A DNA stretch of 57,798 nucleotides, taken from the NCBI GenBank assembly GCA_902781505.1, contig CACZJL010000011.1, forward strand, positions 1 through 57,798, given 5' to 3'. This DNA comes from an uncultured Lachnospiraceae bacterium. Its GTDB lineage: Bacteria; Bacillota; Clostridia; Lachnospirales; Lachnospiraceae. Under the pieces are notes generated by a model. That model was not told where the DNA came from and did no database searches. It saw only the letters and a list, made by a program, of their open reading frames with translations. This document shows, piece by piece, positions 1 through 57,798 of this stretch; the first letter of the stretch is position 1, and each line of letters opens with the position of its first letter. The translations under genes were made by a program, and so were the position numbers.

Positions 1-232
1 TCCTCCCTTGTTTTGTTTTTTCGCAAAAATAACTTTATCACAAAGAAGGATGTTCTTTTTTATTAATTCAATTTTCCGAGTGAAATTTTACTCTAGCCAA
101 TTTTGGTATTATTTGATTCAAAGATAATTAGAAATAATGATATTAGTTTATCAAAATATTCATCTCTGTTAAGTAATCACAGTGGTGATGTGATAAAATA
201 GAAGCACAAAAATTAAATACAGGGGTACTATC

Positions 233-712
233 ATGGATTTAGACCATAATGGACGTGAAGACACATTCTTTGAAATGTGGGCTAATGAGCAAATCGTTAA
301 TTTGAATAATGAAATTGTCGAGCTTAAGAATGCTATGAAAGAATTGCAGACACAGATTGACGCTAGAAAACAGTATATTATTGAACTTAACAATTCCGAG
401 GACGCGAATGAAGAAATATTTCTGTCTTCAAAAGAAGAGGGAGGATTTGTTAAGGATGAAGTAGAGAGACTTACTGTTATATTAAATTCAGAATATGAAT
501 CTTATAACACAAAACAAAATAAAGTCTGGTCTGATGAACAATTATTATCAGAATTCAAAGAGGCATTGAAGGATTATCAGAAATCCGTTATGTACGCGGA
601 GGACAGAAAGATGGTCATTGACCGTCTGGAATCAGCATACAAGGTAATGGCACAGGATCCTGAATATGCAAGACAGGAAATTATTGAACTTCTTATCTAT
701 TTAAAGAAATAA
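233..712 (+). CDS. Hypothetical coiled-coil protein
   Basis: I do not recognise this 159-residue protein. It is hydrophilic and rich in Glu, Lys, Asn and Gln. Residues about 20-50 and 75-135 show heptad-like spacing of Leu, Ile and Val, so it is probably largely alpha-helical coiled coil. There is no signal peptide, membrane segment or cysteine. The ATG at 233 has an AGGGG-like ribosome binding site 8 bases upstream. It lies immediately upstream of three parS sites and parA, so a chromosome-associated role is possible, but that rests on position alone. The sequence before it, 1-232, is A+T-rich and I see no gene in it. Confidence 0.75.
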   Translation: MDLDHNGREDTFFEMWANEQIVNLNNEIVELKNAMKELQTQIDARKQYIIELNNSEDANEEIFLSSKEEGGFVKDEVERLTVILNSEYESYNTKQNKVWSDEQLLSEFKEALKDYQKSVMYAEDRKMVIDRLESAYKVMAQDPEYARQEIIELLIYLKK

Positions 713-739
713 GTGCTATAATGATTTCCTAAACTGGAA

Positions 740-755
740 TGTTTCACGTGAAACA
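740..755. promoter_or_regulatory. parS site 1
   Basis: TGTTTCACGTGAAACA is a perfect 16-bp palindrome identical to the consensus chromosomal parS site bound by ParB/Spo0J. It is the first of three copies upstream of parA. Confidence 0.97.
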
Positions 756-783
756 TTCCGGGTTAAAAAGTATCAGACAACAA

Positions 784-799
784 TGTTTCACGTGAAACA
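784..799. promoter_or_regulatory. parS site 2
   Basis: Second identical copy of TGTTTCACGTGAAACA, starting 44 bp after the first. Confidence 0.97.
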
Positions 800-826
800 T
801 TTAAATTCAAACCCAAAATGGCATAA

Positions 827-842
827 TGTTTCACGTGAAACA
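827..842. promoter_or_regulatory. parS site 3
   Basis: Third identical copy of TGTTTCACGTGAAACA, starting 43 bp after the second and ending 50 bp before the parA start codon. It probably sits over the parA promoter or leader, so ParB binding here could also autoregulate parAB. Confidence 0.97.
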
Positions 843-892
843 TTTTTATGAAAGTTTTTTTTTGTAGGGTTGAGCCAACAGTAGGATTTATT

Positions 893-1660
893 ATGGAAAG
901 AATTATTGCAATTGCTAATCAAAAGGGTGGCGTTGGTAAGACAACAACCACAATTAATCTTTCTGCGTGCCTGGCTGAGAAAGGCAAGAAGGTTCTTGTC
1001 GTAGATATCGATCCACAGGGAAATACTACATCAGGACTTGGTATTGATAAGCGCTCAGAGACAAAAACAACCTATGAACTTCTGTTACAGGAAATCACTG
1101 CAAGAGAAGCTATTCATAAGGATGTATTTGAAAACCTGGATATCATTCCATCCAATGTAAACCTGGCAGGAGCAGAAATTGATCTGATTGATATCGAACA
1201 CAGAGAATATGTGCTGCGAGATGCACTGAAGGAAGTGGAAGATGATTATGATTTCATTATCATGGATTGTCCACCATCTCTTTCCATGCTTACAGTAAAC
1301 GCGATGACCGCGGCAGATACTGTACTGGTGCCAATTCAGTGTGAATACTATGCGCTGGAAGGCTTAACACAGCTGATTCATACGATTGGTCTGGTTCAGA
1401 AGAAACTGAATCCTTCGCTTGAACTGGAAGGCGTAGTCTTCACAATGTACGATTCAAGAACAAATCTTTCTCTTCAGGTCGTTGAAAATGTTAAGGATAA
1501 TCTGACAACGAATATTTACAAGACAATCATTCCGAGAAATGTTCGACTTGCGGAAGCACCATCTTACGGGCTTCCAATCAATCGTTACGATACAAAGTCT
1601 GCAGGTGCAGAGAGCTATCGTGAATTAGCGGATGAAGTAATTAATCGTGGAAAAGAGTGA
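893..1660 (+). CDS. parA: Chromosome partitioning ATPase ParA (Soj)
   Basis: This 255-residue deviant Walker-type ATPase acts with ParB and parS in origin segregation, dimerising on the nucleoid when bound to ATP. The deviant Walker A motif KGGVGKTT is at residues 11-18, the A' region DIDPQGN at about 39-45, and a Walker B-like segment is [10 protein letters not shown] place the start at ATG 893 because AGGA lies at 883-886 with good spacing and the product then begins [17 protein letters not shown], matching Soj length. An in-frame ATG at 848 has no ribosome binding site and follows a parS site. parB starts 8 bases after this stop. Confidence 0.95.
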
Positions 1661-1668
1661 GGATTATC

Positions 1669-2679
1669 ATGGCACAGGCTAAGAAGAATACAAAAACAAC
1701 AGGTGCAAAGGAACCTGCAACAAAGAGCAAAGCAAAAACAACTTCAAAGACTCCTGCAAGAAGCAAAACTTCAAGAGGTCTTGGAAGAGGCTTAGCATCT
1801 TTGATTCCGGATTCCATGCCGGTAATTCCTGCATCGGAAGAAAAACCGAAGGTACAGGAAGTTGTAAAAGAGGTTATTAAGGAAGTCGTAAAGGAAGTTC
1901 CGGTTCCTGCAGATACGGTCGTAAAGCTGGCTCTGATTGAACCGAACAGAGAACAGCCGAGAAAAGAATTTGACGAGGATGCCCTTTATGAACTGTCGGA
2001 ATCCATTAAGCAGTTTGGCGTTATTCAGCCAATTGTGGTTCAGAAAAAAGGTAAATTCTATGAGATTATTGCAGGTGAACGCCGCTGGAGAGCCGCTAAA
2101 CTTGCAGGCCTCAAGGAAGTTCCTGTTGTAATTAAAGAATATACGGAAAGAGAACGGATGGAAATTGCTCTGATTGAAAATATTCAGAGAGAAGATTTAA
2201 ATCCGATTGAAGAAGCTTTAGCATTTGAACAGCTGATTAAAACCTATAAGTTAAAGCAGGATGAAGTTGCAGAGCGTGTTTCAAAGTCGCGAGCTGCAGT
2301 AACCAATTCCCTTCGTCTTCTGAAACTTGACAGACGGGTACAGGAAATGGTTATGGAAGGAAAGCTTTCCAACGGTCACGCAAGAGCGTTGCTCGCAGTT
2401 GAGGATGGAAATGATCAATTTACACTGGCAGAAATCGTCTTTGACCAGAACTTATCGGTAAGAGATACGGAACGACTGGTTAAGAACAGCCTCAAGCCAT
2501 CGAAGGAGAAAGAAATTCCAAAAGATGATTTCATCTATCGAAATGCAGAAGATATCCTTAATTCATCGATTGGTACAAAGGTTACAATTAAAAACCGAAA
2601 CAATAATAAGGGTAAGATTGAAATCGATTATTACTCAAAGGAAGACTTTGAGCGTATCATGAAAATTTTAAAGAGGTAA
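1669..2679 (+). CDS. parB: Chromosome partitioning protein ParB (Spo0J)
   Basis: ParB binds parS, spreads as a CTP-dependent clamp and stimulates ParA. The 336-residue protein has a Lys/Ala-rich N-terminal arm (1-35) holding a conserved GLGRGLASLIP segment, a run of KEV repeats, then the ParB/Srx CTPase fold with GERRWRA (about 139-145) and IALIENIQREDLNP. A helix-turn-helix with DEVAERVSKSRAAV follows at about 200-220, and a C-terminal dimerisation domain ends the protein. ATG 1669 is chosen over GTG 1657 because GAGGA (1659-1663) lies 5 bases before 1669. It is cotranscribed with parA. Confidence 0.95.
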   Translation: MAQAKKNTKTTGAKEPATKSKAKTTSKTPARSKTSRGLGRGLASLIPDSMPVIPASEEKPKVQEVVKEVIKEVVKEVPVPADTVVKLALIEPNREQPRKEFDEDALYELSESIKQFGVIQPIVVQKKGKFYEIIAGERRWRAAKLAGLKEVPVVIKEYTERERMEIALIENIQREDLNPIEEALAFEQLIKTYKLKQDEVAERVSKSRAAVTNSLRLLKLDRRVQEMVMEGKLSNGHARALLAVEDGNDQFTLAEIVFDQNLSVRDTERLVKNSLKPSKEKEIPKDDFIYRNAEDILNSSIGTKVTIKNRNNNKGKIEIDYYSKEDFERIMKILKR

Positions 2680-2689
2680 GGGGAACAAT

Positions 2690-3247
2690 ATGCAACAAGT
2701 AATGGACTTTTGTAATCAGTATTTAGTATTCATTGTGGCAGGACTTGCAGCAATTACGCTGATTTCCTTCATTCTTGCGATTGTCGCAATTGCGAAAGCG
2801 TCAAAAATGAAAAAGAAATACCTGGAATTCATGAAAGATTCCGACGGCAAGTCTATTGAGCATTTGATTACAAGCAATCTTGAAGATATCGCAGGTCTGC
2901 GCACAGATTCAGAAAAAGCGACAGATGCAATCAAAGATATTTATGGAAAGCTTGCAAATTGCTATTGCAAGGCGGGACTTGTTAAGTATGATGCTTACAA
3001 TGAAATGGGCGGAAAGCTAAGTTTCGCCTTAACTCTTCTTGATAAGAGAGATAATGGATTCATTCTTAATGTTATGCACAGCAACACAGGCTGTTTCGCA
3101 TATATCAAAGAAGTTGTCACAGGACAGACTTACATCGAACTTGGAACGGAAGAAGCAGATTCTTTAAAAAGAGCTCTTGCCGGAAAATGGGGAGATGTGG
3201 ATTTAAGTCCTGCAGTGAATGACGAAATTCAGAAAGACAAAATGTAA
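2690..3247 (+). CDS. DUF4446 family membrane protein
   Basis: This 185-residue protein has one N-terminal transmembrane helix (about 13-35), a basic stretch, then a conserved cytosolic domain including FMKDSDGKSIEHLI and YDAYNEMGGKLSFALTLLD, which match the DUF4446 family pattern. No biochemical function is known for the family. It commonly follows parB in Clostridia, as here 10 bases downstream of parB with an AGGGG ribosome binding site. A link to segregation or the cell envelope is inference from neighbourhood. Confidence 0.88.
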   Translation: MQQVMDFCNQYLVFIVAGLAAITLISFILAIVAIAKASKMKKKYLEFMKDSDGKSIEHLITSNLEDIAGLRTDSEKATDAIKDIYGKLANCYCKAGLVKYDAYNEMGGKLSFALTLLDKRDNGFILNVMHSNTGCFAYIKEVVTGQTYIELGTEEADSLKRALAGKWGDVDLSPAVNDEIQKDKM

Positions 3248-3264
3248 TTTGGAGGATCAAAGTA

Positions 3265-4557
3265 ATGTTAGACATTAAATTTGTCAGAGAAAACCCTGAA
3301 ATTGTAAAGGAAAATATTAAGAAAAAGTACCAGGATGCAAAACTTCCTCTTGTTGATGAAGTAATCGAACTTGATGAAATTGCAAGAAATGCACAGACAG
3401 AAGCTGATGAACTCAAGGCTAAGAAAAACGCCCTTTCTAAGCAGATTGGCGGCTTCATGAAGGAAGGCAAGAAGGACGAAGCTGAGAAGGTTAAGGCTGA
3501 AGTTGCTGAATTCGCAGACAGAATTAAGGAATTAGAAGAGAAGCAGGCTAATGCAGAAGAAAAGCGTCTTGCAGATATGATGAGAATTCCTAATATTATC
3601 GATCCATCTGTACCACTTGGTCCGGATGATTCCTATAACGTTGAAATCGAAAAGTTCGGTGAGCCAGTTGTTCCTGACTTTGAGATTCCTTACCACACAG
3701 AGATTATGGAATCTTTTAATGGTGTAGATATGGAAGCTGCAGGTAAGGTTGCAGGTAACGGTTTCTACTACCTCATGGGTGATATCGCAAGACTTCACAG
3801 TGCAGTTATCTCTTATGCAAGAGACTTTATGATTGACAGAGGTTTCACTTATGTTGTTCCTCCTTTCATGATCCATGGCAATGTTGTAAGCGGTGTTATG
3901 AGCTTTGACGAGATGGATGCAATGATGTACAAGATTGAGGGAGAAGATCTCTACCTCATCGGTACTTCTGAGCATTCCATGATCGGTAAGTTCATTGATA
4001 CAATCACACCTGCTGAACAACTCCCGCTTACCTACACATCTTACTCTCCATGCTTCCGTAAGGAGAAGGGTGCTCATGGTATTGAAGAGCGTGGTGTATA
4101 TCGTATTCACCAGTTCGAAAAGCAGGAAATGATCGTCGTTTGTAAGCCGGAAGATGCAGATATGTGGTATGACAAGCTCTGGACTAATACAGTAGATCTC
4201 TTCAGATCTATGGAAATTCCAGTTCGTACATTAAACTGCTGTTCCGGTGACCTTGCAGACCTCAAGGTTAAGTCTCTTGACGTTGAAGCATGGAGCCCAA
4301 GACAGAAGAAGTACTTCGAAGTTGGTTCCTGCTCTAACTTAGGTGATGCACAGGCAAGAAGATTAAAAATCAGAGTAAAGGGCGAAGATGGTCAGAAGTA
4401 CTTCGCTACAACGCTGAACAATACTGTAGTTGCTCCACCAAGAATGCTGATTGCTTTCCTTGAGAATCACCTTCAGGCTGATGGCTCTGTAACAATTCCT
4501 AAGGTACTTCAGCCATACATGGGTGGCAAGGAAGTTCTTGTACCAAAGAATAAGTAA
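3265..4557 (+). CDS. serS: Seryl-tRNA synthetase
   Basis: Class II aminoacyl-tRNA synthetase that charges tRNA-Ser in the cytoplasm. The 430 residues comprise an N-terminal antiparallel coiled-coil arm (about 25-105, rich in Ala, Glu and Lys) that binds the tRNA long arm, followed by the catalytic domain with motif 2 (PCFRKEKGAHG, then YRIHQFEKQE) and motif 3 (APPRMLIAFLENHL). Motif 3 reads LNNTVVAPPR rather than the NGSGLAVGR seen in Bacillus and E. coli. The start has GGAGG 9 bases upstream. Codon use is strongly biased, consistent with high expression. Confidence 0.97.
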   Translation: MLDIKFVRENPEIVKENIKKKYQDAKLPLVDEVIELDEIARNAQTEADELKAKKNALSKQIGGFMKEGKKDEAEKVKAEVAEFADRIKELEEKQANAEEKRLADMMRIPNIIDPSVPLGPDDSYNVEIEKFGEPVVPDFEIPYHTEIMESFNGVDMEAAGKVAGNGFYYLMGDIARLHSAVISYARDFMIDRGFTYVVPPFMIHGNVVSGVMSFDEMDAMMYKIEGEDLYLIGTSEHSMIGKFIDTITPAEQLPLTYTSYSPCFRKEKGAHGIEERGVYRIHQFEKQEMIVVCKPEDADMWYDKLWTNTVDLFRSMEIPVRTLNCCSGDLADLKVKSLDVEAWSPRQKKYFEVGSCSNLGDAQARRLKIRVKGEDGQKYFATTLNNTVVAPPRMLIAFLENHLQADGSVTIPKVLQPYMGGKEVLVPKNK

Positions 4558-4638
4558 TTTACGAGACTCAAGTTATCCTGAAAGATAAGTGCAAAGGTAA
4601 GCAAAAATGTGGATCATTTCTGCTAAGAGGGAGTGCCA

Positions 4639-5121
4639 ATGGGGATAAACAGTTCACCGTTTGATAAATTCTATCCGGGTGGGGAGTTGGTCAAAACGAG
4701 TCGTGAGGTATATGGTTACTACAATGGTGCCTATATCTGCGTAAACAATCCTGTACCGGGTATTTACAAAAACTGTCAGGTTAAGGTTGCAGTGAGCAAG
4801 CTTTCAGATCTCGCTATCAGCGAAGTGAAGGAAGCACTTGCTGCTGAATCTGGCCTGAAAAGATATTATTTATCATGCGATATGAAAGAACATTCTGTTA
4901 CGGTAACGTTAAAGCAATGTCTGACACCTATCGAAACAGTGCGCCATCTGCAGGAAGCCACGGATCTGGTAATCGGCGTGTTGGAGACAAGAGGGGTCTC
5001 TTCCGGCTGTGAAATCTGTGGAACTCCTGGAGAAGTATCGTTTGAACAATTAAGGGAAGATGCGGTTCGAACCGCTCTCTGCCCGGCATGTCTTGCCGGA
5101 ATGAAGAGAAAGAAAAATTAA
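4639..5121 (+). CDS. Unknown protein with paired CxxC motifs, paralogue A
   Basis: I do not recognise a named family. The 160-residue product carries REVYGYYNGAY near the N terminus, an internal conserved KEHSVTV segment, and two CxxC pairs (CEICG and CPAC) about 30 residues apart near the C terminus, suggesting a zinc-binding knuckle. It aligns end to end with the first 160 residues of the next gene, so the two are tandem paralogues. The ATG at 4639 is preferred to GTG 4633 because AGAGGGA (4626-4632) has proper spacing to it. There is no signal peptide. Confidence 0.8.
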   Translation: MGINSSPFDKFYPGGELVKTSREVYGYYNGAYICVNNPVPGIYKNCQVKVAVSKLSDLAISEVKEALAAESGLKRYYLSCDMKEHSVTVTLKQCLTPIETVRHLQEATDLVIGVLETRGVSSGCEICGTPGEVSFEQLREDAVRTALCPACLAGMKRKKN

Positions 5122-5143
5122 AAGTAAAGGGGAAAAGGGGAAA

Positions 5144-5833
5144 ATGAAATTTCTAGACCAATGTTTTACAAGTGGCAGAATGACAAGAAAGCCCGGCCGT
5201 GCATATGGTTATTATAACGGAGCCTGGGTGGAGGCCGTGTACGAAACAGGTACCAATTCAAGCAGGCCGCTGTTAAAAATCGCATTCTCGCAGATTACAC
5301 CAGAAGCTAAGTCGGCTGTTATCGATGCAGTTGGTGAAGATTCAATCTTAAAGAAATATGCAACGATAAAACGATGGAATGAACACAGTGTCATATTTGA
5401 TTTCAAGGTGGATCTGATTGCAAAGAATAATGCAAGAAATGTGATGCTTGCGGCAGATACAGTTATAACAATTCTTGGCAGATTTGGAATCAGCAGTGGT
5501 TGTGAGGTATGTGGAAATCCGGATTCTGTAGAGTTCTTTGATATTAAATCAGCCTATGGAGTAAGAACGGTAGCTCCACTTTGTCCGGCATGTGCACAGG
5601 CAGCATATCAGCAAACAGTAGCAGAAGCTGAAAATGCCAGAACTGAGAACAGTAATTTCTTTATGGGACTCATCTTTAAGAATATGTCATCAATCAATAC
5701 GGCTGCAGGAATTACAGGAGAATATTATAAATGGCTGGTGCTTGATATGCTCAGCTACGTGGTAACAGCGATTTTTCTGTTCTATTCAGCAGTACAGACC
5801 CGCATGGGCAAATTTAAATTCGATAAAGCATGA
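5144..5833 (+). CDS. Unknown protein with paired CxxC motifs and a C-terminal membrane helix, paralogue B
   Basis: This 229-residue paralogue of the preceding gene starts 23 bases after it with an AGGGG ribosome binding site. Shared landmarks are GRAYGYYNGAW, a KRWNEHSV segment, SSGCEVCGNPD and PLCPAC. Unlike paralogue A it has about 70 extra residues containing a hydrophobic segment (about 195-218) that could be a single transmembrane helix, so it may tether a zinc-knuckle domain to the membrane. Function unknown. The pair follows serS and precedes a strong terminator, so they may be the last genes of the par-serS cluster. Confidence 0.8.
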   Translation: MKFLDQCFTSGRMTRKPGRAYGYYNGAWVEAVYETGTNSSRPLLKIAFSQITPEAKSAVIDAVGEDSILKKYATIKRWNEHSVIFDFKVDLIAKNNARNVMLAADTVITILGRFGISSGCEVCGNPDSVEFFDIKSAYGVRTVAPLCPACAQAAYQQTVAEAENARTENSNFFMGLIFKNMSSINTAAGITGEYYKWLVLDMLSYVVTAIFLFYSAVQTRMGKFKFDKA

Positions 5834-5914
5834 TTTTAGTCGCGCTGGGGGAGGTATGACAAAGGAAAGGTAACGTCCTGTTTCATTCCGCTCCATATCT
5901 TGAAACAGATCGTA

Positions 5915-5951
5915 AAAGAGGAGGATATCGAATTTCGATATCCTCCTCTTT
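5915..5951. terminator. Bidirectional rho-independent terminator
   Basis: A perfect 17-bp stem (arms 5915-5931 and 5935-5951) with a 3-base loop, A-rich on the left and T-rich on the right. It separates the plus-strand paralogue pair from the minus-strand APH-like gene. A weaker hairpin with arms CTGTTTCA and TGAAACAG lies just upstream at 5878-5908. Confidence 0.9.
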
Positions 5952-6020
5952 AAGGTATGGAGAGTATGAATGTGGCGACTACTAGCCGCCGCACTAAGCA
6001 AATTTAAGGTGCATGCGATG

Positions 6021-6767
6021 TTATTGGAAATCAATTACATCGCACCATTTTTCGAGAAGATCTTTCTCTTCAGGGCGATTCTTTGTGAGCTGTGCAGCTG
6101 CAACAATAGGCAGCCACTCCTGTACATAGGACTCTTTTGTTCCTGTCTTCTCGCAGAAGATCTTCAGATACTTTTTGGCATCTTCTTCGGACTTTAAAGC
6201 CAGAAGAAGGTAAGTTCTTGCGATGTCTGCAGAAGCGTTGCCCTGGGTTGCGTGAACCCAGTCACAAACGTGGAAGTGGCCGCGCTTGTCGACAATAATG
6301 TTTTCCGGGCTATAGTCACCGTGCAGGAGTTTGGTGTGCTTGTGCATGCCGGAAAGTTTTGTCAGGAGTTCATATTTAACATTACTGTCGAGGTCTGTTT
6401 CTTCAATCAAACGGATATACTTATCAGTGAGGCGGCCTAAAAGAGGATTGGACTTCTTGTTCATATCAATCTGGTAGATTACCATCTTCTCTAAAAGCTT
6501 GTCCTTCTCCTTAGGTTTCTTTTCCATCAGTTCTGCAAGAGTTGTGCCCTCGATGTACTCAGACTGAATGTACCATTGTTCATCCTGAACACCAAGACTA
6601 AGCAACTTTGGAATAGGCATTCCGGCGTCCTCAACACGAGCAGTATTTAAAGCTTCGTAGAGAACGTCTGTCTTCGAATAATCTTTGGCAAATACCTTAA
6701 CGGCAGTGCCATCTACAAGATAAACATCTTTTTTATTACCCTTATGAATTAACTTTTCAAACTTCAT
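6021..6767 (-). CDS. APH/choline kinase-like phosphotransferase
   Basis: This 248-residue protein has the aminoglycoside phosphotransferase/protein kinase-like fold: a nucleotide-binding N lobe (HKGNKKDVYLVDGTAVKVFAK), the catalytic loop HGDYSPENIIVD (His-Gly-Asp...Asn) and a DFG-like metal site VCDWVHAT. Its substrate cannot be deduced and it need not confer drug resistance. I start it at the ATG at 6767, where GGAGG precedes by about 7 bases; a longer in-frame start eight codons upstream overlaps the adhE stop. It is the second gene of the adhE transcript, 20 bases downstream of adhE, so it probably shares Rex control. Confidence 0.85.
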   Translation of the reverse strand: MKFEKLIHKGNKKDVYLVDGTAVKVFAKDYSKTDVLYEALNTARVEDAGMPIPKLLSLGVQDEQWYIQSEYIEGTTLAELMEKKPKEKDKLLEKMVIYQIDMNKKSNPLLGRLTDKYIRLIEETDLDSNVKYELLTKLSGMHKHTKLLHGDYSPENIIVDKRGHFHVCDWVHATQGNASADIARTYLLLALKSEEDAKKYLKIFCEKTGTKESYVQEWLPIVAAAQLTKNRPEEKDLLEKWCDVIDFQ

Positions 6768-6787
6768 AACCGTTACCTCCGTAATAA

Positions 6788-9445
6788 TCAACCAAGTACT
6801 TTCTTAACACGTGCATCGAGTTCCTTCTCTGTCAGGAACTTACCGTAGTAGGCCTTAACATAAAGAGCCTTTAACTCGGAAATCAGTGGGTAACGAGGGT
6901 TTGCACCTGTGCACTGATCATCGAAAGCACACTCAGACATCTCATCAAGAGTCTTTAAGAAGGCTTCTTCAGTAACATTGTAGTCAGCCATGGTTGGCTT
7001 AATTCCAACCTTAACCTTCAGGTCTTCAATAGCCTGTAAGAGGTTCTCGAACTTCTCTTCCTTTGTCGTGCCCTTGATTCCGAGGAAATCAGCGCATTCA
7101 ACGTAACGGTCGAGAGTATGAGGATATTCGTACTGAGGGAAGGTTCCCATCTTGGTTGGCACGTCAGCAGCGTTGAAACGCATGATATCCGTAAGGACAA
7201 GAGCATTGGCCACACCATGAGGAATGTGGTGGTAAGCCCCCATCTTATGAGCAAGAGAATGGCTGATTCCGAGGAATGCATTGGCAAATGCCATGCCGGC
7301 CATTGTACTTGCCTGAGCCATTTTCTCACGTGCTTTTGGTGAAGCAGCGCCCTTCTCATAAGCCTCAGGGAGGTATTCGAAGATGGTCTTCATAGCCTGG
7401 AGAGCCAAACCATCTGTATATTCAGTAGCCATAACAGAAGCATAAGCTTCAAGAGCGTGGCTTAATGCATCAATACCGGATGAAGAAGTTAAGCCCTTTG
7501 GCTGATTCATCATCATATCAGCATCTATGATAGCCATCTTAGGAAGAAGCTCGTAGTCTGCAAGTGGATACTTGATTCCAGAGTTCTGATCTGTGATAAC
7601 GGCAAATGGTGTTACCTCAGAACCAGTACCGGAAGATGTAGGAATTGCAACGAAGTATGCCTTCTCACCCATCTTTGGGAAAGCATAAATACGCTTTCTG
7701 ATATCCATGAAGCGCATTGCCATATCCTGGAAATCCACTTCCGGATGCTCGTAGAGAACCCACATGATCTTACCTGCATCCATAGCGGAACCGCCGCCGA
7801 TTGCGAGGATGACATCAGGCTCGAAGAGTCTCATCTGAGCTGCACCTTCTTCAGCAGAAGCGAGGCTTGGATCTGGAGCTACATTATAGAATGTAGTATG
7901 AACGATGCCCATTGCATCGAGTTTGTCTGTGATGTTCTTTGTGTAACCATTCTTGTAAAGGAAGGAGTCGGTAACGATGAAGGCACGCTTCTTGCCCATG
8001 ATGGTGCCGAGTTCATCAAGCGCAACCGGCAGGCATCCTTTCTTAAAGTAAACCTTTTCCGGTGCACGGAACCAAAGCATATTCTCTCTCCTTTCAGCAA
8101 CGGTCTTAATGTTAAGCAGATGTTTTAAAGTAACATTTTCCGATACAGAGTTGCCGCCCCAAGAGCCGCAGCCCAGTGTCAGAGAAGGATTCATATCAAA
8201 GTTATAAATATCACCGATACCACCCTGTGAAGATGGAGTATTTACAAGGATTCGGCAGGTCTTCATGGCCTTCTCGAAGGTGTTAAGCTTCTCCTGCTCG
8301 TTCACAACATCGAGGTAAATGCTGGATGTATGGCCGTAACCACCGTCAGCTACGAGACGTTCAGCCTTAGCAACAGCATCTGTAAAATCCTTACTCTTAT
8401 ACATGGCAAGAACCGGAGAAAGCTTCTCATGAGCGAATTCCTCAGAAGGCTCAACGCTTGTAACCTCACCAATCAGAATCTTTGTTGCAGGATCAACCTT
8501 CACACCGGCAAGTGCTGCGATGTTGAAAGCGCTCTGACCAACAATCTTAGCGTTAACGGAACCGTTGATGATGATGGTCTTTCTGACCTTGTCAATCTCA
8601 TCCTTCTTTAAGAAGTAGCAGCCTCTTGATTCGAATTCCTTCTTTACATCATTATAGATAGAAGCGTCTACGATTGTGGACTGCTCGGAAGCACAAATCA
8701 TACCATTATCAAATGTCTTACTGTGAATGATAGAGTTAACAGCAAGCAGGATATTGGCACTCTTATCGATGATGGCAGGTGTGTTACCGGGACCAACACC
8801 GATTGCAGGCTTTCCTGAAGAGTAAGCTGCATTCACCATACCAGGACCACCGGTCGCAAGGATGATATCTGCTTCTTTCATTAAGATATTTGTAAGTTCA
8901 AGACTTGGAACATCAATCCAGCCGATGATTCCCTCCGGAGCTCCTGCAGCGATTGCTGCATCAAGAACAACCTTAGCAGCAGCGATGGTGCTCTTCTTAG
9001 CTCTTGGGTGAGGGCTGATGATGATACCATTTCTTGTCTTTAAGCACATGAGGGCTTTGAAGATGGCAGTAGATGTCGGGTTTGTTGTTGGAATAACAGC
9101 AGCAACAACACCGAGAGGCTCGGCAATTCTTCTTGTTCCCATTGCCTTGTTCTCTTCAAGAATGCCACAGGTCTTTGCGTCACGGTACTTATTGTAAATA
9201 TACTCGGATGCAAAGTGGTTCTTGATAACCTTATCTTCGATTACACCCATTCCGGTCTCTTCAACTGCTAACTTAGCCAGTGGAATTCTTTCCTGGTTTG
9301 CAGCAATTGCAGCGGCACGGAAGATCTTATCGACCTGTTCCTGAGAATAGGAAGCAAAAATCTTCTGAGCTTCCTTTACTTCTGTCAGCTTTTTCTCAAA
9401 AGCCTCGACAGTGTCTACAATGTAAGACTCTTTCTTACCAGCCAT
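6788..9445 (-). CDS. adhE: Bifunctional acetaldehyde-CoA/alcohol dehydrogenase AdhE
   Basis: AdhE reduces acetyl-CoA to acetaldehyde and then ethanol, reoxidising two NADH during fermentation, and usually assembles into spirosomes. The 885 residues are a fusion of an N-terminal CoA-acylating aldehyde dehydrogenase (catalytic Cys251 in GMICASEQ) and a C-terminal iron-dependent alcohol dehydrogenase ([10 protein letters not shown], the SHALEAYAS helix, and metal-binding His residues in [18 protein letters not shown]). Length and order match the family. The start has AGGAGG with good spacing. A Rex operator sits directly between its promoter and start, so expression should follow the NADH/NAD ratio. 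Confidence 0.98.
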
Positions 9446-9474
9446 TTCAAGTTCCTCCTGTACAAAACTGTAAT

Positions 9475-9492
9475 TTGTTATTTATTTAACAA
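9475..9492 (-). promoter_or_regulatory. Rex (redox-sensing repressor) operator
   Basis: TTGTTATTTATTTAACAA matches the Rex consensus TTGTTAA-N4-TTAACAA at every defined base but one. It lies just downstream of the adhE -10 box, over the expected transcription start, which is a classic repressing position. Rex releases DNA when NADH is high. Confidence 0.88.
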
Positions 9493-9496
9493 TTAC

Positions 9497-9526
9497 AAGA
9501 TACAACAGGTACGCCTCAATTGTCAA
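9497..9526 (-). promoter_or_regulatory. adhE promoter
   Basis: On the minus strand TTGACA (9526-9521) and TATCTT (9502-9497) are separated by 18 bases, pointing toward adhE. Confidence 0.75.
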
Positions 9527-9587
9527 TAAATTAACGATAATAATTTTGCACAAATATTTTCTATTTTTGCAGTCGTTTTGTTCAAGA

Positions 9588-9616
9588 TTTACATTTGCTT
9601 ACATTCCGTGTATTCT
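9588..9616 (+). promoter_or_regulatory. Promoter of the DUF3881 gene
   Basis: TTTACA (9588-9593), a 17-base spacer and TATTCT (9611-9616) precede the plus-strand gene at 9651. It is divergent from the adhE promoter, with about 60 bp between the two -35 boxes. Confidence 0.75.
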
Positions 9617-9650
9617 ATATTTAAAGAGCGAAGAAACGAAAGGAATGGAT

Positions 9651-10568
9651 ATGAATCAATATTTACCGTCATTAGGTTTCGAAGGATTCAATTCTGAGAA
9701 AGAGAGTGCGCTGATTCTGCGGGAAATCGAGAAGCAGATGGGTGCCGGTCAGTTTGTAAAAAACGAGAAATTCCAGCGCGGAGCCACGGTGATTCCTGTA
9801 AGCAAGTCAACAGGACTCTATGTCTACGGCCGATTTACGGGAAGTAAATTTACATTTGAATATTATTTTCCTTTTGTAATTGCACAGGAGAAAACGCCAA
9901 ATGATACTTTAAGCGTCAGCAGGCATACATTTGCCGAGAGCTATTCTGCAGTCTGCGACGAGTTAAAAGCTGGTGTTTCCCTGATCTTCCATCTGGAAAA
10001 TGTCCTTGATTACCTTGCCTATATAGAGAATGCACCGGACCCCTCTCCTTTAAAGAAGTTTGATATCGACAGACGTTCCGATGCAGAGGAGGCAACGCTT
10101 CATAAAAAAGAGGTATCACTGTCAGCATTAGCACTTGAAGGAACCATCATCATGCCGCTTCATCCGGCTAAGCATTCCGTGCCTGGAGGAAAGGAGCGGT
10201 CTTATGAGAACCTGATGAAGAAGGCGCAGAGCGGTGACGAAGCTGCGATTGAGAAGATTTCCATGACTGATTTAAATATCTATACCTCTCTTACAAAGCG
10301 TATCGGCAGAGAAGATATCCTGACAATTGTTGATACATCCTTCATGCCGGTTGGAATAGAATGCGATCAGTATATGGCCGTTGGTGAGATTAAGGAAGTT
10401 CGCTTTGAAACCAATAATTTTACCGGAGAAGAGATTGTGCTGATGCAGTTGGATTGCAACGGAATCAATTGTACGATGGCGATAGCAAGAAAAGATCTCC
10501 TTGGAGAACCGGCGGTCGGAAGAAGATTTAGGGGTCAGATCTGGCTCCAGGGTTTTGTGTGGTTTTAA
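9651..10568 (+). CDS. DUF3881 family protein
   Basis: This 305-residue soluble protein begins MNQYLPSLGFEGF and contains RFTGSKFTFEYYFPF and a C-terminal WLQGFVWF. I recognise the pattern as DUF3881, a family seen mainly in Lachnospiraceae, with no known function. The ATG at 9651 has AAAGGA (9639-9644) 6 bases away; an ATG at 9645 overlaps that ribosome binding site. There are no membrane segments or obvious catalytic motif. It stands alone between its own promoter and terminator, divergent from adhE. Confidence 0.82.
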   Translation: MNQYLPSLGFEGFNSEKESALILREIEKQMGAGQFVKNEKFQRGATVIPVSKSTGLYVYGRFTGSKFTFEYYFPFVIAQEKTPNDTLSVSRHTFAESYSAVCDELKAGVSLIFHLENVLDYLAYIENAPDPSPLKKFDIDRRSDAEEATLHKKEVSLSALALEGTIIMPLHPAKHSVPGGKERSYENLMKKAQSGDEAAIEKISMTDLNIYTSLTKRIGREDILTIVDTSFMPVGIECDQYMAVGEIKEVRFETNNFTGEEIVLMQLDCNGINCTMAIARKDLLGEPAVGRRFRGQIWLQGFVWF

Positions 10569-10602
10569 AGATGTCCGCTGGTCAAAGAATCAATATACAT
10601 AG

Positions 10603-10640
10603 AAAACTCCCGCAGATTGTAGATTCTGCGGGAGTTTTTA
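10603..10640. terminator. Bidirectional terminator
   Basis: Arms AAAACTCCCGCAGA (10603-10616) and TCTGCGGGAGTTTT (10625-10638) pair perfectly, with T-runs on both strands. It is shared by the convergent DUF3881 and symporter genes. Confidence 0.9.
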
Positions 10641-10663
10641 TAAGAGGCGAAAGCACCTGAATA

Positions 10664-12040
10664 TTACTGCGGAAGGAAGTAGGTTACGAGTCCGTAAACT
10701 ACTAGGAAACCGGTGAAGAGCGGAAGTATATACTTAAAGTAGAACTTGAGCTTAGGCGAGATTTTGAGACCTTCACCAGCGTTTACTTCCTTCAGATAAT
10801 TGTCAAATCCCCAACCGAACTTCCAGCAGCAGAAAACTGCAACAAGGAAGGAACCGACCGGAAGACAGATGTTTGAAACATAGAAATCTTCAAGATCCAT
10901 GATGGAATTACCGGCACGAAGTGGTTCAAAGGCGCTCCAAACGTTGAAGCCAAGCGCACATGGAACAGAAAGAACAGCAAGGAGGATTCCATTAATAAGT
11001 CCTGCCTTTTTTCTGTCTGCGTGCTTTAAGTCAATTGCAAAGGACTGAATGTTCTCAAATACACCGATCATCGTGGATAATGCAGCAAATGCCAGGAATA
11101 AGAAGAACAGACTTCCCCAGATACGTCCAAATGCCATTCCGGAGAACACACGTGGAAGAGTAAGGAAAATCAGACTTGGTCCGGCAGTTGGTTCAATACC
11201 ATAAGCGAAGCAGGCAGGGAAGATAATCAGTCCTGCTGTAATGGCTACGAAGGTATCGAGTGCTGTAACGATAATAGCTTCTCCTGCAAGAGAACGCTTC
11301 TTATCAATGTAGGAACCGAAAATTTCCATACCGCCCATTCCGACGGAAAGCGTAAAGAACGCCTGATTTAATGCAGCATAACAGCTGTTCCAGAGACTAT
11401 TTTCCGTGAGCTTTTCAACCGAAGGCTTTAAATAGAAGGAAAGGCCTTCTGAAGCACCCGGAAGAGTCAGGCTTCGGATACCTAAAACTACCATAATAAG
11501 GATCAGTGCTGTCATCATGACTTTTGTGATTTTCTCAACAGAGTTCTGAAGTCCCTGACTGCAAACAAATGCGGTAATTGCGACAATGATTAACATGCAG
11601 GTCACAAGAATCTTTGGACTTGCCATCATATTGGTATTGATGTCCTTGATTGCTTCGGTAGAAAGACCTTCAAACTTTCCGGTAATCATCAGACACATAT
11701 AGTAGAGAATCCATCCGGAGATAACAGAATAGAACATTAACAGCACATAATTGCCGGCCATTGCGAAATATCCGGCGATATGCCAGCGGCCACCTTCAGG
11801 TTCGAGATCTTTGTAGGCTGGCAGGATACTCTTGTGTGTCGCTCGTCCTATGGAATATTCCATTGTCATAATCGGAATTCCAAGAAGTAAAAGAAATAAA
11901 ATGTAGATGAGTACGAACAATCCGCCTCCGTACTGGCCGGTAATGTATGGAAATCTCCAGACATTGCCAAGACCGATTGCGCATCCTGCAGAAAGCAGAA
12001 TGAATCCAAGTCGTGACCCTAAGGTCTCCCTGTTTTTCAT
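10664..12040 (-). CDS. Sodium:neurotransmitter symporter family transporter 1
   Basis: This 458-residue NSS (LeuT-fold) protein should import an amino acid or related amine with sodium. The TM1 signature AIGLGNVWRFPYITGQYGGG is at residues about 20-39, followed by 10-11 further hydrophobic helices; bacterial relatives have 11 or 12. A GPSLIFLTLPRVF segment lies in the middle. The substrate cannot be read from sequence. The ATG at 12040 has GAGAGG upstream. It is one of three NSS genes here and is closest to the one at 41354-42715. Its leader and promoter contain strong palindromes. Confidence 0.93.
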   Translation of the reverse strand: MKNRETLGSRLGFILLSAGCAIGLGNVWRFPYITGQYGGGLFVLIYILFLLLLGIPIMTMEYSIGRATHKSILPAYKDLEPEGGRWHIAGYFAMAGNYVLLMFYSVISGWILYYMCLMITGKFEGLSTEAIKDINTNMMASPKILVTCMLIIVAITAFVCSQGLQNSVEKITKVMMTALILIMVVLGIRSLTLPGASEGLSFYLKPSVEKLTENSLWNSCYAALNQAFFTLSVGMGGMEIFGSYIDKKRSLAGEAIIVTALDTFVAITAGLIIFPACFAYGIEPTAGPSLIFLTLPRVFSGMAFGRIWGSLFFLFLAFAALSTMIGVFENIQSFAIDLKHADRKKAGLINGILLAVLSVPCALGFNVWSAFEPLRAGNSIMDLEDFYVSNICLPVGSFLVAVFCCWKFGWGFDNYLKEVNAGEGLKISPKLKFYFKYILPLFTGFLVVYGLVTYFLPQ

Positions 12041-12110
12041 AAAACAAACCTCTCAAAAATAAAGTTGCTATTGCTGTAAGCCGCGTGTTTCCTGACGACT
12101 TCATCACTAT

Positions 12111-12125
12111 AAAGCGTAACGCTTT
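12111..12125 (-). other. Leader hairpin of symporter 1
   Basis: Arms AAAGCG and CGCTTT separated by TAA form a compact hairpin in the 5' leader of the minus-strand transcript, between the promoter and the start codon. It has no T-run, so it is not a plain terminator. It could be an operator half-site pair or an mRNA-stabilising hairpin. Confidence 0.5.
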
Positions 12126-12145
12126 TATGTAGCAAACTTAAAAAA

Positions 12146-12176
12146 TATAATACGCGTATTATAATACGAATTGCAA
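12146..12176 (-). promoter_or_regulatory. Symporter 1 promoter with overlapping palindromic operators
   Basis: On the minus strand TTGCAA (12176-12171), an 18-base spacer and TATTAT (12152-12147) form a promoter. The perfect palindrome CGTATTATAATACG (12155-12168) fills the spacer and overlaps a second perfect palindrome, TATAATACGCGTATTATA (12146-12163). A GTATNATAC-like core is typical of GntR-type repressor sites, but no GntR gene is in the window. Confidence 0.6.
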
Positions 12177-12261
12177 ATAATAGCAAGACACAGGGAATAT
12201 GTAATGTTCGGGACGTTAATACTGCGTTATGTGAGAAATTACAAAAAAATTCAAAAATAAC

Positions 12262-12447
12262 TTGCAATCTTTAGAACATCCTGCTAATATAATGACAGAG
12301 ATTAAAACAACCAATACTTAATTTGATCCTCAAAATCCTTTCTTCATATGCTCCGCAGTGACTGCCAGGTCATTGCGGAGTAAATATTTCTACCGTCATT
12401 TTCACCAAAAGTGGAAACGACATCTGTCTGTGTCTGGATTTTTTTAG
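12262..12447 (+). ncRNA. Possible promoter and structured leader or small RNA upstream of uxaC
   Basis: TTGCAA (12262-12267), a 17-base spacer and TAATAT (12285-12290) form a plausible promoter. A transcript from about 12297 would contain a hairpin with arms CTCCGCA and TGCGGAG (12351-12380) and reach a T-run at 12440-12446. uxaC has its own promoter just after this, so this may be a separate small RNA or an upstream leader. There is no open reading frame with a ribosome binding site. Low confidence. Confidence 0.3.
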
Positions 12448-12457
12448 AAACAATTCC

Positions 12458-12486
12458 TTGAAAATTATAAACATATCATGTATTAT
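12458..12486 (+). promoter_or_regulatory. uxaC-uxaB promoter
   Basis: TTGAAA (12458-12463), exactly 17 bases, then TATTAT (12481-12486): a good sigma-A promoter with a start site near 12493. Confidence 0.8.
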
Positions 12487-12496
12487 GGGAATGACG

Positions 12497-12511
12497 ATGT
12501 AAGCGCTTTCA
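12497..12511 (+). promoter_or_regulatory. cre-like catabolite operator
   Basis: ATGTAAGCGCTTTCA matches the CcpA cre consensus WTGNAANCGNWNNCW at every defined position. It starts 10 bases after the -10 box, where bound repressor would block initiation or clearance. LacI-family uronate regulators use similar CG-centred palindromes, so CcpA is likely but not the only candidate. Confidence 0.75.
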
Positions 12512-12568
12512 GTAATGAGGCGCAGGGTCGCAATTAATTTAGGCTGATTTATTTAAGGAGGGCCAACC

Positions 12569-14005
12569 ATGAAAGCATTTATGGATAAAGATTTCATGCT
12601 AAACACAGAGACTGCGAAGCATATGTTCCACGATTACGCAGAATCTCTGCCAATCATTGATTATCATTGCCACATTTCTCCAAAGGAAATCTACGAAGAC
12701 CGTAGATACAACAACATCGCTGAAGTATGGCTCGGCGGTAAGAATCCTGATGGTTCTTATTTCGGTGACCACTATAAGTGGAGAGTTATGCGTTCTAACG
12801 GAGTTCCGGAAGATAAGATCACTGGTGATGCTCCGGCTTACGAGAAGTTTGTTGAATTTGCTAAGGCTCTTGAGATGGCAGTTGGTAACCCAATGTACGT
12901 TTGGTCCAACCTTGAACTTCATAAGTACTTCGGAATCGAAGAGCCATTAACAGTAGAAAACGCTAAGGCTATCTGGGATAAGACAACTGATATGCTTCAG
13001 AACGATCCAGATCTTACTGTTCGTGGTATCATCCGCAAGTCTAACGTTGCATTCATCGGTACAACTGATGATCCAATCGACACACTTGAATGGCATGAGA
13101 AGCTTGCTGAAATCAAGGATCTTGGTTTCCAGGTATGTCCATCATTCCGTCCTGACAAGGCAATCAATATCCAGAAGGAAGGCTTCGCTGACTACATTAA
13201 GAAGCTCGCTGAAGTTGCTGGTATGGCTGCTCCTAAGACAACTCAGGATGTTATCGATGCACTTTACAACAGAATTGATTTCTTCAAGGCGCACGGCTGC
13301 AAGGCTTCCGATCACGGAATTGACTATGTAATGTACCGTCCAGCTACAATGGCTGAGTGCGACGCTGCATTTGCCAAGGCTATGTCTGGTGAGCAGGTAA
13401 CTGTTGAAGAGGCTGAAAAGTATCAGACAGCTATCCTTTCCGCTCTTGCTAAGAAGTATCACAAGGAAGGCATCGTAATGGAAATCCATTACTCATGCAC
13501 ACGTGATAACAATAAGAAGATGTTCAAAATCGAAGGACCTGATACAGGTTTCGATATGATCAAGAAGACAGTATCCGGCGATAACATGGCTGCATTCTTC
13601 TCTTCATTAAATGAGACAGACGAGCTTCCAAAGACAATCGTATTCTCACTTGATGACGGTGACTACAGACAGATCGTTACAACACTTGGCTGCTTCCAGT
13701 CTCCTGAAGTTCCGGGAAAGATGCAGTTTGGTGCTGCTTGGTGGTTCCAGGATACAAAGAACGGCAACTTAAAGCAGTTCAATGACCTTGCTGAGTTAGG
13801 CCTCTTAGGCAACATGGCTGGTATGCTTACAGACTCACGTTCCTTCCTTTCCTACACGAGACATGACTACTTCAGAAGACTCTTCTGTAACTACGTTGGT
13901 GACTTAGTAGAAAACGGTGAGTATCCAAACATCGATTCTTCTCTTAAGAAGTTAGCTGAGGGTGTTTCTTACTACAATGCTAAGAGATATTTTGGTATTG
14001 ACTAA
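12569..14005 (+). CDS. uxaC: Glucuronate/galacturonate isomerase
   Basis: UxaC interconverts glucuronate and fructuronate, or galacturonate and tagaturonate, in uronic-acid catabolism in the cytosol. The 478-residue sequence shows the amidohydrolase-like metal motif DYHCHISPKEI near residues 31-41, FIGTTDDPIDTLEWH and VCPSFRPDKA in the middle, and LGNMAGMLTDSRSFLSYTRHDYFRR near the C terminus, all typical of UxaC. The start has a perfect AGGAGG. Highly biased codons suggest strong expression when induced. uxaB follows after 187 bases in the same direction. Confidence 0.97.
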   Translation: MKAFMDKDFMLNTETAKHMFHDYAESLPIIDYHCHISPKEIYEDRRYNNIAEVWLGGKNPDGSYFGDHYKWRVMRSNGVPEDKITGDAPAYEKFVEFAKALEMAVGNPMYVWSNLELHKYFGIEEPLTVENAKAIWDKTTDMLQNDPDLTVRGIIRKSNVAFIGTTDDPIDTLEWHEKLAEIKDLGFQVCPSFRPDKAINIQKEGFADYIKKLAEVAGMAAPKTTQDVIDALYNRIDFFKAHGCKASDHGIDYVMYRPATMAECDAAFAKAMSGEQVTVEEAEKYQTAILSALAKKYHKEGIVMEIHYSCTRDNNKKMFKIEGPDTGFDMIKKTVSGDNMAAFFSSLNETDELPKTIVFSLDDGDYRQIVTTLGCFQSPEVPGKMQFGAAWWFQDTKNGNLKQFNDLAELGLLGNMAGMLTDSRSFLSYTRHDYFRRLFCNYVGDLVENGEYPNIDSSLKKLAEGVSYYNAKRYFGID

Positions 14006-14062
14006 TTCATACAAATGCTTTAATTTGGAATTAGAGATTTGTACGTAAATAAACGTGGCTGA

Positions 14063-14096
14063 TAAGAAGCGGTAGTGGAGACATTACTGCTTCTTA
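14063..14096 (+). other. Intercistronic hairpin between uxaC and uxaB
   Basis: Arms 14063-14076 and 14083-14096 pair over 14 positions with two G-T wobbles and a 6-base loop. No T-run follows, so it more likely stabilises or processes the mRNA than terminates it. A smaller hairpin (TCAGGG/CCCTGA) follows at 14111-14125. Confidence 0.5.
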
Positions 14097-14192
14097 CACT
14101 GTGGTCTTTTTCAGGGTATCCCTGAGAAGAAGGAAATTAAGTTTAGTTACAGTGGAAACACTGCCGCTTATAATGAAAAAAGGAGAAATAAA

Positions 14193-15692
14193 ATGGCAAA
14201 GCTTAATTATGACGTTTTAAAGAAGTCCGGATATGACGGTTATGTTCTGGACAAGGGCGCAGCTCCTGTAAAGGTTCTGCAGTTTGGTGAAGGTAACTTC
14301 CTTCGTGCATTCGTTGACTACTGGTTCGATATGTCCAACGAAAAGGCTGACTTCAACGGTAAGGTTGCACTTGTACAGCCTATCGCTCAGGGTCTTACAC
14401 CATACATAAATGCTCAGGAAGGTCTCTACACTCTGTACCTTCGTGGTTCTGAGAATGGCGAGAAGGTTGACAGAAAGAGAGTTATCACTTGTGTTGACGC
14501 TTGCTACAACCCATATGAAGCAGCTGATTGGGAAGCTATCAAGGAAATCGCTAAGAGCGACGATCTTGAATACATCGCTTCTAACACAACAGAAGCCGGT
14601 ATCGTTTATGACGCTGACTCTACAGCAGAGCAACTTCCTCCAAACTCTTTCCCTGCTAAGTTAACAGTTCTTCTTAACGAAAGATTCAAGGCTGGCAAGG
14701 CTGGCGTCGTTATCCTTTCCTGCGAGCTGATCGATGCTAATGGTAAGGAACTTGAGAAGTGCGTACTTAAGCACATCGATGACTGGAAGCTCGGCGAAGA
14801 CTTCAAGGCATGGGTAGAAAAGGAAGTAACATTCTGCTCTACACTTGTAGACCGTATCGTTCCGGGCCGTATCAGAGATGCTGAGGAGAACGCTCAGCTC
14901 GACGCTGCAAACGGTTATGAAGATGACCTTAAGGTTGTTGGTGAAGTATTCGGTGTTTGGTATATCGAAGGACCAGAATGGCTTGCTGAAAAGCTTCCAT
15001 TCAAGAAGGCTGGCTTAAACGTTCACGTTGTTCCAGAAGTAGCTCCTTACAAGAAGAGAAAGGTTAGAATCCTTAACGGCGCTCATACAGGCTTCGTTCT
15101 TGGTGCTTACCTTGCAGGTCAGGACATCGTTCGTGACTGCATGTACAACGAGACTATCCATGGCTTCATGGACAAGATGCTCAACGAAGAAGTTATTCCA
15201 ATCCTTCCTCTTGACAAGGCTGATTGTGAAGCATTCGCTGCAGCTGTAACAGACCGTTTCAAGAACCCATTCGTTGATCATCAGCTTATGAGCATCTCTC
15301 TTAACTCCACGGCGAAGTGGAAGGCTAGAGATCTGCCTTCACTTCTTGAGTACAACGAGAAGTTTGGTAAGCTTCCTCAGGCTCTTACAATGGGCTTTGC
15401 AGCATACATCGCATTCTACTCCAACGATCTTCAGAGACGTGAAGAGGATGGCCTTGTAGCTAAGAGACCTGCGGGTAACGAGTACAAGATCCAGGATGAC
15501 GCTTGGGCACTTGACTTCTACTGGAATCACAAGGATGATGATGCTAAGACACTTGTACACGCTGTTCTTACAAACGAGCAGATGTGGGATGAGGATCTTA
15601 CAAAGGTCGCTGGTCTTGAAGAGACAATCGTTAAGGACCTTGAGCTCATCAGAAGCGAAGGCGCAGAAGCAGCTTACAAGAGCGTTCTGTAA
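14193..15692 (+). CDS. uxaB: Tagaturonate reductase (altronate oxidoreductase)
   Basis: UxaB reduces tagaturonate to altronate with NADH in galacturonate breakdown, the step after UxaC. The 499-residue protein belongs to the long-chain mannitol dehydrogenase family: FGEGNFLRAFVDYWFD opens the Rossmann region, and the catalytic-domain motif KKRKVRILNGAHTGFVLGAY includes the family Lys and Asn-x-x-His. It starts with AAGGAG spaced 7 bases. Dehydratase (uxaA) and kdgK/kdgA are not in the window. FruR-like fructuronate reductase (uxuB) is the main alternative, but the sequence resembles UxaB better. Confidence 0.9.
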   Translation: MAKLNYDVLKKSGYDGYVLDKGAAPVKVLQFGEGNFLRAFVDYWFDMSNEKADFNGKVALVQPIAQGLTPYINAQEGLYTLYLRGSENGEKVDRKRVITCVDACYNPYEAADWEAIKEIAKSDDLEYIASNTTEAGIVYDADSTAEQLPPNSFPAKLTVLLNERFKAGKAGVVILSCELIDANGKELEKCVLKHIDDWKLGEDFKAWVEKEVTFCSTLVDRIVPGRIRDAEENAQLDAANGYEDDLKVVGEVFGVWYIEGPEWLAEKLPFKKAGLNVHVVPEVAPYKKRKVRILNGAHTGFVLGAYLAGQDIVRDCMYNETIHGFMDKMLNEEVIPILPLDKADCEAFAAAVTDRFKNPFVDHQLMSISLNSTAKWKARDLPSLLEYNEKFGKLPQALTMGFAAYIAFYSNDLQRREEDGLVAKRPAGNEYKIQDDAWALDFYWNHKDDDAKTLVHAVLTNEQMWDEDLTKVAGLEETIVKDLELIRSEGAEAAYKSVL

Positions 15693-15719
15693 TTCTTAAC
15701 ATTGGAAAATGAATAAACA

Positions 15720-15762
15720 GCCCCGGAACGTTTCGTTTTAGATACGTTCCGAGGCGTTATTT
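15720..15762 (+). terminator. Terminator after uxaB
   Basis: GCC-CGGAACGT pairs with ACGTTCCG-GGC (15720-15755), interrupted by one bulge, and is followed by a T-rich stretch. Confidence 0.75.
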
Positions 15763-15791
15763 TAATATGAACTGCAGATCTTATCTGTGTA

Positions 15792-15800
15792 TGCTAAAAT
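15792..15800 (+). promoter_or_regulatory. Extended -10 box of the tRNA-Arg promoter
   Basis: TGCTAAAAT is an extended -10 element 34 bases before the tRNA 5' end. I see no clear -35 box. Confidence 0.45.
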
Positions 15801-15833
15801 AGGACCTGTTCAGTTTCATTGTCTGAATCACAT

Positions 15834-15907
15834 GTTTGCGTAGCTCAGCTGGATAGAGCACTCGCCTCCTAAGCGAGGGGTCAGGCGTTCGAATCGCCCC
15901 GCGAACA
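15834..15907 (+). tRNA. tRNA-Arg (anticodon CCU)
   Basis: A 74-base cloverleaf: acceptor GTTTGCG pairs with CGCGAAC, D stem GCTC/GAGC, anticodon stem CTCGC/GCGAG around loop CTCCTAA giving anticodon CCU (reads AGG), and T loop TTCGAAT. CCA is not encoded. One A-C mismatch closes the T stem. Confidence 0.93.
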
Positions 15908-15925
15908 CTAAATTAAAGAGAATTC

Positions 15926-15969
15926 AGGATGCGCAAGATTTACTTGCAGCAGACTGGATCCTTTTTTTT
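15926..15969 (+). terminator. Terminator after tRNA-Arg
   Basis: Arms AGGAT and ATCCT enclose an inner CAAG/CTTG stem and are followed by eight T residues. Confidence 0.75.
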
Positions 15970-16027
15970 GCCTTAAGGGGCGGCGGCCCGACAGAAAGGT
16001 CAATGATATACTTCCGCGCAAGAATGC

Positions 16028-16056
16028 TTGCGATTGTTCATTGAAAAATGTATACT
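16028..16056 (+). promoter_or_regulatory. Promoter of the EAL-GGDEF operon
   Basis: TTGCGA (16028-16033), a 17-base spacer and TATACT (16051-16056), about 70 bases before the first gene. Confidence 0.7.
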
Positions 16057-16124
16057 AGAGGTAATTATGAGGGGCTTAGATCGGCCTCAAATGGAGAGGA
16101 AGATTGGACAGCAGATGAGAGAGG

Positions 16125-18059
16125 ATGTCTGATCTGGATGGTGAAAATATGATTTTAAGCATGGGGCTGGGATTTAAGATTTCGACATTCATGATTGCTG
16201 TATTTGTGTTGACATATAACTATGCATCAAGTACTCTGAAGACAGAGCAGGGACGGTTATTCCGCCTTTTTACGTGGAATATTCTGATTACATCAGTCTT
16301 TGATATTGGAATTGAACTGCTGGATCCTAATCTGTCGATGAGTGATGTTGGAATCTGGCTTGTTTTGGAATATGGATATTTCCTGTTTCACAATATGCTG
16401 GCGCCGCTATACGCAATCTATGTCTGTTCCTTTACAGGGATGACGCTCGGTAAAAAAGCACAGTTTTATTGGTTGTTCAGTCTGCCGTTTATTTTCTCAG
16501 AAGTAATGGTAATGGCGAATATCCGTCATCATGAAATCTTCTATCTTACAGATCAGATGGTATACGCACGAGGCCCGTGGATGATCGGACTGTATATCAT
16601 TGGAATCTGCTACATGGTATTTGGGTTTATGACCTTTATCATGTACAGGGAAACCCTGTTAAAGAATCATATCAAGGATGTATTTATCCTGTCCATGATG
16701 GTGTTTATAGGAATGATACTTCAAGGTCTGTTCTTCAAAGTTAAGGTAGAGCTGATTACTGAAGCACTTGCATGTCTCGGATTCTTACTGACGCTTGAAA
16801 GTGAGAAGGGACGATTCTCAGATAAGTTTGGCTTTATGAGTCAGAAAGCTTTTATTGTAGACATACAGAGACTCCTTGCAGTAAGACAGAAGTTTGACAT
16901 TATCGACATCGAACTTTTGAATCTTTATCATTATGAGAGACTTCTGGATTTTGAAAATGTCCAGTCTTTGCGCATGACGCTTGGGAAGTCGCTGGAAAAA
17001 ATCATCGGAGAATGTCGTGTTTATCAGTTTGACGATCAGCATGTGGAAGTGATGGTACTCAAAACAGAAAATATAGAAGATTTTATTACACAAATCAGAA
17101 CAAGAATGAAAAAGGGCTGGAAAGTCGGAAATGTAAACGTCCACCTGGAAGCTGTTGTCAGTGTCATTCATGTTCCGGAGGATGTGACAGGAAGAGATGA
17201 AATCTTCAACTTTGTATCAGCACAGAAGGCTCCGGATGCACATGGTATCACCATTTTGAATGAAGAAGCTCTCGAATATGCAAAGAGAGAGGCACTTGTT
17301 GCGAAGGCAGTCAGAAAGGCCCTGGATTCGGGGTCTCTAAAAGTATTCTATCAGCCAATCGTAGATCCACTGAAGCATACGGTACCATCCGCAGAGGCGC
17401 TGGTTCGACTGATTGATGATGAACTTGGCTTTATTCCGCCGGATGAATTTATCAAAATATCAGAGAAAAATGGTATAATAATTGAAATTGGTGATTTCGT
17501 TTTTGAGCGGGTTTGTCGTGATATAAAAGAATCTGAATTAAAGAAGCTCGGAGTTAATTACGTGGAAGTCAATCTTTCCGGAATTCAGAGCTACGCAGAT
17601 GACTTAGTAATTCGTTTCAACGAAATCATGAAACACTATGGAATAACATCAGATCAGATCAATCTGGAAATTACAGAAACGGCACAGGCCGCTACCATGG
17701 AAATTCAGGAAAACATGATGAAAAAGCTGCACGAAGCAGGGTTCACATTCTCACTGGATGACTTTGGTACAGGGTACAGCAACATCGTGCGACTGGTCAG
17801 CAACATTTTCCAGAATATTAAGTTTGATAAGAGCATGCTTTGGGATGAGAGCGCACAGGATATCCTGCTCTCCCTGACGAAGATTGTCAGAGAGATGGGG
17901 CTGAATGTCGTTCAGGAGGGCGTTGAAACAAAGGAGCAGTTAGACCTGGTTATTGAAGCCGGTGCGAATCTGATTCAGGGTTATTACTTCTCAAAGCCGA
18001 TACCAATCGAGGAATTTACAGAGTTTGTAAAGGATTTCAGTGAAGAAAAGAAGGAGTGA
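16125..18059 (+). CDS. Membrane EAL-domain cyclic-di-GMP phosphodiesterase with degenerate GGDEF
   Basis: This 644-residue protein has about seven or eight hydrophobic helices (residues 10-225), a GGDEF-like fold lacking the GGDEF signature (about 235-400), and a C-terminal EAL domain (about 400-640). Expected EAL catalytic features are present: EALVR with Glu424, NLSGIQ, EITETA, DDFGTGYS, the FDKS lysine, QEGVET and QGYYFSKP. It should hydrolyse c-di-GMP under control of a membrane or ligand signal. The start is uncertain: GAGAGG abuts ATG 16125, and ATG 16149 is the alternative. The next gene begins 3 bases after its stop. Confidence 0.9.
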   Translation: MSDLDGENMILSMGLGFKISTFMIAVFVLTYNYASSTLKTEQGRLFRLFTWNILITSVFDIGIELLDPNLSMSDVGIWLVLEYGYFLFHNMLAPLYAIYVCSFTGMTLGKKAQFYWLFSLPFIFSEVMVMANIRHHEIFYLTDQMVYARGPWMIGLYIIGICYMVFGFMTFIMYRETLLKNHIKDVFILSMMVFIGMILQGLFFKVKVELITEALACLGFLLTLESEKGRFSDKFGFMSQKAFIVDIQRLLAVRQKFDIIDIELLNLYHYERLLDFENVQSLRMTLGKSLEKIIGECRVYQFDDQHVEVMVLKTENIEDFITQIRTRMKKGWKVGNVNVHLEAVVSVIHVPEDVTGRDEIFNFVSAQKAPDAHGITILNEEALEYAKREALVAKAVRKALDSGSLKVFYQPIVDPLKHTVPSAEALVRLIDDELGFIPPDEFIKISEKNGIIIEIGDFVFERVCRDIKESELKKLGVNYVEVNLSGIQSYADDLVIRFNEIMKHYGITSDQINLEITETAQAATMEIQENMMKKLHEAGFTFSLDDFGTGYSNIVRLVSNIFQNIKFDKSMLWDESAQDILLSLTKIVREMGLNVVQEGVETKEQLDLVIEAGANLIQGYYFSKPIPIEEFTEFVKDFSEEKKE

Positions 18060-18062
18060 ATC

Positions 18063-19823
18063 ATGAGCATTACATACGATCACGAGGTGATTCTGACAGA
18101 GGATATTTTCCATATCATTTCAGCAGATACCGAATTCTATAATTTTATAGCGACTGAACGAATCTATATTGCCATGGATCACATTGTTGTAAAGGAAGAC
18201 CAGGAACGCTTCAGACAGCAGTGTCTGAAGGCAGATGGCTCGAATTTCTTCGTACGCCTTTATGATAAGTACGACAAGGTCGTTCTGTTCTTCGCCTGTG
18301 TAGTACCTGCTCCGTTGCCGGAACAGCTTCTCATGCGACTTGTAAACATAGAGAAGATTGTTGAGCAAGGTTCCTTTTACAGAGATATGACGCTTGCACA
18401 GGCCGATATTTTAAAGCTTTATGGAGATCGGTTCTTCATCTATGATCCGAAGAAAGATACACTCGACATTATCAGTTATGACGGACGATGGGAAGAGGGA
18501 AATCCGATTCCTCTTGATAAGGTGCAGGACAAGCTTCTGTCTGCGACTCCGGAAGATAAGCAGAATGCAGTTTACGGGTTTATTCACAGCCTGCGCAGTG
18601 GTGAAATTGAATTTCATTATTCAATTGAGTCTGACTGCTTTGGGTTTGGAGGTGCTAAGAATACAGAAATTGCCGGAACTTCCCGCATTAAGGAAGGGAA
18701 GCATGTTCGTACAACCGGCTTCATTCACAGTGGCGGTGCCGTAAACCCTGCAAGAAAGCAGGTTCAGATTGACGCCTTAACCGGTCTGATTGCTAAGAAC
18801 GACATTACCAACATGGCAATTGAGGATATCAATGTCAAAAAGCGGAAAGATATTACAATCTGTGTCATCGATGTGGATAACTTCAAGAAAGTTAATGATA
18901 CCTATGGCCATATGGAGGGCGATGAAGTCTTAAAGACCGTTGCGTCCATCATGAAGGAACAGGTTGGAAACAGTGGAAAGGTCGGACGAATCGGTGGTGA
19001 TGAGTTCTTCGTCATCTTCTATGATGCTGATGATATGGAGCATATGAGAGGACGCCTCAGATCCATTAAGAACATGGTAAATGCAACTTATCCCGGCGGT
19101 AACGGCAAGGTTCCGGTCACACTTTCGTTCGGTTGTGCCGCATATCCTAAGGATGCTGATAACTTCGAAGATTTGTTTAAGCTCGCTGACTTTGCCGTGT
19201 ACCGCGCAAAGGAAAAGGGCCGTAATCGATATATCATTTATGATAAGGAGAAACACGGTACCTTAGAGGAAATCAAGAGCAAGAGCAATGCGATTGCACG
19301 AATCGATAATCGAGGAAATAAGACAACCGGTGATATCATTTGCCAGTTAATGACAAGGGTGGCTTTTGATGCGACCTATAATCTGGATAAGTTACTTGAT
19401 GATATGGTTGTGTCTTTAAATATCCAGAGAATCATGCTGTATGAAGGCGAGAATCCGAAGGTTGTGAAGATGGCCGGCGAACGCCGACCGACCGAAGATG
19501 TGCTTTCTGCCAATGCAGATTATGTCTCTGATGCAGATTTCTTACATGGCTTGAAGAAGTATACTTCGCTTGAACTTGACGAAGGCCAGGATCATATTCA
19601 GCTTGGCCTGATTAATGATGTTCATTTCTTTGAGGACAAGAGTCCGATTGTCTATCGAAAGATGGAGAATCTTGAGATTCAGTCGCTCTTAGAGATGCGC
19701 TTTGTAAGTGAATCGGGGATTCCAAGAATTCTCTCACTCCAATCTGTTCAGAAGCGTGTTACCTGGAATGACTCAAATAAAGAACTTTATAAGCTGCTAG
19801 CATTGATTGTGGCTAAATATTAA
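18063..19823 (+). CDS. GGDEF-domain diguanylate cyclase with flanking sensory domains
   Basis: The 586-residue soluble protein has a PAS-like N-terminal region (about 1-230), a GGDEF domain (about 235-400) with an intact RIGGDEFFVIF active site and the metal motif VIDVDNFKKVNDTYGH, and a GAF-like C-terminal region of about 180 residues. It should make c-di-GMP from GTP. No RxxD inhibitory I-site is visible five residues before GGDEF, so product feedback inhibition is probably absent. It is translationally close to the EAL gene (3-base gap), giving a synthesis and degradation pair in one operon. Confidence 0.92.
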   Translation: MSITYDHEVILTEDIFHIISADTEFYNFIATERIYIAMDHIVVKEDQERFRQQCLKADGSNFFVRLYDKYDKVVLFFACVVPAPLPEQLLMRLVNIEKIVEQGSFYRDMTLAQADILKLYGDRFFIYDPKKDTLDIISYDGRWEEGNPIPLDKVQDKLLSATPEDKQNAVYGFIHSLRSGEIEFHYSIESDCFGFGGAKNTEIAGTSRIKEGKHVRTTGFIHSGGAVNPARKQVQIDALTGLIAKNDITNMAIEDINVKKRKDITICVIDVDNFKKVNDTYGHMEGDEVLKTVASIMKEQVGNSGKVGRIGGDEFFVIFYDADDMEHMRGRLRSIKNMVNATYPGGNGKVPVTLSFGCAAYPKDADNFEDLFKLADFAVYRAKEKGRNRYIIYDKEKHGTLEEIKSKSNAIARIDNRGNKTTGDIICQLMTRVAFDATYNLDKLLDDMVVSLNIQRIMLYEGENPKVVKMAGERRPTEDVLSANADYVSDADFLHGLKKYTSLELDEGQDHIQLGLINDVHFFEDKSPIVYRKMENLEIQSLLEMRFVSESGIPRILSLQSVQKRVTWNDSNKELYKLLALIVAKY

Positions 19824-19841
19824 TTATATTATCAAGCTTTA

Positions 19842-19999
19842 AAGAGGGGCTGTGAAATAATCAGCTCATGAAAAAAAGAGAAGTAATAGCCGGAAACAGC
19901 TGATTACTTCTTTTTTTATGGTAAAATATTACCATACAAAAATGATATAAAAAGAGAGCTGGAAATAATGATTATCTCATTTTTTCACAGCCCCCTCTT
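19842..19999. mobile_element. Possible MITE-like element with 16-17 bp terminal inverted repeats
   Basis: AAGAGGGGCTGTGAAA (19842-19857) is repeated in inverted form at 19983-19999 with one extra base. The 158-bp interval is A+T-rich, non-coding, contains a terminator hairpin and a second hairpin ATGGTAA/TTACCAT (19918-19935). GGGGCTGTGAAA-like ends resemble insertion-sequence termini. I cannot see a clear target duplication, so this is tentative. Confidence 0.45.
19872..19918 (+). terminator. Terminator after the GGDEF gene
   Basis: GAAGTAAT (19880-19887) pairs with ATTACTTC (19903-19910), with AGC/GCT pairing inside the loop, an A-run before and seven T residues after. It lies inside the inverted-repeat element. 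Confidence 0.8.
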
Positions 20000-20044
20000 A
20001 CTTTTATGGGATATTTAATTAATCTTTTTTTGAAATGCAACACA

Positions 20045-20731
20045 TCAGGTCAGATCGGTTGCTTCCTCGTGTCTCTTTGCTTTGATTCTCTTGCCACGAA
20101 GCAGGATGAGAACCATAACACATGGTATTACACAGCCAAAGAATGCAGTTTTTTCGCGGAACCGGAAGCTCAGTGCAAGGCAGATTACAGCACTTACATA
20201 AAAGCTAACAAGGGTTCCAAGATAGAATAACCCTCTGTACTTCTTGGAGGTATCCTTTGTTACGACATAATCGATGAAGGAGTAGATAATCTGTCTCATG
20301 TTGTTTGTGTTAAAAATTGTTGCACTGTTCCAGCCATTCGCACCGGAGAAGTTACCCCACAGAGTGGCGGTCAGAATAAAGAGCGGATAGGTAGCGGGAA
20401 ACATTGGAACACCAGCCGGGATCAAAGCCGAAATGATGAAAAGAAGAAAGATTGCAAAGGCGGCAATAGACTGCGCATGTGTCGTTTTACTTAAGTTAAT
20501 GAGGTGGGCTACGGCAAGAGTCAGTCCAAAAATAAGAACCGCGCCAAGTCTTAAATATGCGTCCGAGCGCTTTTCTGGAAGAAAGAAGTGCACAATGATT
20601 TCAGTCAGATTTGCGCTGACCGCCTGAGCGAAGAGTCCTCTGACGAAGATTCCGTACATGGCGGCGAAACCACCGATTGTTGCTGCGAGAAAATGAAGAA
20701 CGATGTCTTCGTGTTTGTTTAAGAATGTCAT
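20045..20731 (-). CDS. DUF1275 (YoaK-like) integral membrane protein
   Basis: The 228-residue protein has about six hydrophobic helices. The pattern of an N-terminal helix with GGFAAMYGIFVRGLFAQAVSANLTEI and a central GNFSGANGWNSATIFNTNNMRQ segment fits the DUF1275/YoaK family. Function is unknown; a transport role is usually guessed. GGGAG precedes the start. It lies alone on the minus strand between the MITE-like element and a terminator. Family assignment is from motif resemblance only. Confidence 0.75.
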   Translation of the reverse strand: MTFLNKHEDIVLHFLAATIGGFAAMYGIFVRGLFAQAVSANLTEIIVHFFLPEKRSDAYLRLGAVLIFGLTLAVAHLINLSKTTHAQSIAAFAIFLLFIISALIPAGVPMFPATYPLFILTATLWGNFSGANGWNSATIFNTNNMRQIIYSFIDYVVTKDTSKKYRGLFYLGTLVSFYVSAVICLALSFRFREKTAFFGCVIPCVMVLILLRGKRIKAKRHEEATDLT

Positions 20732-20795
20732 TTTTTATTGCTCCCAATCACAGGATAAAATAGCAGGTGCCGGTAAAGTCCATTTTCAAAGACAG

Positions 20796-20834
20796 AAAAA
20801 AAGCACCCGTGGCAAGTATAGTGCCGCAGGTGCT
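20796..20834 (-). terminator. Terminator after cysE
   Basis: On the minus strand AGCACCTGCGGCA pairs with TGCCACGGGTGCT, with minor mismatches, followed by seven T residues. Confidence 0.85.
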
Positions 20835-20886
20835 TACATTTCAAGTTCTAAATTCAGACCAATCGAAGGATTGCGCAATGCGTGAA

Positions 20887-21864
20887 TCAGATTACATAAA
20901 CCCAGGAATCATCATTTCCATTTGAGGAATCTTCCGGTTCTTCAAAGGTAGCTTCACCAGACTTGGAGCCGCGCTTCATATGCAGCTCATGATTCTGAAT
21001 CGAAACGCGGGAATCAGCCGGCACGGACTTCGTGATAAATGCGTTAGAGCCGATAACGGAATTTGCCCCGATGACAGTTTCACCGCCGAGAATAGAAGCA
21101 CCGGAGTAAACCGTTACATAATCCTCGATTGTCGGGTGGCGCTTCTTGCCGTGAAGGAGCTGACCTGCACGGGTGGAGAGCGCACCAAGAGTCACTCCCT
21201 GGTAGACCTTAACGTGGTCTCCAATCGTAGTAGTGGAGCCGATTACGATACCCGTACCGTGGTCGATGCAGAAGTAATGGCCAATGGTAGCGCCCGGATG
21301 AATATCAATCCCGGTCTTGGAATGAGCATGCTCTGTAATCATTCTCGGAATTAAAGGAACTCCGAGCACAAAGAGCTCATGTGCGATACGGTTTAAGGCT
21401 GTTGTGTAAAGTCCGGGATAGGATAATACGATTTCGTCCTTGTCACACGCAGCAGGGTCGCCTTCAAACGTCGCTTCCAAATCCGTATCAAGATACTCTC
21501 TGATTTTAGGAATCGCCTCGGCAAATGTATAGGTGATTCTCCACGCTTCTTTCATCAGCGTGCAGTTGCTTGCAGTTGCGAATTCAGGAGTGCTTCGAAG
21601 CACTGTAGCAATCTGACTCTGCAGGTTGAATAACACGTCTTCAATCAGAACGCTTAATCGATTGGACTCATTAAAGCCCATGTAGTAGCGGTCTCTGTAA
21701 TAGCCAGGGAAAAAGATTCTTAAAAGCTTCTCAACGATGTCGATAATGACATCCTGATTCGGCTGATGAACTGTATCCATCTTGTCAATGTCGCGGCCCT
21801 TCTTGTAATCTGCAAGAATCAGATCCACAACATGCTTTACGTCATGCGCATTATTATTTTCCAT
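20887..21864 (-). CDS. cysE: Serine O-acetyltransferase
   Basis: This 325-residue protein makes O-acetylserine from serine and acetyl-CoA, the first committed step of cysteine synthesis. An N-terminal helical region (1-185) precedes a left-handed beta-helix of hexapeptide repeats (about 190-290) with the hallmark DIHPGATIGHYFCIDHGTG and a KRHPTIEDYV loop, as in EpsC-type enzymes. The C-terminal tail (SGEATFEEPEDSSNGND) is acidic. AAAGGGG precedes the start. It lies 23 bases downstream of the AI-2E-type transporter gene, probably on one transcript. Confidence 0.92.
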   Translation of the reverse strand: MENNNAHDVKHVVDLILADYKKGRDIDKMDTVHQPNQDVIIDIVEKLLRIFFPGYYRDRYYMGFNESNRLSVLIEDVLFNLQSQIATVLRSTPEFATASNCTLMKEAWRITYTFAEAIPKIREYLDTDLEATFEGDPAACDKDEIVLSYPGLYTTALNRIAHELFVLGVPLIPRMITEHAHSKTGIDIHPGATIGHYFCIDHGTGIVIGSTTTIGDHVKVYQGVTLGALSTRAGQLLHGKKRHPTIEDYVTVYSGASILGGETVIGANSVIGSNAFITKSVPADSRVSIQNHELHMKRGSKSGEATFEEPEDSSNGNDDSWVYVI

Positions 21865-21887
21865 AGGTGGTTCCCCTTTCTGGTGTA

Positions 21888-23207
21888 TTAATCATTATTT
21901 GTATCAGAAGCTGCCTTAGCAGCGGAGTTTACCGGTGAATCGGAAGTTTCAAACTCTGCAGATACATCGCGTGCTTCCGGGGTCTCAGAACTTTCCGAAC
22001 TTTTCGAACTTTCCGAGAGTTTTGCTGCGCGTCTTTCAGCCAGCTTCAGCTCGAGGCGCTTCGCATCTTCTTCGCGGTGTCGCTTACGGCGCTTCAGATA
22101 AGGAATAAACGCTTCATCATAGAGATAGTCTATAATACCGGCAGCAGGGATTGCAAGCAGGATTCCGACAACTCCGAACATTCGACCACCGACAATGATG
22201 GCGATTAAGATTACAATAGAAGGAACGGAAAGCGCACCTCCGTACATCTTTGGTTTAATAATATAGCCATCCACGGTCTGAATGATAATTGTAAAAATCA
22301 GGAACCACAGAGAATACCATGGGCTCACTAACAGCAGGAAAAATGCACCAATGATGGCACCGACAATCGGACCGAAGGTAGGCGCAAGATTCGTCACACC
22401 GACAACAACAGAAATCATCAGAGCATATGGCAGACCTGCAATCATCATAAAGATGTAGTTGGCAACACCAACAATCAGCGCATCGACCAGTTCACAGATA
22501 ATGTAACGTGTCATGATACTGTTACATCGATTCCAGAAAGCTGTGGACTGCGCGTACTTTTTGGGTGTCAGAGCCAGGCTCATCAGGCGGCGCATACCGG
22601 AAACAAGGTGCGTCTTGTCCAGCAGAAAATAGATGGACAGGATATAAGCAATCACCCAGTTTAAAGCGGAAGCACCGATGCTCGTAGACGCACTCATGAC
22701 AGAACCCATGTCGGAAGGCACGATACCAAGCAGTCGATTCAGCAGAAGATTTGTTACGCTGATAACATTAGAAATATCGATATTTAATGAGGAAGCATTG
22801 GTTCCGAGTCCTGCAAGCAACAGCTGCAGAGATTCAATGTAATTTCCAAGGTTTTTGGTAAATGTAATTACGCTGTCGACCATTTGTGGAATGAGGGCCA
22901 CGAGCAGGATTGCAAACATAGCAATAATAACAATCTCAGCCAGGACAACACCAAAAATCCGGTTTAACGTCGGATGTGTCTCCTTCAGCTTCATAAGAAG
23001 CGTGCTCTGAAACAGCTTCACAAGCGGATCTACAACATATGCGATAATCAGGGCCAGAATAACAGGCGTAAAAAACGAGGCAAATGTCAAAAAACTGTCC
23101 AGTACGATGTTCAGGTGTGTTATAATCACGTAGAAAAGAGCAATAAGACAACCACTTAGGGTCACAGCTCTCCAGTGTTTCATGTTCTTATCTTTTTTTA
23201 ATTTCAT
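21888..23207 (-). CDS. AI-2E family (PerM-like) membrane transporter
   Basis: The 439-residue protein has seven or eight transmembrane helices and the PerM/YdiK pattern, including GVTNLAPTFGPIVGAIIGAFFLLL and DGYIIKPKMYG. Family members have been linked to autoinducer-2 or ion export; the substrate here is unknown. The ATG at 23207 is preferred to a TTG four codons upstream because GGAG (23217-23214) is spaced for it. The C-terminal 60 residues are a hydrophilic tail rich in Ser and Glu with repeated SESSKSSESSE units, not typical of the core family. Confidence 0.88.
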   Translation of the reverse strand: MKLKKDKNMKHWRAVTLSGCLIALFYVIITHLNIVLDSFLTFASFFTPVILALIIAYVVDPLVKLFQSTLLMKLKETHPTLNRIFGVVLAEIVIIAMFAILLVALIPQMVDSVITFTKNLGNYIESLQLLLAGLGTNASSLNIDISNVISVTNLLLNRLLGIVPSDMGSVMSASTSIGASALNWVIAYILSIYFLLDKTHLVSGMRRLMSLALTPKKYAQSTAFWNRCNSIMTRYIICELVDALIVGVANYIFMMIAGLPYALMISVVVGVTNLAPTFGPIVGAIIGAFFLLLVSPWYSLWFLIFTIIIQTVDGYIIKPKMYGGALSVPSIVILIAIIVGGRMFGVVGILLAIPAAGIIDYLYDEAFIPYLKRRKRHREEDAKRLELKLAERRAAKLSESSKSSESSETPEARDVSAEFETSDSPVNSAAKAASDTNND

Positions 23208-23403
23208 ATGGATCTCCAAAGACGAAAATCCAGTCTGTAAGCCGACTGGAGTGTCTTAGTTAAAATAATAACTTTTTATTTATGATACCATATTGTACAC
23301 TGAAATACTACGCGAAGAATATTTTGAAAAAAATAAAAGCCGTAAACTGTGATAAAATCTGTATTATAACGAAAACAAATAATTAATTATGTTAATTACG
23401 GTC

Positions 23404-23432
23404 TTTACAAATTATGAAATCGGTTGTAGTAT
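23404..23432 (+). promoter_or_regulatory. Promoter of the candidate small RNA
   Basis: TTTACA (23404-23409), exactly 17 bases, then TAGTAT (23427-23432). The predicted transcription start is near 23439. Confidence 0.75.
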
Positions 23433-23438
23433 ACATTT

Positions 23439-23569
23439 ATGGGACAGATGGTCTCCCCGACCTCTGTCCTGGGCGGATGGTGCTTCGTTCCCCCATACAT
23501 GACCTACCGCCCATAATATATTTTTTCCCCATACGGACCTGTGTTGTCATGACACAGGTCTTCTTTTTT
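23439..23569 (+). ncRNA. Candidate trans-acting small RNA with C-rich loops
   Basis: The interval from promoter to terminator encodes about 131 nt of stable structure. Hairpin 1 (23442-23469) has perfect arms GGACAGA/TCTGTCC, an inner GGTC/GACC stem and loop TCCCC. Hairpin 2 (23470-23513) has perfect arms TGGGCGG/CCGCCCA and TTCCCCCAT in its loop. A third single-stranded TTTTTTCCCCAT follows, then a rho-independent terminator. UCCCC loops are the known seed of Gram-positive RNAs that mask G-rich ribosome binding sites. I could not match it to a riboswitch class. No credible ORF is present. Confidence 0.7.
23536..23569 (+). terminator. Terminator of the candidate small RNA
   Basis: GACCTGTGT (23536-23544) pairs perfectly with ACACAGGTC (23552-23560), then TTCTTTTTT. 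Confidence 0.92.
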
Positions 23570-23598
23570 GCGCAAAAGCATCTGCCCCGGGACGCCTC

Positions 23599-23627
23599 TT
23601 GCGTGAACCCGTAACTTTCGATAGATT
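23599..23627 (+). promoter_or_regulatory. Promoter of the polymerase-yolD operon
   Basis: TTGCGT (23599-23604), a 17-base spacer and TAGATT (23622-23627). No LexA-type GAAC-N4-GTTC box is evident around it. Confidence 0.55.
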
Positions 23628-23673
23628 ATAGATAGAATTCAAAGTCCCATCCGGACATGAAAGGAGGAGAAAC

Positions 23674-25236
23674 ATGAGCACAGAGAAGGAATCGCGCCAT
23701 CAGGACGCGCCGGTCGGCGAGAAGCCCCGCACGTACGCGGCGATTGATTTAAAGTCTTTCTACGCGTCTGTAGAATGCAGGGAACGCGGACTCGATCCGC
23801 TGACTACCAATCTTGTTGTCGCAGATAATTCAAGAACGCAAAAGACCATCTGTCTTGCCGTCTCTCCTTCCTTAAAGGCTGTCGGACTGCCAGGAAGGGC
23901 TCGTCTTTTTGAAGTTGTGCAGAAGGTTGAGCAGGTCAATGCTGCAAGACAGCTGCGTTACAAGCGTCCGCTAACCGGTTCGTCAGTAGATGCGGTGGAG
24001 TTAAGTCAGCATCCGGAAATGAAGCTCGACTATGTCACAGCCGTTCCTCAGATGCAAAAATATATGGATTGTTCCGCAAAGATTTACTCTATCTACTTAA
24101 AATACATCGCTCCGGAAGACATCCATGTCTACTCCGTCGATGAGGTGTTCTTGGATTACACGAACTATCTGAACACCTACAAAATGTCAGCGCATGAGCT
24201 GACCAGGAAAATTATCGGCGAAATCCTAAGTGAGACCGGAATCACTGCAACGGCCGGTATTGCGCCGAACATGTTCCTGTGCAAGGTTGCAATGGACATC
24301 GTTGCCAAGCATATTCCTGCAGATGAGGATGGCGTACGCATTGCGGAAATTGATATTCCGACATACCGTCGCACCCTCTGGAATCACAGACCAATTACCG
24401 ATTTCTGGCGCGTGGGACCAGGCGTTGCGAAGAAGCTCGCGGATCATGGAATCTACACCATGGGCGACATCGCCTATATGGCACTAAAGAATGAGGATTA
24501 CCTGTTTAAACTCTTCGGTGTAAACGCAGAATACCTGATTGATCATGCCTTTGGATACGAGCCGACCACCATCGCAGAAATCAAGGCTTATAAGCCGAAA
24601 TCCTCGAGTGTCGGTGAAGGCCAGATCCTGTGCTGCGATGAGCCTAAAGAGCGCGCCCGTATCATTGTAAAGGAGATGGCAGAAAACCTGTCGCTTCAAT
24701 TGTTAGATGCAGGCCTTGAAACCGACCAGATTGTGTTAGATATCGCGTTTGAAGCACTTAAGGGCAAGACCGGTCTATCCGCCTATGACGGAGAAATCAA
24801 ACAGGACCATTATGGCCGTTTTGCGCCGAAGCCTGGCCACGGAAGCGAAAATCTACCGCATTATACCAACAGCACGGCTCTGATTGTGGACGCGGCAAAT
24901 GCTATTTTTGACCGCATCTGTCCTTCAGGTTTAAAGGTGCGTCGCATCGGCATCGCTGGAGTGCACACGCGAAAGGAAGGCGGGGACTTTACACAGATGT
25001 CGCTGTTTGATTTTATGGGCGATGGCGCCGCCACGGGCGTTCCAGCACAACCCGGTGCGCCAACGATCCGCGGCCAGATGCCAGCCGCGGATTTGGAGAG
25101 GGAGAGAAGAGCGCAGCTTGCAGTCCTTGAATTAAAGAAGAAGTTTGGAAAGAACGCCGTCGTAAAGGCCAGAGACCTGCAGGAAGGCGCGACCGCAATT
25201 CAGAGAAATAAGCAGATTGGAGGCCATAAGGCGTAA
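23674..25236 (+). CDS. Y-family (DinB/UmuC-like) translesion DNA polymerase
   Basis: This 520-residue protein belongs to the UvrX/YqjW-like branch of error-prone polymerases. The palm motif AAIDLKSFYASVE (about 23-35) and catalytic YSVDEVFLDYT (about 152-162) are intact, followed by helix-hairpin-helix segments (VGPGVAKKLADHGIYTMGDIA) and a little-finger domain. The C terminus has MSLFDFMGD, a plausible beta-clamp binding motif (QMSLFDF). The start has AAGGAGG. The stop overlaps the start of a YolD-like gene, the usual pairing for this branch in Firmicutes. Confidence 0.93.
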   Translation: MSTEKESRHQDAPVGEKPRTYAAIDLKSFYASVECRERGLDPLTTNLVVADNSRTQKTICLAVSPSLKAVGLPGRARLFEVVQKVEQVNAARQLRYKRPLTGSSVDAVELSQHPEMKLDYVTAVPQMQKYMDCSAKIYSIYLKYIAPEDIHVYSVDEVFLDYTNYLNTYKMSAHELTRKIIGEILSETGITATAGIAPNMFLCKVAMDIVAKHIPADEDGVRIAEIDIPTYRRTLWNHRPITDFWRVGPGVAKKLADHGIYTMGDIAYMALKNEDYLFKLFGVNAEYLIDHAFGYEPTTIAEIKAYKPKSSSVGEGQILCCDEPKERARIIVKEMAENLSLQLLDAGLETDQIVLDIAFEALKGKTGLSAYDGEIKQDHYGRFAPKPGHGSENLPHYTNSTALIVDAANAIFDRICPSGLKVRRIGIAGVHTRKEGGDFTQMSLFDFMGDGAATGVPAQPGAPTIRGQMPAADLERERRAQLAVLELKKKFGKNAVVKARDLQEGATAIQRNKQIGGHKA

Positions 25237-25637
25237 TGAATCCATATAAAGATATCCTTGATACTAAGTGGGATGGTGTGAGACAACATGCACGGCAGGG
25301 AGCGGACGTGAGAGCGGCTCAGTTCTCGCCATTTGCCGCGCTCACAGGATACTCGGAAGAAATCAGAGAAACGGAACGACTCACAGAGCAGAAGGAAATC
25401 TTAAGCGACGAGGTAAAGCAGGAGCTGGATCTGAAACTGGCAGAATTGCGGGAACAGGTAAGGGCAGGCGAGAGGCCCGCGGTTACAGTCAGATACTTCA
25501 TTCCGGATGAACGAAAGAGCGGCGGGCGATACGAGGAGTATACGGGAACGCTGAAGAAGATTGATGAAGTTGCAGAAATATTGATATTTTCCGACGAAAA
25601 AATCGTAAAAATTTGTGAAATCAGTCGTATTTTGTAG
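25236..25637 (+). CDS. YolD-like protein
   Basis: This 133-residue protein starts within the TAATG overlap at the polymerase stop, implying translational coupling. RAAQFSPFAALTGYSEEIRETERL (residues about 26-49) is the conserved segment of YolD-like proteins found with UmuC/UvrX-type polymerases in Clostridia. A helical stretch and a small beta-rich domain (VTVRYFIPDERKSGG onward) follow. It probably regulates or assists the polymerase, as UmuD does elsewhere, but that is inference from association. Confidence 0.85.
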   Translation: MNPYKDILDTKWDGVRQHARQGADVRAAQFSPFAALTGYSEEIRETERLTEQKEILSDEVKQELDLKLAELREQVRAGERPAVTVRYFIPDERKSGGRYEEYTGTLKKIDEVAEILIFSDEKIVKICEISRIL

Positions 25638-25647
25638 GGCCCTCCAC

Positions 25648-25676
25648 TTTTAATAAGTAAAGTGAAATGGTACAAT
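25648..25676 (+). promoter_or_regulatory. Possible promoter of the HD-GYP gene
   Basis: TTTTAA (25648-25653), a 17-base spacer and TACAAT (25671-25676). The palindrome CACTTT/AAAGTG (25645-25664) covers the -35 box. The weak -35 suggests low or activated transcription. Confidence 0.45.
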
Positions 25677-25709
25677 AAGTATATATTTTACGTGTAGAGG
25701 TTGGGGCAC

Positions 25710-26954
25710 ATGAATAATGAAAGTTTTACAACAGTCTGGGATCTGATGTCAGGTGCTGCGTCTGCCATGGATCTTTTAGTGCAGGGAAGGCCAATGCATC
25801 ACGAACAGGCGGCTTATCTGGCATATACTATCGCAGAAGAGATGGGACTGAACGATAATCTGAAGCGTCTTGCCATGTACAGCGCTGTTTTTCATAATGT
25901 AGACGCGGTCTGCGTGGATCCGGAGGTCGAAAAGAACGGTAAGGGCGGATTGTATGAAATCGGAACGAGCCTGTTTATGGATGTTCCGGAGACAAGAAAC
26001 ATCGGCCTTGTGGTTCGCATGATGAACGGAAATCACCAGGCAGAGGATCTCGCAAGAAAGCGTGGCCTGTCCGATGTGGCAGCAGTCGTGTTAATCGCTG
26101 TCAACGCATCCCTTTCCATCAATCCAAACAAGCCGGTATTAAATCAGGTGGCAACCATTGTGAAGCAGGTGCACCAGGTTTATACAGGAGAAGTCAGCAA
26201 TGCCGTGCTTGAGGCATTTGACAGGGTCGCTGAGCGCGAATTTGTCTGGATGGATATGCTCTTTCATCCGCAGAATCTGCATAAGTCCGTGGGAAATATC
26301 CGTGGGTTGTCGATTGCAGAGACCATGACTCTGACCAAAATTATGGCACAGCTCATCGACTACAAATCTAGTTACACAGCGATGCATTCCGCAGGTGTGG
26401 CCGCAACGGCCTATGCAATTGCAGAACTTCTCGGCATGTCGGACACAGAGTGCATGAAGATGGCAATTGCTGGAAATCTGCATGATCTGGGTAAGTTAAA
26501 GATTGATAACAGCATCTTAGATAAGCCGGGCAGGTTAACGAAGGACGAATACAACACCGTTCGTGAGCATGCCTACTATACCTATGCGATTATGTCACAG
26601 ATCCGTGGCTTCGAAGAAATCACGGAATGGGCGTCATTCCATCATGAGCAGCTCAACGGAAACGGTTATCCGTTCCATCTTTCAGAAAAGGATCTCTGCC
26701 TTGGGGCAAGAATCATGGCGGTTGCCGATGTATTTGCCGCGGTAGCAGAAGTTCGTCCTTACAGAGAAGGAATGGGCAGAAACCAGGCTCTCGACGTTCT
26801 GTTAGATGATGTCGATAGAGGAATTCTTTCCGAACAGATTGTAGACGTCTTAAAGAAGAACTACGAGACGGTCAACGGTTACCGTGACAAATGGTGCCGC
26901 GACGCCGGCAAGAAGTACTATGATGCAGTGCACAGAGGCGTAGAGAATGAATAA
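25710..26954 (+). CDS. HD-GYP-like metal-dependent phosphohydrolase
   Basis: The 414-residue cytosolic protein has two HD-like halves. The C-terminal one carries the metal motif HDLGKLKI (His258-Asp259) and HHEQLNGNGYP (311-321), close to the HD-GYP consensus HHExxDGxGYP but with Asn in place of Asp. HD-GYP enzymes degrade c-di-GMP, so it may belong with the EAL/GGDEF pair, although other substrates are possible. The N-terminal half appears to be a degenerate HD repeat. The ATG at 25710 is preferred, with AGAGG 9 bases before. The last 8 bases overlap the next gene. Confidence 0.88.
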   Translation: MNNESFTTVWDLMSGAASAMDLLVQGRPMHHEQAAYLAYTIAEEMGLNDNLKRLAMYSAVFHNVDAVCVDPEVEKNGKGGLYEIGTSLFMDVPETRNIGLVVRMMNGNHQAEDLARKRGLSDVAAVVLIAVNASLSINPNKPVLNQVATIVKQVHQVYTGEVSNAVLEAFDRVAEREFVWMDMLFHPQNLHKSVGNIRGLSIAETMTLTKIMAQLIDYKSSYTAMHSAGVAATAYAIAELLGMSDTECMKMAIAGNLHDLGKLKIDNSILDKPGRLTKDEYNTVREHAYYTYAIMSQIRGFEEITEWASFHHEQLNGNGYPFHLSEKDLCLGARIMAVADVFAAVAEVRPYREGMGRNQALDVLLDDVDRGILSEQIVDVLKKNYETVNGYRDKWCRDAGKKYYDAVHRGVENE

Positions 26955-27390
26955 AGATCGCTATGGAATTAATGTAAAGCAGTTCTGCAGGGAACACGAA
27001 AAGGAAATTGAAAGACGGATTGTGGCGGGTGAAGATCCTGCCGCAATTTTAGAATGGCATCTGCTGATACTCTCGTGGCTTCAGCACGAGCGGCTGATTC
27101 ACCTGCTCGTCGTAATCATGTCCGTAATGGTAGAGATTTTCGCACTCTTCCTCACCTTCTTCCTTCCGGAGGGAAACGCATATGCGTGTCTTTTCATGCT
27201 CGCGTTCCTGATTCTTGTCATCTGCTACTTTGCGCATTATTTCTTTTTGGAAAATATGACGCAGCATTGGTACCGCATCGCCTGTGAACTGAAGGGCAGG
27301 TGCGAGGCGGCCTCGGCCGGCCGCACCGCTGAAGCAGCAGATGGAGATATTGCTGCGTCCGGCGCGCCAAAAGAAGAATCTGAGGTGTAA
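26947..27390 (+). CDS. Small membrane protein of unknown function
   Basis: I do not recognise this 147-residue protein. An N-terminal soluble stretch of about 45 residues precedes two transmembrane helices (about 51-73 and 80-102), and the tail is Ala/Glu/Gly-rich and low complexity. It starts inside the HD-GYP gene (ATGAATAA overlap), so the two are translationally coupled, and hypA begins 3 bases after it. Coupling suggests it works with the HD-GYP protein, for example as a membrane partner, but this is inference. Confidence 0.75.
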   Translation: MNKDRYGINVKQFCREHEKEIERRIVAGEDPAAILEWHLLILSWLQHERLIHLLVVIMSVMVEIFALFLTFFLPEGNAYACLFMLAFLILVICYFAHYFFLENMTQHWYRIACELKGRCEAASAGRTAEAADGDIAASGAPKEESEV

Positions 27391-27392
27391 GC

Positions 27393-27740
27393 ATGCATGA
27401 GATGAGCTATGTGGTGCGTTTGGTGAACGAAGCAATCACGGCCGCAGAGGAAAATAACGCCAATGCAGTAAAGCAGATTTCTGTACTGGTGGGCGAGATG
27501 ACAGACGTGGTGCCGGATTATCTGAAACGGTATTATCCGGATTGCGTTAAGAATACGATTCTTGAAGGCTCTGAGCTCGTTACAGAGCTGGATCCGGTTG
27601 TCATCGAGTGTAGCGGTTGTGGTAAGAAGTATCATCCGTCAAAAGAGAACAATTATGGCTGTCCGGATTGTGGCAGTGCCGCCGGCAAGATCATCGCCGG
27701 CAAATATGTTGTTTTAAAATCCGTAGAAATCGAAGATTAA
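27393..27740 (+). CDS. hypA: HypA/HybF-like nickel-insertion protein
   Basis: The 115-residue protein begins MHEMSYV, with the His2-Glu3 pair that binds nickel in HypA, and has a zinc-ribbon domain with CSGCGKKY and CPDCGS. HypA delivers nickel to [NiFe] hydrogenase or urease. No other hyp, hydrogenase or urease gene lies in this window, so it is isolated. It is the last gene of the HD-GYP cluster, with a GAGGTG ribosome binding site. Length is normal for the family. Confidence 0.9.
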   Translation: MHEMSYVVRLVNEAITAAEENNANAVKQISVLVGEMTDVVPDYLKRYYPDCVKNTILEGSELVTELDPVVIECSGCGKKYHPSKENNYGCPDCGSAAGKIIAGKYVVLKSVEIED

Positions 27741-27785
27741 GCACGCCCGTGTTCATATGTCCGGAAAAAAGTTTACTTTTCCATG

Positions 27786-27813
27786 TTGACAGGATAAGAG
27801 TTTTATGTATAAT
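27786..27813 (+). promoter_or_regulatory. ohrR-trxA-trxB promoter
   Basis: TTGACA (27786-27791), 16 bases, then TATAAT (27808-27813): both boxes are consensus. Confidence 0.85.
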
Positions 27814-27837
27814 TAAATTGTACACAACTTAATTGCA
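27808..27837 (+). promoter_or_regulatory. OhrR-type operator
   Basis: TATAATTAAATTGTA followed by CACAACTTAATTGCA closely follows the double TACAATT-AATTGTA palindrome known for OhrR in Bacillus. It overlaps the -10 box, so the downstream OhrR-like repressor should repress its own operon. Confidence 0.75.
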
Positions 27838-27864
27838 ATTAAAGAAAGAACACCGGAGGACAAA

Positions 27865-28299
27865 ATGAGTAAGTACGACTGCTTAAGACTGGATCATCAG
27901 CTTTGTTTTCCTATTTATGCCTGCTCAAGAGGCATTGTGAAGAAATATAAACCATTTTTAGATGAACTCGACCTGACGTATACACAGTACATCGTCATGA
28001 TGGTTCTTTGGGAGAAACAGGAATGCAACGTAAAAGAGCTGGGAAATGCATTATTCCTCGATTCAGGAACACTTACGCCACTGCTTAAGAAGATGGAAGC
28101 TAAGGGACTGGTCAGCAGAACCCGCTCCACAACGGATGAAAGAAATGTAATCATATGTATCACTGAAGAAGGCATGAAGCTCAGAGATCAGGCTGTTACA
28201 ATTCCTGCAAAGATGGGCGGATGCGTAGATTTAAGTAAGGACGAAGCCAAGACCCTTTACAAGCTTTTATATAAGGTTCTGGCGAACGTTGAAAAGTAA
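27865..28299 (+). CDS. OhrR-like MarR family thiol-sensing repressor
   Basis: This 144-residue winged-helix protein has the OhrR N-terminal pattern LDHQLCFPIYACSR with Cys19 in the position of the peroxide-sensing cysteine, and the recognition region VKELGNALFLDSGTLTPLLKKMEAKGLVSR with wing RSTTDERNV. OhrR releases its operator when this cysteine is oxidised by organic peroxide or hypochlorite. The operator upstream fits. No ohr gene is adjacent; thioredoxin and its reductase follow, so the regulon here appears to be thiol repair. A CGGAGG ribosome binding site precedes the start. Confidence 0.9.
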   Translation: MSKYDCLRLDHQLCFPIYACSRGIVKKYKPFLDELDLTYTQYIVMMVLWEKQECNVKELGNALFLDSGTLTPLLKKMEAKGLVSRTRSTTDERNVIICITEEGMKLRDQAVTIPAKMGGCVDLSKDEAKTLYKLLYKVLANVEK

Positions 28300-28344
28300 C
28301 TAATTAAAGAAGAAAGATTTGGCCAAAGAGCCAGGAGGTAGATT

Positions 28345-28653
28345 ATGTCAGCTATTACTATTACAAGTGCTAATTTTGAAGAAGAAGTTTTAAAGTCAGA
28401 TGTTCCGGTTCTCGTAGATTTCTGGGCTTCATGGTGTGGTCCATGCAAGATGCTTTCTCCAATCGTTGAGAAGGTTGCAGAATCCGCAGAAGGATTCAAG
28501 GTTGGAAAGATTGACTGTGACGCAGAAGGTGATCTCGCAGTGAAGTATCAGGTAATGTCCATTCCTTGCCTTGTTGTATTTAAGAACGGTGAAGAAGTAA
28601 ACAGAAGCGTAGGCGTGATTTCTGAGGAACAGGTTCGCGAACTCGTAAAGTAA
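28345..28653 (+). CDS. trxA: Thioredoxin
   Basis: The 102-residue thioredoxin fold has the active site WCGPCK with Cys31 and Cys34, the preceding FWAS, and the cis-Pro segment MSIPCLVVFKNG. The extra Cys next to the cis-Pro (SIPCL) is unusual, since the usual residue is Thr or Val. It reduces protein disulfides with electrons from TrxB, whose gene follows. AGGAGG precedes the start. Confidence 0.96.
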   Translation: MSAITITSANFEEEVLKSDVPVLVDFWASWCGPCKMLSPIVEKVAESAEGFKVGKIDCDAEGDLAVKYQVMSIPCLVVFKNGEEVNRSVGVISEEQVRELVK

Positions 28654-28740
28654 TTATTATGCCGCGGGTGCGGCGCATAAAGGAAAGGCGCAGCATAAAG
28701 GATGTCGCGAAGGCGGCGCATGAAGAAAGGCAGGATTTGT

Positions 28741-29652
28741 ATGACAGACGTTATTATCATCGGTGCAGGACCGGCAGGATTAACAGCAGCAATTTATGCA
28801 CAGCGCGCAGGTAAGAGTGTCATGCTCTTAGAAGCGAAGATTTATGGCGGTCAGATTGTAAATACTCCCGATATTGAGAATTACCCGGGAATTAAGCACA
28901 TCTCAGGCTTCGAGTATGCGCAGGGGTTATATGAGCAGGCAATGAGCTTCGGTGCTGAGTTCAAGATGGAAGCAGCACTTCGTATTGAAGATAAGGGCGA
29001 TTACAAGATCGTTAAAACGGCAAATGGCGATTATGAGGCGAAGGCTGTTATTTTAGCAACCGGTGCCAAGAACAGACCACTTGGAATCGAAAGAGAAGCC
29101 GACATGGTCGGCAAGGGCGTATCCTACTGCGCTACCTGCGACGGTATGTTTTACAGAGGTAAGAGAGTTGCAGTAAATGGCGGCGGAAACACAGCAATTG
29201 AAGATGCAGAATTCTTATCGAATGTAGCAGAGAAGGTTTATGTCATCCACAGACGTGACGAATTCCGTGCAGATGCAAAGGATGTTGAGCGTCTTAAAGC
29301 AAAGGAGAACGTGGAGTTCGTTCTGAACAGCACTGTGAAATCCTTAGTTGGCGAAGATAAGCTCACCGCAATTGAAGTGGAGAATAAAGAGACAGGGGAC
29401 GTTACCACGATTGAAATCGACGGACTCTTCATCGCCATCGGACAGATGCCGGACAACAAGGCATTTGCCGATGTGGCAGAATTAGATCCGAAGGGATACA
29501 TTCAGGCAGGAGAAAGCTGCAAGACAGAAACTCCTGGCGTATTCACAGCCGGTGACTGCCGTACAAAGGAAGTCAGACAGCTTACCACTGCGGCAGCAGA
29601 CGGTGCAATCGCAGCGCTTGCAGCAGCACAGTATATTGCAACATTAGCATAA
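28741..29652 (+). CDS. trxB: Thioredoxin reductase
   Basis: This 303-residue flavoenzyme transfers electrons from NADPH to thioredoxin. The FAD motif GAGPAGLTAA (about 8-17), redox-active CATCDG (Cys130 and Cys133), NAD(P)-binding GGGNTAIEDA and C-terminal FTAGDCRTKEVRQLTTAAADG are all present. The ATG at 28741 has AGGA 5 bases upstream; an in-frame ATG at 28702 would add 13 Arg/Lys-rich residues and is rejected. The gap after trxA contains imperfect GGCGCATAAAGGA-like repeats. Confidence 0.96.
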   Translation: MTDVIIIGAGPAGLTAAIYAQRAGKSVMLLEAKIYGGQIVNTPDIENYPGIKHISGFEYAQGLYEQAMSFGAEFKMEAALRIEDKGDYKIVKTANGDYEAKAVILATGAKNRPLGIEREADMVGKGVSYCATCDGMFYRGKRVAVNGGGNTAIEDAEFLSNVAEKVYVIHRRDEFRADAKDVERLKAKENVEFVLNSTVKSLVGEDKLTAIEVENKETGDVTTIEIDGLFIAIGQMPDNKAFADVAELDPKGYIQAGESCKTETPGVFTAGDCRTKEVRQLTTAAADGAIAALAAAQYIATLA

Positions 29653-29687
29653 GATTCAAATCCATGAGGAGAAATCTCTATGTTTTT

Positions 29688-29712
29688 TGTAACCATTGTT
29701 ACATATTTGTAA
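29688..29712 (+). promoter_or_regulatory. Overlapping Crp/Fnr-type operator palindromes
   Basis: TGTAACCATTGTTACA (29688-29703) is a perfect inverted repeat with a 4-base spacer and overlaps a second one, TTACATATTTGTAA (29699-29712). Downstream is a TATAAA box (29739-29744) without a good -35, as at activator-dependent promoters. The nearby Crp/Fnr gene is the obvious candidate regulator. Confidence 0.6.
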
Positions 29713-29781
29713 TTCTCCATCGGGTAGAATGTGCTTACTATAAAGAACGGGATGTTCTGCCCGATATTTGGAGGATTTAAG

Positions 29782-30666
29782 ATGATTCGTAAAATCGTAA
29801 ACATTGATGAGGAACTTTGTAACGGATGTGGCGCCTGTGCTACAGCCTGTCATGAGCATGCAATCGAAATGGTTGACGGTAAGGCTCATTTAATCAAGGA
29901 TGATTTCTGCGATGGCTTCGGTGATTGCCTTCCGGAGTGTCCGGCAGGAGCAATTACAATTACAGAACGTGAGGCCGCAGCCTATGATGAGGAAGCAGTG
30001 AAAGCCCGCCAGGCCGCACATGCAGCCAAGGCACCAGAACTGATGGGTGTCGCCAGTGCTCATGGTGGCCCATTCGATGTTGGCAGTGCAGAGCTTGAAT
30101 CTATTCCTGCAGCTGCCGGTCCATTTGGTGTTGGTGGCGATTCCGTGTCGGTTGATGCAGCTCCTCAGGTGCACACACATCAGGGCGGATGCCCTGGCTC
30201 AAGAATACGCATGTTAAACCAGCATGCAGACGCACAGGCATCAGCCTCTCAGGCCGGCGTGCAGGCAGGTGCGGCTTCTGAGGCCGGTACATTTGCCCCG
30301 GTCAACAGACTTCGCAACTGGCCGGTTCAGATTAAGTTAGCTCCGACACAGGCTCCTTACTTTGACGGCGCAAATCTTCTTGTTGCCGCAGATTGTACAG
30401 CTTACGCATATGCAAGATTCCATGAGGATTTCATTAAGAATCGTGTGGCTCTGATTGGATGTCCGAAGTTAGATGACGTGGACTATACAGAGAAGCTCCA
30501 GGAAATCATTGCAAATAACGACATTAAGAGCCTGACAATTGTGCGTATGGAAGTTCCTTGCTGCGGCGGATTAGAGTATGCAGCAAAGACGGCACTTCAG
30601 AAGAGCGGAAAGTTTATACCATGGCAGTGCGTCACATTAAGCTTAGAGGGCGAAATCTTAGACTGA
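29782..30666 (+). CDS. 4Fe-4S ferredoxin-domain protein
   Basis: The 294-residue protein starts with a 2x[4Fe-4S] ferredoxin domain (CNGCGACATAC at about 15-25, then CDGFGDCLPECP), continues with a low-complexity Ala/Gly/Ser-rich linker (about 85-180), and ends with a conserved domain NWPVQIKLAP...LLVAADCTAYAYARFHEDF...GCPKLDD plus CCGG, probably another metal site. Such proteins occur with Crp/Fnr and hybrid-cluster genes in clostridia. ATG 29782 is chosen because GGAGG lies 7 bases before. The 3' end is duplicated downstream. Confidence 0.85.
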   Translation: MIRKIVNIDEELCNGCGACATACHEHAIEMVDGKAHLIKDDFCDGFGDCLPECPAGAITITEREAAAYDEEAVKARQAAHAAKAPELMGVASAHGGPFDVGSAELESIPAAAGPFGVGGDSVSVDAAPQVHTHQGGCPGSRIRMLNQHADAQASASQAGVQAGAASEAGTFAPVNRLRNWPVQIKLAPTQAPYFDGANLLVAADCTAYAYARFHEDFIKNRVALIGCPKLDDVDYTEKLQEIIANNDIKSLTIVRMEVPCCGGLEYAAKTALQKSGKFIPWQCVTLSLEGEILD

Positions 30667-30667
30667 C
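30623..30667 (+). repeat. Direct repeat copy 1: 3' end of the ferredoxin gene
   Basis: This 45-bp stretch includes the last 14 codons and stop. It matches 30677-30721 at 41 of 45 positions by eye. Confidence 0.85.
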
Positions 30668-30676
30668 GCACAGCCA

Positions 30677-30721
30677 GGCAGTGCGTCACATTAAGCTTTG
30701 AAGGCGAAATCCTTGACTGAC
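30677..30721 (+). repeat. Direct repeat copy 2: duplicated ferredoxin gene tail
   Basis: It would encode QCVTLSFEGEILD plus stop, against QCVTLSLEGEILD in copy 1. Most differences are synonymous, so this copy looks like a tail from a diverged allele rather than a fresh slippage duplication. Confidence 0.8.
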
Positions 30722-30765
30722 AGTAATCCTTTCAGTGCGCGTGCGATACAAACTCGGAGGTGGAT

Positions 30766-31446
30766 ATGAATCAGAAAATTGTGGATATTTTAAAGAAAGT
30801 CCCGATGTTTCGTGGATTGAGCGAAGAAGAGATTGCAGGGCTTCTTGGCACGCGGGCAGTGAAGACCAAAGTGTTTAAGAAGGGCGAGTTTGTATTTGTC
30901 GAGGAAGATGTACCGGATCAGCTGATGATTCTGCTTTCAGGAGAAGTGCTGGTGGCGAAAGACACGCTGGCCGGAAATCGCAGAATTCTTACGAAAATCA
31001 CGGATTCAGGGGATATGTTTGGCGAAATCTATACCTTCATGGAACTTACATCCTATGAGATGTACGCGGAATGCCTGAAAGCAAGTGAAATCCTATTTAT
31101 TGACAGGGGCATCTTAGAACTGGACCCGGGACAGAACAGGGCAGTGCAGATCATGCGTGGAAATTTGCTCAAGATATTTGCCACGAAGGCATATAGAATG
31201 AACAAAAGACTGAGGATATTAAGTTCTCTTTCCATTCGCGAAAAGATTGCTCGTTTCCTTATTGAGAATCAGGGAAAGGAAAGGATTGTAATGGTGCCGC
31301 CGCGCGAAGAAATGGCGGACTACCTGAATGTTACGAGGCCGTCTCTGTCACGCGAACTCATGAATATGGCTACAGACGGAATAATCGAGGTCAATGGACG
31401 TGAAGTCAGAATCTTAAGGCAGGAAAGTCTCGAAGAATTCCTTTGA
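30766..31446 (+). CDS. Crp/Fnr family transcription regulator
   Basis: The 226-residue protein has an N-terminal cyclic-nucleotide-binding-like beta barrel (about 15-130, KKGEFVFVEEDVPDQLMILLSGEV and GDMFGE) and a C-terminal HTH_Crp domain (about 150-222) with PPREEMADYLNVTRPSLSRELMNMATDGII. There is no Fnr-type N-terminal cysteine cluster, so it is not an iron-sulfur Fnr. It may sense haem/NO like HcpR or another ligand. GGAGG at 30756-30760 fixes the start at 30766. The palindromes upstream of the ferredoxin gene are a likely target. Confidence 0.9.
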   Translation: MNQKIVDILKKVPMFRGLSEEEIAGLLGTRAVKTKVFKKGEFVFVEEDVPDQLMILLSGEVLVAKDTLAGNRRILTKITDSGDMFGEIYTFMELTSYEMYAECLKASEILFIDRGILELDPGQNRAVQIMRGNLLKIFATKAYRMNKRLRILSSLSIREKIARFLIENQGKERIVMVPPREEMADYLNVTRPSLSRELMNMATDGIIEVNGREVRILRQESLEEFL

Positions 31447-31492
31447 TTCAAACAAAAAACATATCATTTATCATAGGAAAATGCTTTGATAC

Positions 31493-31521
31493 TTTACAGA
31501 ACAAAAGCGAAATGATATTAT
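31493..31521 (+). promoter_or_regulatory. Promoter of symporter 2
   Basis: TTTACA (31493-31498), 17 bases, then TATTAT (31516-31521). Confidence 0.75.
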
Positions 31522-31534
31522 ATAAGAAATTCAT

Positions 31535-31567
31535 AACCGGCATCTTAAAATGGTGCCGGTTTTCTTT
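31535..31567 (+). terminator. Terminator-like hairpin in the symporter 2 leader
   Basis: AACCGGCA (31535-31542) pairs with TGCCGGTT (31554-31561), followed by TTTCTTT. It begins only about 7 bases after the predicted transcription start, so it is either an attenuator of the downstream gene or the terminator of the Crp/Fnr transcript. Confidence 0.75.
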
Positions 31568-31634
31568 ATCGTCAGGGCAAGGTGCTGTTTTGGTGTCGTG
31601 AGGCTTCGACGAAATTCATAAATGGAGAAAAACA

Positions 31635-33047
31635 ATGGAAAACAAATCACCAAAGAGCGGTTTTAGCGGATCCATCGGATTCGTGCTTGCAGCCGCAGGA
31701 AGTGCTGTTGGGTTAGGTAACATCTGGCGCTTCCCTTATTTAGCAGCAAAGGACGGCGGCGGCCTGTTCCTGGTTGTATATCTGCTTTTAGTTCTGACCT
31801 TCGGTAATACACTTCTTACCACAGATATTGCGGTTGGACGTCGTACCGGAAAGAGCTCCGTTAAGGCATACGGCGACATGAAGAAGGGCTGGGGCTTCTT
31901 AGGTTACCTCACATTCTTCGTTCCGCTTCTTATCATGACTTATTATGCGGTTATCGGCGGATGGGTATTAAAGTATATTGTGGCTTACATCACAGGACAG
32001 TGGGAAGCAGCTGCAACAGACACATACTTCACTGGATTTATCACACAGGAAGCAGCACCAATCATCTTCATGCTCGTCTTCCTTGCAGTTACCGTATTTG
32101 TCGTATATAACGGTGTTGAAAAGGGTATCGAGCGTTTCTCAAAGTTTGTTATGCCTGCCCTTCTCGTAATCGTAGTTGGTATCGTGATTTACTCACTGAC
32201 ACTGTCTCATGAAGGTGCAGACGGCGTTACAAGAACTGGTCTTCAGGGCTTAAAGGTTTATCTGATTCCTGATTTCACAGGTATGACAGCAGGTAAGTTC
32301 CTGAATGTCTTACTCGATGCGATGAGCCAGCTCTTCTTCTCGTTAAGCGTATCCATGGGTATCATGATTACTTATGGTTCTTATGTTAAGAAGGAAGTAA
32401 ATTTAAACAAGTCCGTAGCACAGATTGAAGTCTTTGATACAGGTGTTGCCTTCCTTGCAGGTATGATGATCATTCCGTCAATCTTTGCATTCACCGGCAC
32501 ATCCGGCGCTGGCGCTGGCCCTGGACTCATCTTCGTATCTTTGCCAAAGGTATTTGCCCAGATGGGACCTGTAGCAGGAACAATCATCGGCTTACTATTT
32601 TTCGTCATGGTCGCCTTCGCAGCGCTTACAAGCTGCGTATCCGTACTCGAAACTCTGGTTGATAACTTCATGGAAATCAGAGGAAGCAAGAGACAGCCTA
32701 CAACCCTGGTACTTGGCGTGATTTACGCGATTGCAGATATCGCGATCTGCCTCGGCTATAACGTGCTCTACGGCGAGTGGACACTGCCAAATGGCGGCAC
32801 CGCTCAGCTCTTAGATATTGCGGATTACATCAGTAACAGCTTCCTGATGCCGCTTGTTTCCTTGCTTTCCACAATCCTGATTGGATGGATTGTGACTCCA
32901 AAGTGGGTTACAGATGAAATCGAGACCGGAGGCGTTGTATTTGGTCGTAAGAAGCTTTATAACATCATGATCAAGTTTGTCTGCCCGATTATGATGCTGA
33001 TTCTGTTTTTACAGTCTACAGGACTGTTAAGTCTCTTTATTAAATAA
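31635..33047 (+). CDS. Sodium:neurotransmitter symporter family transporter 2
   Basis: This 470-residue NSS protein has the TM1 signature AVGLGNIWRFPYLAAKDGGG (about 25-44) and eleven or twelve hydrophobic helices. It is clearly diverged from the other two NSS proteins in the window, which resemble each other more, so its substrate may differ. The substrate, an amino acid or amine, is unknown. It has a good promoter and a terminator-like leader hairpin. It converges on a LysR gene, which could regulate it, although divergent arrangements are more usual. Confidence 0.93.
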   Translation: MENKSPKSGFSGSIGFVLAAAGSAVGLGNIWRFPYLAAKDGGGLFLVVYLLLVLTFGNTLLTTDIAVGRRTGKSSVKAYGDMKKGWGFLGYLTFFVPLLIMTYYAVIGGWVLKYIVAYITGQWEAAATDTYFTGFITQEAAPIIFMLVFLAVTVFVVYNGVEKGIERFSKFVMPALLVIVVGIVIYSLTLSHEGADGVTRTGLQGLKVYLIPDFTGMTAGKFLNVLLDAMSQLFFSLSVSMGIMITYGSYVKKEVNLNKSVAQIEVFDTGVAFLAGMMIIPSIFAFTGTSGAGAGPGLIFVSLPKVFAQMGPVAGTIIGLLFFVMVAFAALTSCVSVLETLVDNFMEIRGSKRQPTTLVLGVIYAIADIAICLGYNVLYGEWTLPNGGTAQLLDIADYISNSFLMPLVSLLSTILIGWIVTPKWVTDEIETGGVVFGRKKLYNIMIKFVCPIMMLILFLQSTGLLSLFIK

Positions 33048-33080
33048 GAGATTAAAACCCCACAGGCCCGGAGCTTTAAT

Positions 33081-33968
33081 TTATATCGATTTCTTCAATT
33101 CATCTAAAAGCATCAACATCTCTTCGGTTGGTTCTTTTGAATAAAGGATACCGTACTCAATCTTACCGGCGCCCTTTAAAGGAACGTTCACGAGAGCTGG
33201 GTGCAAATGTTCCCAGCATCCAAGCGACAACAGCAGATGATTGTCCTGTGCGCAGTCATTGAACAGATTCATATCGTAGAAATGAGGGATGTCAACGAGT
33301 GTTACATTCTCCTGAGCCAGAAGCTTTTTTCTGACCTTGTCGATAGCAGGAGAATCATCCTTAAAGCACATATAGACGTCTTCGCCTGACAAATCCTTCA
33401 TGGTAAGCTCTTTGCGCTTGGCAAATCTGTGATTAATCGGAACCGCAAGGCAGACCGGATAGGTCGCAATCGGCAGGAAATTCACCACTTTCAGCTGAGA
33501 CTTTGAGTCGCATGGACCGACGATAAAATCAAACTTCTCGCCAATCGCATTAATTTCAGACATCAGATTCTCATGGCTGTCATCAAATGGAATCAGCTGC
33601 AGGGAAAAGCTCTTGAAGCTTTCACCCAAGGTGTACCAGAGCTCCATAAATTTCGTTCCGGGGAACAGCATGGATGTACCGATGCGGAAGGACTTGTGCG
33701 CTGCATTGCTGATTGCCTTCGCCTCATCTATCGCGTGCGCGGAGTAATCAAACAGAAACTTCGCGTGCTTGTAGATGACCTCGCCGGCAGCAGTCAGCTC
33801 AATTCCATGATTGGAACGGTTAAACAGCACAAGATTAAGATCCTTTTCAAGGGAATTGATCTGCTTCATCACCGCGGTAGAAGAAATATACAGTTTATCA
33901 GCAGCCTTACTGAAGCTGCCGCAGTCTGCCACGCAGACCAACGATTCTAACTGGCTGTTATAAAGCAT
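33081..33968 (-). CDS. LysR family transcription regulator
   Basis: This 295-residue protein has an N-terminal winged helix-turn-helix (YNSQLESLVCVADCGSFSKAADKLYISSTAVMKQINSLEKDL, residues about 3-46) and a periplasmic-binding-like effector domain (about 90-290). The ligand is unknown. GGAGG 5 bases before ATG 33968 sets the start. It is convergent with symporter 2, with 33 bases between stops and no clear terminator between them. Confidence 0.92.
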   Translation of the reverse strand: MLYNSQLESLVCVADCGSFSKAADKLYISSTAVMKQINSLEKDLNLVLFNRSNHGIELTAAGEVIYKHAKFLFDYSAHAIDEAKAISNAAHKSFRIGTSMLFPGTKFMELWYTLGESFKSFSLQLIPFDDSHENLMSEINAIGEKFDFIVGPCDSKSQLKVVNFLPIATYPVCLAVPINHRFAKRKELTMKDLSGEDVYMCFKDDSPAIDKVRKKLLAQENVTLVDIPHFYDMNLFNDCAQDNHLLLSLGCWEHLHPALVNVPLKGAGKIEYGILYSKEPTEEMLMLLDELKKSI

Positions 33969-34035
33969 GATGTCCTCCATTCGTGCATAAACCGTTTGTT
34001 AATACCACTGTAGCGTGATTTCAGACAGGTGTCAA

Positions 34036-34104
34036 GCATTTGCCTATGAAGGAGAAAGCATCTACAACTACCTGCAGGTGGAGTACACCGACCGCGTACA
34101 ATAA
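34036..34104 (+). pseudogene. Remnant of a spermidine synthase-like gene (C-terminally cut fragment)
   Basis: The reading frame encodes YEGESIYNYLQV followed shortly by a stop at 34102-34104. That segment resembles the conserved ES-x-YNYxQV motif near the start of the spermidine synthase-like domain. There is no start codon or ribosome binding site, and the rest of the gene is missing. The fragment ends 5 bases before the MarR promoter. I infer a deletion scar; the family call is from memory of the motif. Confidence 0.45.
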
Positions 34105-34109
34105 AATAC

Positions 34110-34139
34110 TTGACATTTAAGTAGCATACTACATATAAT
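34110..34139 (+). promoter_or_regulatory. Promoter of the MarR-ABC exporter operon
   Basis: Consensus TTGACA (34110-34115) and TATAAT (34134-34139) with an 18-base spacer. Confidence 0.85.
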
Positions 34140-34170
34140 GTAGCATGCTACTTTTATTGTAGTAAGCTAC
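34121..34170 (+). promoter_or_regulatory. Three phased MarR-type operators
   Basis: Three 12-bp inverted repeats, GTAGCATACTAC (34121-34132), GTAGCATGCTAC (34140-34151) and GTAGTAAGCTAC (34159-34170), start exactly 19 bp apart. The first lies in the promoter spacer, the second abuts the -10 box and the third is downstream. They are almost certainly bound by the MarR protein encoded next. Confidence 0.85.
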
Positions 34171-34229
34171 ATATTAATGTAACAGGAACTGGCCCGGCTT
34201 CAAAGTCCGGTCCAGGAAAGGAACGCGAC

Positions 34230-34694
34230 ATGAGTTTCAAACAAGACGTTGACAGAATGCCGATGGGAATGAAGTTTCGAATGATTCATATGTGGATGAA
34301 AGATCTGATCAATCAGAGATTTTCCGAGGAAAACCTCACCGGTGGACAGATTGGAATCCTGTTTTACTTACATGGTCATGCAGATCATCCGGTGAATCAG
34401 AAAGAACTTTGTGAAGCCATCCGTGTAACACATCCAACAATGATTGGATTTCTCGATCGCCTCGAGGAAAAGGGAATGATTGAAAGACAGGTCAATCCCG
34501 AGAATAAAAAAAGTCGGATTGTACAGATGACTGATAAGGCGAAGGCCGTGGTGAGAGACCACTGCAACTACCACGAGGAACTTCAGGCGAACCTCGTGGA
34601 AGGAATGAGCAAAGCAGAGGCAGAAGAACTTGATCGACTTCTTGCAATTGCCTGCAAAAATCTCGAAAGAAAGAAGGAAGGAAGAAATGATTAA
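34230..34694 (+). CDS. MarR family transcription regulator
   Basis: This 154-residue winged-helix repressor has the recognition region VNQKELCEAIRVTHPTMIGFLDRLEEKGMIERQVNPENKKSR and flanking dimerisation helices. It should repress its own operon through the three phased palindromes and release on binding a drug or metabolite. Its stop lies inside the start of the first ABC gene (8-base overlap), so regulator and exporter are translationally coupled. AAAGGA precedes the start. Confidence 0.92.
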   Translation: MSFKQDVDRMPMGMKFRMIHMWMKDLINQRFSEENLTGGQIGILFYLHGHADHPVNQKELCEAIRVTHPTMIGFLDRLEEKGMIERQVNPENKKSRIVQMTDKAKAVVRDHCNYHEELQANLVEGMSKAEAEELDRLLAIACKNLERKKEGRND

Positions 34695-36432
34695 AACCAT
34701 TTTATCTCAGATCAAAGACTTCAAATTTCCGACCATCATGACACCTGTCAGCATGCTCGGTGAAGTTATCTGCGAAATGATCATCCCGGTCCTCATGGGA
34801 CGAATCGTTGACCTTGGTATCAACGGCGGTGACATGGGATTTATCATCCGCACAGGCCTGATCATGCTCGTTGTAGCAATCATCGGCCTCATCTTCGGTG
34901 TGCTCGGCGGCTTTTACGGAGCCAGAGCCAGTGCCGGACTTGCGAAGAACTTAAGAAAGGCAATGTTTGACAACATTCAGTCATTCTCATTTGCCAATAT
35001 CGACAAGTTCTCCTCAAGCAGCCTTGTAACAAGACTGACCACCGACGTCAGCAACATCCAGAACGCATTCATGATGATCTTACGAATGGGTATGAGAGCA
35101 CCAGCCTCCATGGTAGTTGCGATGGTCATGTCCTTTGTCATCAGCCCGCAGCTTGCAAGCATCTATCTCGTAGCAGTCATCCTCCTTGCGATATTCCTGG
35201 GATTTACCATGAAGGCAGCAGGCAAATACTTCGAAGCCGTATTTGAAAAGTACGACCTCTTAAACGAGTCTGTTCAGGAAAACGTCAACGCAATCCGCGT
35301 CGTTAAGGCATATGTCCGCGAAGATACAGAAATTGGCAAATTCAAGAAAGCAGCCTACAACATTTACCTGATGTTCGTGCAGGCTGAATTAAAGGTAGCA
35401 ACCGTGCTCCCAGTCATGATGACAGCAGTATACACATGTATCCTCTTAATCAGCTGGTTCGGTGCGCACCTCATCATCTCCGAAACCTTAACAACAGGTA
35501 ACTTAATGTCCCTGTTAACATATTGCATGAACATCCTCATGTCCCTGATGATGCTCTCCCTCGTATTTGTCATGATTACAATGTCCGAAGCAAGTGCACG
35601 TCGTATCGCAGAGGTAATCAACGAAGAGTCTTCCCTTACAAATCCTGCTGAGCCAAAGATGGAAGTAGCAGACGGAAGCATCTCCTTTGAGCACGTTGAT
35701 TTTGCTTACTCAAAGACAGCAAAAGAGCCTGTTCTTAAGGATATCGACCTCTCCATCAAATCCGGTGAAACCATCGGAATCATCGGTGGTACCGGTTCTG
35801 CGAAGTCCAGTCTTGTCAACTTAATCAGCCGTCTTTACGACGTAACCAAGGGTTCTTTAAAAGTAGGCGGTGTGGATGTTCGTGAATACGACATGGAAGC
35901 CTTAAGAAATCAGGTTTCTGTCGTATTGCAGAAGAACGTCCTGTTCTCAGGAACCATTTTAGATAACTTAAGATGGGGCGACAAAAACGCCACAGAAGAA
36001 GAGTGCAAGCGTGCCTGTGAAATCGCCTGCGCTGACGAATTTATCGAAAAGATGCCACAGAAATACAACACCTACATCGAACAGGGTGGTGCCAACGTTT
36101 CCGGTGGCCAGAAGCAGAGATTATGTATCGCAAGAGCTCTCTTAAAGAAGCCAAAGATCTTAATATTTGATGACTCAACAAGTGCCGTAGATACAACAAC
36201 GGATGCCAAAATCCGTACCGCACTTGCAACAGAAATTCCGGATACAACCAAGATCATCATCGCACAGCGTGTTTCCTCCGTTGAGCAGTGTGACCGCATC
36301 ATCGTCATGGAAGACGGTAAGGTTGCAGGATTTGATACACCGGAGAATCTGTATAAGAACAATAGCATTTACCGCGAAGTATACGACTCACAGAATGGCT
36401 CTGATGAAGCGGACTTCGACGAAAAGAATTAA
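34687..36432 (+). CDS. ABC exporter half-transporter with degenerate ATPase site
   Basis: This 581-residue protein has six transmembrane helices (about 15-300) followed by an ATPase domain. The Walker A is GGTGSAKSS with Ala372 where Gly is canonical, the residue after Walker B is Asp496 (LIFDDSTSAVD) rather than Glu, and the switch is IAQR with Gln527 instead of His. The signature VSGGQKQR is intact. This is the catalytically weak subunit of a heterodimeric multidrug-type exporter, partnered by the next gene 12 bases downstream. The start overlaps the MarR stop. Confidence 0.93.
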   Translation: MIKTILSQIKDFKFPTIMTPVSMLGEVICEMIIPVLMGRIVDLGINGGDMGFIIRTGLIMLVVAIIGLIFGVLGGFYGARASAGLAKNLRKAMFDNIQSFSFANIDKFSSSSLVTRLTTDVSNIQNAFMMILRMGMRAPASMVVAMVMSFVISPQLASIYLVAVILLAIFLGFTMKAAGKYFEAVFEKYDLLNESVQENVNAIRVVKAYVREDTEIGKFKKAAYNIYLMFVQAELKVATVLPVMMTAVYTCILLISWFGAHLIISETLTTGNLMSLLTYCMNILMSLMMLSLVFVMITMSEASARRIAEVINEESSLTNPAEPKMEVADGSISFEHVDFAYSKTAKEPVLKDIDLSIKSGETIGIIGGTGSAKSSLVNLISRLYDVTKGSLKVGGVDVREYDMEALRNQVSVVLQKNVLFSGTILDNLRWGDKNATEEECKRACEIACADEFIEKMPQKYNTYIEQGGANVSGGQKQRLCIARALLKKPKILIFDDSTSAVDTTTDAKIRTALATEIPDTTKIIIAQRVSSVEQCDRIIVMEDGKVAGFDTPENLYKNNSIYREVYDSQNGSDEADFDEKN

Positions 36433-36444
36433 GGAGGTGTCAGT

Positions 36445-38370
36445 ATGGCAGAAGAAAAAGTTGTAAAAATTCAGCCACGTCGTGGCGCCAAAGGACCTCG
36501 TCCGAAGCTTGATCATCCGTGGAAGCTCTTCTTCCGCGTGATGGGTTACGTATTCCGTGACTACAAGCTGCAGATGATTTTAGTAATCGCCTGCATCTTC
36601 ACATCCGTTTTCGCCAATGTGCAGGGAACGATGTTCACAAAGACACTGATTGACAGCTACATCACACCGATGATTGGCCAGGCCAATCCTGATTACAGCC
36701 CGCTGCTCCACGCAATGGCGCGCGTCGCAATATTTTATGGAATCGGCATTGGTGCCGCGCTTCTTCAGGCGGTTTTAATGACTTACACTACACAGGGAAC
36801 CTTAAGAAACCTGCGTGAAGAGCTCTTCGAGCACATGGAAAAGCTTCCAATCAAGTATTTTGATACGAATGCGCACGGCGACATCATGTCTGTGTACACA
36901 AATGATATTGACACCCTCCGTCAGATGATTTCCCAGTCCATCACTCAGGTGCTGAACTCCATCATCACGGTTGTCTCCATCATCGCAATGATGCTTGTGT
37001 TAAGTATCCCTCTTACCCTGCTTTCCATCGCGATGGTCGGCGTGATGTTCTTCGCTTCCGCGAAGGCGTCCAAGGTTTCCGGTAAGAATTTCGTAGCGCA
37101 GCAGTCTAACTTAGGTAAGCTCAACGGTTTCATCGAGGAGACGATGTCCGGCCAGAAGGTTGTTAAGGTCTTCTGTCATGAGGACGAATCCGTTGAGAGG
37201 TTTGATGAGATGAATGAAGCCCTCTACCAGGCAGCTTATAAGGCAAATGCCTATGCGTCTATTTTAGGTCCTATCAATGCGCAGCTGGGCAATACATCAT
37301 ATGTGCTCTGTGCGTTAGTCGGCGGTCTGCTTGCGTTAAATTCATTTGCCGGGTTCACGGTAGGTGCGCTTGCATCCTTCCTGACGTTTAACAAGAGTTT
37401 CTCTATGCCAATCAACCAGATTGCAACGCAGTTCAACTCGATTTTAATGGCGCTTGCCGGTGCCGACCGAATCTTCAAGCTTCTTGATGAAGAGGTTGAA
37501 TCCGACGAGGGTTACGTAAAGCTTGTGAATATGGAAGAGCAGGATGGCAAGATGGTCGAGACACCTAAGCACACAGAACACTGGGCATGGAAGCATGTTC
37601 ATTCTGATGGGCGCGTGGAATACCGCGAGATGAAGGGTGAGGTTGTCTTTGAGGACGTCGACTTCGGATATAACGAGGAAAAGGTGGTTCTTCACGAGAT
37701 TAACATGTTTGCCCATCCGGGCCAGAAGATTGCGCTTGTCGGCTCTACCGGCGCCGGTAAGACAACCATCACGAACCTGATTAATCGTTTTTATGATATT
37801 CAGAAGGGGAAGATTCGCTATGACGGCATCAATATTGAGAAGATCAGTAAGGATGACCTTCGTCACTCCCTCGGTATGGTTCTGCAGGATACGCACCTGT
37901 TCACCGGCACGGTTCGTGAGAATATCCTCTATGGTAAGCTGGATGCGACCGAGGACGAAGTTATCGCAGCAGCGAAACTGGCAAATGCAGATGGTTTTAT
38001 CCGCCGTCTTCCAGACGGCTATGATACGATGCTGACCGGCGATGGTGCCAACCTCTCCCAGGGCCAGAGACAGCTTCTTGCAATTGCCCGTGCGGCAATT
38101 GCAGATCCTCCGGTACTGATTCTCGATGAGGCGACATCTTCTATCGATACCCGTACCGAGAAGATTGTTCAGGAAGGTATGGACAAGCTGATGCATGGCC
38201 GTACAACCTTCGTTATCGCTCACCGTCTTTCAACAATCCGCAACTCCGACTGCATCATGGTTATGGAGCAGGGCCGCATCATCGAGCGCGGCAACCACGA
38301 CGAGCTGCTTGAGAAGAAGGGCAGATACTACCAGCTCTACACAGGTAAGAAGGCAGAGTTAGGAGCGTAA
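36445..38370 (+). CDS. ABC exporter half-transporter with canonical ATPase site
   Basis: The 641-residue partner has a longer N terminus, six transmembrane helices, an insertion of about 45 residues before the ATPase domain, canonical Walker A (GSTGAGKTT), Walker B with catalytic Glu (LILDEATSSID) and H-loop IAHRLSTI. Its signature is altered to LSQGQRQ. Combined with the preceding subunit, one composite site has all canonical residues and the other is degenerate, as in BmrCD-like exporters. AAGGAGG precedes the start. Confidence 0.94.
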   Translation: MAEEKVVKIQPRRGAKGPRPKLDHPWKLFFRVMGYVFRDYKLQMILVIACIFTSVFANVQGTMFTKTLIDSYITPMIGQANPDYSPLLHAMARVAIFYGIGIGAALLQAVLMTYTTQGTLRNLREELFEHMEKLPIKYFDTNAHGDIMSVYTNDIDTLRQMISQSITQVLNSIITVVSIIAMMLVLSIPLTLLSIAMVGVMFFASAKASKVSGKNFVAQQSNLGKLNGFIEETMSGQKVVKVFCHEDESVERFDEMNEALYQAAYKANAYASILGPINAQLGNTSYVLCALVGGLLALNSFAGFTVGALASFLTFNKSFSMPINQIATQFNSILMALAGADRIFKLLDEEVESDEGYVKLVNMEEQDGKMVETPKHTEHWAWKHVHSDGRVEYREMKGEVVFEDVDFGYNEEKVVLHEINMFAHPGQKIALVGSTGAGKTTITNLINRFYDIQKGKIRYDGINIEKISKDDLRHSLGMVLQDTHLFTGTVRENILYGKLDATEDEVIAAAKLANADGFIRRLPDGYDTMLTGDGANLSQGQRQLLAIARAAIADPPVLILDEATSSIDTRTEKIVQEGMDKLMHGRTTFVIAHRLSTIRNSDCIMVMEQGRIIERGNHDELLEKKGRYYQLYTGKKAELGA

Positions 38371-38470
38371 GAGCCTTGCGCCGTGGCCGCGCAAGCGGAC
38401 CACTTTGAGCTGATACGTCGTGTCGCGGCGTGCTTTATGGAATATATTACAGATAAAGAGGGCATGAACA

Positions 38471-39010
38471 ATGGCTGTTAATTGCGGTAAGAGACAATGG
38501 CATATTTGCATAGCTAGTATAGTTTTGACCACGATAGTAAGTTTCTTATTTTGCCTAATGGCAGACGGAGGTCCGGAGGTTCAAGACATTACTTTGTCAA
38601 TGATGACAAGGTATTGCCTTGGAATAGTATTGTGTTTTGTTGGACCGGCAATGATATCGTACCTGTACACATGGATTATTTATGAAAAAAATAAAGATGT
38701 GTTGGTTAGAACATTGAGAATTAATTTGATTTGTCAGATGCAATATATCATATTCATTACATTTAGCAGGATAACAGATTTACACAATTGCGGATATAAT
38801 CCGCTGGGACCATTTTTGCTTATTATGTCGATGAGTATAGCTGTAATCATCAGGTTAGTTGCAGTTTATAAAAATAATCAGATTAAGAAGCCACATATTT
38901 TAAAAAGACTAATTACAATTGCTTTAATTGTGTTGATGAATTATGCGAATTTATTGTATCTGACTAACATAATGGTTCAGCTATGTACGCTACCGGGATT
39001 TCGTTCGTAA
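38471..39010 (+). CDS. Unknown integral membrane protein
   Basis: I do not recognise this 179-residue protein. It has about five hydrophobic helices, with short loops and a basic cytosolic loop KNNQIKKPHILKR. Its codons are markedly A+T-richer than the ABC genes before it, which suggests recent acquisition or weak expression. The start has AGAGGG about 8 bases upstream. A GC-rich hairpin CTTGCGC/GCGCAAG (38375-38395) lies between it and the ABC genes. Function unknown. Confidence 0.65.
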   Translation: MAVNCGKRQWHICIASIVLTTIVSFLFCLMADGGPEVQDITLSMMTRYCLGIVLCFVGPAMISYLYTWIIYEKNKDVLVRTLRINLICQMQYIIFITFSRITDLHNCGYNPLGPFLLIMSMSIAVIIRLVAVYKNNQIKKPHILKRLITIALIVLMNYANLLYLTNIMVQLCTLPGFRS

Positions 39011-39019
39011 CTGACTGCT

Positions 39020-39055
39020 CCCACAGGCAAGCCTGTGGGTAATGGATCGTTTTTG
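39020..39055 (+). terminator. Weak terminator hairpin
   Basis: CCCACAGGC (39020-39028) pairs perfectly with GCCTGTGGG (39031-39039) across a 2-base loop; a TTTTT run follows only at about 39050, so termination may be inefficient. Confidence 0.5.
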
Positions 39056-39085
39056 CAGGTATAGATAAAATTTTGATTAGAGAAC

Positions 39086-39694
39086 TTATCTGAACTTTTT
39101 CAATTCTTCGCCGTCGCGTACTTTTCGCAGGCCCTCGCGGTGAGCGATGAGCATGAGAATGAGGGATGCGAGGCTTAGGAGGCCGCATTCTGCGCCCAAT
39201 GTCAGGAAGGCAACGACGGTGAAGACGGCCGGGATGACGATGGCGCCAAGTGGCAGGAAGCCAGTCACCAGGATGCAGAGCAGTCCGGCGGCGGAACTTA
39301 AAGTCCCGGCGAGCGGTGCGTAAAAAATGATGGAAGTGCAGGTCGCTGCGACACCTTTGCCGCCCTTGAATCTGTGCCAGAACGGATAGTTGTGGCCGAG
39401 AACGGCACCGAGCCCTGCATACATGATGACGATGCGGCCGATGCAGTCGCCAAACAGGCTGTAGGCAATCACGCATGGAATCACAGATTTCACAACGTCG
39501 CCGACCAGCACGAGGGCACCGTAAGGAAGACCAGCGTTCGCGGCGACATTTGCCGCGCCAGGATTATGAGAGCCGTATTTGTAAGGGCTCCTGCCGGTCA
39601 GCTTCGGAATGACGATGGCCGCGGTCAGCAGGCAGCCGAAGCAGTAGCCAAGGAGCAGGCTGATTGCGCGCCCCGTGATCAGTGTTGTGTTCAT
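39086..39694 (-). CDS. plsY: PlsY-family glycerol-3-phosphate acyltransferase
   Basis: PlsY transfers acyl groups from acyl-phosphate to glycerol-3-phosphate in phospholipid synthesis. The 202-residue protein has five or more helices and the family motifs in variant form: GSHNPGAANV (usually GSGNIGATNV), GHNYPFWHRFKGGKGVAAT and a C-terminal basic segment. The motif changes suggest a paralogue, possibly with altered acceptor. GGGGAGA precedes the start. The MATE gene lies 98 bases upstream on the same strand. Confidence 0.82.
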   Translation of the reverse strand: MNTTLITGRAISLLLGYCFGCLLTAAIVIPKLTGRSPYKYGSHNPGAANVAANAGLPYGALVLVGDVVKSVIPCVIAYSLFGDCIGRIVIMYAGLGAVLGHNYPFWHRFKGGKGVAATCTSIIFYAPLAGTLSSAAGLLCILVTGFLPLGAIVIPAVFTVVAFLTLGAECGLLSLASLILMLIAHREGLRKVRDGEELKKFR

Positions 39695-39792
39695 ATAAAT
39701 TCTCCCCTGAGATTATTTTTTAGTGTCACAAGAATTCCGCGCCTCCCGCAAGAGGCTGTGGTTTATGCCGCGCCTCCCGGTGAGGTCCGGTT

Positions 39793-41157
39793 TTATGCCG
39801 GTTTGTCCGCTGTAAGCGCCTCGACGTCTTCGCGGTACACTTTGCGGAAGAAGATGATGGAAAGCGTCACGGAGACGAATTCCGCAATGACAAAGGCCCA
39901 CCAGACGTTGTCGACGTTGCCTGTGAGGCTGAGCAGGTAGGCCGCAGGAATCAGCACAACGAGCTGACGTCCGAGGGACACAATCAGCGAGAAAATGCTG
40001 CGACTGAAGGCCTGGAAGATCGAGCCGAGCACGATGCTGAAAGCCGCCAGCGGGAAGTGAATCGCGATTGTGCGAAGTGCGTTGTCGCCGAGGTCAATCA
40101 TCTGGTCAGATGCGTTAAACATCTTAAGAAGCACCTGCGGAATCAGCTCGAACGTTGCCATGCCGACAATCATAATGCAGATGGCAAGCGTAACGGCGAA
40201 GCGCAGCGCCTCGTCGATTCGAGACTTTTTTTTCGCACCGAAATTGTAGGCGAGAACCGGAATCAGACCGTTGTTTAAGCCAAACAGCGGCATGAAGAAA
40301 AAGCTCTGCAGCTTAAAGTACACGCCAAAGACCGCCGTTGCGGTCGCGGAAAATGTCATTAAAATCAGGTTCATCAGATAGGTCATCACCGAGCCGACAG
40401 ACACCATCAGAATCGATGGGATGCCAACCGCATAAATTCTCTTGATAATATCCGCCTTCGGGTGAGTGATGGATGAAAAGCTGAGGGTGAGTTCCTTGTT
40501 AAACTTCAGGTTCAGGAATAATGCGAAGCAGGCTGCGACGCACTGTCCAATAACCGTCGCAAGAGCAGCACCGGTAACGCCAAGCTTTGGACAGCCAAGA
40601 AGACCGAAAATCATAATCGGATCCAGAATCAGATTCGTAATCGCACCGGTCAGCTGAGACGCCATGCTGAGCGTCGTGCGCCCGGTGGACTGAAGGAGTC
40701 GCTCTAATGTCACCTGATAGAAACAGCCAACAGAGCAGATGGTTACGACGCGCAGGTAATCCATTCCGAGCTGCCAGATTTCGGCATCGGAGGTCTGCGA
40801 GCCAATAAAAGCTTTAGCGCCGAACAGGCCGACACATAAGAAAATCAGGAAATTGATAAACGCCAGAAACAGGCCATTGTTGGCTGCGGCGTTGGAGCGG
40901 TCAAACTTCTTTTCCCCGAGTGAACGGGACAGGAGCGCATTGATACCAACCGCGGTTCCGGTGGCAAATGCAATCATCAGGTTCTGAATCGGATACGCCA
41001 CCGTGACCGCGGTCAGGGCCTTTTCCGAGAGCTGCGCAACGAAGATGGAATCCACGACGTTGTACATGGCCTGAACCAGCATGGAAATCATCATCGGAAG
41101 CGACATGTTTACAATCAGCTTCTTAACGGGCATCACGCCCATCTTATTTTCTTGCAT
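39793..41157 (-). CDS. MATE family efflux transporter
   Basis: This 454-residue protein has twelve hydrophobic helices in two six-helix halves. Typical MATE features are LSLPMMISMLVQAMYNVVDSIFVAQL at the N terminus, GAATNLILDP-like TGAITNLILDPIMIFG, and the second-half repeat. It should export drugs or metabolites in exchange for sodium or protons. AAAGGA precedes the start. It lies upstream of the PlsY-family gene and could be cotranscribed with it. Confidence 0.93.
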   Translation of the reverse strand: MQENKMGVMPVKKLIVNMSLPMMISMLVQAMYNVVDSIFVAQLSEKALTAVTVAYPIQNLMIAFATGTAVGINALLSRSLGEKKFDRSNAAANNGLFLAFINFLIFLCVGLFGAKAFIGSQTSDAEIWQLGMDYLRVVTICSVGCFYQVTLERLLQSTGRTTLSMASQLTGAITNLILDPIMIFGLLGCPKLGVTGAALATVIGQCVAACFALFLNLKFNKELTLSFSSITHPKADIIKRIYAVGIPSILMVSVGSVMTYLMNLILMTFSATATAVFGVYFKLQSFFFMPLFGLNNGLIPVLAYNFGAKKKSRIDEALRFAVTLAICIMIVGMATFELIPQVLLKMFNASDQMIDLGDNALRTIAIHFPLAAFSIVLGSIFQAFSRSIFSLIVSLGRQLVVLIPAAYLLSLTGNVDNVWWAFVIAEFVSVTLSIIFFRKVYREDVEALTADKPA

Positions 41158-41260
41158 AATAGTCCTTTCTTTCTATATTCTCTAAGAAATTTTAGCCCAA
41201 CACCTGCGGAAAATCAAACCTCCTACATGAATTTCGTTCGAAAATCAAACCGCTTGGTAA

Positions 41261-41297
41261 AAAACTCCCCCGCCAGAGTTACCTGTTAGGGGAGTTT
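41261..41297 (-). terminator. Terminator after symporter 3
   Basis: On the minus strand AAACTCCCC pairs with GGGGAGTTT and a run of six T residues follows. Confidence 0.85.
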
Positions 41298-41353
41298 AAA
41301 AATTAATTCAGTTTGTGGCCCGCGCCCCCGCAAAGCCCGCTGGCCAAGAAATT

Positions 41354-42715
41354 TTACTGTGGCAGCAGTCCGTTGATCAGGATAAACAGCACCATCAGAG
41401 GCAGAACAACGGCAAGGTAAGGCTTAAGCCACTTTGCCACCTTGATGCCGGCGCCTTTGTTTGCTTCGTTGCGGTAGTTATCAAAGCCCCAGCCCGCCTT
41501 CCATGTGCAGAAGAGCGTGAAGATGATGGAGCCGCCCGGAAGCAGGATGTTACTTACGATAAAGTCCTCGGAATCGAGCACGTCTCTCGCGCCGATAAAT
41601 GTGTGGCCGGCTAAAACGTTATAGCCGAGGACGCAAGGCATGCTTGCGATAATCATGAAGATGCAGTTTAAAACAACGGCCTTCATTCTTGATGTGCCGA
41701 AGTTATCGATGGATGTGTCAACCAGGTTTTCGAAAACGGCGGTTACCGTTGAGAAACTGGCAAATGACATGAATAAGAAGAACAGTGTTCCCCAGATTCT
41801 TCCGCCGGGCATGTTTATAAATACTCTTGGAAGAGTCATGAAAATCAGGCTCGGACCTGCATCGGGCTCAATGCCATACGCTGCACATGCAGGGAAAATG
41901 ATAAGGCCGCTCATTAATGCGACGAATGTGTCAAGGACACCGATTGTAGCCGCCTCACTGAGTAAGGACTTTTTATCGGACATGTAGGAACCGAAGATTT
42001 CCATGGCAGCAACACCTAAGGACAGTGTGAAGAATGACTGGTTCATGGCGTTAACGATTACGTTTCTCCAGCCAACTTCGGCAGCACGGTCGAGGCTTGG
42101 AAGGAGGTAGAACTTAAGGCCCTCAGAAGAGCCGGGAATCAGAACACTGTGAACAGCAAGCACGACAATCAGAAGAAACAGACACATCATCATTGGCGTG
42201 GTGACGCGCTCAAGACCTTTCTGAAGTCCGGTGCTGATAATAACGAAACCGATTACGATTGTAAGTACGGTGAAGATTGTCATTTCAGTCGGATTGCCAA
42301 GCATCTCTGTGAAGACGCCTGAAATATCGTCTGTTTCAACGCCATCAAAGGAACCTTTCAGGAATTTGATGAAGTAGTTTAACATCCATCCTGAAACAGT
42401 TGTGTAGTACATCATAAGGAGATAACAGCCGGCAATACAGAACCATCCGTGGATATGCCACTTGTGGCCCGGCTTTTCGAGTGCCTTATATCCCGGCACG
42501 ATGGTTTTTCTTGATCCACGGCCGACAGCCAGTTCCATCGAAAGAACCGGAACGCCCATGATTACTAAGAATAACAGATAGAATAGGAGGAAAACGGCAC
42601 CGCCGCTCTGTCCTGTAATGAACGGAAACTTCCATACGTTTCCGATTCCGATAGCACATCCTGCTGAAACGAGGATGAAACCAAGTCTTGATTTGAAATT
42701 TTCTCTTTGTTCCAT
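41354..42715 (-). CDS. Sodium:neurotransmitter symporter family transporter 3
   Basis: This 453-residue NSS protein has TM1 signature AIGIGNVWKFPFITGQSGGA (Lys and Phe replace the Arg and Tyr of RFPY) and eleven or twelve helices. It aligns along its whole length with the protein at 10664-12040, sharing SRLGFILVSAGCAIG and GPSLIFMTLPRVF, so the two are paralogues. The substrate is unknown. AGGGAAAAG precedes the start. Confidence 0.93.
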   Translation of the reverse strand: MEQRENFKSRLGFILVSAGCAIGIGNVWKFPFITGQSGGAVFLLFYLLFLVIMGVPVLSMELAVGRGSRKTIVPGYKALEKPGHKWHIHGWFCIAGCYLLMMYYTTVSGWMLNYFIKFLKGSFDGVETDDISGVFTEMLGNPTEMTIFTVLTIVIGFVIISTGLQKGLERVTTPMMMCLFLLIVVLAVHSVLIPGSSEGLKFYLLPSLDRAAEVGWRNVIVNAMNQSFFTLSLGVAAMEIFGSYMSDKKSLLSEAATIGVLDTFVALMSGLIIFPACAAYGIEPDAGPSLIFMTLPRVFINMPGGRIWGTLFFLFMSFASFSTVTAVFENLVDTSIDNFGTSRMKAVVLNCIFMIIASMPCVLGYNVLAGHTFIGARDVLDSEDFIVSNILLPGGSIIFTLFCTWKAGWGFDNYRNEANKGAGIKVAKWLKPYLAVVLPLMVLFILINGLLPQ

Positions 42716-42869
42716 AACTTTTCCCTTTTTATAGATTTGTCGTAGCTACGGGCGAGATCCGCCCTGAAGCGAGTGCATCCGAACTGCCTTTTTGTCATTC
42801 GACTATGATGAGCGTGAGTGCCTGGCTATCAAACGCCTGTCATTCGATTTCGAAATAAAAAGACACGTT

Positions 42870-42898
42870 ATAATACTGTGACACTATAGCACATTAAA
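42870..42898 (-). promoter_or_regulatory. Possible promoter of symporter 3
   Basis: On the minus strand TTTAAT (42898-42893), a 17-base spacer and TATTAT (42875-42870). The -35 is weak. Confidence 0.5.
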
Positions 42899-42990
42899 GC
42901 AGGTTAGTAAAGGGAGGGGCTGCGGGACAATCGCAAGGTTTTCGGCGCGCGGGCGCCCCGCCGCTCGCGTCGCATGCCGGCCTCGCACTG

Positions 42991-43017
42991 TTTCGTGAAT
43001 TTGAGTACTTCACGAAA
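42991..43017. promoter_or_regulatory. Inverted repeat upstream of the GH3 gene
   Basis: TTTCGTGAA and TTCACGAAA with a 9-base spacer form a perfect inverted repeat about 145 bases before the GH3 start. No regulator gene is adjacent, so the binding protein is unknown. The surrounding 42910-43162 region is unusually G+C-rich, and I see no gene in it. Confidence 0.5.
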
Positions 43018-43162
43018 ACTGTTAAGTTGTTTACAATGAAGGAAGAGAATGGTTCGAAAATAACTTAAAGGCGCGGCCGGCTATAATCCGCGCAGAACGA
43101 GCGGCGCGGCTGGGCCCGCGATCCCCGCGGGCAGCGCGTTTTGAATTAAGGAGGAAATCTTT

Positions 43163-45712
43163 ATGATTCATTATGATAGAAAAGTTCAGAGGATGGCATT
43201 AAAGGACAGGGTTCGCCTGTGCAGCGGAAAGAATGCATGGGTTACGAAACAGTTTCATAAGTACGGAATTCCATCGATGCTGATGTGCGATGGTCCTCAC
43301 GGACTCAGAAAACAGGCGAGTCTTACGGATTCTTTCGGCATTCATAATGCGGTGCCGGCAACGTGTTTTCCGACGGCTGTAACAGCGGGAGCGACCTGGA
43401 ATCGTGAGTTGTTGGAGAAGATGGGCGAGGCGCTTTCCGAAGAGGCTCTGGCAAATGGCGTCAACCTCGTGCTGGGGCCGGGCCTGTGCCTGAAGCGTAA
43501 TCCTTTATGTGGAAGAAATTTTGAATATTACAGCGAAGATCCGGTGATTGCCGGTGAGTCTGCGGCCGCGTTTGTGAACGGAATCCAGAGCAAAGGAGTG
43601 GGGGCGTGCCTGAAGCACTTTGCCGCGAATAATCAGGAGTTCAAGCGCTTTTCGTCCGACAGCGTTGTCGACGAGCGGACGTTGCAGGAGCTGTATTTAA
43701 GCGGCTTTGAGCGCGCGGTGAAGAAGTCACACCCGATGGCCGTGATGGCCGCCTACAATCTGCTGAACGGCGTGCATTGCACGGAAAATAAGCGTCTGCT
43801 GACGGACCTGCTCCGCAATCGCTGGGGCTTTAACGGTTTTGTTGTGACCGACTGGGGAGCGATGACCGACAGAAGCAAGGCATTTGCCGCAGGCTGCGAT
43901 TTAAACATGCCGGGCGGTTCGAACTTTGGCGAGAATCAGGCGGTGCGAGACGTGGAAAATGGCCTACTTTCCGAGGAGGCTGTGAACGCAAGCGCCGAGC
44001 GCATCCTGCGCGCAATCTACGAGTCGAGGAAGGCTGCACTGAAATATCACGCCGAGCTGGCGCGCCATGCGGAGGTTGACGACTCAGCCGGAGCAGCTGG
44101 TGCTGCGCACTGCGAATTTGACGCGAAGGCGCACAGCCGCCTTGCATTTGAGGGTGCGCTCGAAGGCGCAGTGTTACTTAAAAACGACGGGGTTCTGCCG
44201 ATTCGCGACATGACCGGGATGCTGGTCTGCGGATATCAGGCGAAGAATATGCGCTATCAGGGCTCTGGTAGCTCCCACATCAATCCGACGCACCTGGCCG
44301 GGTTCTTTGATTACGCGAAAAACAGCAAGTACCTGAAGGTGACGAATGAACGGGGCGAGGCGGACGATGAGTCGCTGGTCAAGCTTAAAAATACAAGCGG
44401 CAAAGAGTTCGAGGGAATCGTGGTATTTGCCGGGCTTCCCGACAGCTTCGAGGCGGAAGGATTCGATCGCGCTTCCTTAAAGCTTCCCGACGGGGAAAAT
44501 GCGATGGTCGAGGCTGCAATTGCTTCGGGACTGCCGGTTACAGTTGTGCTGATTGGCGGCGTGATTGAGCTTCCATGGGCAGACCGCGTTTCTGCGATTT
44601 TGTACATGGGACTCGCAGGTCAGGAGGCCGCGAAAGCCGCATATTTTCTGCTGGTTGGAGCCTTCTCTCCATCCGGCCGCTTGACCGAGTCCTGGCCGTT
44701 CCGCTACAGGGATGTTCCGAGCGCCGGCTTCTACGGCGCCGAGAAGAAGGGAAAGAACGCGGAATACAGGGAGGGCCTGTACGTCGGCTATCGCTATTAT
44801 CAGAAGGCCGGCGTCGAAGTCCGCTACCCATTCGGCTTCGGCTTAAGCTACAGCGGATTTGCGTTTGAGAATCTGCGCGTCAGCGCGCTTGGTGGTGGTC
44901 CGGCCGCCGCGGCTGGCACTGCGCCTGATAGCGGCTTTAGCGCCCCACTTTACGAAGTGTCCGTCGACGTCACAAACACCGGTACCGTGCAGGCGTCAGA
45001 AGTTGTCCAGCTCTACGTCGCTGCAAAGCCTGGCGAACAGCCAACGGCGAAAGTTGCCTCTGCAGTAGGCGGCGCCGCCTCCAACGGCTACCGTCCGGTC
45101 AGAGAATTGAAGAACTTTGAAAAGGTGAACCTGAAGCCGGGCAAAACGAAGACCGTTACGATGCTTTTAACAGAGCGCGACTTCTCCGTATACGACGTAA
45201 CGTCTGATGATTATGCAGTCGTTGCCGGCGCCTACGATATTGAAATTGGGCGTTCCTGCGAAGACATTGTTTTGAAAGAAGAGGTGCAGGTCGCCGGCGC
45301 GTCCGCAGAGGCGCTGACCGAGACCCGGGACGGTCTGGCCGAGTGGTACTTCGCTCCGAAGGGGCATCCGTCCGAAGCTGAGTTCCTGACGCTTTATAAC
45401 AAGCCGCTTCCATCGGATGCGGCTCCGGTCAGAGGAACGGCGACGTATGAGAACACGCTTCTGGAGCTTGAGAACCTGAGCCCGATAGCGAAGGGCATGG
45501 TTGCGATTATGAAGAATCGCCTGGCAAAGGGATTTGGCGTGCCGGAGGATAGCGATGATCCGGCGTACCGGATGGCGCTTGCCGCAATGCTGGATTCCTC
45601 GATGTCGACCGTCTTCATTAACTCAGGCGGCCGCCTGCCGTGGCCACTCCTTCGCGCAATCATTCATACAGCGAATGGCGAAAGGTTACAAAAGAAACAC
45701 ATGGAAACTTGA
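43163..45712 (+). CDS. Glycoside hydrolase family 3 beta-glucosidase-like enzyme
   Basis: The 849-residue protein has the GH3 two-domain core and a fibronectin III-like domain. The N-terminal (beta/alpha)8 domain contains KHFAANNQE and the catalytic nucleophile Asp230 in FVVTDWGAM. The second domain contains GSGSSHINP, and the FnIII-like segment includes VQLYVAAKPG and RPVRELKNFEKV. There is no signal peptide, so it likely acts in the cytosol on imported oligosaccharides. Glucosidase versus xylosidase specificity cannot be decided. AGGAGG precedes the start. G+C content is higher than in most neighbours. Confidence 0.92.
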   Translation: MIHYDRKVQRMALKDRVRLCSGKNAWVTKQFHKYGIPSMLMCDGPHGLRKQASLTDSFGIHNAVPATCFPTAVTAGATWNRELLEKMGEALSEEALANGVNLVLGPGLCLKRNPLCGRNFEYYSEDPVIAGESAAAFVNGIQSKGVGACLKHFAANNQEFKRFSSDSVVDERTLQELYLSGFERAVKKSHPMAVMAAYNLLNGVHCTENKRLLTDLLRNRWGFNGFVVTDWGAMTDRSKAFAAGCDLNMPGGSNFGENQAVRDVENGLLSEEAVNASAERILRAIYESRKAALKYHAELARHAEVDDSAGAAGAAHCEFDAKAHSRLAFEGALEGAVLLKNDGVLPIRDMTGMLVCGYQAKNMRYQGSGSSHINPTHLAGFFDYAKNSKYLKVTNERGEADDESLVKLKNTSGKEFEGIVVFAGLPDSFEAEGFDRASLKLPDGENAMVEAAIASGLPVTVVLIGGVIELPWADRVSAILYMGLAGQEAAKAAYFLLVGAFSPSGRLTESWPFRYRDVPSAGFYGAEKKGKNAEYREGLYVGYRYYQKAGVEVRYPFGFGLSYSGFAFENLRVSALGGGPAAAAGTAPDSGFSAPLYEVSVDVTNTGTVQASEVVQLYVAAKPGEQPTAKVASAVGGAASNGYRPVRELKNFEKVNLKPGKTKTVTMLLTERDFSVYDVTSDDYAVVAGAYDIEIGRSCEDIVLKEEVQVAGASAEALTETRDGLAEWYFAPKGHPSEAEFLTLYNKPLPSDAAPVRGTATYENTLLELENLSPIAKGMVAIMKNRLAKGFGVPEDSDDPAYRMALAAMLDSSMSTVFINSGGRLPWPLLRAIIHTANGERLQKKHMET

Positions 45713-45737
45713 CATTTGCCGCGGAAAGGGTAGTATT
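45709..45737 (+). promoter_or_regulatory. Promoter of the LCP gene
   Basis: TTGACA (45709-45714) overlaps the GH3 stop codon; after 17 bases comes AGTATT (45732-45737). Confidence 0.6.
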
Positions 45738-45782
45738 GTTTTCGTTACCTGGATATGAGGGGCATTTCAAAAGGATTTTTAC

Positions 45783-46781
45783 ATGAATAATAATACAAAA
45801 AGTGGCAGGAAGAAACTGACGGCAAAGCAGCACAGGAAGAGGAATGCGCTGAAGATTACGCTGATTTGCCTGCTTGCAGTGCTGGCGGTCGTAATCGGCG
45901 GCGTGGTGCTGGTGTTTGAGCATTTTTACTCCCGCACAAATTTCATCAGCGAATCCATGGAGGACGACGGCATCGAGGTCGCCGACTACGCTCAGAGCGA
46001 GGATGGCGTTTACAACCTTCTGCTGATCGGCGTTGACAAGCGCGATTACAACGGCAAATACGCCGGCAACTCGGACGTGATGATGCTGATGTCGATTAAC
46101 TCGAACACGAAGAAGGTGCATCTGATGTCGTTCATGCGTGATTTGTATGCAGACATCGATGGTCACGGCGTTCACAAGCTGAATGCAGCCTGCTCTTACG
46201 GCGGTCCGAAGCTGCTGATTTCGACGATTGAGAAGAATTATAAAGTCGGCATCGATAATTATGCGATGGTTGATTTCGACGACATGGTGAATATCATCGA
46301 CACGATGGGCGGTGTCGACATTGACGTGACCGGCGATGAGGTTCCGGTCCTGAACCAGTATTTAGAGGAGCTGACTGCCTTAGACGGCACGAGGCTTTCC
46401 GACTACACGCTGAGCCGGGGCGGGCACCTGCACTTAAATGGCAAGCAGGCCGTTGCCTACTGCCGAATCCGCTACGTCGGCAACGCAGACTACCAGCGAA
46501 CCGAGCGTCAGCGCACCGTGATGACTCAGCTCCTTGGCAAATTTTCCGGTAAGAATGCCATTGAGCTCGGCTCTCTTGCTGACAAACTTCTTCCTTACAT
46601 TACGCACAATGTCAGTCAGGGCGAAGTCCTGAACATGATTACAAAGATTCCTTCCATCGCGAAGTTCCGGGTTGTCCAGGAAAGAATTCCTTATGACAAC
46701 CACTATACTTCTTCAGAAGAAATCCTGGTTCCTGACATGGACTACACAATCAGGCAAATTCAGAATGATCTGAATGGGTGA
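45783..46781 (+). CDS. LytR-CpsA-Psr (LCP) family protein
   Basis: LCP proteins ligate teichoic acids or other glycopolymers from lipid carriers onto peptidoglycan outside the membrane. The 332-residue protein has a basic cytosolic tail, one transmembrane helix (about 24-46) and an extracellular LCP domain with LLLIGVDKR, SDVMMLMSIN, the catalytic-site segment SFMRDLYADIDG, KLNAACSYGG and CRIRYVGNADYQRTERQR. AAAGGA lies upstream of the start. Confidence 0.93.
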   Translation: MNNNTKSGRKKLTAKQHRKRNALKITLICLLAVLAVVIGGVVLVFEHFYSRTNFISESMEDDGIEVADYAQSEDGVYNLLLIGVDKRDYNGKYAGNSDVMMLMSINSNTKKVHLMSFMRDLYADIDGHGVHKLNAACSYGGPKLLISTIEKNYKVGIDNYAMVDFDDMVNIIDTMGGVDIDVTGDEVPVLNQYLEELTALDGTRLSDYTLSRGGHLHLNGKQAVAYCRIRYVGNADYQRTERQRTVMTQLLGKFSGKNAIELGSLADKLLPYITHNVSQGEVLNMITKIPSIAKFRVVQERIPYDNHYTSSEEILVPDMDYTIRQIQNDLNG

Positions 46782-46800
46782 CCGGCATGCGGCAGGAAAT

Positions 46801-46829
46801 TTGACATTTTAAAGAATCTAAATAATAAT
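46801..46829 (+). promoter_or_regulatory. mscL promoter
   Basis: TTGACA (46801-46806), 17 bases, then AATAAT (46824-46829). Confidence 0.7.
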
Positions 46830-46870
46830 ATAAGCGGTGGTATTCTTTTAAAAGGGAGGTAACTGCAACA

Positions 46871-47263
46871 ATGAAAGAATTTATCAAAGAATTCAAGAAG
46901 TTCGCTTTAAAGGGCAACGTGTTTGACATGGCCATCGGCGTAGTTGTCGGCGGAGCATTTTCCAAGATTGTAAGCTCATTAGTTAAGGACATCATCATGC
47001 CATTAATCGGCATCTTAACCGGTGGTATCAACTTCGAAGGTCTCTCAGTCAATGTAGGAAGCGCGACATTAACCTATGGCGTGTTCATCCAGAACGTCAT
47101 TGATTTCTTAATCATCGCATTAGTCATCTTCTGCGTGATCAAGTCCATCAACCACATGAACGAAAGAATTCATGGCAAGAAGGAAGAAGCTGCTAAAGAG
47201 CCTTCAAAGGAAGAACTTCTGCTTACTGAGATAAGAGATTTATTAAAGGAACAGAACAAGTAA
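46871..47263 (+). CDS. mscL: Large-conductance mechanosensitive channel
   Basis: The 130-residue protein opens a large pore under membrane tension to release solutes on hypo-osmotic shock. The amphipathic N-terminal helix [35 protein letters not shown] with TM1, the NFEG loop, TM2 (about 68-90) and the C-terminal helical bundle (about 100-130) match MscL. GGGAGG precedes the start. The exonuclease gene begins 2 bases after the stop. Confidence 0.97.
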
Positions 47264-47265
47264 AA

Positions 47266-48414
47266 ATGCATTACATTGTATTCGACCTGGAATGGAATCA
47301 GAGCCCGAAGGGCAAAGAAGATTCTGTTCCAGGTATGCCATTTGAGATCATTGAGATTGGAGCAGTCAAGCTCAATGAACATCTCGAAAAAGAAGGCGAA
47401 TACTGTGAATTAGTATGTCCGCAGGAATACATGACCATCCATTTTCAGATTCGGAAAATGCTTTCGTACACGATGAAGGATTTGAAAAAAGGCCGTCTGT
47501 TTCAGGATGTATGTAAAGACTTCCTCGCATGGTGCGGGGATGATGCAGTATTCTGCACGTGGGGACCCGGTGACCTGACGGAGCTCGAAAGAAACATGAA
47601 CCACTTCGGTGTGGCCAATCATTTTCCAAAGCCACTGCTGTTCCTGGATTTACAGAAGATTTATTCGATGGAATACCAGGATGGCAAGGTTAGGAGCAGT
47701 CTGCAGCATGTCGTGGAAGAATTGAAGATTCCGGAGACAAAGGGAGATTATCATCGTGCGATTTCTGATGCACGATACACGGCGGCAGTAGCGCAGAAGC
47801 TCGATTTTGAGCAGTACGGGAAGTACAAGAGTGTTGATTTATACCGGATTCCGGACAGCGTGGAAGATGAGTTTCATCTCAACTTCGGGACCTACGAAAA
47901 GTACGTATCGCATGGCGTGGAAGACCACGAACAGTGCGCGCAGGACAAGAAACTTCGCATCGTGAAGTGTTATGTCTGTCAGAAGAAAGCTAAGGCCAGA
48001 ACGCCATGGTTCTCCGACAATCAGGGCCGCTATTTTGGTGTGTTCGAGTGCACGGAGCACGGGCTGATCAAGGGCCGCTACAGGGTCAAGCAGGATTCTG
48101 AAACGGGCTTGTATTACGGCATTCGCATTTTGAAGCAGACCGACAGGGAAGGCGCAGATGCAGTTGTAGAGCGCAAGCGCAGGGTGGAAGAAAAGGCCGC
48201 GCGCAGGCTCGAAGCCAGGAGGCAGGAAGCCTTAGAGCGCAAGCAAATGGCAAATGCCGCGATGAAGGACGCATTTGACAAGGGTCTCGTTGAAGGCGTG
48301 CAGCCAAAGAAAAAGAAGTCCGGTAAGAAGAAAAAGCCCGCAACCAAGCAGGCCGCTTCGCAGATGCCCGCAACGTCGCAGGTCGGCGCCAACTCCGCGA
48401 CCCGGCAAATTTAA
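47266..48414 (+). CDS. DEDDh 3'-5' exonuclease-family protein with basic tail
   Basis: This 382-residue protein starts with an exonuclease domain (about 1-185): VFDLEWNQ supplies the first Asp and Glu, TWGPGDLTEL the second Asp region, and DYHRAISDARYTA the His and final Asp. A middle domain has CYVCQKK and CTEH, possibly zinc-binding. The last 100 residues are highly charged and basic (Arg/Glu-rich helix, then KKKKSGKKKK), suited to binding nucleic acid. KapD-like or RNase T-like roles are possible. It follows mscL almost without gap. Confidence 0.85.
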   Translation: MHYIVFDLEWNQSPKGKEDSVPGMPFEIIEIGAVKLNEHLEKEGEYCELVCPQEYMTIHFQIRKMLSYTMKDLKKGRLFQDVCKDFLAWCGDDAVFCTWGPGDLTELERNMNHFGVANHFPKPLLFLDLQKIYSMEYQDGKVRSSLQHVVEELKIPETKGDYHRAISDARYTAAVAQKLDFEQYGKYKSVDLYRIPDSVEDEFHLNFGTYEKYVSHGVEDHEQCAQDKKLRIVKCYVCQKKAKARTPWFSDNQGRYFGVFECTEHGLIKGRYRVKQDSETGLYYGIRILKQTDREGADAVVERKRRVEEKAARRLEARRQEALERKQMANAAMKDAFDKGLVEGVQPKKKKSGKKKKPATKQAASQMPATSQVGANSATRQI

Positions 48415-48448
48415 AAATTGAATATCAAATCGGATTGAAGATGGAATT

Positions 48449-48507
48449 AAGGCAGTTGTGCAGCGATAAGGTTAAGAGACCTTGTCAGTGCACAGCTGCC
48501 TTTGTTT
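48449..48507 (+). terminator. Terminator after the exonuclease gene
   Basis: AAGGCAGTTGTGCA (48449-48462) pairs with TGCACAGCTGCCTT (48489-48502), with an inner AAGGT/ACCTT stem. Confidence 0.8.
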
Positions 48508-48515
48508 ACGTAAAA

Positions 48516-48544
48516 AGGGCGGAGCCTGCGCTCCGCCCTCTTTG
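48516..48544 (-). terminator. Terminator after the MraY-like gene
   Basis: AGGGCGGAG (48516-48524) pairs perfectly with CTCCGCCCT (48531-48539), with a T-run on the minus-strand exit and a short one on the other. Confidence 0.88.
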
Positions 48545-48556
48545 TATTTGATTAAA

Positions 48557-49519
48557 TCAGAACACCGTATACAGTACAGCCACCGCGATGACAACCTGAA
48601 CAATCACAAGTCGGGAAACAACCTGTGGGTCGGACCATTCCTTATTCTTGCGGAAGTGGTCGTGGATTGGTGTGCGGAGGTTCTTCATCGGGTTCTTGTG
48701 GAACACCTTGATGCAGGTAACCTTAATCAGTCCGAGGCCGCCGTCAAGAATCAGAATCAGCGCAAGCGGAATGAAAAGCAATGGATGATACAGCTTTAAG
48801 AATGCGTATGCAATCATAATGCCGATCGCACGGGAACCAGCATCACCCATCAGAATCTGGCTTGGAGAAGTGTTAAACCAAAGATATGCTAACAGGCACA
48901 CAATCAGCACCATCAGCATGTGGCGGTAAGCCGGGTCGTATCCAAAACTTCTCATCAGCAGGTACACGCTCACAAGAGTCACGCAGGAAAGCGTTGTGCA
49001 CAGGCCGTCGACGCCATCAGAGCAGTTCGTAACATTGATCGCAGCCCAGATTAGAACAACGATCAGAATGCCATAAATAACCGGGTGAAGCGTCACCTTC
49101 GTGTTCGTGTAAGCGATATAGAACGAATTGTCGTTAAAATACAGGAAATTTACAGCGGAACCTGCGGCAACCGCGAAATCTAAGAGCCCTTTTTTTAAAC
49201 GGCTCCATGGCTTTTCGGACGCATCATCGAAGTAGCCGGACAGCATCTCGACGAACGCGAGCGCTAAATACACAGCCATCTCCACGCTCATCGGCAGGAA
49301 GATGAAAGCTGCAATCGTAAATACAATCCAGATAATAATGCCGGCGCCTCTTGGCTTTCCGACCGATTTCGTTCCGTTAATGGCAAATGCCCTTCCTCCG
49401 TCTTTCGGCAGGTACTGCATTCCGTGCCGGATTGTGAGGAACGTACAGACGAAAGCAAAGATTACGCTTAATACCGTAACGATGCGCACAGGCGCGTCAG
49501 GATTCAACATGTAAATCAT
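48557..49519 (-). CDS. MraY-like phospho-sugar transferase
   Basis: This 320-residue polyprenyl-phosphate N-acetylhexosamine-1-phosphate transferase has about ten hydrophobic helices. Conserved acidic motifs are GYFDD, NVTNCSDGVDGL, MGDAGSRAIG and the MraY-type histidine loop PIHDHFRKNKEWSDPQVVSRL. Together these favour MraY (lipid I synthesis) over WecA, but several motif positions are altered (HDHF for HHHF, GSR for GSL), and it is outside a dcw cluster, so it may be a paralogue. GGAGG sets the start at 49519. Confidence 0.82.
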   Translation of the reverse strand: MIYMLNPDAPVRIVTVLSVIFAFVCTFLTIRHGMQYLPKDGGRAFAINGTKSVGKPRGAGIIIWIVFTIAAFIFLPMSVEMAVYLALAFVEMLSGYFDDASEKPWSRLKKGLLDFAVAAGSAVNFLYFNDNSFYIAYTNTKVTLHPVIYGILIVVLIWAAINVTNCSDGVDGLCTTLSCVTLVSVYLLMRSFGYDPAYRHMLMVLIVCLLAYLWFNTSPSQILMGDAGSRAIGIMIAYAFLKLYHPLLFIPLALILILDGGLGLIKVTCIKVFHKNPMKNLRTPIHDHFRKNKEWSDPQVVSRLVIVQVVIAVAVLYTVF

Positions 49520-49638
49520 AATAACCTCCAAAAAGCAAAGGCCTGCGGCGGCGCCGCCAGCTTAAGTTTTGCTTGAAAATTGGCTTCAAATCGGGTTTGT
49601 GAGCCGAATTGAGTATAGCACAAACAGGGCCTCTATGC

Positions 49639-49644
49639 TATAAT
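49639..49644 (+). promoter_or_regulatory. -10 box upstream of glgB
   Basis: TATAAT with no convincing -35. A start near 49651 would put the hairpin at 49685 in the leader. Confidence 0.45.
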
Positions 49645-49684
49645 CAACTTGTGTTTAAGAACGAATCGTGACCATACTTCAAAG

Positions 49685-49715
49685 AAGAAGTGCGCTGTCA
49701 AAGGGCGCTTCTTTT
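49685..49715 (+). terminator. Terminator-like hairpin in the glgB leader
   Basis: AAGAAGTGC (49685-49693) pairs with GCGCTTCTT (49705-49713) with one wobble, ending in TTTT. No plus-strand gene precedes it for over 1.2 kb, so it looks like a leader attenuator or the end of a short RNA. Confidence 0.6.
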
Positions 49716-49760
49716 GTGCACGACACAAAGAAGATGGATTAAGTATACGGGGGCTTTGAT

Positions 49761-51722
49761 ATGGCGAAAAAAGCAGCAAAGAAAACAACATCAAAGAAGA
49801 TGCAGGCCGTGGAGAAGAAGCCGCAGGCCGCAGCGCCGAAGGTGGATCCTTTCATTACAGAGTTTGATGCGTACCTGTTCGGACAGGGCACGCACTATGA
49901 AATCTATAATAAGATGGGTGCACACCCTTGCGTAAAAGACGGTAAGGAAGGCGTGTACTTTGCCGTGTGGGCACCGACAGCGAAAGAAGTCTACATCGTG
50001 GGTGACTTCAACGACTGGAAGGCCTATGGCTATGATATGAGCCTGGTCAACGACGGCGGCATCTATGAGAGATTCGTGCCGGGTGCGAAGGTGGGCCAAA
50101 ACTACAAGTTCCTCATCATTGCAGCAGATGGCAGGGCGCTTTATAAGGCCGACCCATACGCGAATGCAGCGCAGCTGCGCCCGGATAATGCATCCGTCAT
50201 CACCGATTTGAGTGGATTTGCCTGGGGCGATGAGAAGTGGGTCGAAGAAAAGAAAAAAGAAGACCACTTAAACGTTCCGGTCAACATCTACGAGTGCCAC
50301 TTGGGTTCCTGGAGAACCAAGGACGACGGCACCGAGTACGGCTTCATGAACTACCGCGAAATCGCGCCACAGCTTGCCGAATACGTGAATAAGTTAAACT
50401 ACACCCATGTCGAACTCATGGGCATTGCAGAATATCCATTTGACGGCTCCTGGGGCTATCAGGTAACCGGCTACTATGCACCAACCGCCAGATACGGCAC
50501 GCCGAAGGACTTCATGTACTTCGTCAATTACATGCACGAGCAGGGCATCGGCGTAATCTTAGACTGGGTGCCGGCGCATTTTCCAAAGGATGACTTCGGC
50601 CTCGCGAACTTCGACGGCTCCTGCGTTTACGAGTATGCGGACCCGAGAAAGGGCGAGCATCCGGACTGGGGCACAAAGGTGTTTGATTACAGCAAGAACG
50701 AGGTGATCAATTTCCTTGTGGCAAATGCCATGTTCTGGGTGGATCAGTACCATGTAGACGGGCTGCGTGTTGATGCGGTTGCGTCCATGCTGTACCTGGA
50801 TTACGGCAGAACAGAGGGCAACTGGATTCCAAATAAGTTTGGCGGAAACGGCAACTTAGAGGCAATCAGCTTTTTAAAGCATGTCAATTCCCAGTTAAAG
50901 GAGCGTTTTCCACAGGCAATCACGATTGCAGAGGAATCTACTGCATGGCCAAGAGTTACGGGAGACCCGAATAACGGCGAGTGCCTGGGCTTCACATTTA
51001 AGTGGAACATGGGCTGGATGCATGACTTCTTAGAGTACATGAAGCTCGATCCGTATTTTAGAAAGTTTAATCATAACAAGCTGACATTCTCTACAATGTA
51101 TGCATATTCCGAGAGGTTCTGTCTGGTTCTGTCACATGATGAGGTGGTTCACTTAAAGTGCTCCATGCTTGGCAAAATGCCTGGTGACAGAGATGATAAG
51201 TTCGCCAATCTGATGCTTGGATACGCGTATATGTGCGGTCATCCGGGCAAGAAGCTTCTGTTCATGGGCCAGGAATTCGGCCAGTGGAACGAGTGGAGCG
51301 AGGCGCATCAGCTTGACTGGTATTTATGCGAAGACGAATGCCACCGGAACCTGCGCGACTGGGTCGGCAAGTTAAATGGCCTGTACAAGAGTTATCCGGC
51401 GCTTTACGAAACCGATTTCACACCGGAAGGCTTCCAGTGGATCAACGCAGATGACAAGGACAACTCCGTCTATCGTTGGGTTCGTAAGTCAAAGGACGGC
51501 AAGAAGAACCTTCTCTTCGTCTTAAACTTCACTCCGGTGGAACGCAAGAACTTCCGCATCGGCGCGCCAATCAAGGGTGAATACAGACTCGTCCTTTCCA
51601 CAGACGAAACCATGACAAAGACCCTCAAGACCGACGATTGTTACTGCGACGGCTTTGGCGACTCTCTCATCATCGACCTCCCGAAGTACGGCGTTGCAAT
51701 TTATGAGTACGGTTACATTTAA
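49761..51722 (+). CDS. glgB: 1,4-alpha-glucan branching enzyme
   Basis: GlgB introduces alpha-1,6 branches into glycogen. The 653-residue protein has a CBM48-like N-terminal domain (about 60-150, YFAVWAPTAKEVYIVGDFNDW), the GH13 catalytic barrel with GLRVDAVASM (nucleophile Asp338), IAEESTAWP (acid/base Glu391) and LSHDEVVH, and a C-terminal beta domain. The first 30 residues are an unusual Lys/Ala-rich basic extension resembling histone H1 tails. No other glg gene is in the window. GGGGG precedes the start. Confidence 0.96.
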   Translation: MAKKAAKKTTSKKMQAVEKKPQAAAPKVDPFITEFDAYLFGQGTHYEIYNKMGAHPCVKDGKEGVYFAVWAPTAKEVYIVGDFNDWKAYGYDMSLVNDGGIYERFVPGAKVGQNYKFLIIAADGRALYKADPYANAAQLRPDNASVITDLSGFAWGDEKWVEEKKKEDHLNVPVNIYECHLGSWRTKDDGTEYGFMNYREIAPQLAEYVNKLNYTHVELMGIAEYPFDGSWGYQVTGYYAPTARYGTPKDFMYFVNYMHEQGIGVILDWVPAHFPKDDFGLANFDGSCVYEYADPRKGEHPDWGTKVFDYSKNEVINFLVANAMFWVDQYHVDGLRVDAVASMLYLDYGRTEGNWIPNKFGGNGNLEAISFLKHVNSQLKERFPQAITIAEESTAWPRVTGDPNNGECLGFTFKWNMGWMHDFLEYMKLDPYFRKFNHNKLTFSTMYAYSERFCLVLSHDEVVHLKCSMLGKMPGDRDDKFANLMLGYAYMCGHPGKKLLFMGQEFGQWNEWSEAHQLDWYLCEDECHRNLRDWVGKLNGLYKSYPALYETDFTPEGFQWINADDKDNSVYRWVRKSKDGKKNLLFVLNFTPVERKNFRIGAPIKGEYRLVLSTDETMTKTLKTDDCYCDGFGDSLIIDLPKYGVAIYEYGYI

Positions 51723-51738
51723 ACAGACTTGATCTTCA

Positions 51739-51770
51739 CCCCGCCGGCAGAAATGCCGGCGGGGCTTTTC
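51739..51770 (+). terminator. Terminator after glgB
   Basis: CCCCGCCGGCA (51739-51749) pairs perfectly with TGCCGGCGGGG (51754-51764) around a GAAA loop, then CTTTTCTTT. Confidence 0.92.
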
Positions 51771-51856
51771 TTTCATCAGCAGTTGTTGCATATTTACAGG
51801 TGTCATAGCACATTACGGGGGTAAAAGAGAGAAAACCACAGAAAAAATTCGTTGAA

Positions 51857-51886
51857 GTATCATTTATGAAACACAAAAAGTGATAC
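51857..51886. other. Inverted repeat upstream of the tracrRNA
   Basis: GTATCA and TGATAC, 18 bases apart, mark an A+T-rich stretch. The 51773-52028 interval holds no gene I can support. Confidence 0.3.
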
Positions 51887-52028
51887 ATTGCTATTAAAAT
51901 AAATGGATTACTAATAAGTGGAAAAGGTGGGAATGGTCAGTAATGAGATATGAGCAATAAGCCTAAATTAGTTTCTATAAATCTAGCAAATTTTAAAATA
52001 TGGGGTAGAAATAAAATTACAAATGTGA

Positions 52029-52034
52029 TATAAA
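52029..52034 (+). promoter_or_regulatory. -10 box of the tracrRNA promoter
   Basis: TATAAA; TAGAAA 17 bases upstream is a weak -35. Initiation near 52041 would start the transcript exactly at the anti-repeat. Confidence 0.5.
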
Positions 52035-52040
52035 TATGTA

Positions 52041-52136
52041 TATCATATTATACCAATTGATATTAGGTTACTACAGTAAGGTAGTACACCTAAGAGCTCT
52101 AGCCCCATTCCTTGGAATGGGGCTATCTTTATTTTT
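52041..52136 (+). ncRNA. tracrRNA
   Basis: Bases 52042-52077 match the plus-strand CRISPR repeat at 30 of 36 positions, so this transcript is complementary to crRNA made from the minus strand. The two central mismatches would form the usual bulge in the repeat:anti-repeat duplex. After the anti-repeat come a short hairpin ACTAC/GTAGT around AGTAAG (nexus-like), a linker, and a terminator stem TAGCCCCATTC/GAATGGGGCTA with a CTTG tetraloop (52100-52125), then TCTTTATTTTT. The cas9 ribosome binding site follows directly. Length is about 96 nt. Confidence 0.9.
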
Positions 52137-52146
52137 AGGAGGAAAT

Positions 52147-55100
52147 ATGCAAGAGATTAACTATCGAATTGGTTTGGATATCGGAATTGCTTCTGTGGGG
52201 TGGGCGGCATTATTAAATGATGAACACAATGAACCTGTTCATATTCTTGACATGGGGGTTCGGGTATTTGACAAAGCAGAAAATCCGAAAGATGGCTCTG
52301 CACTTGCTGTGCCAAGGCGTAATAACAGAACGGCAAGAAGAAGGCAAAGACGAAAAAAACTAAGAGTTGCTACTGTAAAGAAAATATGTGAAGACAATGG
52401 TCTCATTCAGATTCAGGAGTTCGATAAAAAACTGGCAACAGGTTGTTGTCCGGATGTATATGAGTTAAGAGTTAGGGCGTTAGATGAAAGAATAAGTGGT
52501 GAAAATTTAGCGCAAATCCTGTTGTATTTAGCGAAGCATCGTGGATTTAGATCAACCAGAAAATTTGAATCAAACAATGAAGAAAATGGTAAGGTATTAT
52601 CTGCAACTGAGGCTAATCGCAAAATTCTTAAAGAAGGCGGCTATAGGACAGTAGGTGAAATGCTGTTTAAAGATGATGCATTTAGGTCATATACGTCTTT
52701 TTCTAATAAAGAATACGTATTAACCACAAGAAATAAAGCTGATAATTATTTACATTCTATTGACAGAGCTTCACTGGTTGAAGAAGTTATTAAGATATTT
52801 GAAGCACAACGTAATTATGGGAATCCATTTGTGACAGAACAGTTCGAGAAAGAGTATCTCCAAATTATGCAAAATCAGAGATCATTTGATTTAGGACCGG
52901 GTCTGCAAGCTAATGGAGTTAAAAGTCCGTATGCAATCAATGGATTTCAAGATAAAGTTGGAAGGTGTACTTTTGAAAAGAATGAATATCGTGCCCCGAA
53001 GGCAAGCTATTCAGCAGAGTGTTTTTCGTTATTAGAAAAAATATCTCATTTGAAGATTAACGATATAAATGGCGATTATCGTATTCTGACATCAGAACAG
53101 AGAAATAATATATTTGAGTTAGCCCATAAACAGAAAGACATTAAATACTCGACTTTGAGGAAACTTTTAGGCTTATCAGAGACGGAACGTTTTAATATGG
53201 TGTCTTACAATGAAAAATTAAAACAGGGTGAGCACAATAAGAGTATAGAGAAAACAGAACGATCAAAATTTTATGAGATGAAAAACTTTCATGAGTTTTG
53301 TAAGGCGTTAAATTTAGAAGAGACAATACCGGATGAGACAACAATTGATTTGTTAGACAAAATATCAGAGATAATAACCGGATTTAAAAATGATGACAGT
53401 AGGATTTTAGAGCTCACTAAATTAGGTATATCGGAACAGCATATTTCTGAATTGCTTAAGTTGTCACCGTCTAAATATATGCATTTATCTATTGTTGCAA
53501 TGAAGAAAATTATACCGGGATTAAAAGATGGGTTGACATATGATAAGGCATGCGAAGCGGCTGGATATGATTTTCGCAGAGATTCGAATAGAGAAAGAAC
53601 GAAATTATTAAAGGGAAATGTGGTTCAAGAAGTACTCAATGATATTACTAATCCAGTGGTAAAGCGTGGTGTTTCACAGTCAATCAAAGTGATAAATGCG
53701 ATTATTTTGAAGTATGGAAGTCCTCAGGCTATCAACATTGAATTAGCACGTGACATGGCTAAAAACTATAAAGACCGTTCTGCTGATGAAAAGAGAATGC
53801 TTAAGAGAGCAGATGAAAATTCAAAAATCAAGGAAGAGATTATTGAATTAGGTTTTGCTAATCCTACAGGGAAAGACATTGTTAAGTACCGATTGTGGAA
53901 GGAACAGCAGGAATTGTGCTTATACACAGGAAAGAGGATTGGAATCTCTGATTTATTTGGTAATTCTTCAACGGTTGATGTTGATCATATTATTCCTTAT
54001 AGTAAAAGTTTTGATGATAGCTATCATAATAAGGTCCTGGTATACGCAGGTGCCAATAGAGAAAAGGGAAACAGAACTCCTTTTGAGTATTTAGGGAATA
54101 CTGATAAATGGAATGATTTTGTTATTCGCACAAATCTATACATTACAGATTATAAGAAAAAACAGAGACTTTTTAAAGAACATTTTACAAAGGAGGAAGC
54201 TTCAGAATTTAAAGAAAGAAATCTGAATGATACAAGATATATAACTAAAACGGTTTATAATTTGATTCGGCAGAATTTATCATTCAAAAACAAAGCAACG
54301 GTAGTTTGTGTGAATGGTTCTATAACTTCATATTTACGAAAAAGATGGGCGCTGCCGGTGAAGGATAGAACAACAGATTTGCATCATTCGGTAGATGCAG
54401 TCGTGATTGCGTGTGTAACACCTGGAATAGTTCATAAAATAACAAAATATACACAGGCGCGAGAAATTGCTAAAAGTAAAGGTTTGGTGATGATAGACGA
54501 AGAAACAGGCGAAGTATTCGATCCAAAGGAATATACCAACAATGAGTGGGATGCAATGTTTGGTGTGAAGCCACCTCTTCCTTGGTCTGCGTTTAAGGAT
54601 GAAATTATAATTAGAACAGGTAAAAAGCCATTAGAATTCATCCTTGCAAGTAGGAAAGTTAACTGTGAATTAAACTATCCTGAATGGATGATGAATGAAA
54701 ACGTTATTAAAGAGATATTTGTGTCTAGAATGCCTCGTCATAAAAACACTGGATCAGTTCACGACGCTACAATAAGAAGTCCTAAGATCTTTGATGAAGG
54801 CTATGTAATATCTAAGGTGCCATTATCAAAACTAAAACTTAAGGCAGGTGAGATAGAGAATTATTACAATCCTGAAAGTGATTTATTATTATATAACGCA
54901 TTAAAAGAACGTTTGATTAAATATGAAAATGATTCTGAGAAAGCTTTTGCAGAACCAATGTATAAACCTAAGTCTGATGGCTCTCGTGGACCATTGGTTA
55001 AGAGGGTTAAAGTCGTTAGTAAGATGACATTAGGAGTACCTGCGGCTTCAGGCATTGCAGCAAATGGAGACATGATTAGAATTGATATTTTCTGCGAAAA

Positions 55101-55500
55101 TGGAAAGTATTATATGGTTCCGATATACGTTGCAGACACGGTTAAGAAAGAGCTACCTAATAGAGCCGTTGTTGCCAATAAACCTCTGACGCAGTGGAAG
55201 GTCATGAATGAGAGTGATTTCGTCTTTTCACTATACCCAAATGATTTGATAATGGTCGCGAAAAAAGGTGGAATAAAGGTCACAAATAATCAGGGACAGA
55301 AAGAAGAAAAAACAGATAAGATTTTTGTGTATTATAACTTTGCGGATATTGCAACAGGATCTATAAAATTTTCGTCTGATGATAATGAGTATAGCGGGAG
55401 ACTTGGAATTCAAAGCCTGCAATGCTTTAAAAAATATACAGTTGATGTGCTTGGAAATATACAGTTGGTAAATAAAGAAAGGAGATGTGACTTTCGATAA
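52147..55500 (+). CDS. cas9: CRISPR-associated endonuclease Cas9 (type II-C)
   Basis: The 1117-residue Cas9 is compact, as in II-C systems. RuvC-I has GLDIGIASVGWA (Asp11), the Arg-rich bridge helix is at about 56-75, RuvC-II has NIELARDM (Glu532), HNH has VDVDHIIPYSKSFDDSYHNKV (His614), and RuvC-III has LHHSVDAVVIA (His747, Asp750). All catalytic residues are present, so nuclease activity is expected. The start is ATG 52147, with AGGAGG at 52137-52142; a frame extension back to 52036 would run through the tracrRNA. Codons are A+T-rich relative to glgB. cas1 overlaps its stop. Confidence 0.97.
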   Translation: MQEINYRIGLDIGIASVGWAALLNDEHNEPVHILDMGVRVFDKAENPKDGSALAVPRRNNRTARRRQRRKKLRVATVKKICEDNGLIQIQEFDKKLATGCCPDVYELRVRALDERISGENLAQILLYLAKHRGFRSTRKFESNNEENGKVLSATEANRKILKEGGYRTVGEMLFKDDAFRSYTSFSNKEYVLTTRNKADNYLHSIDRASLVEEVIKIFEAQRNYGNPFVTEQFEKEYLQIMQNQRSFDLGPGLQANGVKSPYAINGFQDKVGRCTFEKNEYRAPKASYSAECFSLLEKISHLKINDINGDYRILTSEQRNNIFELAHKQKDIKYSTLRKLLGLSETERFNMVSYNEKLKQGEHNKSIEKTERSKFYEMKNFHEFCKALNLEETIPDETTIDLLDKISEIITGFKNDDSRILELTKLGISEQHISELLKLSPSKYMHLSIVAMKKIIPGLKDGLTYDKACEAAGYDFRRDSNRERTKLLKGNVVQEVLNDITNPVVKRGVSQSIKVINAIILKYGSPQAINIELARDMAKNYKDRSADEKRMLKRADENSKIKEEIIELGFANPTGKDIVKYRLWKEQQELCLYTGKRIGISDLFGNSSTVDVDHIIPYSKSFDDSYHNKVLVYAGANREKGNRTPFEYLGNTDKWNDFVIRTNLYITDYKKKQRLFKEHFTKEEASEFKERNLNDTRYITKTVYNLIRQNLSFKNKATVVCVNGSITSYLRKRWALPVKDRTTDLHHSVDAVVIACVTPGIVHKITKYTQAREIAKSKGLVMIDEETGEVFDPKEYTNNEWDAMFGVKPPLPWSAFKDEIIIRTGKKPLEFILASRKVNCELNYPEWMMNENVIKEIFVSRMPRHKNTGSVHDATIRSPKIFDEGYVISKVPLSKLKLKAGEIENYYNPESDLLLYNALKERLIKYENDSEKAFAEPMYKPKSDGSRGPLVKRVKVVSKMTLGVPAASGIAANGDMIRIDIFCENGKYYMVPIYVADTVKKELPNRAVVANKPLTQWKVMNESDFVFSLYPNDLIMVAKKGGIKVTNNQGQKEEKTDKIFVYYNFADIATGSIKFSSDDNEYSGRLGIQSLQCFKKYTVDVLGNIQLVNKERRCDFR

Positions 55501-56396
55501 TGGGGTATCGAAATATCAAAATAGATTCAAATGCTGTGCTTTGTATAAAAAATGCTCAGTTGTTAATAGGTGATTTTTCTGTTCCACTTGAAGATATTAA
55601 CTGTTTGCTAATTGAGAATGAGAATGTAAAACTATCAAGCTATTTGATTCAAAAATGCGCTGATTATGGCATCCCAATATACTGTTGCAATGAAAAACAT
55701 CTTCCTAATTGCGTTCTTGTTCCTTTTGAGAAAAATTCGCGTCATTTGAGTATATTGAGATTGCAGATAGATGCTTCTAAACCTTTGAATAAGCGGATAT
55801 GGCAATCAATTATCAAAAGAAAAATCAAAAACCAGGCGTGTTGTCTAAAATGGAACAATTTGGATGAATATGAACAGTTAGAAAAAATGGGTGATTCTGT
55901 ACAATCTGGGGATAAAAGCTATGTAGAGGCAAAAGCTGCAGCTTATTATTTTCGTGTTCTTTTTGGAAGTGGATATTCCAGAAGAGAGGAAACGGTAGTT
56001 AACGCCGCTATGAATTATGCTTATGCGATTGTACGAGGAGTTATAGCACGAACGTTAGTGATACACGGGTTAGAACCATCATTAGGAATAAATCATTGTA
56101 GCGTACAGAATAATTTTAATCTTGTCGATGATTTTTTAGAACCGTTTCGTCCAATGGTGGATATGGTTATCATGGAAAATATTGAAAGCATTAGGAGTGC
56201 GGAATCTCTTACATCGGAGCATAAAAGAACCTTGTTAAGTGTTCTAACTTTAGATATGTTAATTGATGGAAGGAAAGAAATCATTAATAACTGCATCGAT
56301 ATAATGGTTGAGAGCTATATAAGATCATTAAGAAAAGGGGAAATGGTATTGTTAACTCCTCAGATTATAGGTGTTAGCAGACATAATTATGAGTGA
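55500..56396 (+). CDS. cas1: CRISPR integrase Cas1
   Basis: This 298-residue protein is the catalytic integrase of spacer acquisition. Metal ligands are visible: Glu143 in YVEAKAAAYYF, His199 in GINHCSVQNN and the acidic VDDFLEPFRP at about 209-218. An N-terminal beta domain and a C-terminal helical domain are of normal length. The start codon overlaps the cas9 stop (TAATG), with AAAGGAG upstream, so translation is coupled. Confidence 0.96.
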   Translation: MGYRNIKIDSNAVLCIKNAQLLIGDFSVPLEDINCLLIENENVKLSSYLIQKCADYGIPIYCCNEKHLPNCVLVPFEKNSRHLSILRLQIDASKPLNKRIWQSIIKRKIKNQACCLKWNNLDEYEQLEKMGDSVQSGDKSYVEAKAAAYYFRVLFGSGYSRREETVVNAAMNYAYAIVRGVIARTLVIHGLEPSLGINHCSVQNNFNLVDDFLEPFRPMVDMVIMENIESIRSAESLTSEHKRTLLSVLTLDMLIDGRKEIINNCIDIMVESYIRSLRKGEMVLLTPQIIGVSRHNYE

Positions 56397-56709
56397 ATTT
56401 ATGCGAATTTTATTATTTTTCGACCTTCCAACAAAAGAAAGTGATGAAAGAAAAGCTGCGTCTAAGTTTCGCAAATTCCTTAAAGATGATGGATATCATA
56501 TGATGCAATGGTCGGTATATTCAAGAATATGTAATGGAACAGATGCTGTTTTTATGCATGAAAGTAGAGTGAAGAGGAATTTGCCACCAAAAGGTTCTGT
56601 AAGAATACTGATTTTAACAGAGAAGCAATTTGAATCGATGAGAATAATGCTTGGAGAGCGAACGGTTGATGATACGTGTAAGTCAACTGAATTAGTTGAT
56701 GTTTTTTGA
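56389..56709 (+). CDS. cas2: CRISPR adaptation protein Cas2
   Basis: The 106-residue ferredoxin-like protein forms the scaffold dimer of the Cas1-Cas2 integrase. MRILLFFDLPT carries the conserved N-terminal Asp, followed by YHMMQWSVYSRIC and PPKGSVRILILTEKQF. The start overlaps the cas1 stop (ATGAGTGA at 56389); ATG 56401, which would give the more usual MRILL start, is an alternative. No csn2 or cas4 follows, which defines the system as type II-C. Confidence 0.95.
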   Translation: MSEFMRILLFFDLPTKESDERKAASKFRKFLKDDGYHMMQWSVYSRICNGTDAVFMHESRVKRNLPPKGSVRILILTEKQFESMRIMLGERTVDDTCKSTELVDVF

Positions 56710-56765
56710 AAAAAACGATTTTTTGACATATAAGAGTGATCGAATTGTCATGTTTTAAAAAAGGA

Positions 56766-56802
56766 AAAAGGCCAGAAGACCATTAGTCTTCTGGCTTTTC
56801 TT
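56766..56802. terminator. Bidirectional terminator between cas2 and the array
   Basis: GCCAGAAGAC (56771-56780) pairs perfectly with GTCTTCTGGC (56786-56795), with T-runs on both strands. It ends the cas operon and the convergent crRNA precursor, and leaves no room for a plus-strand array promoter. Confidence 0.92.
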
Positions 56803-56809
56803 ATTCCCT

Positions 56810-57699
56810 ATCATATCATACCAATAAATATTAGGGAACTACAGCGAAAATGCGTTAGCCATCATTACGGAGTTGATCATATCATACCAATAAATATTAG
56901 GGAACTACAGCTGACTTCATCAGATATGCATGTTTCCGTATATCATATCATACCAATAAATATTAGGGAACTACAGCAAAGTTCATTCTACGAATATCAT
57001 TCTTCATATCATATCATACCAATAAATATTAGGGAACTACAGCTGAAAACCATGCAGTAAAATCTACGTAATCATCATATCATACCAATAAATATTAGGG
57101 AACTACAGCCGGGATATTCTCGATTCCCCCATTAATGTATCATATCATACCAATAAATATTAGGGAACTACAGCCGTGTATGTCTTAAGAGTGCCGTCAT
57201 TTAAATCATATCATACCAATAAATATTAGGGAACTACAGCTCGTTATGCAAACTTGGAAAAAGTTTAAATATCATATCATACCAATAAATATTAGGGAAC
57301 TACAGCTCAAACGCAAAATACATGTCGGAATCGTAAATCATATCATACCAATAAATATTAGGGAACTACAGCTAATATCGCGTTTAATATTTTAGAGAAT
57401 GGATCATATCATACCAATAAATATTAGGGAACTACAGCCCACGATCGCGGTACAACTTCCCGATATTAATCATATCATACCAATAAATATTAGGGAACTA
57501 CAGCGCAGTCAGCTTATTTAATTCAAGATATGGTATCATATCATACCAATAAATATTAGGGAACTACAGCCGATTCAGCGAGAACCTTTGTAGCCTTATC
57601 ATCATATCATACCAATAAATATTAGGGAACTACAGCACGTAAATGTAAATAGTGTGCCTACAGTTTATCATATCATACCAATAAATATTAGGGAACTAC
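56810..57699 (-). CRISPR. Type II-C CRISPR array, 14 repeats and 13 spacers, transcribed on the minus strand
   Basis: The 36-bp repeats start at 56810, 56876, 56942, 57008, 57074, 57139, 57205, 57271, 57337, 57403, 57469, 57535, 57601 and 57667. Spacers are 30 bp except the fifth (29 bp). In crRNA sense the repeat begins GCTGTAGTTCCC and ends GGTATGATATGAT, a form common in type II. The first 13 repeats appear identical. The last (57667-57699) retains 33 of 36 bases and is cut where an IS-like sequence begins. Minus-strand transcription is supported by the tracrRNA sense and the terminator placement. Confidence 0.97.
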
Positions 57700-57798
57700 T
57701 ATGATTGTCAATTTGAAACTGAGCCACGCGCTGATTTGATTTTGAGCCACCTAACGCTAGCTTGAAAGTGAGCCACCCTTTTTGCGGCCTTTCTTTGT
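57700..57798. mobile_element. Terminus of a probable IS21-family insertion sequence
   Basis: Three related 16-bp direct repeats, TTTGAAACTGAGCCAC (57712-57727), TTTGATTTTGAGCCAC (57735-57750) and CTTGAAAGTGAGCCAC (57761-57776), are the kind of multiple terminal repeats seen at IS21-family ends, where the transposase binds. The element begins at or within a few bases of 57700, replaces the last 3 bases of the repeat, and continues out of the window. No istA or istB sequence is visible, so the family call is from the end alone. Confidence 0.65.

Follow-up and report, generated by a model that had tools for sequence, protein, structure and literature searches.

Autoregulation through a long tracrRNA form (tracr-L) was reportedly described by Workman in 2021 for the type II-A CRISPR-Cas9 system of Streptococcus pyogenes. 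The available text of two sources, one of them a review, treats control of cas genes by the long tracrRNA as established in type II-A (PMC11417352, PMC8616872). According to the accessible parts of the former, the S. pyogenes cas genes have a separate promoter, which Cas9 together with the long tracrRNA represses in trans (PMC11417352). Also in type II-A, the available text on group B Streptococcus places a mapped promoter, P2cas, at the 3' end of the tracrRNA (PMC12216829).

A tracrRNA ahead of cas9 is already known in type II-C, as the accessible text of four reports makes clear (PMC7038990, PMC7708072, PMC10281378, PMC9067536). The loci of Clostridium cellulolyticum CcCas9 (PMC7038990), of PpCas9 and DfCas9 (PMC7708072) and of EHCas9 (PMC10281378), as far as these reports are available, place the tracrRNA before cas9-cas1-cas2, as does the locus analyzed here. 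The CcCas9 array, again like ours, is read against the cas genes and has an extended -10-like sequence in its repeats (PMC7038990, available text). In their accessible portions, the CcCas9, PpCas9, DfCas9 and EHCas9 reports do not discuss the route of cas9 transcription or terminator read-through. The CRISPRCas_38 tracrRNA model of Bacteroidetes type II-C typically lies at most 100 bases upstream of cas9 and sometimes overlaps its start; it is a structure model, and the available text puts the overlap down to misassigned starts and proposes no coupling (PMC9067536). In the accessible part of a Neisseria type II-C paper, a figure marks -10 and -35 boxes in the cas9 promoter region (PMC13431127), so type II-C systems outside the set compared below can own a cas9 promoter. 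A literature search that covered few subscription papers returned, in the text available, no account of cas9 transcription by tracrRNA read-through, which is not proof of novelty.

The window, that is, the whole 57,798-nucleotide stretch of DNA analyzed here, shares with S. pyogenes tracr-L a tracrRNA locus tied to cas9 expression (a tie that is proposed here; PMC11417352, available text). Unlike that system, it has no cas promoter that we could find in the gap before cas9 and no guide-like segment, and where group B Streptococcus has P2cas, no promoter is recognizable.

Organization of the type II-C locus

The right end of the window is a type II-C locus in the order tracrRNA-cas9-cas1-cas2-CRISPR array. 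On its 5' side lies an ORF (49761-51722) that we take, from its translation, to be a branching-enzyme-like gene; an intrinsic terminator on the + strand at 51739..51764, with an 11-pair stem and a T-rich tail, parts this gene from the tracrRNA unit. The predicted tracrRNA promoter, TAGAAA-17-TATAAA with a TG extension (52006..52034, + strand), would set the start near 52041. From there the tracrRNA runs on the + strand to about 52136, through the anti-repeat (52042..52077), a nexus hairpin (AGGU/ACCU, 52079..52091, from the predicted crRNA-bound cofold), a lower stem, a terminator hairpin and a T-tract. The 5' strand of the lower stem, AGAG (52093..52096), has its partner CUUU at 52127-52130, an assignment drawn from folding and from conservation across loci. 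The hairpin (52100..52125) reads TAGCCCCATTCC-TT-GGAATGGGGCTA, its 12-nt arms being 100% complementary, and the T-tract TCTTTATTTTT (52126..52136, 9 T of 11) contributes its bases 2-5 to the lower stem as the 3' strand.

The cas9 Shine-Dalgarno sequence, AGGAGG (52137..52142, + strand), stands immediately 3' of the T-tract, ahead of the ATG at 52147. All three cas genes are on the + strand: cas9 (52147..55500; 1117 aa; TIGR01865, 1.1e-243, with HNH_4, RuvC_III and Cas9_a), cas1 (55500..56396; TIGR03639, type II Cas1, 1.2e-80) and cas2 (56389..56709; TIGR01573, 1.1e-25). A search of solved structures returned Cas9 relatives only. Between cas2 and the array we found neither csn2 nor cas4, nor any + strand ORF of at least 60 aa, which leaves the cas9, cas1 and cas2 complement of type II-C; an inverted repeat with a T-tract in this interval (56767..56799, from an inverted-repeat search) is a probable operon terminator. 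The array (56809..57701) comprises 14 repeats, the last with a changed end, and 13 spacers, each 29-30 nt long; crRNA would be read on the - strand. As expected of type II-C, the anti-repeat is complementary to the 36-nt repeat on the - strand (predicted duplex -43.2 kcal/mol). In some type II-C systems, crRNA promoters lie inside the repeats. On its - strand the repeat here carries TGGTATGAT, an extended -10, and the predicted promoter score is 9.0 bits in the repeats printed. The tracrRNA has no Rfam match, the sole match in the window being a tRNA elsewhere; of the sub-threshold matches, two fall near 51727-51781 and none on the tracrRNA.

The junction between tracrRNA and cas9

The first-pass annotation had placed a tracrRNA on the + strand, with a perfect stem and a U-tract running to about 52136 and AGGAGG of cas9 starting at 52137. 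These positions are correct to the base, and the anti-repeat duplex and the cas9, cas1 and cas2 assignments given above agree with it. The G+C-rich stem followed by a T-tract has the form of an intrinsic terminator, with a predicted stem energy of -18.1 kcal/mol and a tail score of 3.09.

That no separate promoter lies between terminator and cas9 had also been claimed, and two scans concur. A strict sigma-70-like consensus scan of 51500-52400 found 0 sites (shuffle mean 2.3), which is weak evidence alone because the same scan also missed the tracrRNA promoter. The permissive scan used our own weight matrix, an approximation of sigma-A that other sigma factors or unusual promoters would escape; for starts between the hairpin loop and the ribosome-binding site, its best score was 4.2 bits (shuffle p = 0.18), a value equaled or bettered at ~1.2% of + strand positions in the window. 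The cas9 gap of the window is without a recognizable sigma-A-like promoter. Over 51765-52147, the best + strand score belongs to the predicted tracrRNA promoter itself, whose 6.1 bits are weak on their own: scores of at least 6.1 bits occur at 0.34% of window + strand positions, and the median for tracrRNA promoters of short-gap loci (defined below) is 13. Its -10 lies 71 nt from the hairpin, against a median of 74 over scored loci and a central 90% range of 71 to 107 for strong tracrRNA promoters.

A longer transcript might begin within 51765-52000 and cross the tracrRNA and its terminator into cas9. About 276 nt are free for such a start between the upstream terminator and the tracrRNA start, but the best + strand scores there do not exceed 4.8 bits, and we regard this as improbable. 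Since an upstream start would still mean read-through of the tracrRNA terminator, the core claim would survive it.

The annotation had further drawn a parallel in principle with the long tracrRNA of S. pyogenes, and this did not stand up. There, according to the available text, the long form guides Cas9 to the cas promoter (PMC11417352), which is a different principle from the one proposed here. The corresponding circuit, in which an extended tracrRNA serves as a naturally occurring single-guide RNA and directs Cas9 to its own promoter, is known in type II-A S. pyogenes (PMC11417352, accessible parts), and the available text of a review states that it is absent from other subtypes (PMC8616872). 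Upstream of the anti-repeat we found no crRNA-like segment: the best duplex is predicted at -14.8 kcal/mol against a shuffled mean of -15.9, and 126 of 200 letter-shuffles pair with the anti-repeat as well as or better than the upstream sequence. Nor do the 13 spacers point to self-targeting, the best match within the window outside the array being 21 of 30 bases. A separate cas promoter was likewise not found between the tracrRNA and cas9. A tracr-L analogue was rejected because the upstream pairing is no better than that of shuffles, and we give it next to no credence.

Assembly of the comparison set

Relatives were sought with a 26-sequence Cas9 alignment scanned over genome contigs; at least 595 stretches were listed, of which 558 were confirmed and the best 80 kept. 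Genome searches at family and order level gave a match in 7 of 397 and 7 of 392 genomes, the window's own included, and among same-genus genomes this Cas9 occurs in 1 of 11, namely the window's own. A scan of genome contigs with the single protein gave 26 pattern matches and 0 confirmed ones, a DNA search of plasmids with the tracrRNA region found no match, and viral contigs yielded six distant loci, none with a tracrRNA motif ahead of cas9.

In all, 96 loci (L001-L096) were gathered, reduced to 89 rows and then to 78 that were counted, the window being L001 and included. Left out at first were L005-L007 (distant Cas9), L088 and L095 (repeats of another locus) and L094 and L096 (N-terminus missing). 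From the 89 we dropped L048, L051, L056, L063, L072, L081 and L082 (no tracrRNA terminator recognized, or contig edge) and the duplicates L014, L018, L019 and L089; nine loci with a negative motif flag (L058, L059, L062, L064, L076 and L090-L093) were kept by eye, the tracrRNA being plain before the hairpin. L072 has a promoter-like site within a long gap. Phylum and class searches and two plasmid records supplied a second set of 23 loci (L097-L109, L111-L120), of which nine were kept. Dropped here were L097-L102 and L117-L120 (no recognized tracrRNA terminator, N-terminus missing, or no hit), L106 and L108 (identical to L023 and L050) and L109 and L116 (N-terminus missing); L104, L112 and L115 had a negative flag but were retained after inspection by eye.

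Short-gap and long-gap loci

We call a gap short when the hairpin end lies at most 45 nt from the cas9 start, and a gap promoter good when it scores at least 9 bits with its start downstream of the hairpin loop. The gap is short in 48 of the 78 tracrRNA-cas9 loci, the window included, with a middle value of 36 over all 78; in 18 of these 48, the window among them, the Shine-Dalgarno sequence starts no more than 12 nt past the hairpin. Selenomonas ruminantium HD4 (L066, gap 36) and Eubacterium sp. 14-2 (L011, gap 32) are among the short-gap loci, and Gemmiger formicilis MCC627 (L044, gap 91) is a relative with a gap promoter. The single junction thereby widens to a recurrent layout with a built-in comparison group.

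Gap promoters occur almost only where the gap is long. Only 1 of the 48 short-gap loci has a good one, against 15 of the 30 long-gap loci (Fisher p = 4e-7), and the contrast is stable whether the gap threshold is set at 35, 45 or 60 and for score thresholds from 7 to 11. The exception among short-gap loci is L092 (gap 35, 9.7 bits); every other locus reaching 9 bits has a gap of at least 65 nt, and 8 of the 15 long-gap promoters are TTGACA-17-TATAAT or one base off. Judged by shuffles, the gap promoter has p <0.05 in 16 of 30 long-gap loci and in 3 of 48 short-gap loci, where 2.4 are expected by chance and the p values fall short of perfect uniformity (KS p = 0.07). Ahead of the tracrRNA, by comparison, 43 of the 48 short-gap loci and 24 of 29 long-gap loci have a promoter of at least 9 bits. 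The nine further loci behave alike: a gap promoter of at least 9 bits occurs in none of the six with a short gap and in two of the three with a long gap, and all nine have a tracrRNA promoter of that strength. Were a dedicated promoter the default for cas9, one would be expected to hide in short-gap loci; by this matrix, L092 apart, none does. Half of the long-gap loci (15 of 30) are likewise without a recognizable gap promoter, so the matrix may miss some.

Several of these observations bear on the idea that the 3' part of the tracrRNA gene conceals a weak promoter, for example one with TATCTT (52124-52129) as its -10, which would drive cas9 with a leader of ~11 nt. A start from TATCTT would fall near 52136, just ahead of AGGAGG, the hexamer recurs at the stem end in many relatives, and P2cas of group B Streptococcus, mapped at a tracrRNA 3' end in type II-A (PMC12216829, available text), is a real precedent. 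The conserved lower stem accounts for the hexamer, however, and the site is poor (the 4.2 bits and p = 0.18 given above); among relatives, the scarcity of low p values in short gaps and the confinement of sites of at least 9 bits to long gaps, L092 apart, also argue against it. We consider a hidden promoter unlikely.

A start of cas9 inside the tracrRNA was also weighed, as ORF 52036-55500 is open from an ATG at 52036 into cas9 and the tracrRNA could be translated as an N-terminal extension. The Bacteroidetes type II-C tracrRNA model overlaps predicted cas9 starts in 50 of 599 cases, where the authors, in the text available, suspect misassigned starts (PMC9067536). No Shine-Dalgarno sequence precedes 52036, whereas a perfect AGGAGG stands ahead of the ATG at 52147; among the 48 short-gap loci the gap length modulo 3 is evenly spread (17, 17, 14), and the frame is open through the hairpin in only 20. 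This candidate was rejected as extremely improbable, reading frames there being random across short-gap loci.

Closeness of terminator and gene is unusual in the same DNA. Among 117 gene pairs, 19 other intrinsic terminators precede a co-directional gene, and 2 of the 19 lie within 45 nt of its start, against 48 of 78 for tracrRNA and cas9 (Fisher p = 6e-5); this control is rough because gene calls were mechanical and the terminator definition was stricter than for tracrRNA. On a Cas9 tree built by a quick method, supported by SH-aLRT alone and with an unusual letter make-up in 27 of its 78 rows, the short-gap state needs 18 changes, 16 of them forced by starred branches, and the promoter-bearing state needs nine, seven of them forced. 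The layout thus switches often, which argues against one frozen accident and for wiring that changed repeatedly. The window's closest tree neighbors, L016 and L017, are both short-gap (27 and 18).

The terminator as part of the guide scaffold

The hairpin is flanked by a covarying stem, with AAAG/CTTT in 35 loci, AGAG/CTCT in 7, GAAG/CTTC in 6, ACAG/CTGT in 3, and others. The test of this lower stem used an anchor that demands TC after the hairpin, and 5 of the 78 loci that misfit it were left out. Of the 73 loci that fit, 62 can form pair 1 and 66 can form pair 2, more than in any of 2000 shuffles; the third pair is always A-T, and the fourth is G-C, its C being fixed by the anchor. The covariation implies that the scaffold has bases 2-5 of the T-tract in a stem as well, and this constraint may keep the terminator leaky. 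If leakiness were selected, weaker terminators might be expected in short-gap loci. T-tract scores of short-gap and promoter-bearing loci have medians of 2.44 and 2.77 (p = 0.09) and stem energies do not differ significantly either (p = 0.48); weaker short-gap terminators were dropped as not significant.

Folding predictions give little sign of a switch. In an RNA ending at 52135, the predicted terminator hairpin and lower stem are identical with and without crRNA; the free RNA folds with the anti-repeat closed on the nexus, which crRNA would open, leaving the terminator unchanged. The predicted folds do not offer the two exclusive structures, one of them breaking the terminator, of a conditional attenuator, and a crRNA-driven terminator/antiterminator switch was set aside because the predicted terminator is the same in both. 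In the predicted read-through RNA (52041-52180) the hairpin persists and the T-tract pairs with the Shine-Dalgarno sequence and start region. For the RNA 52041-52200, the mean openness of the six Shine-Dalgarno bases is predicted at ~0.63, falling to ~0.44 when the anti-repeat is held unpaired to mimic occupation by crRNA, which, in one sequence and without a control, weakly hints at a modest translational effect of crRNA on cas9.

Probable Cas9 expression by terminator read-through

Because the terminator abuts the cas9 ribosome-binding site with no recognizable promoter between them, we think it probable that cas9 is transcribed chiefly by polymerase reading through the tracrRNA terminator, so that its mRNA has the tracrRNA as leader. 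The first-pass annotation had suggested that cas9 mRNA might arise only in this way and carry a 5' tracrRNA, and the loci comparison and the terminator control, both drawn from sequence, favor that suggestion. Polymerase would start near 52041; most transcripts would stop in the T-tract, at about 52126-52136, and yield tracrRNA, and a minority would run on through cas9, cas1 and cas2 behind a leader of ~106 nt. The supplies of scaffold and nuclease would then depend on a single promoter, and their ratio on how much the terminator leaks. The simplest form of the read-through model would be a passive, fixed ratio of guide to nuclease. The leader might also mediate active feedback: pairing with crRNA, cleavage by RNase III or binding by Cas9 could conceivably trim or mask the mRNA beside the Shine-Dalgarno sequence.

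Small RNAs derived from riboswitches or attenuators offer a general parallel, in which one promoter gives a short RNA by premature termination and an mRNA by read-through. The window would differ in that the short RNA is an obligatory cofactor of the protein encoded by the read-through mRNA, and no switch was identified. More tentatively, in many type II-C systems the tracrRNA might be a cis-acting cas9 leader instead of a separate gene, with one promoter and a leaky, scaffold-constrained terminator splitting the output and with Cas9, crRNA and RNase III acting on the leader to close a feedback loop that matches Cas9 to guide supply; this broader reading is doubtful.

If the read-through model is true, the dose of Cas9 would be tied directly to the RNA that is its cofactor across much of type II-C, with no need for a trans regulator, and how these loci avoid an excess of guide-free Cas9 would become directly testable. 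It would also be a layer of control unlike the type II-A tracr-L circuit. In practice, a cas9 of this kind would lose its natural promoter if cloned without the tracrRNA region, and automated assignments of gene starts and of tracrRNAs could clash at these loci.

A Shine-Dalgarno sequence inside the hairpin

One relative, L070, which rests on one assembly (Oscillospiraceae), has a perfect TTGACA-17-TATAAT ahead of its tracrRNA. Its hairpin is AACCTCCTGTTG...CAACAGGAGGTT with no T-run after it, and the ATG of cas9 lies 5 nt past the stem. The cas9 AGGAGG sits in the 3' arm of the hairpin and is predicted to be wholly paired (unpaired probability 0.0). At this spacing a separate promoter could not fit downstream of the hairpin, so cas9 would be readable only from an RNA beginning in or before it. 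Given the promoter seen, L070 cas9 mRNA would begin with the tracrRNA; the strong stem could alternatively mean poor translation. If the leader reading is true, L070 would be its extreme form, in which the hairpin hides the cas9 ribosome-binding site and one RNA serves as either scaffold or message.

Leader elements and layouts between tracrRNA and cas9

Six loci from relatives (L004, L008, L009, L010, L015 and L002) are of a Roseburia type, with a long gap (more than 45 nt from the end of the tracrRNA terminator hairpin to the cas9 start) and no recognisable promoter. By eye, the first five share a hairpin between the terminator and cas9, which is weaker in L002; it comprises a variable outer stem, a UC/UU internal loop and a CC..GG inner stem, and its terminal loop ranges from 4 to about 80 nt. 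The likeness was judged by eye, and predicted folds recover the hairpin in only some of these loci. This hairpin is a putative leader element ahead of cas9.

Two other relatives show distinct layouts. At L070:4851-5003, the tracrRNA hairpin carries the cas9 Shine-Dalgarno in its 3' arm, a single perfect promoter precedes the tracrRNA, and the T-run behind the hairpin is absent. In L054, where the gap is 73 nt, the tracrRNA T-tract holds the start of the TTGACA of a putative cas9 promoter scoring 12.8 bits on our sigma-A-like matrix; this locus is an intermediate between the short-gap and promoter-bearing layouts.

Features within the tracrRNA and at the array end

In the predicted fold of the free tracrRNA, the 3' half of the window's anti-repeat pairs onto the nexus (52064-52092). 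Similar closed hairpins were seen by eye in most of the 20 loci viewed, and such a hairpin could possibly represent a state that stays closed until crRNA arrives. The anti-repeat also contains a perfect extended -10, TGGTATAAT, on the minus strand (52047-52055; 7.8 bits), directed away from cas9 and probably inherited from the putative crRNA promoter of the CRISPR repeat. The cas9 reading frame runs uninterrupted backward across the entire tracrRNA (52036-55500), and an automatic gene caller could therefore place the cas9 start at 52036.

At 57700-57798, the final CRISPR repeat has a changed end, and after it come three TGAGCCAC units, an arrangement resembling the end of a mobile element. Because the contig stops at 57798, the array may continue elsewhere.
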